Assembly: GCF_964204645.1 (NCBI RefSeq)
Contig: NC_134026.1
Location: 21,780,650-21,844,649 of the forward strand
DNA: 64,000 bases
Source: Tubulanus polymorphus
Taxonomy: Eukaryota; Nemertea; Palaeonemertea; Tubulaniformes; Tubulanidae
Direction: 5' to 3'
Numbering within the stretch: the first letter of the stretch is position 1; every line of letters starts with the position of its first letter. The position numbers were made by a program, and so were the translations under genes. The notes beneath the pieces were generated by a model. That model ran no database searches, had not been told where the DNA came from, and saw nothing but the letters and a program-made list of their open reading frames with translations. Below, one piece after another: positions 1-64,000 of this stretch.

Positions 1-60
1 TCTGAATTATCCAAGTTAATTTTAATGCTTTTGTATCTGTCATCTGTTACCAGAGTGTAA

Positions 61-71
61 GAATGTATGTA

Positions 72-141
<70 letters not shown>

Positions 142-220
142 TGTGTGTGACATGTTTGGTGTAGGTATATGACTGTATGTGCGTGTGTATGTGTTCGTCT
201 GTTCGCGTGAATCTGTGTGT
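61..220. repeat. GT-rich microsatellite
   Basis: Runs of ATGT, GTGT and GCGT repeat units with mixed boundaries. The minus-strand reading frame through it (His-Thr and Ala-Arg-Thr-His runs) is an artefact of the repeat and not a gene. Confidence 0.9.
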
Positions 221-245
221 GTCGGGGGATTAGAAACTTTCATAA

Positions 246-376
246 GCCTTTGTAGGCTTCATCTAATCTCCCCCGCATTGTATTAAAATGTCCCATACTT
301 GTATATTTTTGTATATCCTTATGGTATGTTGTAATTTATTGTGGAAATAAATTATTATTATTATTATCCATCACAC
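246..376 (+). mobile_element. 3' tail of a non-LTR retrotransposon or SINE
   Basis: The segment ends in a 'ttgtggaaataaa' stretch followed by an (ATT)n tail, a typical 3' terminus of LINE-type elements or of SINEs that borrow their tail. No reverse-transcriptase frame is present, so this is a 5'-truncated copy. It lies upstream of an orphan receptor exon and may have expanded the intron there. Confidence 0.5.
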
Positions 377-751
377 AGCGAATGCGGGGTGGATTTAGGG
401 GAGCTCCCTTATGTTTGAAGCGATAACATTTTCACAAATCATTGGGTTATTGTGTTTTAGAACGACTTAAGATGTCCAGAATGCGATCCTGTTTTCAAAT
501 GTTCTTGTGGGATGACCCGAAAACCCCTATTAAGCTTGTAGTTTATGTACCACGTACATGTATTAACAACAAAATAAGGCCGAGTTAGTTAAGGGCCCCC
601 GTTTTGAATTCCTGGATGCATTCCCTAAAGAGTACCATTTTCCTCCTGAACCCTTGGCCTCTGAAATCCTGGATCCACCCCTGCTGTCATGGTGTGCCAC
701 CTCCACCTCTACATACGTCTAAATTCTTCTTTTACGTTTTCTGTCTTTCAG
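377..751. other. Non-coding, probable intron upstream of orphan receptor exon
   Basis: No convincing coding exon. From about 690 to the acceptor (polypyrimidine tract 'ttctgtctttcag') the sequence resembles the 3' part of the intron of the next receptor copy (about 5245-5309), so this is homologous intron sequence. The 5' receptor exon, about 2.1 kb in the other copies, does not fit upstream inside the window. Confidence 0.6.
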
Positions 752-1231
752 GGAATGCTTGTATTGATATCGGCGTTAGTTTACCCGCCAGTTCCACGGT
801 TTATCATGCCAGTGCTGACGAGACCGTATGTTGAACTGATTTGCGACCTGCCTGTTCCAGCGCTTGTCATACCGCTTTCATTCAACATCCTCATCATTTT
901 AGTCACGACCGTGCTCGGATTCCTAACAAGGGCGTTACCGGATAACTTCAACGAATCGCGTTATATATTTCTGTCAGTTAGCGCTACATTTTTCTTATGG
1001 GTCGCTTTTTTGCCGACGTACTTTTCGGCATCAACCGCGGCCCACAAAATTATGCTGTTAGCGCTTTCTCTTATTCTAAGCTCTCTTGTCATATTGACAT
1101 GTATTTTCATGTCTCGTTTGTATGGTTTGTTTTGCATTGACGGAGATGCGATGACGTTTCTGACCATAAATGCTTCATCTGTGGGACAGGCCACCACCTC
1201 TAGAAACATTCAAGTCAGTTCGATATCGTAA
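752..1231 (+). CDS. Terminal exon of a class C (metabotropic glutamate-like) GPCR, copy 0, partial
   Basis: Second coding exon of a receptor whose first exon lies outside the window or is missing. It begins after an AG acceptor in phase 0, as in the other two copies, and encodes the end of transmembrane helix 4, extracellular loop 2 with the class C cysteine (LICDLP), helices 5-7 and a short cytoplasmic tail. The stretch NFNESRYIFLSVSATFFLW matches the 'NFNEAKYI' region before helix 6 of metabotropic glutamate receptors. The nucleotide sequence is almost identical to the terminal exons at 5310 and 10834, with a handful of substitutions and no frame break. A complete upstream exon could lie just outside the window. 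It could also be an orphaned or pseudogenised exon, since LINE-tail and microsatellite sequence fill the space where the first exon would be expected from the roughly 300-bp introns of its sisters. Confidence 0.75.
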   Translation, partial: GMLVLISALVYPPVPRFIMPVLTRPYVELICDLPVPALVIPLSFNILIILVTTVLGFLTRALPDNFNESRYIFLSVSATFFLWVAFLPTYFSASTAAHKIMLLALSLILSSLVILTCIFMSRLYGLFCIDGDAMTFLTINASSVGQATTSRNIQVSSIS

Positions 1232-2734
1232 ATCGCACGTACGACCTAGGTGTGCGAAATTGAACTGACTCCCGTGGCTATGGTGGCTGATTCAGCCCAT
1301 AATTGAAAATACAGATCTATGCAAATCTATATGAACCTCTGTATACGGCTAAAGACATGATAAACGATTTTTTACATTTTGGTTTTCTCTCGCGAGCATT
1401 CGAAAAGTCGGTTTTTTTCGCACGAGAAAACAAAAGATTGGCCAATGCAATGTAAAAGATTTCTTATCTAGCTTCAGCCGTTTAGAAAAATTGTTCAAAC
1501 CAAAGCGTTTTGTATTTTTGTGCGATAGAACAAAAAGTTTGGAAAGCAAAAGGTGGGTCAATGTAAACATTTGTTATCGTGCCTCTATAGCTGTACAGAA
1601 CAATTTCCTAGTAAGGCCCAAATCAGCCACCATACGCAAGAGCACACTGAAAACCAACGAACTATCATTTGGTATAGATGATAACTCGATTTTATTTTAG
1701 AATCTATTTGTTGGTAAACTCATGGTCTTAGGCCTACACTATCACAATACAAATGCAGTTAATATATTGTAAAACGTACCCAAAGATCGATGTAAATGTT
1801 TATGCAATTGCATTTGTCAGTGATAATTTTGAAATTACCGCCTCGTAGATGGAGGGGACATCGAATAATGTGTGTACAGAACTTTAATATTGGACATATT
1901 GTTTCAAATGACCTTATAAAAATGAAACCGTAAAAACGAGTTTGCTATCTTCGTTGTTTGTCTCCTCTTCATTATATGCTGATGCCGTTTTGTGACGTAG
2001 TCTTATGGAGTTCATATGTACATGTATAACAGTAATATTTGTAACTTGATATTAGTAACTTGAATGCGCTTAGATGTAATGTTCGTATGAAATAATAACT
2101 AATAAATGTACTTACTGGATGTTTCAGTTTTGCAATGTATCGAACAGTGGACATCATTGATGATTTAAATATGTGTTGTGTTTGTAGCGTAAATCAGCAT
2201 TTTGTGATGTATCTTTTGAATAAAGTATGAATATGGTGATGCATGAACAGGTAAGTTTATCGTACCTTTTTTGGAGCGCGCATTTCCATTACTATGGCAA
2301 CGAATCGTGTAGTATCATAGAAAATAGTCAATGCCGACAATTAAACAAAATTATTTAAATCGTGCCTGTTTTTTAGAATTAATCTATCCAATGGAAATCA
2401 TGGGCAACGTTGGAAATCTAGCCGCATGTGGAGACCGGATCATCCACCAAGGATAATTACTCGAGACCATATGGTGCCCGTGGAGAACAAGCAACAGAAC
2501 CGGACGCATGTACAAATGCAGTTTAAGGAGAAAAGGGTGATGATTTTGTTGACCGGGGGGGGGGGGGGGCTAATCGGGATGTTGATTTTGCTATTTGCAT
2601 TATTCCATCGTAGATACTTAAATCCCGCACCCAAGCTTAAAACAAATATACAATCAATTTTGATTAAGCAATGGAATGCCAGTAGAGACAATCTAACCAC
2701 CGCGTATAGAATTTATTACTTTGACGACTTATTT
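1232..2734. other. Intergenic between receptor copies 0 and 1
   Basis: About 1.5 kb with no supported gene. A degenerate, perhaps duplicated, AT-rich segment lies at about 1370-1610. A run of about a dozen G residues sits near 2556-2569. The open frame at 2426-2797 runs through this G-run and into upstream sequence shared with copy 2, has no recognisable domain, and is not called as a gene. Confidence 0.6.
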
Positions 2735-2868
2735 TCACTGCTGAAAGCGCATTACCGCTGCAAAGCGAGCTGTTATTACGCACATCATTTCAGATAAAGC
2801 GATGACAACGTATTGTCGATTTGAATTTTCTTCTTTACCACAAATTTTCTACCGACTTCTTGAAAATC
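2735..2868 (+). promoter_or_regulatory. Conserved 5' flank of receptor copies 1 and 2
   Basis: This stretch (from 'tcactgctgaaagcgc' to the start codon) is recognisably repeated at about 8223-8358 upstream of copy 2, although the DNA farther upstream is unrelated. It is probably the 5' UTR and core promoter carried along in the duplication. No TATA box or defined factor site could be assigned. Confidence 0.45.
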
Positions 2869-5801
2869 ATGACGAGCTTCGTAGCCTTAGAAATATCATT
2901 ATTTACGATATTGATATTGTATCATCCAGACAGGTCCGGTGCCGTTTTGAAGATTCCCGATTTGGACGATAAACACTTTGAAGTTGACGGAGATTTAGTT
3001 TTGGGCGTTTTATCGTGGATCCATTACAGCGACGAGAGAAACGGATGTTCCGAGAAAGCATTTTTAGCAACGGGAATCGCGTGGACTGAAATGTTTAAAT
3101 TTGTCGTAAATGAAATAAACAATAATGCCACGATTTTACCAAATATAACACTGGGATTGGACATCTACGATGAATGTATGAGTACTCGAATCGCTGCCGG
3201 TCGAGCAATGCAACTACTGCACCGAGCTGGAACATTTCAGGATACCGCTTCAAATTTTACGTCACAAAAGCACCTCGTCGGTGTTATTGGGGGCATTGTG
3301 TCGTCAACGGCTGTCGCTATATCCAGGATCTTCACTCCGTTTGAACTACCGCAGTTAAGTATGTCGGCGACATCGGCCGAACTCGATTCTCGATTTCATT
3401 TCCCGTATTTTCTACGCTTACCGCCGTCAGATGCCGCACAGACGATCGTCATCGTAGATCTCATTCGATATTTTGGTTGGAAATATTTTGCAATTCTCTA
3501 TCGCGACGACAGTTACGGAATCAACGCCATGCAGATGATCATGCGTCTAACCCGAAAATTACCGGATGTTTGTATCGCTTACAGTAAAGCAATAAGCGAC
3601 GACAACATCGCAGAAGACACGAGGACGATTGTAAAACACTTAATCAAAGACGGAAGAGTCCGAGTCGTCGTAACATTTCTATATTCGGCGGCCGCATCTG
3701 GTTTATTAAGAGCCGTTAATGACATAACGCGCACGAACTATTTCACTTTCATATTTAGCGATTCAATCGTCCCGTTGGGCACCTATGAAAATGCAATAGG
3801 TGCATTGAGTATAGAGGTAGAATTCGACTCTAAAGGCGAAGATCATTTCTTTGACATCTACGAAAAATACACTTACAAAAATCTGTCGGCGAATAATCCT
3901 TGGAAACACCAGTATATGGAGCGTATGTTTAACTGTACGTGGGTACCGTCAAAATTATCTAAGTGTCATCAATTCGTGGATACGCCGTTTAGCGAAAGCC
4001 TGATACGAAGAAGGTCGGGATTCTTTACTTACAGTATGGCACATGATACAGTTTTGACTTACGCAACGGCCTTACATAAACTGATTGAAACGAAATGTCC
4101 AGATCTTTTTTCACATTTCAATAAAACGCTCGCAAAAATGTGCATTACGACTAAACATCTGTTACCGTACCTATACACTGTTTCATTCGACGGCAAAACC
4201 GGTCACATTGACTTTGATAAGAATGGTAACGGAATGTCCCCGTATCAAATAAATCAATGGCAGTTTACTGATGGAAAATTTAATATGCGTACAATCGGCA
4301 ATTATGACCAGTTCACCAAAAAAGTGTCCTTTAACAATAACTTGGTAATGTGGTATAATTACACGCGAAAAGGAACTGGCGGAAAATTTTTGGTGATCCC
4401 CTCGAAAATACAGAAGTCGACGTGCAGCGACCCGTGCAAGCCCACCGAATACGTTCAAACATTGGAGTCAAAATGCTGCTGGGAATGCAATAGATGCCGG
4501 AACAACGAATACATCGACGCGAACATCACAAAAGGAAACCCGTGCATAGCATGTCCGCTGTACATGTGGCCCAACCCTGATGACTCCAGGAGCTGCCGAA
4601 AACTCTCTTCGCAGTTTTTAGACATCGAGCACCCGATTGGAATCGGTTTATGCTTCGCTGCACTTATTGGTATGATACTAACTTGTCTGGTGACAGGTAT
4701 CTTGGTCAAATACCGCCGCAATCGACTGGTGAAAGCGTGCAGCCTGGAACTTAGTATTTTCATTTTAGTGGGAATTCTTTCCTGTTTTCTGGTGGTGTGT
4801 TTACTGATGATGAAACCGGAACGATTTGTATGTTGGCTACAGCGTTTCGGTTTTGCCATCCCGTACACAGTCGTTTATACCCCTCTTCTGTTAAAGAGTA
4901 CGCGCATGTATCGCATCTTTTGGGCTGGTAAACGCGGTATCTCGAAACTGAAATATATCAGCAACTTGTCACAAATTATCACCACATCCGTTGTATTAAT
5001 TCTGCAAGTAAGTAGTCTCCATTTTGAGTCCGTAAAAAACATTCCAGTTTCTGTCTAATGTGTTAAGTTTTATATAGAATAATTTTATAAGGCGATTTGA
5101 AAATCTTGAATTACCAAGTTAGATATTTCACGTGATAATTGCGATTTGTGAATAATTCCATTTGATTTCGAGTTACGATTATCATGTATATCCTTATGTG
5201 TAACTGTGCAATATCACTTGACACATAAGCATAAATTGAGCGTCATGAGATGCCACATCCACTTCTAAACATATTTCACAGTTCTTCTTTGACGTTTTCT
5301 GTCTTTCAGGGAATGCTTGTATTGATATCGGCATTAGTTTACCCGCCAGTTCCACGGTTTATCATGCCATTGCTGACGACACCGTATGTTGAACTGATTT
5401 GCGACCTGCCTGTTCCAGCGCTTGTCATACCGCTTTCATTCAACATCCTCATCATTTTCGTCACGGCCGTGCTCGGATTCCTCACAAGGGCGTTACCGGA
5501 TAACTTCAACGAATCGCGTTATATATTTCTGTCAGTGAGCGCTACATTTTTTTTATGGGTCGCTTTTTTGCCGACGTACTTTTCGGCATCAACCGCGGCC
5601 CACAAGGTTATGCTGTTAGCGCTTTCCCTTATTCTAAGTTCTCTTGTCATATTAATATGTATTTTCATTTCTCGTTTGTATGGTTTGTTTTGCATTGACG
5701 GAGATGCGATGACATTTCTGACCATAAATGCTTCATCTGTGGGACAGGCCACCACCTCTAGAAACATTCAAGTCAGTTCGATTTCGCAATTAGAAGTATA
5801 A
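2869..5801 (+). CDS. Class C GPCR, metabotropic glutamate receptor-like, tandem copy 1
   Basis: Two exons, 2869-5007 and 5310-5801, joined in phase 0 across a 302-bp GT-AG intron; 876 residues. In order: a hydrophobic N-terminus likely to be a signal peptide, a Venus-flytrap ligand-binding domain (about residues 30-490), the cysteine-rich NCD3G linker (CSDPCKPTEY to SRSCRKL), and the 7TM_3 domain with the intron inside helix 4. Residues equivalent to the alpha-amino and alpha-carboxyl contacts of mGluRs are present: Ser in IGGIVSSTAVA, Thr in SMSATSAEL, Asp in LPPSDAAQT, Tyr in RDDSYG and Asp in IFSDS. The arginine of the mGluR GIQR motif, which binds the glutamate side chain, aligns with Trp in TGIAWTEM. 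It is therefore probably a plasma-membrane receptor for an amino acid or small molecule other than glutamate (inference). The ATG at 2869 was chosen over an upstream in-frame TTG because it precedes the hydrophobic signal and matches the copy 2 start. Confidence 0.88.
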
Positions 5802-8222
5802 GAAACTTCTTCACCAAAAGAACTGTCAAATGTCTCCTTGAGTTTGCGTTTATTGATTTAACTTCGTTTTGAATCATACGTAAATTTCCCTGGCAATCTC
5901 GCTCTTTCTATTTTCTTTTCAGAACGCCAAACCTCTTTATGGATTCAATCAAATGTAGACATTTTATCTAATTTACCTGATTACCTATGGTCTGCGCATG
6001 GCATACTGCTAAACGATCTTCGACGAGTACCATCTATTTGCAGAATGTCCTATTTCAAACCAGCATCGACCTGGAAGGGCCCCGTAATATTTGAATTGCG
6101 TAAACTTCTTAGCCTTGTTAAGCTCGTATAGAAAAAAACCTTACAGGCAATTAGAATATATATTACATAAAACTACGAACAACCCTTAATCAACCTTTAC
6201 CCATCACATACGGATTTGAAACGTAATTCATAATCATTTCGGTCTCTTGTATCTGTAACAACCTTGCATTCTTGTTTTTGTGCATTAAGTATTTTGTGTA
6301 ATTTTATTTGTTGTTTTTTTTTTGTCAATTATACATCAAAGCAAGCCTTATATTTGCCACATTTTTTACCGGAACGTCACTTAACCATCCTCCAAACGTT
6401 ACCCGGGACATCCATACATTACAGCTAAAAATCGCCTGAAAACACAAAATACGATACTGATTAATTGTTCAGCATTCGTTTTTTTGCGCATCGCACTGTG
6501 CCGACCCGAAAATTAACAAAAATACGAAAATGTACAATTTCAACGTCATTCGAGATCGGAGACTATATCATCCGTTGACGGCTTAGTATAGAAGTTGAAA
6601 AATTAATTGAATATGGGATCGCTTTGCTCCACGCAGAGGTAATGATCCCAGAACTACCGTAACCGGTTGACACGATGACATAAATATCACTAGTAAAAAA
6701 CTAGATCATAAAATAAATCATGCTGATGGATAAATTGAAAAAGAATCAAGTTTCCGAAGCCTTAACGCAAATATGATAATCCTTCGAAGCACTCACTTAT
6801 TATCAATTGTTAATCTCAACGTTTTCGTGTGTATTTTCATGTCAAATGAGAGAATATCACACTAAACGTCATCGACGGTGTATATAGACTTGGTTATTGA
6901 GACAATGCAAACATAACAGGGCGGTGCCCTCCATTCTTTGTTGTTTTATGAGTTCTAGTGCAATGGAATTCCCCCGGGTCATCGCGACTTGATACCAACG
7001 CACGAACCAGGAAGGTTATACTAGGAATTTGAGACTCACTTTCGTCCACGTTTTATTGTATCATTCGCCTTATCGTGATATGTACCTATGTTTCTGACAA
7101 TGCCAATTATGAATACGACGATAGCATCAATACACCCCACCGGAGATGCCGAATACGAAGTTCAAAAGAGGGCGGTGACTTGTTCGTATCTAACAATTTA
7201 TATAATATATAAGTATAATAAATTGATATAAGCCATGGTCATTTTACTTTACGTCGAAATATTATGTCAGGGTTCACGAGTTGTGAAAATGCTGATATGG
7301 GTTGACAAATGTTTGGCACACAAGGATTTCAACAAGGCAAGATGGGTAGAATTAAGAATAGTTCAGGTGAAAAGCGTAATTTGATGCTGATAAGAATATT
7401 GAAGTTGGTATACGGAAATAATGTCGCAGGAGAAAGTTTACAATGGACTACATAACAATATTGTTTCATTTCCGCTACACATTATCAACAATTTGCACAG
7501 TTTACAAATAATATCCAATTTATATACAATTTGCGCCGTTTACAAAAAGTCATTTACAACATTTCATTAATGAAAAATTAAATCATCAAAAGTCTTCACA
7601 GTTTACCGCTCATGTGTCACGGCACGGTTTTTTCACAGTTAATCCGCACAATTTATCACTTCACTTACCCATCACTGTTAGAGTCCATGATCTAACCAAT
7701 AGACTTCTTGACCTATGACCGTCAGATGAAATTTGTCTGTCTGATATCATTTTGGCGTGAAATTGACTTATTTACATATGTTTCCGGGAAAATTTTTTCC
7801 TAGGGAATTTTTTCCTACATTTGTTCGAATTAAGTGGTTCTATTCAATTGATGAATATTAATGGCAGACAGATAGCATCTAAACCTTCACAAAATAGGAA
7901 TATATATCTACATAGAACTCGTGTATTAGTTAACAGCAATATATGCATATAACTGAGATCAACGTTTTTCATGCATTTTGGTACTCGAATTATTTGTATT
8001 GGTACTCTGAGCAATTTTTGTGAAGCACAAACTTTAATTTTATTTTCTATTTGTGCCGGAATAAGTATCTTGCCAGGTTTTTCTCCCAAACTTCCTCATC
8101 AAACATATACTGAAATCCGCATCTAAACTGAATATAGATAGAAATGAATTTTAATTAGGAAATGTAATACCAGTAGAGGCAGTAACATTACATACCGTAC
8201 ATGTACTGTTTCGATTGGTTTT
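5802..8222. other. Intergenic between receptor copies 1 and 2
   Basis: About 2.4 kb of AT-rich DNA with no supported gene. Only short chance frames, T-runs and a diffuse series of 'caatttgc/cagtttac' motifs at 7480-7640 were seen. Confidence 0.6.
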
Positions 8223-8358
8223 CACTGCTGAAAGCGCTTCGTCGCGCAGACCGCGAGTTATCACGCACATCATTTAAGAATAAGCCATGTAATGACACTA
8301 CAATCGTCAATTTGATTCTCCTACTTCATGCACGTATTTTCTACCGACATCATAAATA

Positions 8359-11319
8359 ATGATGATGAGTTTCGTAGCGTTACAAATATTTCGTAGCATT
8401 ACAAATATATTGCTCACCTTAATGATATTGAATTTTTCGGAAAGGTCCGACGCCATTATGGAGATTCCCGATTTGGACAATAAACATTTCGAAGTTGATG
8501 GAGATTTAGTTTTGGGCGTTTTATCATGGATCCATTACAGCGACGAGAGAAACGGATGTTCCGAGAAAGCGTTTTTAGCAACGGGAATCGCGTGGACTGA
8601 AATGTTTAAATTTGTCGTAAATGAAATAAACAATAACGCCACGATTTTACCAAATATAACGCTGGGATTGGACATCTACGATGAATGTATGAGTACCCGA
8701 ATCGCTGCCGGTCGAGCAATGCAACTACTGCACCGAGCTGGAACATTTCAGGATACCGCTTCAAATTTTACGTCACAAAAGCACCTCGTCGGTGTTATTG
8801 GGGGCATTTTGTCGTCAACGGCTGTCGCTATATCCAGGATCTTCACTCCGTTTGAACTACCGCAGTTAAGTATGTCGGCGACATCGGCCGAACTCGATTC
8901 TCGATTTCATTTCCCGTATTTTCTACGCTTACCGCCGTCAGATGCCGCACAGACGATCGTCATCGTAGATCTCATTCGATATTTTGGTTGGAAATATTTT
9001 GCAATTCTCTATCGCGACGACAGTTACGGAATCAACGCCATGCAGATGATCATGCGTCTAACGCGAAATTTACCGGACGTTTGTATCGCTTACAGTAAAG
9101 CAATAAGCGACGATAACATCGCAGAAGACACGAGGACGATTGTAAAACAATTAATCAAAGACGGAAGAGTCCGAGTCGTCGTTACATTTCTATATTCGAC
9201 GGCCGCCTCTGGTTTATTAGAGGCTGTCGATGACATAACGAGGACGAACTATTTCACTTTCATATTTAGCGATTCAATCACTCCGAGTGCGTTGGGAACC
9301 GGCAGAGAAAATGCAATAGGTGCATTGAGCTTAGGTGTAGATTCCGGGTATAAAGGTGATGATTATTTCTTTGAAATCTACGAAAAATACACATACAAAA
9401 ATCTGTCAGCGAATAATCCTTGGAAACACCAGTATATGGAGCGTATGTTTAACTGTACGTGGATACCGTCAAAACGATCAAAGTGTCAGCAATTCGTGGA
9501 TACGCCGTTTAGCGAAAGCCTGATACGAAGAAGGTCGGGATTCTTTACTTACAGTATGGCACACGATACAATTTTTACTTACGCCATGGCCTTACATAAA
9601 CTGATTGAAACGAAATGTCCAGATCTTTTTTCACATTTCAATAAAACGCTAGCTAATATGTGCATCACGACTAAACATATGTTGCCGTATCTATACAATG
9701 TTTCATTCGTCGGCAAAACAGGTCACATTGACTTCGATAAGAATGGTAATGGAATGTTCCCGTACCAAATTGACCAATGGCAGTTTACTGATGGAAAATT
9801 TAAAATGCGTACAATCGGCAATTATGACCAGTTCACTAAAGAATTGTCTATCAGCAGAAGCTTAGTCACGTGGTATAATTACACGCGAAAAGGAACTGGT
9901 GGAAAGTATTTGGTGATCCCCTCGAAAATACAGAAGTCGACGTGCAGCGACCCGTGCAAGCCCACCGAATACGTTCAAACATTGGAGTCCAAATGCTGCT
10001 GGGAATGCAATAGATGCCGGAATAACGAATACATCGACGCGAACATCACGAAAGGAAACCCGTGCATAGCATGTCCGCCGTACATGTGGCCCAACCCTGA
10101 TGACTCCAGGAGCTGCAGAAAACTATCTCCGCAATATTTAGATGTAGAACACTCAATTGGAATCGGTTTATGTTTTGCGGCTGTTGTTAGCATGTTACTA
10201 ACTTGTCTGGTGACAGGTATCTTGGTCAAATACCGCCGAAATCGACTGGTGAAAGCGTGCAGCCTGGAACTTAGTGTTTTAACTTTAGTGGGCATTCTCT
10301 CTAGTTTTCTGGTGGTGTGTTTACTGATGATAAGACCGGGACGATTTGTATGTTGGCTGCAGCGATTCGGTTTTGCCATCTCGTACACGGTCGTTTATAC
10401 CCCTCTTCTGGTAAAGAGTACGCGCATGTATCGCATCTTTTCGGCTGGCAAACGCGGTATCTCGAAACTGAAATATATCAGCAACTCGTCACAAATGATC
10501 GTCACATCAATTGTATTATTGTTACAAGTAAGTAGTTTACCACATGATTCCTTGAGATAGCTCCTACATTCTGCTAGTCTTGATATACATATACGTTTTT
10601 TTCAAAGTTAGGATTTGTAATCACTTTTTGAATGTGCGTAGATGCCATTTATCATTCCTAAATTTCACTAAAAATGTCGTTTGATACAACCATGAATTCT
10701 TTTTTTGTGATCATGTGATGATTTGACATCTCCATTAGCTCGATGCTGCAAGTATTGGGCTATTGTCATACTGTGCAAATTGGAAAGTCTACCTGCAAAA
10801 TATCTATGATATGGATGTGTTCTGTCTTTTCAGTCATTGTTAGCAGTGACATCGGCATTAGTTTACCCACCAGTTCCACGGTTTATCATGCCAGTGCTGA
10901 CGACACCGTATGTTGAACTGATTTGCGACCTGCCCGTCCCAGCGCTTGTCATACCGCTTTCATTCAACATCCTCATCATTTTCGTCACGGCCGTGCTCGG
11001 ATTCCTCACAAGGGCGTTACCGGATAACTTCAACGAATCGCGTTATATATTTATGTCAGTGAGCGCTACATTTTTCTTATGGGTCGTTTTTTTGCCGACG
11101 TACTTTTCGGCATCAACCGCGGCCCATAAAGTTATGCTGTTAGCGCTCTCCCTTATTCTAAGTTCTCTTGTCATATTGATATGTATTTTCATGTCTCGTT
11201 TGTATGGTTTGTTTTGCATTGACGGAGATGCGATGACGTTTCTGACCTTAAATACTTCGTCCGTTGGACAGGCCACCACCTCTAGAAACATTCAAATAGG
11301 TTCAATTTCACGCGCTTGA
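8359..11319 (+). CDS. Class C GPCR, metabotropic glutamate receptor-like, tandem copy 2
   Basis: Two exons, 8359-10527 and 10834-11319, joined in phase 0 across a 306-bp intron; 884 residues. Same plan as copy 1: signal sequence, Venus-flytrap domain, NCD3G cysteine-rich linker and seven transmembrane helices ending in a short tail (SVGQATTSRNIQI...). Three consecutive ATG codons begin the frame; the first was taken. The Ser/Thr/Asp/Tyr/Asp amino-acid contacts are kept and the GIQR-equivalent arginine is again Trp. Compared with copy 1 the protein is identical over long blocks but differs in clusters: the strand after IFSDS (PSALGTGRENAIGALSLGV), the stretch around ELSISRSLVTW, the start of helix 1, and the first residues of exon 2 (SLLAVTSALV against GMLVLISALV). 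The differences look like separate conversion tracts and not uniform divergence. Ligand and expression cannot be judged from sequence. Confidence 0.88.
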
Positions 11320-11401
11320 GTACATTATGTTTAGTGGAAATACCGCAGTGACAACTGTTGTGACTTCTCTTTTGACGTCCATATATTCGTTTTATTTTAT
11401 C

Positions 11402-11474
11402 TACCATGGACGTATGAACTAAGATTTCTTTGAACTAGGCCGTCCTTCTAGTTTATACGTCCATGGTTATACGT
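11402..11474. repeat. Inverted 'ccatggacgtat' pair
   Basis: 'accatggacgtat' at 11403 and 'atacgtccatggt' at 11456-11468 form an inverted pair about 40 bp apart. The same palindromic motif recurs at 11802 and, compactly, at 63255-63291, so it marks the ends of a dispersed element family. Confidence 0.5.
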
Positions 11475-12135
11475 TTATCAGTTTTATATATTGTTAATCG
11501 ATTGCTCCAAAAGAAGATATATCAATTTCTCCGAGCATAACAAAATACGTAGCACAGTCAACCTCGGTTAATCCGTCACCGGTTAAACCATATAATTGCT
11601 TATTCCGTATAAATAAATTGGTCCCGTTTTTCAGTAACGTTATACCCTTTTAAAATTCTTTGTCTAATTCGTACTCCATAATCCGTATTTTCACTTATTC
11701 CGTAGACAAATGCATGGTCCCGTTGTCCAATTTATATGTAAATCCTTATGTGTAATCCGTATCAGCTGTTGGACACATACACTTGAAGTACATACACTTA
11801 AACGTCCATGGTTATACGTTTATCAGTTTTAGATATTGTTAATCGATTGCTCCAAAAGAAGATATATCAATTTCTCCGAGCATAACAAAATACGTAGCAC
11901 AGTCAACCTCGGTTATAATCCGTCACCGGTTAAACCATATGATTGCTTATTCCGTATAAATAAATTGGTCCCGTTTTTCAGTAACGTTTACCCTTTTAAA
12001 ATTCTTTGTCTAATTCGTACTCCATAATCCGTATTTTTACTTATTCCGTAGACAAATGCATGGTCCCGTTGTCCAATTTATATGTAAATCCTTATGTGTA
12101 ATCCGTATCAGCTGTTGGACACATACACTTGAAGT
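11458..12135 (+). repeat. Two-copy direct tandem repeat, 344-bp unit
   Basis: Unit 1 (11458-11801) and unit 2 (11802-12135) are nearly identical, with only scattered changes such as small indels near 11570 and 11635. Each unit contains the terminal motif 'cagtcaacctcggtta' (11555 and 11900), whose inverted partner lies at about 12375-12399. The reading frame at 11836-12027 falls inside the repeat and is not a gene. Confidence 0.85.
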
Positions 12136-12401
12136 GAAAAAAGTATAAACATCTGATCTAATGAGGTTAATGTGGTCAGTAGGAAATATAAGAAACTCCA
12201 GAAAACTGAAGTTAATCCATCAATGTCGTATAGTCTCAAACATCACTGAGAGATAACTAAACCGGCTATTATACGGATTAGATCATAGTTTATACGGATA
12301 ATAGTTATTCGTATCAATAACGAATTATCTTTATCCGTATATAACTTAATCCGTACTAGGCTCAGTCCCTAGTGATACGGATTAACCGAGGTTTGACTGT
12401 A
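11555..12401. mobile_element. Non-autonomous pogo/Tigger-like DNA element with internal duplication
   Basis: Left terminus 'cagtcaacctcggttaatcc' and right terminus 'ggattaaccgaggtttgactg' are inverted copies, and a TA dinucleotide follows the right end. Terminal CAGT...CCTCGGxTAA repeats are typical of pogo-type Tc1/mariner elements. The interior is rich in 'atccgtat' motifs in both orientations and has no transposase frame. Because the left end is duplicated, the element could start at 11555 or at 11900. Confidence 0.55.
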
Positions 12402-14275
12402 TCAATATCAATATCGAAGCTGGCAAATCTGTACACAATATAGTCCTAGCTATAACAGCCGAGTAGCCGCCGTATAACCTGTAATCTAAGTCTTCATTTT
12501 TTAGAAATTCATTGAAGCTGAAATGATTTGCACCAATTTTGTATCAATCGGGTAGATTTCAGATTTAAATTCATTGCTCCTGAAATTATACATTTTTTTC
12601 GAGCACAGGATACAAAAATACAGTTTATAGTTATATTGTACAATTACAGTTACTCCAGCAGTTACAGTCACTCCTTTCTTATATAAAGTTCGTATATGCG
12701 TATCGTGCACAACGCTAGATGAGGCTATGTACCTTTTTCATAGGCCTAAATACTACTTGCTTCCTTGAGATGTTTGGGTCTTGTGATGTAAAAAGGTTCA
12801 TAAATTTTCTTAGATCATAGGGAAAGTTACTTGTTGTTGCGGTATGTACCAACTTCTTAACCTTTCGAAAAAGTGCACTCAATTATAAAATGGTATTCAT
12901 CACCGATTTTTCCTAGGTTATTTATTTGTTACAAATCCGTTCATATATACAAATTCCCAATATCGTTGGAAAATTCACACTCCAGTATAAAATGATATTT
13001 GTCGCCGATAGAATTCAGGTTGCATTTATTTCAAACTCGTTCGTTTTGTGGTTTGTTTTTATATCTACCAGGCTTTATTGGTGATTTATGGTTGGAACAT
13101 CTAGATATACGGCGAGATTCTTTGGCCTCGTGATTACGACGTAAGATATTTTTTTTGTCCCCGATCCATTTTGAATATTCTATTCGTATTTTATTTGGCG
13201 GATCGATCCGTGCTTAATTTAATTGATCGTATTATCTTCAAGTTTCACGAGTGTCCAGAGGTAAAAGCATTTTCCTTAATAATTTCGTTTTGAGAGGGAA
13301 TGTAATTTGGGTCCTTAGTAAACAACCGATAACCACAGTGTACACGTGTTTCGGTTCTTTTCACCAGATTGATCGGGTCGCACTAGCCTGCAACGGGGCT
13401 GATCCTTGTTTACCAGGGTATGGTTGCACGTCTTACCGATGGCGTAGGCTTCGGTGGTAAAGACTTCGACCTCGGAGTGTATATAAATCATTGAATTACT
13501 CCAAGCTTCGAATGCGTCCGGGTATCAATTTCAAACATTTACGAAACAACGAACTGATTTTTCTTTCACACATACCTTTTATTGGAAAAATGACTTGATT
13601 AGAAAAATATACAAATCAGAATAATTTTCTTGCATAAGTAAAATAAAAATATATAATATTCAAAATATTAAACATCTCATTGATATTAGCAAATTATCAG
13701 TAGTTAATTTCCACTAATACACATTTTTAACATCATATAACATGTCCTTGCTCGTATTTTCTTGGAAATCTAGAGGTTTAACAGAGTACATAAAATCACA
13801 TCTTGTTTTGACAAGTGCTAAAAGACTGTCCCGAAAAGGAAATCATAGCCAACGATGGTGACAATGAAATATAAAATACTCGTTTTCTATTTCGACATTT
13901 ACAAAGCACAATACTATATTTGATAAGCAACAGAGAACTCTCTCTCTCTCTATCTTCATCTCTTTATGGAATATATGTTCGTTAAAAAAGTCGAAAAATT
14001 TTAGCACAAATGTAAAATTACCAAGATACGTAAACGTAATCTAAATAATAATGAATTCACCCTTGATGTCATTATAGCGTACATGCAAAATAAAATCCTT
14101 CGAGGCATTTTGTACCTGCACGAAACAGATCGGTAATTCGTTCCCACGGATATTTCTTTGAAATAGAACGCATTAAAACGTGTTGATGAAAGAACCTCAG
14201 GCGTCGTGAAAATGCCTAATTAACTCTAAAAACAGATTGCTTATTCGCATATCTCGCTTTTCTCTGGTGGCTTCA
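12402..14275. other. Intergenic between receptor array and SH3BP2-like gene
   Basis: No supported gene. Contains a diverged direct duplication (about 12868-12945 and 12970-13046, each with 'tataaaatgrtatt'), a short CT-repeat at 13937-13952, and the presumed 3' UTR of the minus-strand gene toward the right end. Confidence 0.55.
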
Positions 14276-17200
14276 TCATACATATCTAGCGCGTTGTTTA
14301 TAAGGCACGGTAAGACAAACGTTGTTGATCGTCGGCAAAGGCTCCTGCGTGTAGAACCGAACCAGCTCTTCAACGCTATCGAATGTGTCCTTACCAATCG
14401 TGTACTTCTTATTCTTGAAATAAAAAAAAAACAGTTTTCATTTGTGGGATTTCACTTTCCACATTTCCACTCGCGCCGCTGGATCCAGTTCCACAGATTG
14501 CGAGTCAAGATTTGACTCGAAGTTTACTCATTGAAAATGAACTAATTCTAACTCAAGAGTTAACTCTTAACTCACGACTGAACTGGATCTCGATGGCTCA
14601 TTCATTACCGAGCTATTCTTACCGGCATCTGCAGCTCTTCGATCACATACTTTTTCGTCTTACCAGAAACGTAAACGACAAGAACCTGAAAGATGAATTA
14701 ATCATTAGAAAAATAAATCGTCATCCAAATGTAAAACGCATGTACACTGTACACCGGTACTGAGAAAAATGAGTTCGGCAAAATTCATAGATCTACCCAT
14801 TTGCTATTTGTCCCTGGACGCACTAAGTAGACACCGGTTTCACCAATTTCCTCAAGAGTACTAAAGAGCACATCATATGAAATGAAATTAATTCCGACAT
14901 AAGCAAAGTTCATTTATCCGTAAGCGATACACGGTTGTGGATTTGAATTCTCATCCAGGGGAATCAAATTTAGGTCAATAGACACAAATACAGTAAAAAT
15001 CATTCATAATGCCACAGTTGGGACCAATGGGAAAAAAAACACAGCGTCATAACGAAATTGGCCTAACAAAGAACGGTATTTTTATAGAATTTGAGCTAAA
15101 TTGGATTGGGCAAATTTATTCTCTGAAAAATGTGCAGTGGCATTATAAAGGATGGCATCATAACAGACTTTGTCTGTCAAATTCTAATAAGAAAATGATT
15201 TTTGTATCCTTAAATATTCATAAGGCATTAAAACATACCGAATTGCACTTTCTTTGCTCCCTTTAAAGTATATACTAGCAATTTGCTGAAACAAATATAG
15301 ATTATTTCTAATAAATTCTGCCTACATTGTTACTACGGAAGAATAGCATTAAGAATATATTCACCTCAGTAGCCTTTGCAGTAGCACTGGCTTGGGCAGC
15401 TTTTACTTCCTGTGAACAAAGTTGAAAAAAAAATTTTTCATCTTCTGTACAGGTCAGGCGGCCAGTTGCTCAAAAGTTAGAGTTAACCAGTGGATAGTTG
15501 ACATAGTGAAAATCAATAGTTCATTGTTGCTGTGGTATTTATCCACCAGTTGTCTTTAACAAACTTTTGAGCAACCCGGTTTTAAGTTTCATAACACAAT
15601 CGAGGAACTTACAGGACCATCCATAGGTAGATAGTGTTCACTAAATTGTGTATTCGAAACATTTCCGATAGGATGCATTCTGCCACGTCTAGGAGTGGGA
15701 GGAATTGGTTCAACATAAGGTGGCGAATCGAGCTATATTTGAAAGTAAGAAATTAGTTCTACATGAGTAATAGGAACTGAAACCGCCCAGATACTCCATT
15801 TTTCCCTGCAGGGTGAATGACATACTAGGTTCCTAAATAAGTTGAATTTTGAAATTTCTGGTAGATTATGACATTTCATGAGGTTGCCTTGACTTAAGAT
15901 ATTATCATTTACAAAGTCAGCTAATCGAAACGGCTAAATGAAAAAATGGTGATTGTGGCTTATGAAGAGAGAAAATACATGTATATGCACAAGTAGAAAA
16001 TATAGAAAGGAGAATTCATACAAACCCTTGGTTTACTAGGTAGTGTCGGTTTCACTGGAACAGTAGGGATGGTTTCTGCACCAATGGGAGGGATCCGAGG
16101 ACCAAGTCTAGAAAATTCCAGAATAGAATTTTGTTTCGAGCATTAGAATTCATGGCACGATCGGAGTTGCCAGTGAAGTTCAACTGGTCTCACGATTACT
16201 GAGAGGATTACACTTAAAATCAACTTCGTCCTACATTGTATAACTAAACAAACAATTCAAAATCCTTTCACAGTGTCAATGTTTGTACTGTGGTATGCTG
16301 GTGTCCCCAGGTCAAAAATTAAAGCAACTTAAATTTAAAAAAAAACATGTATTTTTGATTGGGCCTTAATACCATCATGTGTCCATGGTGAATATAGCTA
16401 GATATCAAATAAAAATTCCAAAATTGGGCCAACCACCCGAACCAATTGGTAAAAGTTTCACAATCTTTCAGAAGAAATCAGAACTAAGTTTTCTTGTGTG
16501 CGTACATAAAATCATAACGATGTGTGATGACTACTGCTATACAATACTTATTGTCATATGCACATCAAATGTCAATTTAATGGCGAGCCCAGCTTATCGC
16601 AGTGAAAGAGTTAAGACCAGTCATTAGAGTTAAATCAATTCTTCGCCTGTGGAACTAGCTCCAGGACCAGTTCAATGTCGTTCAATGATGTTTTACATCA
16701 AACATTCATTAGTTTAAGCTTTGCATGGGAAGAAATCTGAAACGTTTTTCCTTGCAAAATAACGCATTTAAAAGCGTGACTGATTTAGTTTGTAACGCTG
16801 GATCCCGAGGACTATCCACTACTTACGATGGCTTAGGTGGTGGTGGTGGTGGTGGTGCTTGGTCAGGATTCGTTTTCCCATATCCTGGTAACTGAAATAT
16901 GCCAGCAGTTATCACTAAGCTTTCACAACCGATAACACTTAAATTGATTCAGTATGATAGAATTTACCCGCGGTAGAGGGGGTGGTTTCTCTGATGGAAG
17001 CGGCAATGGAGGTCTCCTCTTCATATCACTTCGTGATTCTGAATTTGAACGTGACGGCTTCACCTGAACATCTGTAACAGCTAATATCGCAAAGATAGCA
17101 CGAGTGACTCGGGTGATTAATTATCATTTTCAAATAATAACAGACAAACTTTCTATCTACAGTAGAACTAACTTCATTCAGAAGAGAGAAGAAATGACTA

Positions 17201-20200
17201 AAAATTTTACCCTTATTTTCAATTCATTGTAAAAAAATGTGCTCTTTTTCCGACTGATTTATAATTTTTTTAGAATAGCATAAAGAATCAATATGGCTTT
17301 GCAATTAGAAGTCACAATTCTGGAAAAGACGGGCATCTGTTTTATACCCATTGTCGGGTATTGACCATGTAATAGGGAATTTCCCCTCTTATTTAATATT
17401 GATTGATGGATTAATTTTCATTTGATTTGAGTTTTGTATCCTAGCACACCACACCTGCCGGGAGTGAAACAGGGGGTTTGATATTAAAGTACAGATAAAG
17501 TCAGAGATGATAGGTGAAATTAAGAACATTTTCTTTTTCGTATTAATTTGAAAGCACATTGGGTTTGGAAACTTCACTTCAAGTTTGAAGAATCTTTCAA
17601 CCAGCCTGAACTGACAAGAAACTGGTTAGGTTAACTTTTTTGGCTGCCTAAGTTTAGGAATAAATCTAATCTATTAGTTTCCATGTTGGTCAAATGAGTA
17701 GATACCAGGTTTTAAGTAAAAACTGGTCAATATATACCCAATACCATCTTCAATTTGCTAGATTGGTTATAATTTCAGAATAGTTGTCACTCACATATCA
17801 ATAGAAGAATTAATTTGGAATAAAATGATTTTGTATTCAATTTCATGATTTTTTCACTAGTAACTTTTAGTTACAACTCTTTCACCTCAAAATAATAATG
17901 ATTAACTTAAAAGAGTGAAATTGAATGGCCACCTATCTGCTCCAAAAACATAAAATGTAAGAAAAGATAATTCAATTCCAATTGATAATGACAGAATTAA
18001 ATGGCTGGTTGAAAAAGCAGAAAATTAATGAAAAATTAGATTTTTAAATATTTTTGATAATCTTCGAATCACCAAAGAATCTATGATCATAATGTCCCCT
18101 AGACACTTCAATATGGTGAGTATTCGCTCAAAAATTATTTCATGAAATTGAGAATGATTGTTTGGACCCAGTGCTACACTTATTGGTTAAATTTAACCCT
18201 TTCAGTGCTGACTAATCAATACCCTATAGTGCTGGAGATAATTTGAAAATTTTTATAAATTCCACCCTAGTGTGTTGATTAACGGGAAAACCACTATAGT
18301 GCGTATACACCGCGGCGCGGTATATCGTTAGTTACTAATATTTCACTACGTTTGACAGGTGCTGCCATCTTTCAATAGAGATAAAAACTAATTACTAATC
18401 ACATCAATACACCCCAGTGCGGTGTACTAGCAAAATCCATCACCGATTCATACACCGCACTGCGGTGTAGACGCACTGAAATAGTAAAAATAGTAAAAGC
18501 CCTCAATAGCCCTCATAGTAGAAATTTTTCTCTTTCTCGAGCCAAATAACTATTGGAACTGGATTGACATGCACAGAGTTCATGCCAATAGATGATTATA
18601 GCAAGTTGTAATAGTTAATTGTTGTAATTAATTAAGCAACAAAGCATGCATAGCTTTGTACACGTTTGTATTTAGTCATTCAATGTAGAGGCCAATCTAC
18701 ACAAGAGGAATAATCTTGCAAGCTCTTTAATGCACTCTCATGTAGATTGGTCTTCGATGGTTTGATTCAACCGGTTTAGTTCAAAGGGGACGTGCGGGGG
18801 CCTGTTTTCGTTAATCAACCAATTTTTGCTGTAAATATTGTGAAAATATAGAATACACCTAAAAATGTACCTATATTTTCAAAATATTCTAGGGGGAGGT
18901 AAAAGACGAATTGCATTCTTTTCAGTCAAAATTGTCCCCCTTTTCCAGAAAGCTGAATCCGTGCCAGTTAAAAAATATTCGTTTGCAATTAATTCAAGCG
19001 GTCATTGCGATTTTGAAAAAAAAGAAATTCAATGATTATAATATATTCTCGTTTGATAAAAAATATGTCAATGTTTCGATTGAAACGAACTGCTACCATG
19101 AAATTCTGAATCCTTTATTGACCGATTCGTTGGTAAGGTGGATGAGCGTTGTTTGCCCATCGGTTTCGACTGTTCAGACGGTTTAATCTTCATGTAATCC
19201 AAAACATCGGGGTCAGAGTATTCTGAAAATACTTACACAGCTGATCACATATGACACGAATTTTGATGACGTCTCTTTTTTGACGAAGTAAAGAAATTCA
19301 TACTATAAGTTTCATCATCACACGCAGGAAAGAAAGACAAAAATTCTTATCCAGTGTAACATAAATGCCATCACTTTTTACACATGCAGAGACAAAATTA
19401 TGAAAACGGAAGACAAACCCACACACTACAATCAGGGGTGTAGCAATAGTTTTGAAAAACATACTGGACATCTAAGGGCATAGGTTGAGAGAATATAAGG
19501 GGTGTCCAGGGATATGGATTTTGTTTCAGATTTTTTCCCCTGACTATTGTCAGAACGGTAATTTGAGAGACATTTAAGGGGAATGATATAACGGGTTCAA
19601 ATTCCCAATTTTTTTCAGCGCACAAACCCTATACTCACAGGGGCCCAATGCAACTTAATTCATCCCCAGGATCCAAGGTATATAAAGAAATTTTCTTTAT
19701 ATGTGCCTATAATTCTTTTCAGGTCTCGGTACATTTTTGAAATGAACCTTATCAAATTGCTGGGCCAGCAGGACCACTAGCTACGCCCCTGGCAATAAAT
19801 ACCCAACACTGAAACATGCTCTTGTAATATCTGTGCTTGAATGACAAATGATGCATAAACGTGTGTATTTGATTGAAAAACATCATTCTTACCATCATTT
19901 TCGCCATCATCGAACATGAAGTCTCTTGACGGGATCAAATCACATTGCGAAAGCATGGCATTTAGGTCCTCCGGACTTTCATAGATCGGATGTTCAATTT
20001 TTTGACACGAATAAGGAGTGCTAGCTCCTCCATCACTACAAAAAGTAAACAAATTTTGTACGATTTTAAGTTTTTCGAGTAACTAAATTCATCGTTTTCT
20101 AAGGAATGAAGAATAGAATCCACTAGATCATCTTCTTCATACAGTGAACAACTGGGACCAGCTAATCTATTCGTTATAGGCCTAACTGATACAGTCAAGC

Positions 20201-21387
20201 TTACTGAAGTCATCTCTGACAAGTTGTCACATTATAAAGTAATTTTCTTAAGTTCCAGTTTGTATTTTCCAATTCAATTTACTAAGTGTAAGTCATCACT
20301 TGGATAAAACATCAGTATAACGATGGTTGGAACTATTAAAATTAACAATTTAAACGAGATTGACTAAAGTTTTATATTGAACTTGAATTTCGCTACAAGC
20401 AGGGAGGTGAGCACCTTCCCGCTCCAACCATCTAAATGACCGTATCGAGCCAGCTTGCGATCAGCAGTAATAGAAGCTGAATTAGGTTGTTTTTCAAACA
20501 AACTTCAAGTATGATTTGCTTCATGATACAAACTAAGGTGATATTGATTGATATGAAGACCTACCCCCCGTGTACGTCTCTTATGAAAGCATCGACCTGA
20601 TCAGCTTTTCCATTTGCGACTAACATCTCTTTCCTAACTTCATACATCCATTTCTGAGAAGAAAATCAAAACTTCGAACAGTGATATTCACCCAGGAAAT
20701 GTTCATGTTTAAATAGATTCAATCAGGCTGAATGAACAGAACCATTTCCAAACCTGCATATCTTTCTCTGAGTCAGCGGCAAATTTGTAAGTATGATAAC
20801 CTTGCTTGGCGTGGACTATATTAAACATCCAGGCACTTTTGAATTTGGGCTCATCAATTGGCGCTCGTGTAACCCTGTATGACACAACAATCGGCAGTAA
20901 GTATTGGACCTCACAAGACAAAACCAGCAATGAAATAACATATACTTACAAGTTATACCCAAATAGTGAAAAGGCCCCTTTCGGAGATGATGAAAATGCA
21001 TCCTTGAAATAATAAAGGCAGCCCTTGCTCAGAACTACAAAACATTTACCTAATAAAAACACAAATCAAAGTCTTTATAAATTACATGGATAACATACAG
21101 TTCTGGTGCAAGAGAAGTTTGATTACTTACAGAATCCGCCTCCGAAAGTCAGTAATCTAGTCCTAACGCGTGGTTTTTCAAGTAAACTCAAATGTCCACA
21201 GTATGTGTAATCATCATTTTGTAGCAAGCCCTGACATTCTATATAAAATGGGCACCGATAGATAAACCCATGAACATCACGTTCAGAGAAAATAATCCAC
21301 TTGAATCTTTAAGCCCTTATACTTACCGATAGTTTTATGAGGTAATGGATACGGTAAATCAATTGGTTGAAAGTGAGATGAAGCCAT
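14276..21387 (-). CDS. SH3BP2: SH3BP2 (3BP2)-like PH/SH2 adaptor protein
   Basis: Sixteen minus-strand exons in matching phase: 21387-21327, 21238-21131, 21049-20950, 20874-20754, 20653-20565, 20181-20062, 20035-19893, 17071-16968, 16891-16827, 16107-16026, 15732-15613, 15409-15365, 15285-15239, 14860-14797, 14685-14623, 14413-14276; about 489 residues. Exons 2-5 encode a PH domain ([38 protein letters not shown], then [16 protein letters not shown] and the terminal Trp helix EKDMQKWMYEV). An acidic segment and proline-rich exons follow ([40 protein letters not shown]), probable SH3 ligands. Exons 13-16 encode a C-terminal SH2 domain with the phosphotyrosine-binding arginine in GVYLVRPG and the end [13 protein letters not shown]. 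This order (PH, PxxP, SH2) is that of 3BP2, a cytoplasmic scaffold linking Src/Syk/Abl kinases to Vav and PLC-gamma in vertebrates. The weak point is the exon 6-7 junction: frame is restored only by a 26-base gap, so a border or a base may be wrong there. The protein is shorter than human 3BP2 (561 aa). Confidence 0.85.
14479..14592. repeat. Short inverted-repeat element in SH3BP2 intron 15
   Basis: 'ggatccagttc' at the left and 'gaactggatc' at the right bound a segment with further nested complementary 'gagtcaa/ttgactc' and 'gagttaactct' motifs. It resembles a MITE; no target duplication was identified. Confidence 0.4.
15459..15580. mobile_element. MITE in SH3BP2 intron 11
   Basis: Terminal inverted repeats 'ccagttgctcaaaagtt' and 'aacttttgagcaac', with a second complementary pair inside ('gttaaccagtggata' and 'atccaccagttgtc...taac'). 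About 120 bp, no coding capacity. A related 'ccagttgctc...tgagcaact' motif occurs near 50343-50380. Confidence 0.6.
18197..18484. mobile_element. MITE with 'ccctttcagtgc' ends in SH3BP2 intron 7
   Basis: Left end 'aaccctttcagtgctg' and right end 'cgcactgaaat' are inverted copies. The interior has several 'caccgc(g/a)(g/c)(c/t)gcggt' palindromes (for example 18308-18323 and 18421-18469). Non-coding. Confidence 0.5.
18689..18757. repeat. Small inverted repeat
   Basis: 'gaggccaatctacac' and 'gtagattggtcttc' form an imperfect inverted pair inside the large SH3BP2 intron (17072-19892). Apart from this, the MITEs at 18197 and 19433, and A/T runs, no exon is supported in that intron; the frame at 18911-19186 has no recognisable domain. 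Confidence 0.4.
19433..19791. mobile_element. DNA element with 'caggggygtagc' ends in SH3BP2 intron 7
   Basis: Left 'caggggtgtagcaa' and right 'tagctacgcccctg' are inverted copies bounding about 360 bp with no coding capacity. Ends of this 'CAGGGGCGTAGC' form are familiar from non-autonomous DNA transposons of many invertebrates. The minus-strand frame at 19398-19625 lies inside and is not a gene. Confidence 0.6.
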
Positions 21388-21672
21388 TCAGTCCTAACTA
21401 TTGATTATTCTCAGCACAAATTTGCTTTATTTCATTCAACTAGATTATTAATCAACGCGAAAACTGGGCGGCTGTTGATACTCGGAAAAATGACTCTACT
21501 ACTACACTACACCCACTGCGAACTGTCAAATTAGACGGGGATTCCCCGAAATACTTCCTGGTTTCCAGTTCCATATATTGCCGCTACGAAAAAAAAACAT
21601 TACCTCGTCGACGAAACAATTTTGTTTTGTTGGAAAAATTATTTCCGGGTTCGCCTTATTTTCAGTGTAAGA
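21388..21672. promoter_or_regulatory. Divergent intergenic region between SH3BP2-like and CIAO1
   Basis: Only 285 bp separate the two start codons, so both 5' UTRs and core promoters must lie here or overlap. No TATA box is evident. The segment around 21530-21620 is richer in C and G than its surroundings. A shared bidirectional promoter is inference from spacing alone. Confidence 0.5.
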
Positions 21673-23940
21673 ATGGTCGTGGTGGTTACATGCGCGGTTG
21701 GCATCTTAGAAGGCCACTCAGAATGTGTTTGGAAAGTTTGTTGGAATCCGAAAGGAACGCTTTTGGCGTCTTGTAGTTCTGATAAGTGCATACGTATTTG
21801 GGGTAAAGAAGGTAGGCGTAAATTTCAGAAGATACGAAATTTTCTACTTGCTACTGGTGAACTCGGACTAAAACTCAGTCATGACCGGGCCGGAGAGTTA
21901 TCCGCTCCACAGCTTCGCAAACATGTGTCAGTGGATTACTCCATCTGATACCAATCCTCGGTGGGGGCCAACCATATTGTTTTTAGTTTTCCTGATTGAG
22001 ATAATGGACTCAACGAAAGCGTCGGCTAGAAGACCATAGAGACTAATGCATGTACTTTTCGGTTTGCAGGTGATAATTGGGTGTGTAAGACAGTACTCGA
22101 GGATGGACACTCGCGAACGATACGCTGTGTATGCTGGTCGCCTTGCGGTAAATATTTGGCATCTGGGAGTTTCGACGCGACGATCTGCATTTGGAAAATG
22201 GAGGCCGATGCATTCGAATGCATCGCAACGTTAGAAGGTCACGAAAACGAAGTGAAAGGAGTTGCTTGGTCGTGTTCAGGAAACCTGTTAGCCACGTGCA
22301 GTAGAGATAAAAGCGTCTGGATTTGGGAAGGTATCTTAGATGTCATTGCTTAATCAGATTTTGTTATTTCTTTTTTTTTCAATTGACAGACTATTTTGAA
22401 TTTCGATCATTGTCATATGTTTTGAAAAAGCTAAAATGTCATAAAAATATTTTAATTCAAACGATACAATTTTCAGTGGATGAAGATGAAGAATTTGAGT
22501 GTGCTAGTGTTATCAGTTCACATACACAGGATGTAAAATCAGTTGTTTGGCATCCAGATGTAGAGGTAATCTGATAGAATAACTATATCCTATGCTCTAG
22601 TCTCAGAAAAGATAACTGACCATAAAATCCCCTTTGACATCACCTGCTTCAATCCAAGCTACTCAAAGTTAATCACTAGGCAGTTAAAGGGTATTTTTTG
22701 AGGTAGCCATTGCTGGAAGGGTCTCGGTCATTCGTGTTTGTAAATCAATCTATGAATTGCTTCAAAAATCAAATTTCACTTCACTTAGAATATTTTGTCT
22801 ACACTAGATGTTAGCATCAGCAAGTTATGACGACAGTATTAAACTCTACGAAGATGATGGTGATGATTGGTCCTGCATGAACACTCTAGGTATTAGAAAT
22901 AACCAACTATCCTACATAAAATGTTTCCTAAAATATACGATGGAACCATATTACAATGAACTACTCGAGCCGGCCAGAAAATCTCTTGACATCACGGTCA
23001 AAATTATGGTATTCTCTGAGAAATAATTACTGTATAGTTTGAAGTTCATTATAACACGGTTCTGATGGCTCGCAATTTTCATGGCTCAAAATACAAATAT
23101 TGAATTCCAGAGTCTCACGATTCCACGGTTTGGAGTATCGATTTTGATAAGCGTGGATCGCGAATAGTATCGGCGAGTGATGATAAAACTGTAAAAATTT
23201 GGCATCAATACCCACCGGGAAACGAAGAAGGAATAGCCACGCCGAATAACAAGCCGGCTTGGAAGAATGTCTGCACATTATCTGGATATCATTCGAGACC
23301 AATCTACGATATACGATGGTATGTTTATAGCTATATTAGAATTATAGATAGTAGACTTGCCACAGGGCCCATTGCCTGCCTTTAATTGTCATTTTCTCCA
23401 GAAAATGTGTTAAAAATTCTTTTATTGTCATTCACGAGATAACGACCCATTGTTGCTTCCGATTCACATAGAATTCCCTTTACCTTGGGAATAAATTTAT
23501 CTGTGCCTTGAGATCGAAGCCAAAGTACTCTAGTTTCACATACTGCTCATGGTTCGAATCCTGATTTTGCAACAGACAAACATTATACTGCTTCAGCGAG
23601 GGAGACACTTTCAGATCAGAAAGAAACGACTTTGTGCACTAAATTTGCTGTGTGTTCCCCGTTTGAGACTTAAAGAATGATAATATATAACATGTTGTTT
23701 TTTAGGTGTAATGTAACAGGACTTATAGCCACAGCAAGTGGAGATGATAATATTCATATATTCGAAGAGGAACCGACTTCCGATCCGAATCAACCGTCAT
23801 TTACTTTAGGAACGACTATTAAACAGTCTCATCAACAAGACGTAAACAGCGTAGACTGGAATCCTGTAACACCCGGTCTATTGGCCAGCTGCAGTGATGA
23901 TGGTACAGTGAAATTATGGCAATGTACAATTGAAAATTGA
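21673..23940 (+). CDS. CIAO1: CIAO1, cytosolic iron-sulfur assembly WD40 protein
   Basis: Six exons in matching phase: 21673-21811, 22070-22330, 22477-22565, 22808-22889, 23111-23318, 23706-23940; 337 residues against 339 in human. The protein is a seven-bladed WD40 propeller. Diagnostic blocks include [125 protein letters not shown] and [20 protein letters not shown]1 is part of the CIA targeting complex with MMS19 and CIAO2B, which delivers [4Fe-4S] clusters to cytosolic and nuclear apoproteins. An in-frame codon upstream (21622) could extend the frame but would add residues absent from the family; the ATG at 21673 gives the expected length. A polyadenylation signal AATAAA follows at 24045. 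It is divergent from SH3BP2-like and convergent with WDR11. Confidence 0.95.
23525..23575 (+). repeat. tRNA-like B-box, possible SINE remnant in CIAO1 intron 5
   Basis: 'atggttcgaatcctg' matches a polymerase III B box. The surrounding sequence does not fold convincingly as a tRNA and no clear A box was found, so this is at most a degraded tRNA-derived SINE. Confidence 0.3.
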
Positions 23941-24044
23941 ACCAAAATGTGACACCTGTGAAATTGATTTATGCTTTAAACCTAAGACTGTAATCTGTTG
24001 AATCGCAATCTACCTTCTAGTGATGAACAAAGTTGGTGTTTTAG

Positions 24045-24050
24045 AATAAA
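24045..24050 (+). terminator. CIAO1: CIAO1 polyadenylation signal AATAAA
   Basis: Canonical AATAAA about 105 bases after the CIAO1 stop codon, the first such hexamer downstream. Confidence 0.6.
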
Positions 24051-24705
24051 ATGTTTGACTCCGAATTTTGATGTTTGTTGCGAATTTTTTACAAGAATTA
24101 ATATCGTAAAGGTTTAAATAGAATATCGAACAAGAACTCTGACTGACAGGAATCTACAAAATTACTAGCATAAGAAAGAACATGTCGTGTATGGTTGTAT
24201 ACTGATATATTCTTCAGAGCTAATTTTATACGTACATGGTTAACATTTTACTGTTTGGAGATATATTATTAAGATATTAGTTTTTCATAAATTTACATGT
24301 ATTTGTACAAGAAATCTTGCTAATAATAGCAATAACAAAAGCAACATTTCAGACAATTGGAATGATACGCAAGTTTGTGAAAGGAACTTAATAAATGCAG
24401 GTTTTCCATTTATAAGATACGCATGTTTTTGTGTGCCAGCCAATGTTAAGCCATTTAGTATTACTATACTGTTATGTATCCGGTAATTACAACAAAAAGT
24501 AATTCATATTATTCTAGATTCCTTCCTTCCCATTATGCAATACATGTGTACCAGTACATGATAGCTGAACTCTTGAATTATGCCAACATAAATTGCAAAC
24601 TCAAACAAAATGCTCAAAAATAGCTTTAAATATGACTCCACTAATTTTTCTTACGTTTCTTCTTTCCTTGATGGCAATACTTGACTCGAAGTTGATAATC
24701 AGAGT

Positions 24706-27700
24706 TCAGTCGGCAAACAGTATTTCAACCTCTTTAAGGAGTTGTTTGCCATTCTCACCGGCCTGGTGACAATAATGCTCGGCACCTTTTTGGTTTCCCA
24801 TGTTGATCATGAATCGCGCGTATTCCAGGAAAACTGCTTCTATAAGAGGTGCTGCACAAAAATGTGTCAAGGTTATTACACGTATTGAAAATTTGCAGAT
24901 TGTTAGAATTATTCCTGTACCCGGTTTCTAGAAGTGTATCGTGTTCAAAATTTTTGCTTAGCTATTTTCTACGGATTACTCCTATGTCGGCTACATCTAA
25001 TTTCAAGCACTACACCGCAAGTAAAATATCTAAAAGGATACTGGTTTTTTCCGTTTTCTCCATGAGTCCGAATTCGAAACAAGCTTCGACAAACAAGGCA
25101 GCTCTGTCGAAGTAACGCATGCCGTACAACATCTCCAATACTTTATAGAACTGACCCAATGACAACAGAACTAACATGGCTTTACTCTGTGGGAGAAAAT
25201 TTATGAATTACGAAATTATTTTGAGATTTTGACGAAAACAATTCAATTTCTCATCTACCGGATAAAGGATTTTAGATTTTGCTTACTTTCTGATTGACTT
25301 GTGGAGAACATAAATGATCAACCCATCGCTTCATGATCTCTGAACATTCCTGATAGTTCAACATAGCCTGAAATTAAAAGACACAAGTTATTGATCTATT
25401 GACAGATATAAGAAAGAGGTAATTTCCTCGAGTGAAAACATTGAAATGAACTAAATTTTGATATTTTAACAACAGAAACAATAGAGTTATCTCCCAACTA
25501 TGGAAGTGGTGCCTTGGTCTTAAACTCAAATTGGGATTAGCAACTTTCGTACACATTTTAGAGCTTAGTTTCGTTAATTGATGCACGTACAGAGTACCAC
25601 CAGTATGGTATATGAAAAGCTTAAATATTATCTAAAGAATGAACTAAATTTGATGCGTCCGATCTTACTCTCGAATGGAGAATTGGATCCGGTGTGAAGT
25701 ATGACAGGAGTCGGGCATTACCTTAGCTAACCAGGCAGCTTGATCCCACTGACTGTATGTCTGTAGATAACGACAGGCATCGAAACCTTTATCAATCAAA
25801 CACAATAACTGTACACCCTCTATAAGAAATAAATTATTTTGATTTTAACAAATCATTGAAATTTAAGATGATGAGGCATGAGAAAGCGCATGTATTTCTT
25901 GCGTACCTGAAAGTTTATCATTTGCAATCAGATTCGTAGCGACTAGTTTTATAGTACTCTGCGAAGCCCCTGATGATCGAACACTGGCTACTAAACACGC
26001 CCTTGAATTAAAATGCGAACAATTTTTAAATTACTCCAGCCCTCTTGTGATTTTCTTTTAAATTGTGACAATTAGCAATTTCACTTTTATACAAATACCT
26101 TAGACAGTCTACGTAGTAGCCATCGTTTTCTGGCTCAGTTTCTAACAGCAATTGCACAGCCCGATCGGTTTGTCCGAGAAGTATCAAATTTTCAGCACAT
26201 TTGCACGTGTGTTCGTATGTCGCTCGTTTGCTGTCATGAAGAGCAACGCGTTCTAATTGATATTTCTATAAATCAAACAAAACCCTGGTTATAGCGAATG
26301 TTTACCTGCAGACCCTGATACAGGGAAGAAGGCTACACCCACTCAACGAGGCGTTCATGCTGTCATTGACTAGGTATACTCGATACTGGGTACACTCGGG
26401 CTTTATGTTGCCATTGACTTGGCATCCAGTCCTAATCTCGAGCTTGGCACTGAATTGGCAAACTTGTAATAATGTTGGTGTACAAAAGGAAAATCTGCCT
26501 GGACATCATTGTTGGCTTTGAAGTACTGGTAAATCAAATGTAATTATAGGCGCATAGATGGAGGAAGCCATTTTTCTGGGCAGGTCTCAAAATAATACGT
26601 ATCATGTAACTAACCTGAAAACTCGAACTATCACATAATACGTCATAACACGTGTTCAATGGTTTATCTTTGATGAACATCCACGCAGAGGACGACGACT
26701 CTTTCTGGGTGTCGGACTTTTCAGCGTCTTCGAACACCAGCAGGTTGTTGCTGATATCCTGAGAAACGGGCGTTGTCGCCGCAACTGAAGCTGCCATCTG
26801 AAAAATATTGAGAATCGGAGAGAATCAGTTTTTTGCCAGCACCCAGAATAAAAAGAAACAAGAAGCCCATTGGCGGGCCTAGAGGGTGGTTTGTACATTG
26901 CAATACAAGGTTAAATGCAAATATGATAACAAATTCAGAACAAAAAAATTTTTTGAGACGAGAAGATACGCAATATCCGTGTAAGATGATAACGAGAGAA
27001 ATCCCACAATAAATTCAGCCAAAACGAGAAACTTGAATAGAAGAGTATATATATTTGCGCAATGTTAAAGACTATTAGCCATTATCAGGCGTACAAAAGT
27101 TTTTGGTCCCATGAATTGATAGATCCCCTGGATCCCTGTCAGCTGATCCAACTAACAACTTAAATTCTTCACATATTTGAAAATGATTTCATTGAAGCGT
27201 ATTTCGACAAAGTTTGATAGATGTAGAATGTTGTTATATTTTCTTACTTTGCTCATCGGATCACTTTTCTCCGTGCGCAGAAAATGCAACGCGATTGTCC
27301 AGAAATGCACCTCTGATTCATCACCGAACAGTCGTGCAACTAACAAAGCCCTCTGTGCCGTTCCAAACGGACAAATAGGAAGGAACTCTTTCAGTTCACT
27401 GAAATTTAGAAACAACGAAGTGTTGAACTTGGTGAGCTTGATAATCTGACAATTTGAGCAATGAATGAGTTCGAGGAAATTGTCATGAGCTAACTTATGC
27501 AATCGCTTGCAGTTACAAAATAAGCATTGAGACGAATAAATAAGGAAATGCTATTCACTGCCTCTGGTGAACATATGCAGACACCAACCATAACCATCTA
27601 CAGATGTGTCGAGGGTAGATACATGTATAAACCAAATATCAATACAATCCATTGAAGCGTCTTCAAAACTTTCTGGAATAACTGGCTTCCATCTACGGAC

Positions 27701-30700
27701 AGACAGATGGTATGATTAAGGAGTAAAGCTCCCCGCTGGGACAAAAGTCCTAAGTAAGTTAGTAAATGATGAATTAAACCATGGTTCGTTTTAGAGCCCA
27801 TGATTAAACCACAAATTTAATCAAATAAAGGCGGGTTCATTACGGTTCAAGCAGTTTATTTATTCACCTGTCGAGCAAATTGAATTCCTCATTTACTGAC
27901 TCTTGAATGGCAGTCCACTCTTCATTTAACAATCCCTCCAAGTGAAGCGAATATTCTTTTTTCCATGGTTGGTGTTGCAGCAAATATTTCAATGTGAGTG
28001 CTACTTTCGGCAACTGAAGATTTGGCGAAAACAATGGCTCTGAAATTAAACGTAGAATTAAGCGTAGATTAAGTTAAGATACATTCGTCGAAAAAATACT
28101 TTCGAGAATGTTCACGGGATGGACCCAACCTGGCAACACGTAGTCATCAAGTGGAGAACAATCGACTTTTAATTTGATATCTAAAACTCGCAGGCATCCG
28201 TCTGCCGTGATTATCACAGGCTTATCTGATCCGGCCCATTCTGCATCGAGAACCTTCGCGATATCTTTCGGACTCTTGATTGTACTGAGTTGATCGAGCT
28301 GAGATATATAAGAAAAATACGTGTAAGAAATAATCTCATGCTACATGAAACCTAATCAAGTGATGTATCCATTGCATACAGTAGACTTCGCCTAAACTGG
28401 TAGTTGGTACCTACATTTTTCTAACGAATTAGGCGGTTACCAGTTTGAAAAACCACAAAAATTAATGGATGAAAGTAGGAAATAATTGAACCTAACGGCA
28501 GTCAAATGTTTAATTTCTTTGTATTTCATATGATCAGATCGTAGCAAATCGCTGATGGTTTGCTTCCTTATATAATATACCAGTCCTTGAATACACTTCA
28601 GTTTTCATGCTTCTCAAAAATTCCGCGAAAAATTTTACCGGATAAGGTAGATTAACGAATAGAGCCAGTGATACCCGACTAGGCTATATGTATGTATTGA
28701 AAAACAGCAACAAACAAAAATCTTATCTTTATTTTACCGAATTGAATGGATTACCAGATAAACCAGTACCGCTTTAGGTGGAGTCTTCTGTATAAGATAT
28801 TCATGTACCGAGTATAACTTACTAAGACTGTGTATATTATTGATCCTTATTTTTCATATCGGTTGATAAATACAATCTAATGGAGTGATGTTGGCAGGGA
28901 TAGATTTGTATTGAATAGATGTTCAAGATGGAGATCCATTTTAGAGCATTGATATTCCTTATTTCTCAAAAGAATCCCATAAATTTATGCTTGTTCCCTA
29001 TCTTTAGAATATTTCAACACAATATGTTCAAATATGCACTATGACTTGAAATTGTTGTAATAGCATATTATGTGTTCATCGAATCATTGACAGAGAATTA
29101 CATTGAGGTTACTTAACAGGAAGTATGCAGAGGAAAGGAAAGTGCAGGGCATATTACTAGGGGTATCGTATTCGAACTCATTCCTACTTACAACATTTAT
29201 TACACCCCTTTTAAAAGAGGGGACAACATAAGATGTTTTCCACGTTTTAACAAAAACACCTTGCTGTAATGTACAATTGCCATAGAATCAACGGGGAAAA
29301 CGAGAAGAGTTTTTCATCTAAGGAAAATGAAGGGAGACACTTTAATAAAGAAAAGAAAAGTATTCTCTCTGCGTGTTTACCTCTTTAGCGTCCCAAATAT
29401 CGATGCCGTCATTGTAAAGAACCAATAGCTTATGGTTGCCGCGGCCTGGAGCGAATTTAACCTTGCGTACCCAACCACGATGAGTAGGAATCGCTCTATA
29501 AATAGAATAGAGAAAGTTTTTCCAATGAAATTCACCACGAACAATAATGGACAATATGTACAACATGTGTTGGATCATAAATAAACCTTATTTTCAATTT
29601 TCTCAGTCATTTGCGATTAAACTTTCGCATTACGGATAGTAAACCTGTTTATAATCGTTATTTCTAGATTGATATAAAGGCTCACCTTGAGACTCGAGCT
29701 TTCAGATCCCACAGATTCAGATTGCCATCGACATCACCTAAAACCATCATATCACCTTTCCACGCTATTGATGTGATGCTTCCCATTCCACCCTAGAATG
29801 ATAGTACAACAAATTCAGCCTAATTCTTAACTCAATCCTTTCAAGCCAAGTTATCACATAATTCTAACACAAATCCTAGCATCATTGCAAACAATATCGA
29901 TTAGAATTCCATCATCCATAACTCGAATTATCACCTAACTCAAAACGAAAACACTAACTTCAACTGAGTCTACTGTACAACAAGAGAATCATAGATTCGC
30001 TACTCACATCGGGTGGAATCTTCGAACCATCTTTGATCATGTTGCCTTCAACGATGAAATGATAAAGCAATCCGTCGGAATCGGTAAAAACGAAGTGTTC
30101 TCGCGCTGAAACAGTTGACGATTGTGGCTTCACGCTACAATAGGAAAATCGGCAAAAATATCGTCACGACTGAAAGCTCTTGAATTTTGTATATATTGTT
30201 CATTACATACTTCGTTTCGGCAGGATTTGCTGACACATCGATTTGACTGATATTAGTTTGGGTTCCTTCTTGAGCCAGTCTCTTCTTCAACGATTTCATG
30301 TTATGAGATGGGGACCATTCCTGTTGAAAATCAGCATTCTATAGTACCCTTGTAAAAATATTGCAGAGAAAGTAAGTTTTTTTCTACGCCCTTTCCAAAA
30401 TCTATTGATTCCTATGATTCTAGGAGATTCATAAGTTACTACTTTCCCGTATACATAAACACAATGATATCGGATCTCTGGCAGCACATACCAATGCAGT
30501 TATATGAGGGAAGTTCTTCGGCATTTCTCTCAGTAAAGTGCCCGTTCGAAGATCCCAAAGTTCAAACGGTTTGTCTTTGAACACGACGACAAAGTACTGT
30601 CTATATTCAGGAATAAGTAACAGGTTAGAAATAAGAACGATCAAGACTATCGTGTCATATACGATGAAATCGAATTCTTACTTGAGGTGTGATATTTTCA

Positions 30701-33700
30701 CCATTTCAATTGGAGTTTCTTCGTCGCGATTTTGACGATATTGCACAGTTTTTCCAGTCTGCATGTTCGTCAATATGAGTTCATTCTTCACCTGGCCGCT
30801 AGTGCCTGGCGTCGGGTAGGCATATGACAGAAAACTGTGCAAACTAACCCACTCAATACCCCTAGAAGTGCCAAAATGATTTCGCATACAAGTTTATAAT
30901 CGCGCACTGGATTTTGACCAGGGTATACATGCCCACTCACTGCAGAAAATGGCGCTAGTGTTTTCAAAGGATAAGTGTGGCAAACAGATGTGTTCTATAA
31001 AGTTAACTGCGAAAAATCACAATTTTACCTGACGCTACACGAATGAATACCATACTCTCTCCATAATTCACCACTCGACAAATTATAAACTTGGATGACA
31101 CCATTGTGAGCCCCTAATATAAATGGAAAGGTGCCATTCTTAATAAAATCCGCCATCAAATTGCATAAAAGTGATCTACGTATTTTGAAATCCTTCCGAT
31201 TAATAAGATTCATATATACAGACCTAGAGCAATCATCGGTTGGTAAACGTTCCAATTCTTCGTCGTCAAAGCCGGACACATACGAATCACTAGGGCAGGT
31301 GCAGCGACACCAGTGACCATACCGGTCATTACGAACTTCAACATAACGCTGTGCTGTTTATGACGTGCTGCTGACGTCTGACCGTCCAACACGAACGATT
31401 CCATCTGCCCGAACAGATCGCACAACGAATGTTTCGGATGCGATTTGTCGCAGTGAAGCGGCAACGTCGAATTGCCGTCCGGCGGAAATTGAAACTGAAC
31501 ATCGAGGCTATAGCCGGGTGTGTAAAGCGGCGAAATCCCCGAGCCAGAAATCTGACTTCCCATTACGCTCTGATTCTTAAAAAATCAAATAATTTTGGCG
31601 ATAAAAAACGCTAACTGTTGAATCTTCTTTGAGAAGTATTCACAAATTTGTTACAAGAACACTACAAAATATAAAAGCTCAGGCTTTGGTGGTGAATATT
31701 ATATTCGCCACCAAAGCCTGAGCTTTTATAACATATCTACTGGTATGAATCGACCTGTAACATGACTATGGAATCTTGCAACAATTCAGAGGTTACTTAA
31801 AAGTTACCAAACAAAACTAAATTTTCCAATTTAAACCAATATTACTGTAGAATTTGAGTTCATTTGCATTTTGTCCGTAATCTAGAAATCTGAACCAGAA
31901 CCAGTATGTAAAAGCTCACAATTTGCCTATTCCTACATGCTCAGTAATTATTAAGCTTTAGTTAAAGTAGCACTTGATTCACAACTCATGAAATAGAATT
32001 CAGTATTGTGAGACAATTACGTACGGGAAGATGAAAATCTACAGTGTTCAACTTCCAGAACAGTGTTTTACCATCGCTCATGACCAACGCGATGGTTCTC
32101 TCCGACACGGGACACGCGGCAACGCTGACTACGCGGTTATTCTTTGTCACTCTCAGAGGATCTGACTGGCAGCGGAGATCGTACACGACATCGAGAGGAG
32201 GTCCGCCTTCATCTACAAGGAAGTTGACGAGGTTGAGCCACAACTACCTTAATTAACAAGTACTTGTCGAAGGTTAAGTAGTATATCTATTCTTAGTTTA
32301 AGTCCTACGAGAGAACTGTAAACCGGGATCTTAGTTCCACAGTTTTGTTCATTTCCAATGTCTTAACCCTTTAGAGTAAAATTTTTGCTGAAACAATTTT
32401 GAAGACTGTCGCGTGCAAAAATTGTGTTTATTCAGATATCTTAATCAAGCAATAGAATGAACAGAATGAATTACCTTGACTGATTAAACTAGTCATACTT
32501 CCAGTTCCGAGGTCGGGTGTAATGATTACATTACCACGACGTCTAATCCTAACACTGACACTGCCGCTCTCATGTAGCGCCAATAAGACATCTCTCTGCT
32601 GGCACGGGATTACCTGAACAAAATAATCCATCACCAATATGTGTTTGATAAAATGTAACCACACGCTAATCAAAATTCTAAGCAAAGACTTCGCCTTCAA
32701 ACACAGTTTGAAGGGGCAGTGGCCGAGTGCTTTGAAACATCAGTCTTTCACGTCTCATCAATCCAGCGTTCATGGTTCCAATTCTAGTGGAGTCTCAGAT
32801 TCTACACTAGCAAGCTCCCCGTAATCATTGGGAAAAAGAAACCTTGAACCCACCAATAATGCCTTATTAAGTGGCACTTAGTGAGGTCGAGGTGTCGGTA
32901 CCTACTTGAATGAAAGGAGATCCAGTTCGCTCCATCGGTATGATTCCCACTGTCTGGTTGATTTCTAAATCCAAAATAAGCATCTCGCGAGAGTAGACCA
33001 GTAGAAGATGATGTCGACATGACAGCAGATAGGTCAACTGAAGGCATTCGTTCAAAGCCACATTTTCTTCTTCCACTCTGTGAAAAATAATCAAATCCGT
33101 GAGTAAAATGTGTTTCACAATCTGCAACCTTATCGTCTCGAATTCGTGAAAATGTTAAATCTCAAAATAAGATTATATTTTTCCTGATAGTTTAAATTGT
33201 TACTATTTTAGATTAGCTCTAAAAACCTATCTTTTTATGCAAGCTTATGGTTAGCCACACTTTAATAATGTATCAACGTAAGTGCCTTAGAGCAATATTC
33301 TATTCAATAAGGCACCAAATATTGGTAAATAATAATTATCGCGACCGATCAGTTCATGTTCATCAACTACAAACCTCTTATTTCCTTCTCCGACCAGAAT
33401 CCGGCTCATGCGTTTTCCCAAGGACCCTTTTGATGTTGACTTATGAACGCTATTGGAGCTGTTAGACGAACTACCACCATTATTACCTGAATCAAAATTC
33501 GAAATAAACTTCTAACTTAAACGGTTGGTTATAATGAGAATTAAAAATTCAACATAAGACTCAAAATAAATCTACAATACCCAGCCCCAATACTGGGTTA
33601 TTATAATAACCAAAATTAGGAAAATATCTACGAAATTGGGCCTACATGATGGTTACCGGTATACTAAAAACGAGACCAAATTTACCTGAACTGCTAGGAC

Positions 33701-35787
33701 TAGATATGTAGAATTTTTTACCATTACTGGTCGGACATTTTGAAAGTGAGAAGTCATTTATGAAGACTACACAGTCTGAACCAAGAACTGAAAAAAAAGA
33801 GATTGAATTGGATGAAAAAGTAACTATACAATAGTAATAATAGCACTGTTAAGATTTGGCATGTATCATACTCCCACCCCCCTAGTTACATTAAGAATTA
33901 TACAGCTCCATCGGAGAAAAGTTTGCTACTTACAAGCAACGCGATTCGCATCAAACGGATCAAAGGAGAATGATAACAGGGTCTCCGCGTAATTCTTTTT
34001 CCACAGTTTCGTGCCCGTGTCTGCATTCCATAATATAACGGTATACGGCGGGTGTATAGTGGCGAGTAGATCATGAGACACGTCCTGCGACGAAATCCAT
34101 TCCATATCCTGGATATGCTTCGAACCATCGCAGAATTCGGCTTTCACCGATGCCTGGATGACGTCCCAAACGATTATCTTACCGCCAGTGTCACCGGACG
34201 CTACGCGCAGAGTGTACGGGTTCATCAGGTCGTGGTGATAGTTTTCTCTCGCCCATTTCACCTTATAACAGACATACGCAGCTACTTTTTAAGCAATTTT
34301 TAATTATCAGAGTTGCCCAGTAGATGTTCCCAGGGATGTTTTGAATCACTGGTAATGAAACAGTTTTCATACAACTAATGCAATCGGTTATAAGCTGGGT
34401 ACCGGTATCTATTTTCTGCTTTATTCAACTACTACCACAGTTTCATTTCTGATGATTGTATGACAATTTCTCAAACACTGAACCATAGATTCTTAATGAC
34501 ATAGAAATTGAATCGTGTAAAAAAGTCAAATTGTTTTTGATATCTGAGCGATATCTGAGTTGGATGTTATTTGGTTCATAAATAGCGTCACAAAAATATT
34601 CCAACAAACATCCGAGTTGAACAGTTATGTGAGTTGATCGCATCTGACACGTGCGGCGTCAACTGTATGTGGATGAATAAATGGGAATACACCAGTTAAG
34701 CCTATTTTATGTCAATTTTGCTAAATTGTGAAGACGATACCTTACAAACTGGAGCTTTATGTCGTCCTAACGTCTGCAGAGTTTGACAGCTCTTCGTTTC
34801 AATAATGACCACAAATGTTTGACAACCATACGCCAACATTCCTTGCCATCCCCTAAAAAAAAACACAATGACACAATGCTGAATGAACTACCATACTGCT
34901 GGTTAAGGCCACTGCACGTGAGTTGAATAACGCAGACGCAAAGTGCGCAGTTTTTGGCTCGTGTGCTCTCGCGTACACTTTACGCTGCATTCGTCGTCAA
35001 TGCGCATGATGCTTGATATATTACATGATTATCACTTTCTGTATGGTATGGCGTTAGTTGAATTAATAGAATCAGTTTTCCCTCCTTGCAAGACCCTCAA
35101 TTTTGATGTAGATGTAAAAAAGGAACTGAAGAATTGCTCTTTACATTCAAATAGATTGGACAAGGATGATGAAAAGTCGCTTGAATATGGTGCAAATAGG
35201 CCTATGCAGTAACAGTTGTATGATGCACACTTGCTACAGCTCCCTTTACTGAGCGCATTTTTCGGCTCACGTGCATGGGTCTATATTTTGCGCTAAATGC
35301 GAACGAAATTTGCCCAGCGCAAAATGTTCTCGTGTACAGGCGCCTTAAGTTAGGGCCTACAATCGGTAGACATGCTTTTTCTGATGACCGATAAGCCTAT
35401 CTCCTCTAATTTTTTAGAAAACAGACAGCACTCTCTATTTGCAAAGAATGATATAAAATAAGGGTAGATAGAAAGTTACAAAACAAGAGTTCAACAATCA
35501 AAATACTCAATTGCATTTGATTTGACAGTCGCTCCAGTCCAGTCCAAGGACAGAAGCCAATGCCATGACAAGAACTTAGGTTAGCAGGAGAGAGGCCCTC
35601 AAATTGAGGAAAGGGCTGTGTAATACACCATTTTTGGAAAGTGTTCCTCCTGACAGATAAATGGTATGGTGGTAGAAAGAATTAAGAAAGGGTAGAAATC
35701 GGTCGGTGATAGTTACCAGTCACAGGCGCTCTTATTACTTGCATGTAATATACCAGTTAGGGTTTTTGGAGCAAGCTTCATATTCAT
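24706..35787 (-). CDS. WDR11: WDR11, WD repeat domain 11 protein
   Basis: Twenty-six minus-strand exons, phases all consistent: 35787-35717, 34852-34741, 34261-33934, 33787-33686, 33486-33375, 33077-32906, 32613-32475, 32212-32025, 31575-31224, 31113-31029, 30861-30682, 30600-30492, 30320-30211, 30134-30008, 29792-29686, 29495-29381, 28298-28130, 28039-27868, 27398-27248, 26797-26615, 26265-26099, 26001-25907, 25819-25722, 25367-25287, 25186-25042, 24851-24706; 1271 residues (human 1224). Exon 1 (KTLTGILHASNKSACDW) matches the N-terminal signature. Further diagnostic blocks are KWARENYHHD, ILWNADTGTKLWKK, LSFSFDPFD, LILDLEINQTVGI, ALTTKNWNVYQP, THRGWVRKVKFAPGRGNHK, ARLFGDESEVHFWTIALH, RWVDHLCSPQVNQK and MRYFDRAALFVEAC. 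There are two N-terminal beta-propellers and a C-terminal alpha-solenoid. In vertebrates WDR11 forms a complex with FAM91A1 and C17orf75 that tethers endosome-derived vesicles at the trans-Golgi, and it is linked to Hedgehog signalling and ciliogenesis. No break was seen. Confidence 0.95.
27594..27760 (-). repeat. Fragment of dispersed 'gggactttagtccc' repeat family in WDR11 intron
   Basis: In inverse orientation this matches parts of the 63301-64000 element: 'gtgtcgagggtagatacatgta', 'ttgaagcgtcttcaaaact' and 'cgctgggac..aagtcc'. It is a truncated copy. Confidence 0.65.
31670..31730. repeat. Near-perfect 61-bp palindrome in WDR11 intron 8-9
   Basis: Arms 'tataaaagctcaggctttgg' and its complement 'ccaaagcctgagcttttata' flank a short AT centre ('gaatattatattc'), giving a hairpin with arms of about 27 bp. 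It sits in an intron on the minus-strand transcript. Confidence 0.8.
32713..32790 (+). repeat. tRNA-derived SINE or degenerate tRNA (Ser/Leu type) in WDR11 intron
   Basis: Begins 'ggggcagtggccgagtgc', very like a class II tRNA acceptor stem, D-arm and A box. About 45 bp later comes 'catggttccaattctag', a B box with substitutions. Stems are imperfect, so it is probably a SINE or tRNA pseudogene and not a working tRNA. Confidence 0.5.
34903..35348. mobile_element. piggyBac-like MITE in WDR11 intron 1
   Basis: TTAA occurs at both ends (34903 and 35345). Adjoining it are imperfect inverted termini: left 'ggccactgcacgtgag', right complement 'ggcgcctgtacacgag'. Length about 446 bp. The plus-strand frame at 34943-35212 lies inside and has no recognisable transposase domain. 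Confidence 0.55.
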
Positions 35788-36044
35788 TCTGCCGATTGTG
35801 AGGTCTACTTTAATTCATGTCTGTGTCAACTGCCGCATATATTTAAAAATCAAGTGGGCCTAGAGCAAATATTCCATGAAATTGTGGACACCACAAAATG
35901 CATCATGTTCATACAAAATACCACGCTCACATGCCATAGTCGGTTTACTGCCTCGCATGCCACAGTCGGGTTAGCAAGCTCCGTCTCGACCACGTGCCGG
36001 CCGATCAGTGGTCGTTTAGCCGTGACAGAACTTATTAGGGTTTC
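35788..36044. other. WDR11: Upstream of WDR11, no gene seen
   Basis: The WDR11 5' UTR and promoter presumably lie here. No TATA box or other gene was recognised; the plus-strand frame at 35854-36066 runs into repeat sequence. Confidence 0.45.
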
Positions 36045-36600
36045 TGCTGCCAGTCGGCCATCTTGATTGTGACGGGGCCAGTTTTTGGGCTGAAGATGTG
36101 TCTAGGGTAGATACATGTATCAACCAAATATGAAGACATTATCTTGAAGCGTCTTCAAAACTTCCCACAATCAATTGAAAAGTTGTAGCTCATGACATTG
36201 TCTATGATTGTGGTGAGTTTTAAGGACTTTAGTTATTCTATATGGTCACCAGGGGGCGTTGAATAGTAGAATAACCTAGTATTTCCTGATTAGATTGGTA
36301 CCTAGGCATATTTTGTTACCATGATCAATTGCCGAAAGTTGTAGTCTATGACATGTTCTATTATTGTGGTGAGTTTCAAGGTCATTGGACTTTGCATATG
36401 GTCACCAGGGGTCATTGAATAATAGAATTACTTAGTATTTCCATATTAGATTGGTAACCAGGCATATTTTGTAATCGAAATCGATTACAAAATCGTAGCT
36501 GCTGACATGTTCTATGATTGTAGTGAGTTTCAAGGTCATTGGTTTTTGTATATGGTCCCCAGGGGGCGTTGAATATTGAAATTTTTAGATTGTTGAGCAT
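36045..36600. repeat. Dispersed repeat with three internal ~155-bp units
   Basis: 36045-36150 is the reverse complement of 63460-63540 and neighbours ('cagtcggccatcttga', 'cagtttttgggctgaagatg'). It continues as three tandem units with 'gtag(c/t)(c/t)..tgacat..tctatgattgt' starting near 36185, 36341 and 36495, period 154-156 bp. The window end (63925-64000) carries the same unit. Confidence 0.8.
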
Positions 36601-37687
36601 TGAAAACCACTTCCCAAGAAAATCCTAGACTCATAATCAAATTCTGTGAAGTCATTTAAGGTCCTTTGCTCGAATCAAGCCAAGGGCTCACTGTGGCTAA
36701 AATTCAATTCCTCACTGTCCTATAATGCCGAGTACGACGACTGAAAAACGTTGCGCTGTGTAAGTGTAATTTAGATAAGTCAGCTATATAATGACGGCCC
36801 TGCCCCGCGCGCTCCATCTGAGGACATAAACAAGTTGGACTCGTCGGGATGGCGTCAAGGGCGACATCTCAGTCTACAGACTGTATACTCAGGCGCGAGG
36901 TCGAAACGTTACCTGATAGACATTTTAGCCTCGATTGAGATGCAGTTTACCCACTGGACCCAAGCTAATTGATAATGCTAAAAAACCAATGAACTATTGG
37001 TACTTAATTACCATCTTCGGTCCCAACGTTTACAGATCTGAACCGTCTAGTAGTGCCTTTAAATTTATCATTAGCGGTGAATATACGAACTAACAATATG
37101 ATACAATATTCCTACTGCGGCATGTGAGTAAAAAGTTAGTTCACACCTTTACCGTCTTACGATTAATACAGGGCAGCACTTGACGGTTAATAATTAGGCC
37201 AGCGTGAGTTGGCTTCGGTATAAAACCAACCTGCAGAGGATGCTGAGTGTGTACAGGGAAGCGAGTAAAACCATTGGTGGTAGCCGGAAAGCTCCGGTAG
37301 CAGAGGCAAGCAATGAGGCATTGAGCCACGTGCGTGATTACACTGGTCAGTTTTAATCATGATTATGTAATTCTTACACGAAATAAATCAGATTGAATAC
37401 GAAAATAAATCTGTAGCTCGGCAAATGATCTTTACTTGTAACAGCACATGCATGGAGAATCCGCGAGTCATCACTTCCGGTGTGGAGTCGTGACCCGCCA
37501 TATTGAAATTTGGTAAGTCTTGGAATTTTTCTAGTTTTTTATCCTTGAATTAGGCCTATATCTATGTATTAAGTTAACAGTTCGGTATTAACCTCGGATA
37601 TGCAGGTACAATAAACACCGACTCTTAAACTGACCTGAGACCCGCCGCCAAACTATATTCAAAGTCGTTTTTGAAGTACGTCACGTG
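36601..37687. other. Intergenic, no gene seen
   Basis: About 1.1 kb without a supported gene. A short GC-richer stretch with a splice-donor-like 'ttggtaagt' lies at 37450-37520 and could be a non-coding first exon, but nothing connects to it. Confidence 0.45.
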
Positions 37688-38843
37688 CACAGGGGCTCGT
37701 TACGATAGCTGGGGGTCCAAAATCAAAGATTTGACCCAGTATCCTAGGTACCACCTATAAAAAAAGAAAAGGGAGCTAACATTTTGACATACAAGAATTG
37801 ACCTTCTCATTTCAACCCCTCATAACTTCGTAACCGATCGACCGATTTACACGAAATTAGATTCGTTTCATTCCCAAGAGGTGACTTTTTCGTTTGAGAC
37901 CTTCCCCGATGAAATCGGACCGGAGACGCCCGAGAAATCACGACTCAAATCCGAAAAAACGGGTCAAAATATCCAAAGCCGGAATTACTAGGACGGCTTG
38001 AAGTGCTCAATTTCCGACGAAAAACGATGATTTGACGCGGTTCCCGGACGTTAATCGCCACATATCATGCATCGCTGGAAAGCTTATGAACTGACCTTAT
38101 TGACAGACGCGTTTATTTGATAATCCGTTCCGATACCCGCGACTGGCGAGCTGATAATCCAGATTGATGCGATAAATACGATTTCCAAGTGTATTCCGGC
38201 CGCCATTAACTGCGTGACGTCATGAGAAATCCCAGCATGCAACGCTAGATAATTGACATATTCAGTCGACCAATCACGTATCGCGAATTTATCAGTCCTC
38301 AGAGCCCGTGACGTCACACCCTCAATGGCGGTTCAGTGACGCTTAAAGTGCGTATTTATCGGTTCGGTGCGTATTTTCACCTCGCTTGTCGCCGGTTTCG
38401 GAACGGATTATCAAATAAACGCATTTTTCAATAAGGTCAGTTCATAAGCTTTCCAGCGATGTATGATATGTGAAGATTAACGTCCGGGAACCGCGTCAAC
38501 TCATCGTTTTTCGTCGGGAATCGACTACTCCGAGACGTCCTAGTAATTCCGGCTTTGGCTATTTTGACTCGTTTTTTCGGATTTGAGTCGTGATTTCTCG
38601 GGTGTCTCTTATCCGATTTTGTTGCGGAAGGTCTCAAACGAAAAAGTAACCTCTTAGGAATGAAACGAAACCAATTTCGAGCGAATCGGTCGATCGGTTA
38701 CGAAGTTATGAGGGGTTGAAATGAGAAGGTCAATTCTTGTATGTCAAAATGTTAGCTCCCTTTTCTTTTTTTATAGGTGGTACCTAGGATACTGGGTCAA
38801 ATCTTTGATTTTGGACCCCCAGCTATCGTGACGAGCCCCTGTG
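37688..38843. mobile_element. Fold-back DNA element with long inverted arms and 8-bp target duplication
   Basis: 1156 bp. It starts 'cacaggggctcgttacgata' and ends with the complement 'atcgtgacgagcccctgtg'. The two arms pair over more than 400 bp (about 37688-38150 with 38380-38843) at high but not perfect identity, leaving a centre of roughly 250 bp. Directly outside both ends stands the same octamer GTCACGTG (37680-37687 and 38844-38851), an 8-bp target-site duplication as made by hAT transposases. No coding capacity. The centre contains two TGACGTCA palindromes (38216 and about 38310). Confidence 0.85.
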
Positions 38844-39509
38844 GTCACGTGTGTCGTCACGGTTCGGTGGTCCGCACCTCGCCTTAGTTAGTTACCTAAT
38901 TGTTGGTGGTAAGCTTTTTATAATCGGATGGGCTTATACCAACGTTAGGGATGACAAGGGCCAAAACTCGGTTGAAAAAAGTAACACTTCAAAAATATAC
39001 TTTCTATTCACTTCAGTCCATAATTAATGGCTTAATTCACAAACTAACACAGGTACCTTTCGAAATAATCCAATTTTATGTATGTTTCGAGTGATTAATC
39101 AACATTATTTTGAGAAATTAATTAATTTCTCAGCAAATTTCGCCATTAGCCGCCATTTCTCTGTATTGCACATGTGGCATGATAAGACAAGGGGACCTAC
39201 AAGGATTTTTATAAAACTTCCAAGACGAAACGACAATTTTTATTTTTGATGGTTTTCCAACTTACATTTCAAATCTTCGTGTTTTCCAAGATAAATAATG
39301 AAGTAATAAATTTTGGTAAAAGAAAAATGGGAATAAGTGTTGATTTCTTAATTTTTTCAATTTCGTCGTTTCGCTTCGTGAGTTTGTGCTGTTGTCCTGG
39401 CCTCAGTCCACAGGTGCCAGCACCTCCAGTAATTTTCAAAATGGCAGCTGTTGACTGGACGGAAATTTACTCTCACTTTACGGCCGATTTGCACATGGAT
39501 TAAGATCGT

Positions 39510-39741
39510 CAGGTGAGGTGTTATAGGTATCAGACAAACTACGAATCTGTTGTGCGTCGATTACAGCAAAAATTAGACGGATATCTTAAGAGACAATGAA
39601 ATGCCAGGCAAATTACTCGTCAGTCAAATTGGCTGACGAAGATTTCATACAAAAATGACCTTCCCATTCCTGACTGTGGTTTGTGAAAATATCCGATCGT
39701 GAAACTAAACCACAGACAGGTTACTGACTACACCTCGCCTG
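39510..39741. repeat. Possible MITE with 'caggygaggtgt' ends
   Basis: Left 'caggtgaggtgt' and right 'acacctcgcctg' are inverted copies bounding about 230 bp. Inner complementary pairs include 'gtcagtcaaattggctgac' and 'cctgactgtggtt...aaccacagacagg'. Complementarity of the ends fades after about 12 bp. Confidence 0.35.
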
Positions 39742-39765
39742 TGTGTGTGCTGTGTACGTCACCTG

Positions 39766-39783
39766 GTCACAGGGGCTCGTATC
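39766..39783. repeat. Second copy of the fold-back element terminus
   Basis: 'cacaggggctcgt' repeats the exact terminus of the element at 37688. No matching right end was found downstream, so it is a solo end or a related family. Confidence 0.45.
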
Positions 39784-40902
39784 AGAGTTGAAGGTAATGT
39801 GAAAACGATTATCTGTTAATCCAATGTATATAGTATATATAAAATAACAAGGGGGCTAACGACGCTCACAAACTACTCAACTTAGCGATGTTCACGGGAG
39901 CCGCCATATTGGATTTTTCAGCCTGCCGGCATGGGGAATTTTAAGAAACAAGCCAACTTCAGGGTTAAATAGCGTATAAATGAGACACTGTCAGAAATTA
40001 ATAAACGTATTTTTATAAACAGTACTTGCTTATGTTGTCTTTTGATGCATTACATCATGTCTATTTTCAATAATTACTGTGGAAACGAGGTTTTTGCGCT
40101 GGCAAATTTTCGCTTCGAATGTAAACAATACGCCGCCATCTTGGATTTCATCGCGAAGCGACGGATATGAATATGCATTTCTAACCGAATTTTCCTTATT
40201 AGGATAATGAATTTGAAGCCCAGAAATTAGCATATCAATGGCGAATGACCTTCTTTTTTGTAACAGCTTCATCGATTTTACAACTAATCGGAAATTTAAC
40301 CTCAGCCAGACGGTTCGAATCCCAGGTAAGCCAATTTTTTTATCAAACAGCGTACTAAGAACTCAAAAATCGGATTTAATTCAATCGAGCTCAACGAAAA
40401 TAAGCTTTAATCTGATGGAATATAACGTCTGCAAAATAAAATAAATTACGGATCCCCGCAATTTCGCGCACTTCCTTGACTAGGGCGTTATTTAAGGGTC
40501 CCGGTGATTACGTCATCGATTATTTGTAAACAAACGCACGTGCGGAAAACAGCTGACTGTATTCATAATAAAAAGATGCCCAATCATTAACATTTCTGGC
40601 CATTTCTTATATCCAAAAGCTAGAATCTTAACAAAACCATATGATGGGCCTATCTTATTCATTAATAGCCTACCATAGTTGTTTCAATAATGAATAAGTA
40701 TGACTATATGGACATCCAATTAATTTTTTGAGACTTTTGAGTGAAAAAATCTGAATGATCAAAACTAGAAGTAGGCGAACAAAATAGGACATGCCTAGTT
40801 TTTTTGTGTCAAATTGGCCAAAATTCTATGTACAGGTCTAAATATAATCTGAATTTGTTTTTCTATACATTTCATCGTAAACTTTCTATTTATAGGTTAA
40901 TC

Positions 40903-43900
40903 ATGTTACAGCCTGATAGCGATGTCGATGATGATTCATTAATGACAAGTGATGTTCTTCATTACCATAAAAACAATGGCAGGAAGAAATGTGGTGAATG
41001 GATAAATGAACATTTTCCATCAACAAACAAGAGTTCAATTTATACCAAGCTTGACAGGATGGTGAAACATCATGAAAGTTTGCTGAAGTCAAAGAATCGG
41101 CCATCAAAAAAGGTAATGTTACATCTCATCATTAGAAAATGACATTCTCGACCATCTCGAATCTATAATAGTTTTTATAATATAATAGTTTTTAGTTGAT
41201 AAAAACATAAGATAGAGTTTTTTGTCAATTAATTTTAATAAAGAATGAAAAATACTCTACAGTCCTACAATAATGATAGAATTTATAAATGCAGTATTAT
41301 AAACTTGAAGGGAGACAAAAATATAAATTCAGTTTTTTCTCCAGTGAAGCAATTAGCCAAATTTCATTTCTTGTAGGAAGAACTTCAAAAATGGCTGCGA
41401 ACACCATTCGAAATGTCCAATAAGCGCAATTGTCAAGATGAACAGCAAGCTGATCACAGTTACTCTGCATCACCTTTACCTGAAAAAGAAAATCCATGTT
41501 ATAATTCCATCTTAGAAGAAAAGAAAAAACAGCTGAAAAGAGTAACTGAAAGTAAGCGATATTACAAAAATAAGAGTGAAAATTTAGAAAGATCTACATC
41601 ATCAACTGCATTACAGGTTTGCGATAACTGTACTGATATAATAAGAGAACTTGAAACCTGCCAGCAAGTCAATTTAGATCTAAAGGAAAAATGTAGAATG
41701 TATGAAGAAAATATTAGATTGAACAGTGAGATTGAACAAACAGAAACTGACGGGGTATATAACACCAAATTCAGAGCTCTGGTTTATGAATTACTGATGC
41801 ATCATGTTCCAAGTGAACATGTTAATTCTGTAATAAGTTCATGCTTTAAATATCTTGGGAAAACTCCATCAAAACTGCCAAATACTAGTACTATACGACG
41901 AATGAACATCGAACGATTAGGCTTAAGCCAGATGCAATTGGGGGATGAACTAAGTCGTAAAGAGAATACAACATTATATTCTGACGAAACATCTAAATTC
42001 GGAGAGAAATACATGGGTTTTCACGTGACAGGGGAAGACAGAAAACATTACGTACTTGGACTGAGAGACCTCACCACCAAATCAGCAGATGACACCCTCC
42101 ATACATTCAAACAAATAATACAAGACATTGATGACAGATGCTCCGAAACAACTAATACAACTGGCAAACACATTTTAAAGAATATTCAGAATACAATGTC
42201 CGATCGTGCAGCTACTGAGCTTAAGTGGCACGAACTCCTCTCCAACTACAGATTGAACATATTACCTGAGACGATTTCTAACTGGAATTTAATGTCAGCG
42301 GACGACAAAGCACCCATCGAAAGTTTAGCGAATTTTTTCTGTGGCTTACATAGCTTTGTTCAGGTGGCTGAAGTCACCCAGAAAGTCCTCCTGCAGCAAC
42401 AAAAAGAAAAAGACCTGGTCGTAACAGGGCCACAGATTATACAACCATCGGAGCCAGGTGTCATTCGTCTGATACGTACCGCGGCAAAAGCGTTTGCAAG
42501 GGGTGCCGATGAAAAAAGTGGATGTCATGCCCACTTCAAAAGTTTCCTGACTGAGTTCCTCAAACATCATCAACTCAGAAGTATACCAATTGTTCCTTTT
42601 CGAGGAAATCGATTCAATATCATCTTTTTCAATGGAGGATTTGTGTACTTTCTTCACAAAAAGATGATTGATTATTTGGAAATGGTTGATAATCCAAATC
42701 GCCTCTTGAAGTCTGTGTTTGCAGACCTTAAATCCGTAGACAATATCGCTGGATGTAAAGCATTAGGGCTAATCAGTAAATTCATCACTGGACCATTGTG
42801 GAGGCTCACTGAGGATAAAACAGTAAAAATGGTAGACCTCATTCGATTTGTTCCAGAGCTCATCAGTTACATCGAAAGTGCTAGTGCCAGGATCAGTGAA
42901 TTTATGAATGGTGAACTTGAAGTCTTTAGCGACATATATCCTGTAAAGAAAGATCATGTATATTCATGTTTGATAGAAGAATCTGAATATGATAATGAAT
43001 GTGAACTGCAACTTTCCGTCATCTAACCTGCTATTGTCAATCTGCTCAAGGAACAGTATAAGGAATTTTTGGAGGGAGGTGAATTCTCAACTAATGAGAA
43101 ACATTCAACATCAGGAAGTGCTGAGCTACACAATAAGTTTGCAGAAAGAGTCTTTGCCTATTCTGATCAGTTACTCAGATTCAAGCCCAACATCAGTCAC
43201 ATTGGAATTGAAGCTTATATTATGTTCTCCCTCAACAAGACACAAGACTGGCTAGCATCAAAACCTACAAAACAGCAAGAAGCACTTGTACAGAAAGCCA
43301 TGACTGATCGCCGCAAGATACAAGAGCTTTACAAATTGCGCAGAAAAGAGATAGCTGAAAAAAGAATTCAGAACTTAGCTGATAAGAGAAAGGCGCTAGC
43401 TGAAAAAAGAGAACGGCAAATGAAGGAAAGAGAACTAATAATCAAAGACATCATGTATTATGGCTTTTGGCAAACTCCCCAAGATGTTATCCAGAGTTTG
43501 AATAATCTGAAAACCAAAAGTGATAAAGAAATGGCTTTGAAGGGACAGCTAAGGTTCCGTGAGATAATTCTCCAGCAGCAATGGGATGATGCTTCTATAT
43601 ACAGATTTTCTGTGAGAGTAGATGAAAAGAAAAGAAGGAATTTAAGTTTAGATGAACTACAAGCAAATGTCATTCAGCTTGTCGAAGCAGCAGAAGCGAT
43701 TCCAACAACCGCAACGGAAAGAGAACGAGCTGGAAATTTGATAGGGAAAACAATGTAAAAAATGAAGACGATCCAAATGATAGCGGCGTACTCACCAAAT
43801 TTTTAGCTACGGTTATTTCTTCTGTTCCTGGTTACTCGTCATGGTTCAATATCAAGTACGATAATGATGATGCATTGTATGTTGAGAAACTGGAAGAAGA

Positions 43901-43931
43901 AATACAAAGCGGAAATATCACAGTGCTGTAA
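40903..43931 (+). pseudogene. Transposase-like gene broken by one in-frame stop and one frameshift
   Basis: Exon 1 (40903-41112) and exon 2 (from 41377) join in phase 0. The frame then reads through 41413-43023, meets a single TAA at 43024-43026, and continues in the same frame to about 43740. There a frameshift moves the last coding stretch (ending at 43931, with the motif GYSSWFNIKYDNDDALYV) into another frame. Removing these two lesions would leave about 900 codons. An N-terminal charged coiled coil is followed by a region with RNase-H-fold-like acidic positions (LYSDETSKF, NTMSDRAATE) and a Cys-His motif (FFCGLHSFV). The C-terminal third is a long basic helix (RRKEIAEKRIQNLADKRKAL) before YYGFWQTPQDV. 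I recognise the family only as a multicopy uncharacterised one in marine invertebrate genomes; a DDE transposase origin is inference. It could also be a domesticated gene with an assembly error. Confidence 0.6.
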
Positions 43932-44756
43932 ATTAGTCAGTGTATTTATAAATACGTTATAAATATTAGTTATTTCATAATTGTTATTTTATTTTTAGAT
44001 ATCTAAAATTCCAGTTAGAGTTAAAACTAAGTTATACTAACCTCGACATTGAAGTTATATCAAAACGTCACCATGCACGCTTTCTAGGTAAACATCATAA
44101 AATTCCATGAATTCGCCAGGGATTCTGAAGTATTTTAAACGTATGTTCTTGATATTTTTCTGAATTAAATCGCCGAATGTGTAGTAGAATTTCAATTAAT
44201 CAGTTGACACTTTTACATCCCTTTCATTGCTTCTGATTATCGGCGGTGACAACGAAAAAAGCTGCAGGCTTAAATTCAAATTCAAATTAAGTAGTTTATT
44301 CACTGCTCGAAAAAAACATTAAAGGATGTTTAATACCTCATGATATAGCCCAAACCAGAAGGATTTCTTCAGTGTGTCATTATTTTTAATCCTATTTCTC
44401 TGACAGAACAGTGATTTTTTTGCTTAGCAGGCCTGTCAGACACAAGTTTATAACTAAAAAAAGTCAAACGAGTTAGTAGTTGTCCTCTTCTCACACTCAC
44501 AGTTTCATTTAATGGATGAGAGTGGTCCTATTTAAGACTAGTTGTTGCCCTCGACAAATGAAGGAGGCGTATAGATTTAAAATTATTTTTACAGATGGGG
44601 GCTAGACGTAGTATGGTCAGCTGAGTATGGTAAGATTATAATACTGTCAGGTGGTGGTCTGCTTGTTTCATATTATTTATATTCATATAAAATAACATGT
44701 CTGTCTGTTGTTGTTGTCTGTCTGAAATTGTACTGCACATGCACTTATTTTGTTTT
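43932..44756. other. Intergenic between the two transposase-like genes
   Basis: AT-rich with no supported gene. The boundaries of the preceding element could not be located. Confidence 0.4.
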
Positions 44757-44757
44757 C

Positions 44758-44907
44758 TTAAAGAAAGGGCCTGTCCGTGATATCATACCAACAGTGCTGC
44801 TATTTCCAGAACTCAAACTTTGCATGATGAAATAAACTACCCATTGGGTATGCTTCAATTTGAAAATTTTTTTATTTTGTCCCCGAAATCACTGACAGAC
44901 CCTTTAA
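44758..44907. mobile_element. Short MITE ('cttaaagggyctgtc' ends)
   Basis: Left 'cttaaagaaagggcctgtcc' and right 'gacagaccctttaag' form imperfect inverted repeats around about 110 bp. Each end carries TTAA. Non-coding. Confidence 0.5.
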
Positions 44908-44959
44908 GATACAACCTCCACAGTTGGACTTGTTAAGTCAGTGTGATCTATCTTTACAG

Positions 44960-47884
44960 GGTCTGAAACAACAGTACCGGTTCAGGAGCCAAACAATGAA
45001 GAGGCATCAAGGCAGACTCAATCGACAGGTAAAGGCACCTTATTAAGGCCAAAAATAATTTCTTGTCAACAGCGATACAGCATTACTTATGTCTTGGGCT
45101 ACATTTTGATTACACCATGTTTTCATTCATTTTTAGGATCAGATGAGCAGTCAGCTACATGTGGCAAGAACCAGCAGCAGAGAAATGGGATAACTGAATC
45201 AGGTAAATTAATTGAAAGTAAAAATTTAGATTTTAGCCCTTGTCTTGATGATATGTGGTATGTGTTGGTGTACCTACCCAAAGACATCTGCTGACAAATT
45301 TGGCGAATTGTGACATAAGTTGTTACCCAATACATAACTCCTAAATGCATGCTTGGATTGAATGGTCTAAACAGTGTATAAAAGCAACACTTTACTTAAT
45401 AGTTTTTCTTTACAATTTTTCAGAGATCAGGTCGTTATTTGATACCTCTAAAGACCAGATTCATTCTGCTGACATCTGTAAACATAACTGTCTGCATGTT
45501 TCATCAAAGGACAAACTCGAGTATACAAAAGGCACCCGGGTTATCAAATTTAATCATGATTGGTTTTTGATTAAGGAAGCATATGATGCAGTGACTGACA
45601 CTAAGTGGCTGGTATACCAGGAAAATGTAGGCATGTTCTGTGTACTACCGTATGTCGGAAACACGATGGGATCAGTAAGACTAACAAAAACAAAGTGTGG
45701 GTCAGTGCGCCATGTCAAAAGATAAGGACTGATGCGATGTATGATCATCTAGGATCGGAAAAGCACAAAGACTGTGTTAAGGCGGAATTACTTCAAAGAG
45801 GATCACTCTTCCAAAAACAGATTGACCAGAAAAGTGCATACGAAAATTCTGTTTTAAAAATGGCATTTGAGTCTTTGTATTATGTTATGAAGGAAGAAGT
45901 TGCACTGCTTAAATTCCATTCACTTCTTCAACTGATTAGCAGATGTGGTGTTCCCAGTATAGATCTGTTTGACTATTCTTCGCCAGCTTCTATAAGAGAA
46001 ATGGCTGTATGTATAGGCAAGGTAATAAAATCAGAGTTCATGAGTCAAATCAAAGATAATAACCGTGTGTTTGGTCTATTGACTGATGAAGTTAGTGACA
46101 TTAGTGTCAAAGAGCAGCTTGTTACTTTCATTAGGGCAGTGTCAAGGTCAGGTAAATCCCAAACTAACTTTTTGACCATTGATGAGTTGACTGGCTCTGC
46201 AAATGCAGATAATATTGTTAAAGCCTTGACCTCAGTAATCGAGGACAATGGTTTGGATGGAGGCATGATGACAAAGTTTGTCTCTGACGGAGTTTCTACG
46301 TTTACTGGCAAACACAATGGGGTAGCTGTACAGTTGAAAAGGAAATTCAACTACGCTATGTTGTCAATCCATTGCATTTGCCACAAACTGGCTTTGGCAA
46401 GTGCTGATGCTGATCAGTCTTTAGATATGATTAAAAATGCTGTCCAATTGTTAACAAATATTTGGAGATTTTTTGAAAATAGTCCTAGAAGGACATCAAA
46501 TCTTGTCAAAGTTCAAAGCCAGTTGAAGGCCCTGGCGGTAGATTCAAATTCTGTAGATTTTGTCAGTACTAAAATTAGGAAAGCATGTAGGACAAGATGG
46601 CTATCGATTGAACAATCTCTAGTATCCCTATTATCAAATTTTGTAGCGGTTTTACAAACACTACGTATCGAGAAAGAAGAGAGAGATGAACCATTAGCAA
46701 TAGGCCTCTTGCGGCAACTAAACAGTAGTAAAACCCTTGGGGTTCTTTACATATTGAATGTAATTGTGCCAGTTCTGGCATCTCTCAGTCGTTGCTTCCA
46801 GGCTTCGGAACTAAATTTCAGTATGCTAAAGCCAGCTATTGCTGCTGCCAAAAACAAGATAGTGTCTGAGCCTGATCCAATCATCAAATTGAAAAGGGAC
46901 ATAGCTGATGATGGGATCTTTAAATCTTTAGAACTTCAGTTAAACGAAACGACTGAAAAAAGTCTTGTGAATCTGTATTTAAAATACAAACTGTCGGTGA
47001 TTGACAATATTGATGCCAGGTTTGAAGGATGTCTTGGCGTATTAGATGCATTTGGCATATTCGATCCAACACTTATTCCTGATGAGCATACAGTTGAATT
47101 TACTTCCTATGGGAAAGCAGAGTTACCTGAAATTGCTAATCATTTCTTCCCTGGTGATAATGACAAAAGTAGAAAATTACACTTGGAGTATGATGGCTTC
47201 AAATACCAACTTTTGAAACAAAATAAAATTGAGGCTCGTATCAAAGAAGAAAAACAGAGAAAAAGTTCATGTGAGAAAAGTGCAAAAAAATCAAAAAAGC
47301 CAAAACATAGTGATACGGCAATTGAAATTGAAACCCCCCTGGAGAGATTATGTGATAAAGTGTTTTCTTCTTATGTCACCTACAGTAATTTCTACCCTAT
47401 TATAACCCAGTTATTAGAAATAGTGCATTCTGCACCTATTTCAAATGCGTGGCCTGAAAGGGGTGCTAGTGCCGTTAAACGCATAAAAACCAAAGCAAGA
47501 AACAGGATGTCTAATAAAGTTCTCAATGCACTGATGCAGGTTTCGATCAATGGCCCTAAATCTGATCAAGCAAGTTCAATAATCAACAAAGCTGTTGATC
47601 ATTGGCTCTCAAGTAAAACTAGGCGAAAGTTACCAAAACAGCAGAATCAAACTGTGACCATGGATTCCACTGCATCAGTTGCATCTTCAGTCTGCTCAGT
47701 ATCTGTTCAGACTGAAGATATTGATTCATTAGACATCACTGATGATTTCGTGGAAGAAGAGATTTCTATTGCTAGCACTTCACCAAAAGAAATGTCTACT
47801 TCCACCAGTGAGGAGCTAATGAAATTATTTGGTCTTGGCACTGATAGTGATGATAATGATGAAGATGAATTTGATGGTTTTTGA
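44960..47884 (+). pseudogene. hAT-superfamily transposase (ZNF862-like), frameshifted in its zinc finger
   Basis: Small upstream exons (44960-45028, 45137-45202, and from 45424) join in phase. The third exon runs into a TTF/BED-type zinc finger (KFNHDWFLIKEAYDAVTDTK ... GMFCVL). The frame shifts at about 45645-45655, where removing 5 bases would bring CVL next to CRKHDGISKTNKNKVW and the finger's closing DHLGSEKHKDC. After that a single open frame reaches the stop at 47884. The catalytic-domain signs are those of hAT transposases: VFGLLTDEVSDISVKEQL (first Asp), FVSDGVSTFTGKHNGVAVQL (second Asp), HCICHKLALA (Cys-His), TRWLS, and the C-terminal APISNAWPERGASAVKRIKT (Glu) with NALMQVSINGP. The acidic tail ends in DNDEDEFDGF. 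AATAAA follows at 47917. ZNF862-like genes are partly domesticated in animals, so this may be a host gene with a mutated or misread finger. The first exon was not found. Confidence 0.75.
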
Positions 47885-47916
47885 ATGAAAGAATTTTTGA
47901 AAGAAAGAATTTGCTG

Positions 47917-47922
47917 AATAAA
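47917..47922 (+). terminator. Polyadenylation signal of the hAT-like gene
   Basis: AATAAA 33 bases after the stop codon, followed by a TTTA-repeat tract (47952-47976). Confidence 0.55.
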
Positions 47923-48484
47923 GAAACAACATTTGTATGACAATAATGTGATTATTTATTTATTTATTTATTTATTATCGAAAAAAAGTTGAGTTTCAGA
48001 TGAGATAATCTTAATAAACTGAGTTTGTTAAAATTATGACCAGAAATTTAGTGTATCTCTTAATTGTGTCATTTTGATGAAGAATGTTAGGATTTCTGAG
48101 AATGGTTTTCTGAGAATATTTTTGTGCTAAATGCTCTCAGAATGCATCAAATTGGCTCTTAATTTTCAAAATTTTCCTCCATCCCCCTCGAGCTCCCCCT
48201 GCTCGCCGCTTCGCGGCTCGAATTGCACGAATTAGGGTGACCCTACAACATTTTCCAGTGACCCTATAACTACTTTTCCTAATGCAAACACTGTAACTAG
48301 GCTGAGATCAATTAATCATCTTTTAGAAAAGGTTTGTCTCTCATTCATTCAATTGTGTAACTGATATCTGTGAATAATCTACAATCAACAGATACCACAT
48401 TGAAATCTAATATACTTTATTTCAGGCACAATTCCTGTTTACTGTGGTATGAAATAAGATTGAGTCAAGCGCAAAACTTTAGGA

Positions 48485-48778
48485 GCATATCAGAGGAGGA
48501 GTATCATAGGAGCAGCAGAGCAGGAGTATCGTAGGAGCAGGAGTATCTTAGGAGCAGCAGCAGTATCATAGGAGAAGTAGGACTATCATAGGTGCAGCGG
48601 GAGTATCGTAGGAGCAGCAGGAGTATCATAGGAGCAGCAGGAGTATCGTAAGAGTAGCAGGAGTATCATAGGAGCAGCAGGAGTATCATAGTAGCAGCAG
48701 GAGTATCGCAGGAGCAGCAGGAGTTTCGTAAGAGTAGCAGGAGTATCATAGGAGCAGCAGGAGTATCATAGGAGCAGC
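48485..48778 (+). repeat. 20-bp minisatellite
   Basis: About fifteen copies of 'aggagcagcaggagtatcat' and close variants, some with 'cgt' for 'cat' or 'agagtagc' for 'ggagcagc'. No long open frame is favoured. Confidence 0.9.
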
Positions 48779-48829
48779 TGAATGAATCACAGAAGAGTTT
48801 AGATAAGTAGTTTTAGAATTATGTGTTAA

Positions 48830-49640
48830 TTCATACCACTTATTGATAGAGGAGTTGAAGATGTTCAGGACCAGAGTTCAGTTTATCTTCTAACAGACTA
48901 GAACTAAATGTAGAATCATAACGGTTATTGAATATATCTCCAGCAAGTATCTGTATCAATCTTTAGCTCACTTCACACACAGCTATAGATCAGAGTTCCT
49001 TACAGCGACCACTGAATCAACCTATGGTAATCATTACAACTGAAATAATGATAACAGATTCTATATGAATACGTATGAAGCACATCTGAAACCAAAGTGA
49101 TAGAAAAATAGAAAGTTGTAAAATGTTTTCTGACGCAGTTTGATTTGTGTCAGATTGTAACTGTAGAAGTTTCACTCATTGTTTCAGTCTAATAGAGATA
49201 TAACTGATGTACATGTAACACTGACTGTGTAACACTGCAGTCATTTATTCACTTATTCCTCCTCAGTTTGAAGAATGTTTGTTCTCTCATCTTCATTTCG
49301 CGATAAGAATCATTCTCATCTGTGTAACTACAATATCGTAACATTTCTACTTATTCAATCATAGAGGGAATGAGTAATATGAGGTTTGGGTATGGAATGG
49401 GACAGGGTATGGTGTAGTTGACAGTAAGGGTAGGATAGGGTAATGTGATGAGGTAAGGTCGGTTGGATGATGCAGGGTTGTTTGATGTGGTTGGATTCGA
49501 TGATAAGTTTAATGTAGAACTGTTTGGGGGTAAGTGATGTAAGTGGTAGTGTACGGTGTGTATGTTCGGAGGGTGTATGATAACGGATCGAAAGGTTGCT
49601 GGTAGAGGGTGGTACAGTAGCCTCTCACTCACCAGGGCTC
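48830..49640 (+). repeat. Left arm of a large inverted repeat
   Basis: Reverse-complementary, with scattered substitutions and small indels, to 53225-54000. The outer half is ordinary AT-rich sequence ('ctcacttcacacacagctat', 'actgatgtacatgtaacact'). The inner half (from about 49360) is strongly G/T-rich on this strand ('gggtatggaatgggacaggg'). Confidence 0.85.
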
Positions 49641-50002
49641 GGGTTGCTTCCTGCTGAAGCTCACGTCTACACAAACGCTGCCCGCAATTTATCCATCGGT
49701 CTGTTGGAATACAAGGAATTATCCAGCCAATGAAAACAGAGGAATTATCCAGCCAATGAAAATTATGGAAATATACATTATTCTTGTGTTGGTCCCTCGG
49801 TCCAGCGACCACCAGTGATGCCAGTCACTATGAGGTGTACATGTTTTACTGTTGGCAAATATCCTTCAATAAACTTTGATAAAGGATAAGTTGATGTCAG
49901 CAGCGCAGAATTTCGAGTTCCGGATCCGGAAAACAACATCACAGGAAATTATTGTATTTGTCTGAGTTCGTCCACAGATCAAGGGTCAAGGTCTAATCAT
50001 GT

Positions 50003-50253
50003 GACCTGGCAGTGACTTGTCTGCCCACACGGCAACCCACCCACTCTCCACCCGCCCGACCCCTGGCAGTGACCTGTCTGCCCACAAGGCAACCCACCCA
50101 CTCTACCCGCCCGACCCCTGTCAGTGACCTGTCTGCCCACACGGCAACCCACCTACTCTCCACCTGCCCGACCCCTGGCAGTGACCTGTCTGCCCACACG
50201 GCAACCCACCCATTCTCCACCCGCCCGACCCCTGGCAATGACCTGTTCGCCCG
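50003..50253 (+). repeat. 57-bp minisatellite
   Basis: Four full units and a partial one, starting near 50006, 50063, 50118, 50175 and 50232, period 55-57 bp, core 'ctggcagtgacctgtctgcc' followed by a C-rich half. The frames on both strands across it (for example 49993-50277 minus) are repeat artefacts. Confidence 0.9.
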
Positions 50254-50642
50254 GCAGTTTTCGGCGCATGAGAGCAACTGGCTGGATACAATCAGTCTGA
50301 GCTAGCTTACGATTGGTTAGCGTCCATCTATCTCCAGTTCCAGCCAGTTGCTCATGTTCTACTTTTGAGCAACTAGTTGTACTCAGTTACTGTCATATCC
50401 ATCGATGTGAACGCCCCTTCATCAAAAACACATGGTTGTAACTGACTAAAACAAAGCAACGAGTCACATGACTTGAGATGCCTTGAGAATATTTGCTAGA
50501 TAACACATCTCAGATGCTGTCGATGTGTGTGCGCTATGGACCTAGCGACCGGCATGAGCCATGCAGTTGCTGGTTTTCATTAGATGGGTACTCGCTCATT
50601 AGCAACTAGTTATCTCTAATTGCTTTGTCGAAGTATGCTAAG

Positions 50643-50980
50643 CTTTAAGGCGGGCGTAGGTCGGCCTTGCGACGGCTTGCGACTCACTTGGATGCGACCG
50701 CCAGCGACGATTGCGTCGCAACGACTCACCGACCTACGCTACCTTGCGACTGCCAGCGACGGGTTGCGACTGCCAGTGACGCCAGTCGCAATGAGTCGCA
50801 CATGTTCTACTTTCTGCGACGCGATGCGACCGTCGCAACCGACCTGCGTGCTGTTGCGACTGGCAGCAACTAGTCGCACACAGTCGCTGACAACCGCATC
50901 ACAACCGACTTGCGCGGCCACCTGTGACGCAACGCGACGATCGCGTCGCATCGCAAGGCCGACCTACGCCCGGCTTTATA
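50643..50980. mobile_element. MITE packed with 'ttgcgac' motifs
   Basis: Inverted ends 'ggcgggcgtaggtcggcctt' and 'aaggccgacctacgcccggc', about 24 bp. The 290-bp interior is a dense series of 'gcgac', 'tgcgac' and 'gtcgc' in both orientations, far richer in CpG than the surroundings. The frame at 50620-51048 is an artefact of this composition. Confidence 0.75.
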
Positions 50981-51044
50981 GACCTATGAAGGAAGTTTCA
51001 TCAGTGTTTGTGAGTTTCAGCGGAAGGCAACCAGACCCTGGCGA

Positions 51045-51225
51045 GTAAGGATGTGTAGGAGTGATGCTGGTATGGTATGTGTAAGGTAGGGGGCGGTGTG
51101 TGTAGAGTGTTAAGAATAGGGTAAGGTACAGTTAGAGGAATACGAAAGTGTAAGTTTGGGTAATGTGGGGTCAGGATGTTTGGTGTTGTTGAGGTGAGGG
51201 TGAATTCAGTAGAATTCATCCATGT
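51045..51225 (+). repeat. Inner segment of the inverted repeat, left side
   Basis: Reverse-complementary to about 53085-53225 ('gatgctggtatggtatgtgt', 'gggggcggtgtgtgtagagt'). In the right arm it is contiguous with the partner of 48830-49640. On the left it is separated from it by about 1.4 kb of minisatellite and MITE sequence. Confidence 0.75.
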
Positions 51226-51304
51226 CAAGTGTCCAAGTGGCAAATTTGGAAAATTATTTTGAGTTATACCTAAGGAAATGGGCTTTTAAAATCATTTGAC
51301 CAGT

Positions 51305-51480
51305 CTTGTTAGATTGGCTAAAGAACCAAAATGGTCTTAGCCTGGTCTTAAGTTGTAAGATTGGCTATAGAACCAAAATGAGTTTAGATTGGTCTTAAGT
51401 TGTTAGATTGGCTATAGAACCAAAATGAGCGTAGGCTGGTCTTAAGTTGTTAGATTATTGTTAGGACCAAAATCAGTTAG
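51305..51480 (+). repeat. ~47-bp tandem repeat, 3-4 units
   Basis: Units 'ttagattggctatagaacc' plus 'aaaatgagtttagattggtc', starting near 51309, 51357, 51403 and 51450. The last unit is degraded. Confidence 0.8.
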
Positions 51481-51499
51481 AACCAAAAATCAAAAAGAC

Positions 51500-53080
51500 T
51501 AAGTGGCAAATTTAGAAAAATGGATTCAGGTCTGATCCATGTGATCCAGTTGACCTGGGATTATTTGATTAGAGTCAAACTCATTGATTACGTAGGGGGT
51601 AATAGATGGAGCCACAGTTTGTGCTTGGAACAATGGTGAGTGATGCTCTTGGCATTTCACTCACCAGGAGAAAGTCCCCCCCATAACTTCTTAAGATAGG
51701 TATTTCCAGATAGAATTCTGTTTTTGTCTTATTTGTCTGTGTATATATGTCTGGAAATGGTGACATGGATGGTGATAGGACAGTACGGCCTGGGTGATGT
51801 TGGGGTAGGGTAATGTGATTCAGAGAAAGTGGTCCAGTCCGGACTGGCATTACCTCCTGCCCTTCCTCCTTCCCGCGCTTACTATTCCACAAGCTCTATA
51901 TGAGATACATCGAGAATGATGCTAATGAAGATTGAATTCATCGATTCATTTAGGAATTGAAACTTGTTTCATTGAACAAATGTCACTGCAAAAAAACAAT
52001 ATCATCAAACAATGATATGATTGTGATTGACTATAGTGAACCACTGCCCTAGTGCAGTTTTATGTCACAAAAAGCTTTTTTCCACTCGATACAACAGATG
52101 ATAGTGCTACCAATCGGACTGCCTGTGTAGGGCAAGTAATTTTTGTAGGGGACAAGCAAAATTTCAGATATGCTTGCCCCCGGGCAAGTGGATTTCATTC
52201 CTTAGATGGGACCCTGTAAAAGCACTGATTCAGATGGATTTAAACCCAGTTCAATTACTATATTTCCTATATATTCACTTACTGCCGGGTGGTACTGATA
52301 CAGAGCAAGGAGAGATAGCGAGAGAAAGATAGAGAGAGCCATATGAAAAAGAAAGAACATGAAAAGAGTGGGGTCCGAGAGCAATTCGAAGGTTTAGTGT
52401 TCTGCTGGCCTAGATGGCGGGCAGGGGTCTATTCCTACCTCAACTCAAGAAAGGTGAGCTTAAAGCCACCAAGCACAAAAGTGGGGTCCAAAGGGTAGTC
52501 CACTACTGGCTTAGAGAGTGGTCAGTGGTCTATTCCTACCTCACGTGCTTAAAAATGTTTGCAAAAAATGGCAAATAAGAAAGTGAGAGTGAGAGTGTGA
52601 GAGAGAGAGGAGGTGCTGAGTTTCATGTATCACTGGGCGTAACGTGACAAATAAGAAATAATTCACAGATAATTCACAATAATTCAAATCTTGAATAATT
52701 GTGTTGTGGGTTCAGAGTCTATTTCTCATCATGGTAAAAACTATTCAGAGATTTGTGAATTAAGAAATTTGCCGTCATTTGCTTCATGAATCGTTCACTT
52801 GTTAAAATGAATCATGTGACAGACATGTAAAATACTGTTACTGATTTGTCATTGTTTTGATGGTGTCTTAATATTCAATGTGTTGCAGGTATCGTCTCCT
52901 AGTATTTCACATGGAATTGAGGAGTAGTTTGAGGGATCGGGAGGGTTGGAGAAGCATTGAGATGTCTAAAGGGAGCGGCCTGGAGGAGGCTGAGAGATTG
53001 AGTGACCCCATCAATCACTCATCACTGTACTGTCCTAGCTCCACCCCTAATATCACATCACAGACACCACCCCCTACCTC
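51500..53080. other. Non-coding interior of the inverted-repeat region
   Basis: No supported gene. Contains short purine-rich simple repeats (agag tracts at 52310-52340 and 52590-52610) and a repeated 'tattcctacctca' sentence (52430-52445 and 52530-52545). Open frames such as 51581-51892 (minus) show only low-complexity Pro/Thr sequence. Confidence 0.5.
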
Positions 53081-53084
53081 ACCC

Positions 53085-54000
53085 TCACCTCAACAACACC
53101 AAACATACTGACCCCGCATTACCCAAACTTACACTTTCATATTACTCTGACTGTACCTTACTCTATCCTTAACACTCTACACACACCGCCCCCTACCTTA
53201 CACATACCATACCAGCATCACACCTGTACCGCCCTCTACCAGCAACCTTTCTCCATTATCATACACCTCCCTTACTATACATCGTACACTACCACATACA
53301 CCCACCCCAAACAGTTCCATATTAAACTGATCATCTAATCCAGCCATATCAAACAACCCTGCATCATCCAACCTGATCTTACCTTATCACATTGTCCTAT
53401 CCTCCCCTAATGTGTCAACTCCATACCCTGTCTCATTCCATACCCAAGCACCATACTTCTCATTCCCTCTATGATTGAATAAGTAGAAATGTTACGATGT
53501 TGTAGTTACACAGATGAGAATGATTCTTATCGCTAATGAAGATGAGAGAACAAACATTCTTCAAACTGAGGAGGAATAAGTGAATAAATGACTGCAGTGT
53601 TACACAGTCAGTGTTACATGTACATCAGTTATATCTCCATTAGACTGAAACAATGAGCGAAACTTCTACAGTTACAATCTGACACAAATCAAACTGCGTC
53701 AGAAAACATTTTACAACTTTCTCGTTTTCTATAACTTTGGTTTCAGATGTGCTTCATATGTATTCATATAGAATGTGTTATCATTATTTCAGTTGTTACA
53801 ATTAGGTTGATTCAGTGGTCGCTGTAAGGAACTCTGATCTATAGCTGTGTGTGAAGTGAGCTGAAGATGGATACAGATACTTGCTGGAGACAAATTCAAT
53901 AACTGTTATAATGATTCTACATTTTGTTTTAGTCTGTTAGAAGATTAACTGAATTCTGGTCCTGAACATGTTTCAACTCCACACGATAACTGGTATGTGT
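53085..54000 (-). repeat. Right arm of the large inverted repeat
   Basis: Partner of 48830-49640 (53225-54000) and of 51045-51225 (53085-53225), now C/A-rich on the plus strand. It keeps the same outer sequence in inverse orientation, including 'atagctgtgtgtgaagtgag' and 'agtgttacatgtacatcagt'. Confidence 0.85.
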
Positions 54001-54111
54001 ATGACAACAGAATTTCATGTTTATTTCATGAATTTGATAAATTGAAGAATCTGTTATTTTCATTTCAGAGTCAATCATTGCTGGGGAGTTGTAGAATCTG
54101 ATATAGAACTG

Positions 54112-54273
54112 GGGGTCATTCATTTATTACGTACGCATTAGGGGAGGGGGAGGGGTCAGTGCAATTGTGTACTGTAATGCTTAATGTATACCAAAAAATG
54201 GCTGATTTTGCGTACAGGGGGGGGGGGTTGAAAAATTCAAATTTCATGCGTACGTAATAAATGAATGATCCCC
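54112..54273. mobile_element. MITE family A, copy 1
   Basis: Inverted ends 'ggggtcattcatttattacg' / complement, about 25 bp including 'gtacgc'. The interior carries 'ggtcagtgcaattg', 'actgtaatgcttaatgtata' and a G-run near 54218-54227. A second copy sits at 61717-61888. Confidence 0.85.
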
Positions 54274-54346
54274 TGATTTTCACAGTCAGCTACACACATT
54301 AACGGTATGTATTACATGTGTATGGGTACAATTTAAATTAATCACA

Positions 54347-54530
54347 CTAGTTCTGCCTCATCATCATCATCATCATCATCATCATCTAGGTCTGCCTCAT
54401 CATCATCATCATCTAGTTCTGCCTCATCATCATCGTCATCGTCATCATCATCTAGTTCTGCCTCATCATCATCATCATCATCTAGTTCTGCCTCCTTATC
54501 ATCATCATCTAGTTTTGCCTCCTCCTCAGT
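54347..54530 (-). repeat. TCA/ATG microsatellite in higher-order array
   Basis: Blocks of (TCA)n separated by 'tctagttctgcc'. The minus-strand frame of Asp runs with Glu-Ala-Glu-Leu is an artefact or, at most, a low-complexity acidic segment with no supported gene around it. Confidence 0.85.
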
Positions 54531-56105
54531 AGCAGTGTGCATCCTGAGGAAGCAATCAGTCCTCCTGCAATCACAGATTGCCCGCTCTTAAGGAGGTCAG
54601 GTGACGTTGGGTCTTTAGTTCACCTCGGTTTCGGCTTCTCAGTAACTGTTTGAGTTTGGAGCTGCATCTTACCTTACTAGATTGGCTGACCAGCTTGTAT
54701 CGTTTATGATTCTACAATTTGTTTTAACCTGTGGATTTAACCAGGAGATGACCAATTACCAGAAGACCAGGTATGACCAATTTACCAATTGCCAGACGAC
54801 CAGAAATGACCAATGGCCAGGCAATGACCAGCGATTACAGATTGCCAGTATAATTGTATGATTGATTTTCTGTTTGTGAATGAACTTGAGAACAGTCACT
54901 GTTCTTTAATCCTATCAGTTACAGCCATGTTTTGATAAAATCTCTTGCACAATCACCTCTAAACCTATTACACAATCACTTCTATCTAATCTCTATGATA
55001 AATACTCTTTGTTTCAACTCTCGTCAATCAAAACGTGGTTGTCATTGATGTTCACAGAAACTGAAATCCCAGAATCGATTTTGTGAACCTGAATAAATGT
55101 ATTTATTATTGTGTTGTGTTGTTTATTCAGCGAGATCTGTGGTGATTCAATCATGTGATCCGCTCAAGTTTTTTTTAATGTCAACTCCCTCCAAAATTCT
55201 GGATCCGATGTTATCCATTGTAGTTTAGACCATAGAACAGAGTTTGATGTTTATGTTTGGATGAACTTAAAAATTGCTAATTTGAAACTTTGTTTAAATC
55301 ATCATTTCACTAAACTTGTCCAAATCCTCGATTGTCAATCTTCCATATCCGAAACCCGTATCTAGATTTTGGAATGCTAACATAATGATAAAACTGGTTT
55401 GGGCACAACTTTGGTTGTTGTAATTATCTCTAAACGCCATTCAAACCACTACTCCGTCGCCGTAGACCAGTTTTGTCATTTATCTCTTAAGCATCCTCCC
55501 GAACACGTGTGTGGCGAACGAATCGTCACGTGGGGGATGCGGCCCGGAACCCTTTCATAGAATGTCTCGCGTGTATGTCTGATTGGACGGTTAGACTGGT
55601 TGTCTGTCGAATACTGCACCGAAATCCCAAAAGGCTAGGTTTGAAATCGGTTTCGGTTTGTAGGAAATTCATCTGTTCAGGAAACCGCTTTGTGAGCGTT
55701 TGCAACATCAAACCGACTTACCGACTTGTCCAACATGGCCGAATAAGGAAATTTCTGCGTTTTCGTTCTGTCGCATTTGTTCACACTACGGTAAAACCGG
55801 TTTGCCACCTTCCAGTCCTCGGGCCACTGCCGCCGGGTGAAAGAAAACGATATGCCGCCCTAGTTTTGGGGATTCACCCTCACCTGAATCAGACCTACAT
55901 GCACCCCTAGGGTATAATGCTTACTACTAGTTAGCATTTTTGGGTGGGGGCCGGGGATTTGCTAAAAAAGTGTTTGAACCCTGTTAAACATATATGCATA
56001 GCCGCATGAATGGACGCCGACGAGTCAATAAGTCCCAGGACAAGGGATTTCATTTTCCCCGGAAGTTTAAAACAGCTGTAATGTAATGATTTATCCCCTT
56101 GTAAA
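54531..56105. other. Intergenic, no supported gene
   Basis: Contains a short degenerate 'gaccaatt(a/t)ccag' series at 54745-54850. The frame at 55509-55910 (133 codons) shows no recognisable domain or splice context and is not called. Confidence 0.45.
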
Positions 56106-56210
56106 ATGGCTGCTGCCGGTAGACGTCGTAAGCTCGAAATTGAGCAAAATACTCTTGAAAGTATGATACTTCAAGCCTTTTCGTACAAAGAAATCGGAGG
56201 AATGTTCGAC
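56106..56210 (+). CDS. Candidate first coding exon with helix-turn-helix-like sequence
   Basis: ATG at 56106 opens 35 codons (MAAAGRRRKLEIEQNT..., then FSYKEIGGMFD) ending exactly at a strong donor GTGAGT. The 'yKEIGGMFDVS' pattern resembles the start of a DNA-binding helix-turn-helix as found in invertebrate integrase-core or transposase-derived proteins. No following exon was found before the prominin gene, so this may be a decayed fragment or a chance frame. Confidence 0.3.
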
Positions 56211-56329
56211 GTGAGTCTGTTTACTATGTTGTTACACTTACTGTTTATGCTAAAACAATAGACTGGTTGCCTGTCTAATTATGCGCCACCGTGCAAAACC
56301 TGGTCCAAATACCCCTCCAAATACGTGTT

Positions 56330-56640
56330 TTGATGCGTAATTTGACGGGTAAAAACGATGATTTTGACAGGTAATTGGTAAATACGAAGTTTGAATTTTG
56401 ACAGTATATCTACGATAGCGATTTTGACGCGTCAAATGATAACGAGTTTTGACAGTACGTATATCTACGATAGCAACTAGGTAATGCGAGATCATATTTG
56501 ACGCGTCAAATACGATGTTTTGACGAGCATTTTATGATGAGTTGACGAGAAAATTCGATGTTTAGTTTGACGGGTAAACTATGAAAGTTTGACGGGTAAA
56601 TTTGATGTTTAATTTTGACAGGATATCTATGCCATACGAT
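56330..56640 (+). repeat. Interspersed 'ttgacgggtaaa' motif cluster
   Basis: At least ten occurrences of 'ttgacgsgtaaa', 'ttgacgcgtcaaa' or 'ttttgacag' in about 300 bp with irregular spacing. The palindromic 'ttgacgcgtcaa' appears twice (near 56423 and 56499). It is not a simple tandem array. Confidence 0.7.
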
Positions 56641-57567
56641 ACATGCTTAGTTGGTTGTTGGAACGAACTTCACGTCGTATGAAATATTTTAACTTTTTTT
56701 CTGATTGACTTCAAAAGTCAACCCAATCGGGGATTAGCTGCAGTAGGCCTGTGTCTGTGGCCGGTAGAAATACGCAAATTAGGCTTTTTAGGCCTAGTGA
56801 CTAATTTCAAAGAAGTGCCATACATGCACTGAAATGGTCGTTTGAACATCGATCAATATTCACCACTTCGAATATGCCAAGATATACCGTTACTTAAAAT
56901 ATTACAAATTATAAGTATCCCATCTAACACAGTATTAACCTCCTCTGCCTGTTAGAAATTCTGGAGGAATGCGATCTAATAAATGAAAAGAAATACAAAA
57001 ACTGAAATTTTTTGTGCCATACATTCGTTTGAGGGCAGTGTTTTTTATCTTGATTCAGTAAAGATAATGGCCCGAAGCTCTTTACAAAATTTATCAAAGA
57101 GTCGCTACATGTAATCATAATACGCTTTCAAAGTGCATCAGTGTTCTACTAAAAGAAAAAACTAACAAAACACATTATAACATTCAACTGTGAACTGGGT
57201 TTTCATTTATTGTCGATACTCAATCAGCAATAAAAAAGCCTGGTGTGACCCAATTTACATCAAGTTATTATTCATCGAGTGTTCTTATACTTTGTGAAAT
57301 ATGTTCATGAAAGTTCGTATATACAATTGTAAGCGTTGAAAAATGAATATGTACCCTGTGATTCATTACTGCCCCACGTGAACACAGCGACCTGCGTGGC
57401 GTTTGCACGTAATTCTATTGGAAAATAATCAACCATGATTGATATTGTATCATAACCGGTTGTTTCCAGTTGCCGTGTAGCTGTGCAAAAGCGAATAACG
57501 AAACTAAACACAGTATCGCAGTATCGTACAGTTCCGACGGACAAGATCGTGCAAATTAGCGACGAAA
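56641..57567. other. Upstream region of prominin gene
   Basis: No gene supported. The prominin promoter and 5' UTR should lie in the right part; no TATA box was assigned. Confidence 0.4.
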
Positions 57568-60500
57568 ATGACATTTCTATCCGTGAATTTGCAAATTCTT
57601 GCACTGATGTTGGTCATGGTGCAAGTAACATCGGTCAAAACACCGGTGATAAATCCAGCTACCTTATCAGACGCTTCTGGAAATGTAGCCGATAGCGCGA
57701 GCACAATCACATGGGCGGATCTACCGAAAGGTAGGCCGTATAAGAGCAACACCGTTCCTACTGACCCGGGTCTCGGACCTTTGTACAATATGGTGAATGG
57801 CTTCGTCGGAGCAGTTCTACCGGTTAGTAAATTACCGTGGGGTAAGTATTTCAGTATATGGGGTGAGTATATCTTCCGATAGAATAAACGAGGGATGGCG
57901 TATGCTCTAGTAATATTCGGTGATCCTTCCAAAAAACCCAATTCCTAGGATGAAAGATAACATTGATAACATAAAATAATACTGGCCAGAACTACCATCT
58001 TGTAAGCTGCCTTGCCGCAGATATTTTTCGGTAGACATTCCATATAAAGTGATTTATCAAAACGGTAGAAGCGGGTTATTGCAACAAAACCTTGATTTAT
58101 AAAAGAAATAATTCCTCTTTCATACATAAATGCATATGTTTTAGCCGGGCTGAATTAGAACCGGTTTGGGAATTGAATGATCAAAATCACACTAACTTCT
58201 ATATTGTCTTTGTCAATCATACGAAACGACTTCGTTAGTATTGTATCAATGTTTTTTTTCTTATTTCATCTCATTCAATGTAGACCCGTTTATGCACGAT
58301 CGTTTCACATAAAATATTTCTGCAATGCGCCACGAACGAATTATGTCACAGGTTCATGTTTATGATCCCACACCGTCAACCATCAGCAACTCATTAGACC
58401 TTATTGCGTAGCTAAGGGGAGTCAAACATTACAGGGTGTTCGAAGATATATGTGAGGGCGAACGTAATTCTATTCAGAATGTATTTTTGTACTATATTAT
58501 AGATATGTTTGCTGGTCTGACTAGCGGAAATGTTTCAATCTCTCAAATAACGAACAACTGGCAATCCGTGAGTACCTCAGTGGGAGGTCCGAATGATAAG
58601 ACCATCTACGCATTAGTTACATATTTTGAGAAAGAAATCATTGACAAATAGACTGCTGATAGTAAAATGAACCGACCAAAATAAAAAATAAAAGTTTCGG
58701 AAAAATTCCTCTTTCTCGATGAAAGGTTATATAATTCTGTGTAAATTTCACAGCATTATTTTGTATTCAAAGATATTCTCATTCTAGTTAGCAGCTTTTG
58801 GCGCTGGTTATGGCGTTTGCTTCCTATTCGGATTTCTGTTCGTATTGATCATGCCAATCGTAGCGTGTTGTTTCTGCTGCTGTCGATGTTGTTGTGGCAA
58901 CTGCGGCGGAGACATGAAACAGAAGAGTAGTGACGTCAAAAAAGGCTGCTGCATCGGAATGATTATTGCCCTTTACGTAATGGTAACCCTGGTCGCGTAA
59001 GATTCGTTTATAATCATTCTATAATCTAGCAATACCATAAAAATAAAGAAACACCGACGTTGTTAATTAATATCCAAGACCATTTTACAATATTTTGGAA
59101 TCATCAATATGCCTTATCTCACGTTATTTGGTGAAATTTGTGGCTCATTCAGGTGGCCATATTTCGTGGATTCGTGTCTAACTTTTTGCTATAACTGTCT
59201 GCTAGTGTTTAAGTGCATACGTAATTGAATGAGATATTTAAGTGAATAACGCAAGTACTTAGGCGAATTAATTCATTGTAGAATGCATTTTTTTTGCAGT
59301 GGCGCAGCTGTGTGTATTATCGTTACGAGTGATTCCATGAATACAGCTATCGGTGAAGCGGGACCAACAATAGCGTCAAGTCTTTCTGATGTTTCTACCT
59401 ATCTAAATAACACTGTTGACGTAAGTACGTAACGACAGCTTATCGTAATGTAAGCTACAACAAAATTGTGGGGTTGGCAGAAAAATGTACATCGCATATG
59501 AAATTCAAGAGATGTGTATTTTCTTCAGCCATAGAATATTTCATTTTCGTTTTAAAATCGCAGGAAATTAAGCATGTGGCAACCACGAACTATGAATTCA
59601 CGGCGAAAGTAATTTCACGAGATTTGGACAGTACGTATAACGCACAAATCACTTTCGTTGTATTATATTTCATAGAGCACCATATTATTTAACTGTCACA
59701 TTTTGACGTAGATATTGGCCAACTGGTCGGCGTACCGATACAAAATGCACTCGGGACAACTGGTGGGGTCGATGCAGCCGTGCAAAGTGTCCTTGATCTC
59801 GATTCAAGTGAGTTCCGAGAAAAATCCTACACATTTTCCATCGGATTATGCGTATAATTCACAGTAAACATCATCATAATGACCGAACGATAATTTCCGC
59901 ACGTTTCGTTTTCAGAAATAACACAATCTATACCACTATTCGCAGACTATTCCGCAAAATGGACCGTTCTAAAGACGGCAATGACCGCGCTTTCGTCTCT
60001 ACTAGCCACCGCAAAGGCAAATGTAGAAACCGTTAAAACCAAAAATAAATGTACCAATGATCCGAACTGTAATGCCCTCACTCCAGCGACATATGTTACA
60101 GCTCTTGATGCTACAGCGGTAAGGTCGAATGACTGGCCCATGCCCGGTTAATAGACACATATGCAAGGCATTTGAGCAGAATACACTCATTTTAACATGT
60201 TGATAAGGCCAATCTCTGGATAATTCTCATGGTGACTTGTGATAAAAGTGGGCAATAGTATCTTGTTTTAAGAATATCATAAACTAAAAAATATCTACGA
60301 CTACAATTTGATTAGATTTTCATTTTGTACCTGGATAATATCATCATGTTTGACGAAAGAATTTTCAGTTTTATTGCAAACAATCTATTTTCTTTTTTTT
60401 TCGAAGACTATATTTAATCTATCAGCGGAAGAGATGGGCATGCAACATGTAGCCTCGCAAGATCTAGCCGGGAAACTGAATACAGTATGTACATCGAATC

Positions 60501-62843
60501 AAAGAATACTTTTTTTTTTAATTTCGAAATTATACTCAGATAATCTTCCTCAGATTATAGTAAATTATTGGAAATTTCTGTTTTGCGATTAGGGAAAGTC
60601 GTCATTCGATAATATCCCGAATCAAGTGAATACAAGTTCTAGTACTGCTGTTAACGGTAATTAGCTATTCAACTTCTAACCACTAATTCAATCCGAAAAC
60701 ATAATCTGTTGCATGACATTTAATGTCAATGATCAGATTATACTGCGAGGCGATGAAAATGAGTAAAATACAGCTACCCTATCAACTAAAATTAGATATT
60801 TCAATTTTTTCTGTAATTTTGTATAAGATTATTTTGTTATTTTGATTATCTGTCATACGAATGTTGTACACATGTTGATAAAGACTAAGAAACTAAACAA
60901 AAGTATAGGTATTAAATGGATTTGATTCTTCAGATATCACGACAAAACTGAACAGTTTTGTGTCTGGAGTCGACGGCAATCTGGGCGGAATTAATGATAT
61001 GTCTTCGAAAGTAAGCGATAACAATTTTACACGCGTCAAAGCTATTCCGTAAAGCCATTAGAATAGAAAAGTCGACTACCTGTCCCGTGAATCTTCTGTA
61101 AAAATAGTCTATGGATTGACTGTCTATACGGCTTCGTCACTGGCCCGTGCCGAGAGGCGAGGGGGGTTTGGGGAAAGATGCCCCAAAAATCTTTCGAAAT
61201 TTGGATATAATGTTCATGTTTTTTTTAAATGGTTTATTCTCAAATGATTTATGCAGGTACCTTCATTATTCTTTTGAAAAATACATACATGAATCGTATA
61301 AATGTTGTGCACTTCATTTTTTCTAGCTTTCCGTGGACGACATGGCAAAAACAATTGACGATTATTCAAACCTGTTGAAAACTTATAGCATATACGTGTA
61401 CGTGCAAATATATTGCTCTGCCAAAAGAAATAGGCTGATGAGCATTTCGCCATTGACAAATTACAAATAACAAATTTGAAACATGAAAATGTATCATTTT
61501 ATAGCTGGTATGGAATGCTAGGTCTTGGAGGATTAATCGGCTTGTTAACACTAATACAACTAATAGGATTGGTATTTGGCTGCTGTTCCTACAATCCTAA
61601 ACGTTATCCTACCGAAAGAACTTGTCCATCGAATTCTGGCGGAAACATATTAATGGCGTAAGTAAAAAAAACCATGTAAAACATAGATATCTTCATTGCG
61701 TGCTTCAATCGAATCTGGGGTAATTCATTTATTATGTATACGCATCAGTATATGGGAGGAGGAGGGGTCAGTGCAATTGCGTACTGTAATGCTTAATGTA
61801 TATGAAAAATGGCAGATTTTGCGTTCAGAAGGGGGGGGGGGTTGAAAAAATTTAAATTTCATGCGTACGTGATAAATGAATGATCCCTGTGCCTGTCTCA
61901 CCGATGGACGAATCAACGAAATCTTGAGCTTGATTTATATTGTTTCAGTGCAGCCGGACTTCAAATGATTTTCTCACCGCTGTTTATGTTGTTTGTTTGT
62001 TTGACATTCCTGATCGGGTGTCCACTGGAAGGTCTTGTTTGCTCACAGCTAAGAAATCTCGACTCACCTCTGTTTACGAAGGTAATTTTTGACGAAATTA
62101 AGCTTACAATTATATAGTTTATGGTAGGTATGAAAAAATGTATAATTCTTTACCGAATTACAGGAAAAATCCCAGTTAAACTCTGTCAGCTGTCAATAAA
62201 ATGGAATATCGATTTTACTCTAGTTGATAGACAAGCCTGACGCAATTCGAACAGGATACATACTAAGTGATACATTGTTCAGTAACGGTAGTATTCCCAT
62301 GACAGTCTCAGGCATACTGAAGTAAGTAATCATTGTTTTTTTTTTTTGATAATCTATTTCTTATAGAGCACGCTCCGTGTACATTTCAAAATTTACAAAT
62401 ACAAAAATCAAATTGAAGACGTATTATTGATTTCAAATAATATGCAGTATGCATTGTTGCTCTGTATATACCAGGGACTGCAAGGCTGGAAAAGCAGCTT
62501 ATCCAACATTGAAGCTGAACAATTTTGTCGATATTAATTCTGTTCTTGATTATAAAAAGGTATGTGAAGAATCGAACGTATACATTTTATATATCCAATT
62601 TCAATAAATCAACTTTTACCGAGGTAATTTTATTCTACAGAAATATACAGAAAATTGTTTATTCTAGACGTCTCAGTCACATTTTGAATTTCTACCTATT
62701 CATAGAATGTGGACATAACTGGACAAATTAACAGCGTTTCTATTGATCTGAGTGCAGTGCAACTGCTTTCAGCTGACACGATAAGTGAACTGGATGCTTT
62801 GAAGTTAGCAGCAACCATTAATTGGTCTGGCATCGCAGCTGAG
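57568..62843 (+). CDS. Prominin-like pentaspan membrane glycoprotein, 3' end not in window
   Basis: Sixteen exons visible: 57568-57841, 58503-58615, 58788-58996, 59300-59420, 59564-59630, 59712-59807, 59916-60118, 60407-60484, 60593-60656, 60934-61010, 61327-61397, 61505-61657, 61949-62081, 62224-62321, 62475-62559, 62706-62843. It starts with a signal peptide (LQILALMLVMVQVTS). Transmembrane helix 1 and the family's cysteine-rich cytoplasmic loop follow (PIVACCFCCCRCCCGNCGGD), then helix 2 and a first large extracellular loop of about 250 residues. Helix 3 (WYGMLGLGGLIGLLTLIQ), the loop CPSNSGGN and helix 4 come next. The second extracellular loop begins GCPLEGLVCSQL and includes KDCKAGKAAYPTLKLNNFVD. 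Prominins bind cholesterol and organise plasma-membrane protrusions, microvilli and photoreceptor discs. The end of loop 2, helix 5 and the tail are not seen: after the donor at 62844 the window is filled by repeats. The donor of exon 2 (GTTACA) is weak and that border is uncertain. Confidence 0.88.
61717..61888. mobile_element. MITE family A, copy 2, in prominin intron
   Basis: Same family as 54112-54273: ends 'ggggtaattcatttatta' / 'gataaatgaatgatccc', with shared interior 'ggtcagtgcaattgcgtact' and a G-run. It sits between prominin exons 12 and 13. Confidence 0.85.
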
Positions 62844-63254
62844 GTTCGTAAATCTATTATCAAACTAGTGGAAAGCCCGTGGAAACCACGGGTGATTGAT
62901 TTTTGAACGTAGAACTTCCGACTTTTTGAGTAGGAGTATTTTAAAGTGGCCTATTATGTGGTACCGTGATCGCCCTTGCCCGTTGAGACCATATGGGATC
63001 TTGGGACCGACTTGACCTATGCCCGGGGATACTCCGTCTCTAATCACATGTATACTAAAAATGTCTTGGCCCGTAACAGAACTATAGATAGCAAACAAAT
63101 ATGTTAAGTACCGATATGATCACCTGTTGGTGCAGCAGGTAACGGGTAAAAAACAAAAATGTTCAGTCACACACGCTAACGCCTCGGCCCAATACAATCA
63201 CTCTGCTGATGAGTGAGTTTATTGCTTTGAACCAGCAGCAATACCTCGTAGGTT
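62844..63254. other. Probable prominin intron or 3' flank
   Basis: After the GTTCGT donor the frame reads 20 more codons to a stop at 62906, without resemblance to prominins. No downstream exon is recognised before the repeats begin. Confidence 0.45.
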
Positions 63255-63291
63255 ATAGCATGGACGTATAGTTTATACGTCCATGGTTATA
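63255..63291. repeat. 37-bp palindrome 'ccatggacgtataa'
   Basis: 'atagcatggacgtata' is followed at once by 'tatacgtccatggttat'. The same half-site occurs at 11403, 11458 and 11802. Confidence 0.7.
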
Positions 63292-63300
63292 GTAAGTGGG

Positions 63301-64000
63301 TTAATTGCTTTTTTATTAGCCCACTTGGGACTTTAGTCCCAGCGGGCTATTGCGTTCACTTTTCGTCCGTCGTCCGTCCATCCGTCCGTCCGTAGACGGA
63401 ATCCAGTTATTTTGGGAAGTTTTGAAGACGCTTCAAGGTAATGTCTTGATATTTGGGTTACACATGTATCTACCCTAGACACATCTTCAGCCCAAAAACT
63501 GGCCCTGTCAGATTCAAGATGGCCGACTGGCAGCCATTGTTGTTCGCCAAAATCAGCACTTTTTACACATTTTTGAACTTTGTGAGGGAAATTTTGAAGA
63601 CACTTTGATCAATTACCTTGATCTTTCGGATATATGTGAATTCCCCCAGGGCCCATCAGCATAACAAAAATTGGGTCGATCGGATTCAAGATGGCCGTCC
63701 TATGACCTTTTTAGTGCCCAAAAACGTTAATTTTGGCCCAAATTCTGAGTCCTGTAGCTTCCTACTGGTTTATCATTTCTCATTGCAATTTGTGATAGGT
63801 ATTCTTTGGAAAGGGATGTTTTATACCTGGGACAGGTATTTTTCATCAGCCAATTATGACGCAATTGGCGGCCATCTTGGTGTCAGCAGTACTCATTCGT
63901 AAGTGGGAAAAAGTTTTTCCACATTATATTGATACCTAAGCGTATTTTGTTACCACAATCAGTTAGAAAGTTGCAGCTCATAACGTGTTCTATGATTGTG
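63301..64000. repeat. Dispersed repeat family, best copy, runs off window end
   Basis: Begins with a hairpin 'gggactttagtccc' inside 'agcccactt...agcgggct', then a 'cgtccgtccgtc' tract, 'gaagacgcttcaagg', 'gtatctaccctagacacatc', 'gattcaagatggccgactgg', and ends inside a ~155-bp unit ('gttctatgattgtg'). Homologous parts occur at 27594-27760 and 36045-36600. The frame at 63618-63902 is repeat-derived. Confidence 0.8.

Follow-up and report, generated by a model that had tools for sequence, protein, structure and literature searches.

Glutamate-gated metabotropic glutamate receptors (mGluRs; classes I-III) bind the distal carboxylate of glutamate with two residues, Arg78 and Lys409 in mGlu1. Both are lost in the class IV mGluRs, which keep the contacts to the amino-acid backbone and are found in each of the bilaterian phyla examined, with the exception of vertebrates; in related non-bilaterian classes, about half of the proteins retain the glutamate residues (PMC6307864). 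The authors of that study proposed that another amino acid is the ligand of class IV receptors and that the more divergent receptors serve in chemoreception (PMC6307864). The Drosophila receptor DmXR does not respond to glutamate; L-canavanine activates it, and mutating the conserved backbone Thr removes this response (PMC2695807). In the calcium-sensing receptor (CaSR), Trp70 contacts bound L-Trp (PMC4977154), and mutation of this residue abolishes activation (PMC8115157). Lineage-specific expansions of mGluR-like genes have been described in Trichoplax (placozoans), corals, sponges and a hemichordate (PMC10133484). The genes reported here resemble these receptors, and their pocket residues are compared with them below.

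Structure of the receptor genes and their surroundings

The window, by which we mean the whole stretch of 64,000 nucleotides that was analysed (C2:21780650-21844649), comes from an animal genome of 268 Mb and contains the complete coding exons of two class C receptor genes (B and C) and the final exon of another (A). The first exon of gene B (2869-5007, +) is an open frame encoding the signal region, the Venus-flytrap domain, the nine-cysteine domain and helices 1-4, and it ends in CAA followed by the donor GTAAGT. Its second exon (5310-5801, +; acceptor TTTCAG) continues in phase from helix 4 to the C terminus and stop codon, with class C 7TM homology. Gene C has the same layout and the same donor sequence, with a first exon at 8359-10527 (+) and a second exon at 10834-11319 (+; acceptor TTTTCAG), the latter covering PF00003 positions 138-250. 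For gene A, only the second exon (752-1231, +; acceptor TTTCAG), again running from helix 4 to the stop codon and 91% identical to that of gene C, falls within the window; the first exon lies upstream (C2:21758752-21760896), across an intron of 20.5 kb. A genome search found only one second exon for each of the three first exons. Gene A is ~88% identical to B.

The encoded proteins have 874-884 residues, and no stop codon interrupts their reading frames. Pfam identified the ligand-binding region (PF01094), the nine-cysteine domain (PF07562) and 7tm_3 (PF00003) in both B and C, with 7tm_3 divided between the two exons; this order of Venus-flytrap, nine-cysteine and class C 7TM domains is that of a class C GPCR of the mGluR/CaSR/T1R type. 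Matches to PF01094 (E 6e-57) and PF00003 were above the curated cut-offs, and PF07562 scored slightly below its own (38.3 versus 38.9 bits), the nine cysteines being present nonetheless. The nearest solved structures are mGlu8 (E about 1e-74) and mGlu4 (E about 1e-70). The initial annotation had reported two complete receptor copies in the window, and the exons, GT..AG introns, uninterrupted frames and Pfam domains of B and C bear this out. The possibility that A, B and C are pseudogenes was ruled out by their open frames, intact splice sites and dN/dS (0.30-0.38 overall among the three); they are intact and under purifying selection.

Several other features lie in and near the window. Directly downstream of gene C is a 346-base tandem repeat (11453-12135) of two copies that are 97% alike. 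The 20.5-kb intron of gene A contains, upstream of the window, a Polinton/Maverick-like element (C2:21761484-21773272; L033, L034) with separate open frames matching a Pox_A32-type packaging ATPase (E 5e-13), a type B DNA polymerase and a capsid N-terminal domain, and with a chromodomain adjoining its integrase-like frame. A LINE-like reverse transcriptase is located at C2:21778922-21779624. Within the window, a 759-residue open frame (45605-47884, +) with a hAT dimerisation domain (PF05699, E 4e-6) corresponds to a largely intact hAT-type transposase. Two adjoining open frames of 549 and 243 residues (41377-43758, +), in the same frame with one stop between them, gave no match in a Pfam search and perhaps encode an undescribed transposon protein. 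Exons of a WDR11-like gene (33929-34288, -; Beta-prop_WDR11_1st, E 4e-13) and a WD40-repeat gene (21535-21945, +) are also present.

Residues of the ligand pocket

Pocket columns are given in mGlu1 numbering, and B and C were aligned to rat mGlu1 (1ewk) with two alignment algorithms. The reference sequences of rat mGlu1 and human CaSR were identical to PDB entries 1ewk and 8szh over the lengths used. With both aligners, all five backbone anchors (Ser165, Thr188, Asp208, Tyr236 and Asp318) were kept in A, B and C, which thereby carry the residues of an alpha-amino-acid-binding class C receptor. The same five residues had been named for the two complete copies in the initial annotation, which had also placed Trp at the position of Arg78. 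Both observations hold: Trp occupies column 78 in A, B and C with either aligner, and in the PDB alignment the GIAW of the query stands opposite GIHR of mGlu8 and mGlu4. The Trp codon is at 3082-3084 (+) in gene B (Trp72) and at 8593-8595 (+) in gene C (Trp79), and gene A also reads TGIAW. This is the column of CaSR Trp70, to which it aligns ungapped.

Read by mGlu1 number, B and C have T74, W78, S165, S186, T188, D208, Y236, Y292 and D318, and gene A has the same residues. Two further side-chain positions are thus substituted (Tyr74 by Thr and Glu292 by Tyr), the Arg323 loop is gapped or shifted, and the Lys409 column, which is locally ambiguous, falls on Thr or Phe according to the aligner. 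All five side-chain positions (74, 78, 292, the 323 loop and 409) are therefore changed in A-C, and none of the three has the pair of Arg78 and Lys409 by which a glutamate-gated mGluR of classes I-III is recognised. The observation is wider than first noted, as it takes in the third gene, A, and side-chain losses beyond Arg78. An AlphaFold2 model of the extracellular region of B and C, built from an alignment of 2 sequences, had a mean pLDDT of 31.4, and pocket geometry therefore carries no structural claim here.

Evolution of the copies and of their clade

In all three pairwise comparisons among A, B and C, synonymous divergence was lower in lobe 1 (B residues 37-214), which holds most of the backbone contacts, than over the whole gene (dS 0.06-0.08 versus 0.17-0.20). 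The deficit was significant for each pair (Fisher p 0.0013, 0.0002 and 0.0001), suggesting that lobe 1 has likely undergone gene conversion. The stretch after Asp318 in lobe 2, the site of mGlu1 Arg323, is among the most divergent between the copies. A, B and C do not differ in their pocket anchors or in the Trp, and these recent copies thus show no sign of divergence at column 78.

Searching the genome with family members as queries, we found eight more first exons of the same type (L004-L011). In a maximum-likelihood tree, these and A-C form an 11-gene clade (support 100/99), within which A, B and C group together (100/100) and, with L004, L005, L006 and L008, form a larger group (100/100). 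A phase-0 intron in helix 4 is shared by the clade: each of the 11 first exons closes with a Gln or Glu codon followed by a GT donor, and the second exons that were found (n=10) resume the frame behind an AG acceptor. This intron is absent from four canonical mGluR-like genes of the genome (L013, L014, L016 and L031), whose frames read through this point.

Column 78 varies across the clade, with Trp in A, B, C and L006, Arg in L008 and L010, His in L007 and L011, Glu in L005, Thr in L004 and Tyr in L009. The backbone columns of the 11 genes have a mean entropy of 0.45 bits, a degree of conservation reached by 60 of 100,000 random five-column sets. The distal columns have 2.3-2.4 bits, a variability matched by 4-7% of random sets; they are thus variable, though not to an exceptional degree. 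Some backbone anchors are lost in L006, L008 and L011. Outside the clade, the class I-like L017 and the class II-like L012 retain Arg78; L012 also retains Lys409, and the L017 fragment stops before column 409. The presence of strong relatives from classes I and II would point to a bilaterian invertebrate; the assembly gave no match to mitochondrial cox1, and none to the GFP family in a search run with no positive control. We offer only tentatively, at well under even odds, the idea that the members of this mGluR-derived clade are a small group of receptors for different amino acids, with a largely fixed backbone grip and varied side-chain readers, in which the Trp lining of A-C was reached independently of CaSR.

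Two other arrangements were seen on C2. At C2:27420995-27427882 (L004, L005, L026), two first exons stand in a row and one second exon was found; because both donors are in the right phase, L004 and L005 may be alternative ligand-binding exons joined to one shared membrane-domain exon. A tandem cluster at C2:26025673-26046376 (L015, L018-L020, L048-L058) comprises eight or more open frames for Venus-flytrap domains, some of which are interrupted by stops. In the four of these that were aligned, the Arg78 column holds Leu or Phe and the Asp318 column Glu or Val, and the cluster forms a separate clade on the maximum-likelihood tree.

Candidate ligands and comparison with known receptors

We favour the reading that A-C keep the backbone grip of an mGluR, have lost the means of reading a glutamate side chain, and most likely bind a non-acidic amino acid or an analogue of one; we give this a probability of about 0.68. 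The two-lobed extracellular domain would hold the alpha-amino and alpha-carboxyl groups of the ligand through Ser, Thr, Asp, Tyr and Asp. At the side-chain end, the positive charges for a distal carboxylate would be gone, and the pocket would be lined by Trp, comparable to Trp70 at the amino-acid site of CaSR, with Tyr at the Glu292 column; the distal wall would be hydrophobic or aromatic. The loss of charge and the Trp lining both point to a non-acidic ligand, and neutral or hydrophobic/aromatic amino acids would be the first candidates. Closure of the lobes would reach the membrane domain by way of the nine-cysteine domain, and the output would probably be Gi/o, given a second intracellular loop like that of mGlu4 and mGlu8. 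It is from sequence that we infer a non-glutamate ligand, its class, the G protein and the physiological role, for which a putative chemosensory function is possible. The precedents of DmXR and the class IV receptors, the variation at column 78 and the canonical relatives that retain Arg78 support the non-glutamate reading. The proposal of a locally duplicated receptor family for a different amino acid, made in the initial annotation, agrees with the residues, with purifying selection on the genes and with the clade pattern; its ligand part stands as the favoured reading of the pocket.

It is unlikely that A-C are themselves without a ligand and serve as partner subunits of heterodimers or signal constitutively, like GABA-B2. 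Cys140 of mGlu1, which forms the intersubunit disulphide and is a further mark of glutamate-gated mGluRs, has no counterpart in A-C, where its loop is shortened. A covalent homodimer would thus be lost, and the three clade members that lack some anchors also suit a non-binding role. However, every anchor is kept under purifying selection in A-C, which would be needless in a subunit that does not bind.

We think it a little less probable again that A-C are still receptors for glutamate (or aspartate), with another basic residue or an ordered ion or water in place of Arg78 and Lys409. Local gaps leave the Lys409 column uncertain, and B and C have an RRR motif 3-5 residues before it. In A, however, the motif is GRS although the remaining pocket is identical, so the Arg cluster is not a conserved substitute. 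The initial annotation had named a different conserved Arg or Lys at the distal position as one result that would count against it, and the alignment contains none. The five distal positions have also changed together, and DmXR and class IV receptors with similar losses are predicted or were shown to be unresponsive to glutamate. By alignment, it is possible that one basic residue from elsewhere in the pocket replaces the lost charges.

A role as divalent-ion sensors with an amino-acid co-agonist, in the manner of CaSR, would be consistent with two features that A-C share with it, the Trp in the Trp70 column and an uncharged residue where mGlu1 has Lys409. We consider this improbable, as A-C belong to a clade on the mGluR side, apart from CaSR, and better CaSR matches are found elsewhere in the genome, on C10 and C8. 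Ligand class has shifted before among class C receptors, as in the T1R sweet-taste receptors and V2R, and the lobe-2 lip after Asp318 differs between A, B and C, yet a non-amino-acid ligand (a peptide or other metabolite), with the anchors persisting for folding or closure, is very improbable given the full alpha-amino-acid anchor set in all three copies.

If their ligands were found, the genes would provide a natural mutational series for a single pocket position, set in a related scaffold. With such a series one could ask how mGluR-type receptors switch ligand, and whether a Trp in the Arg78/Trp70 column confers a preference for neutral or aromatic amino acids.

Receptors of this kind have already been described, and A-C add members to them. 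The novelty implied in the initial annotation does not stand, since class IV mGluRs already lose Arg78 and Lys409 with their backbone contacts kept, and the Trp found here is that of CaSR Trp70. Like CaSR, A-C have Trp in this column, a non-basic residue at the Lys409 column and the Ser and Tyr anchors; where A-C have Thr188 and Asp318, CaSR carries Ser and Glu. As CaSR is only about 23% identical to B, the analogy between the Trp residues may fail geometrically. Orthology with CaSR was ruled out by the position of A-C in the 11-gene clade and by the better matches on C10 and C8. The many divergent mGluR-like genes of this genome resemble the expansions in Trichoplax, corals, sponges and a hemichordate, whose ligands are mostly without assignment (PMC10133484), whereas the expansion here is smaller, is marked by one shared intron and has its pocket residues tabulated gene by gene. 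A further likeness in the pocket is to the class IV mGluRs, including DmXR (mangetout), which share with A-C the mGluR architecture, the kept backbone contacts and the replacement of Arg78 and Lys409; for class IV this is judged by the published description (PMC6307864), and the maximum-likelihood tree holds no class IV sequence. A-C differ from these receptors in belonging to a local clade of 11 genes that have the helix-4 intron in common and in having Trp at column 78, and the ligand of DmXR is L-canavanine.
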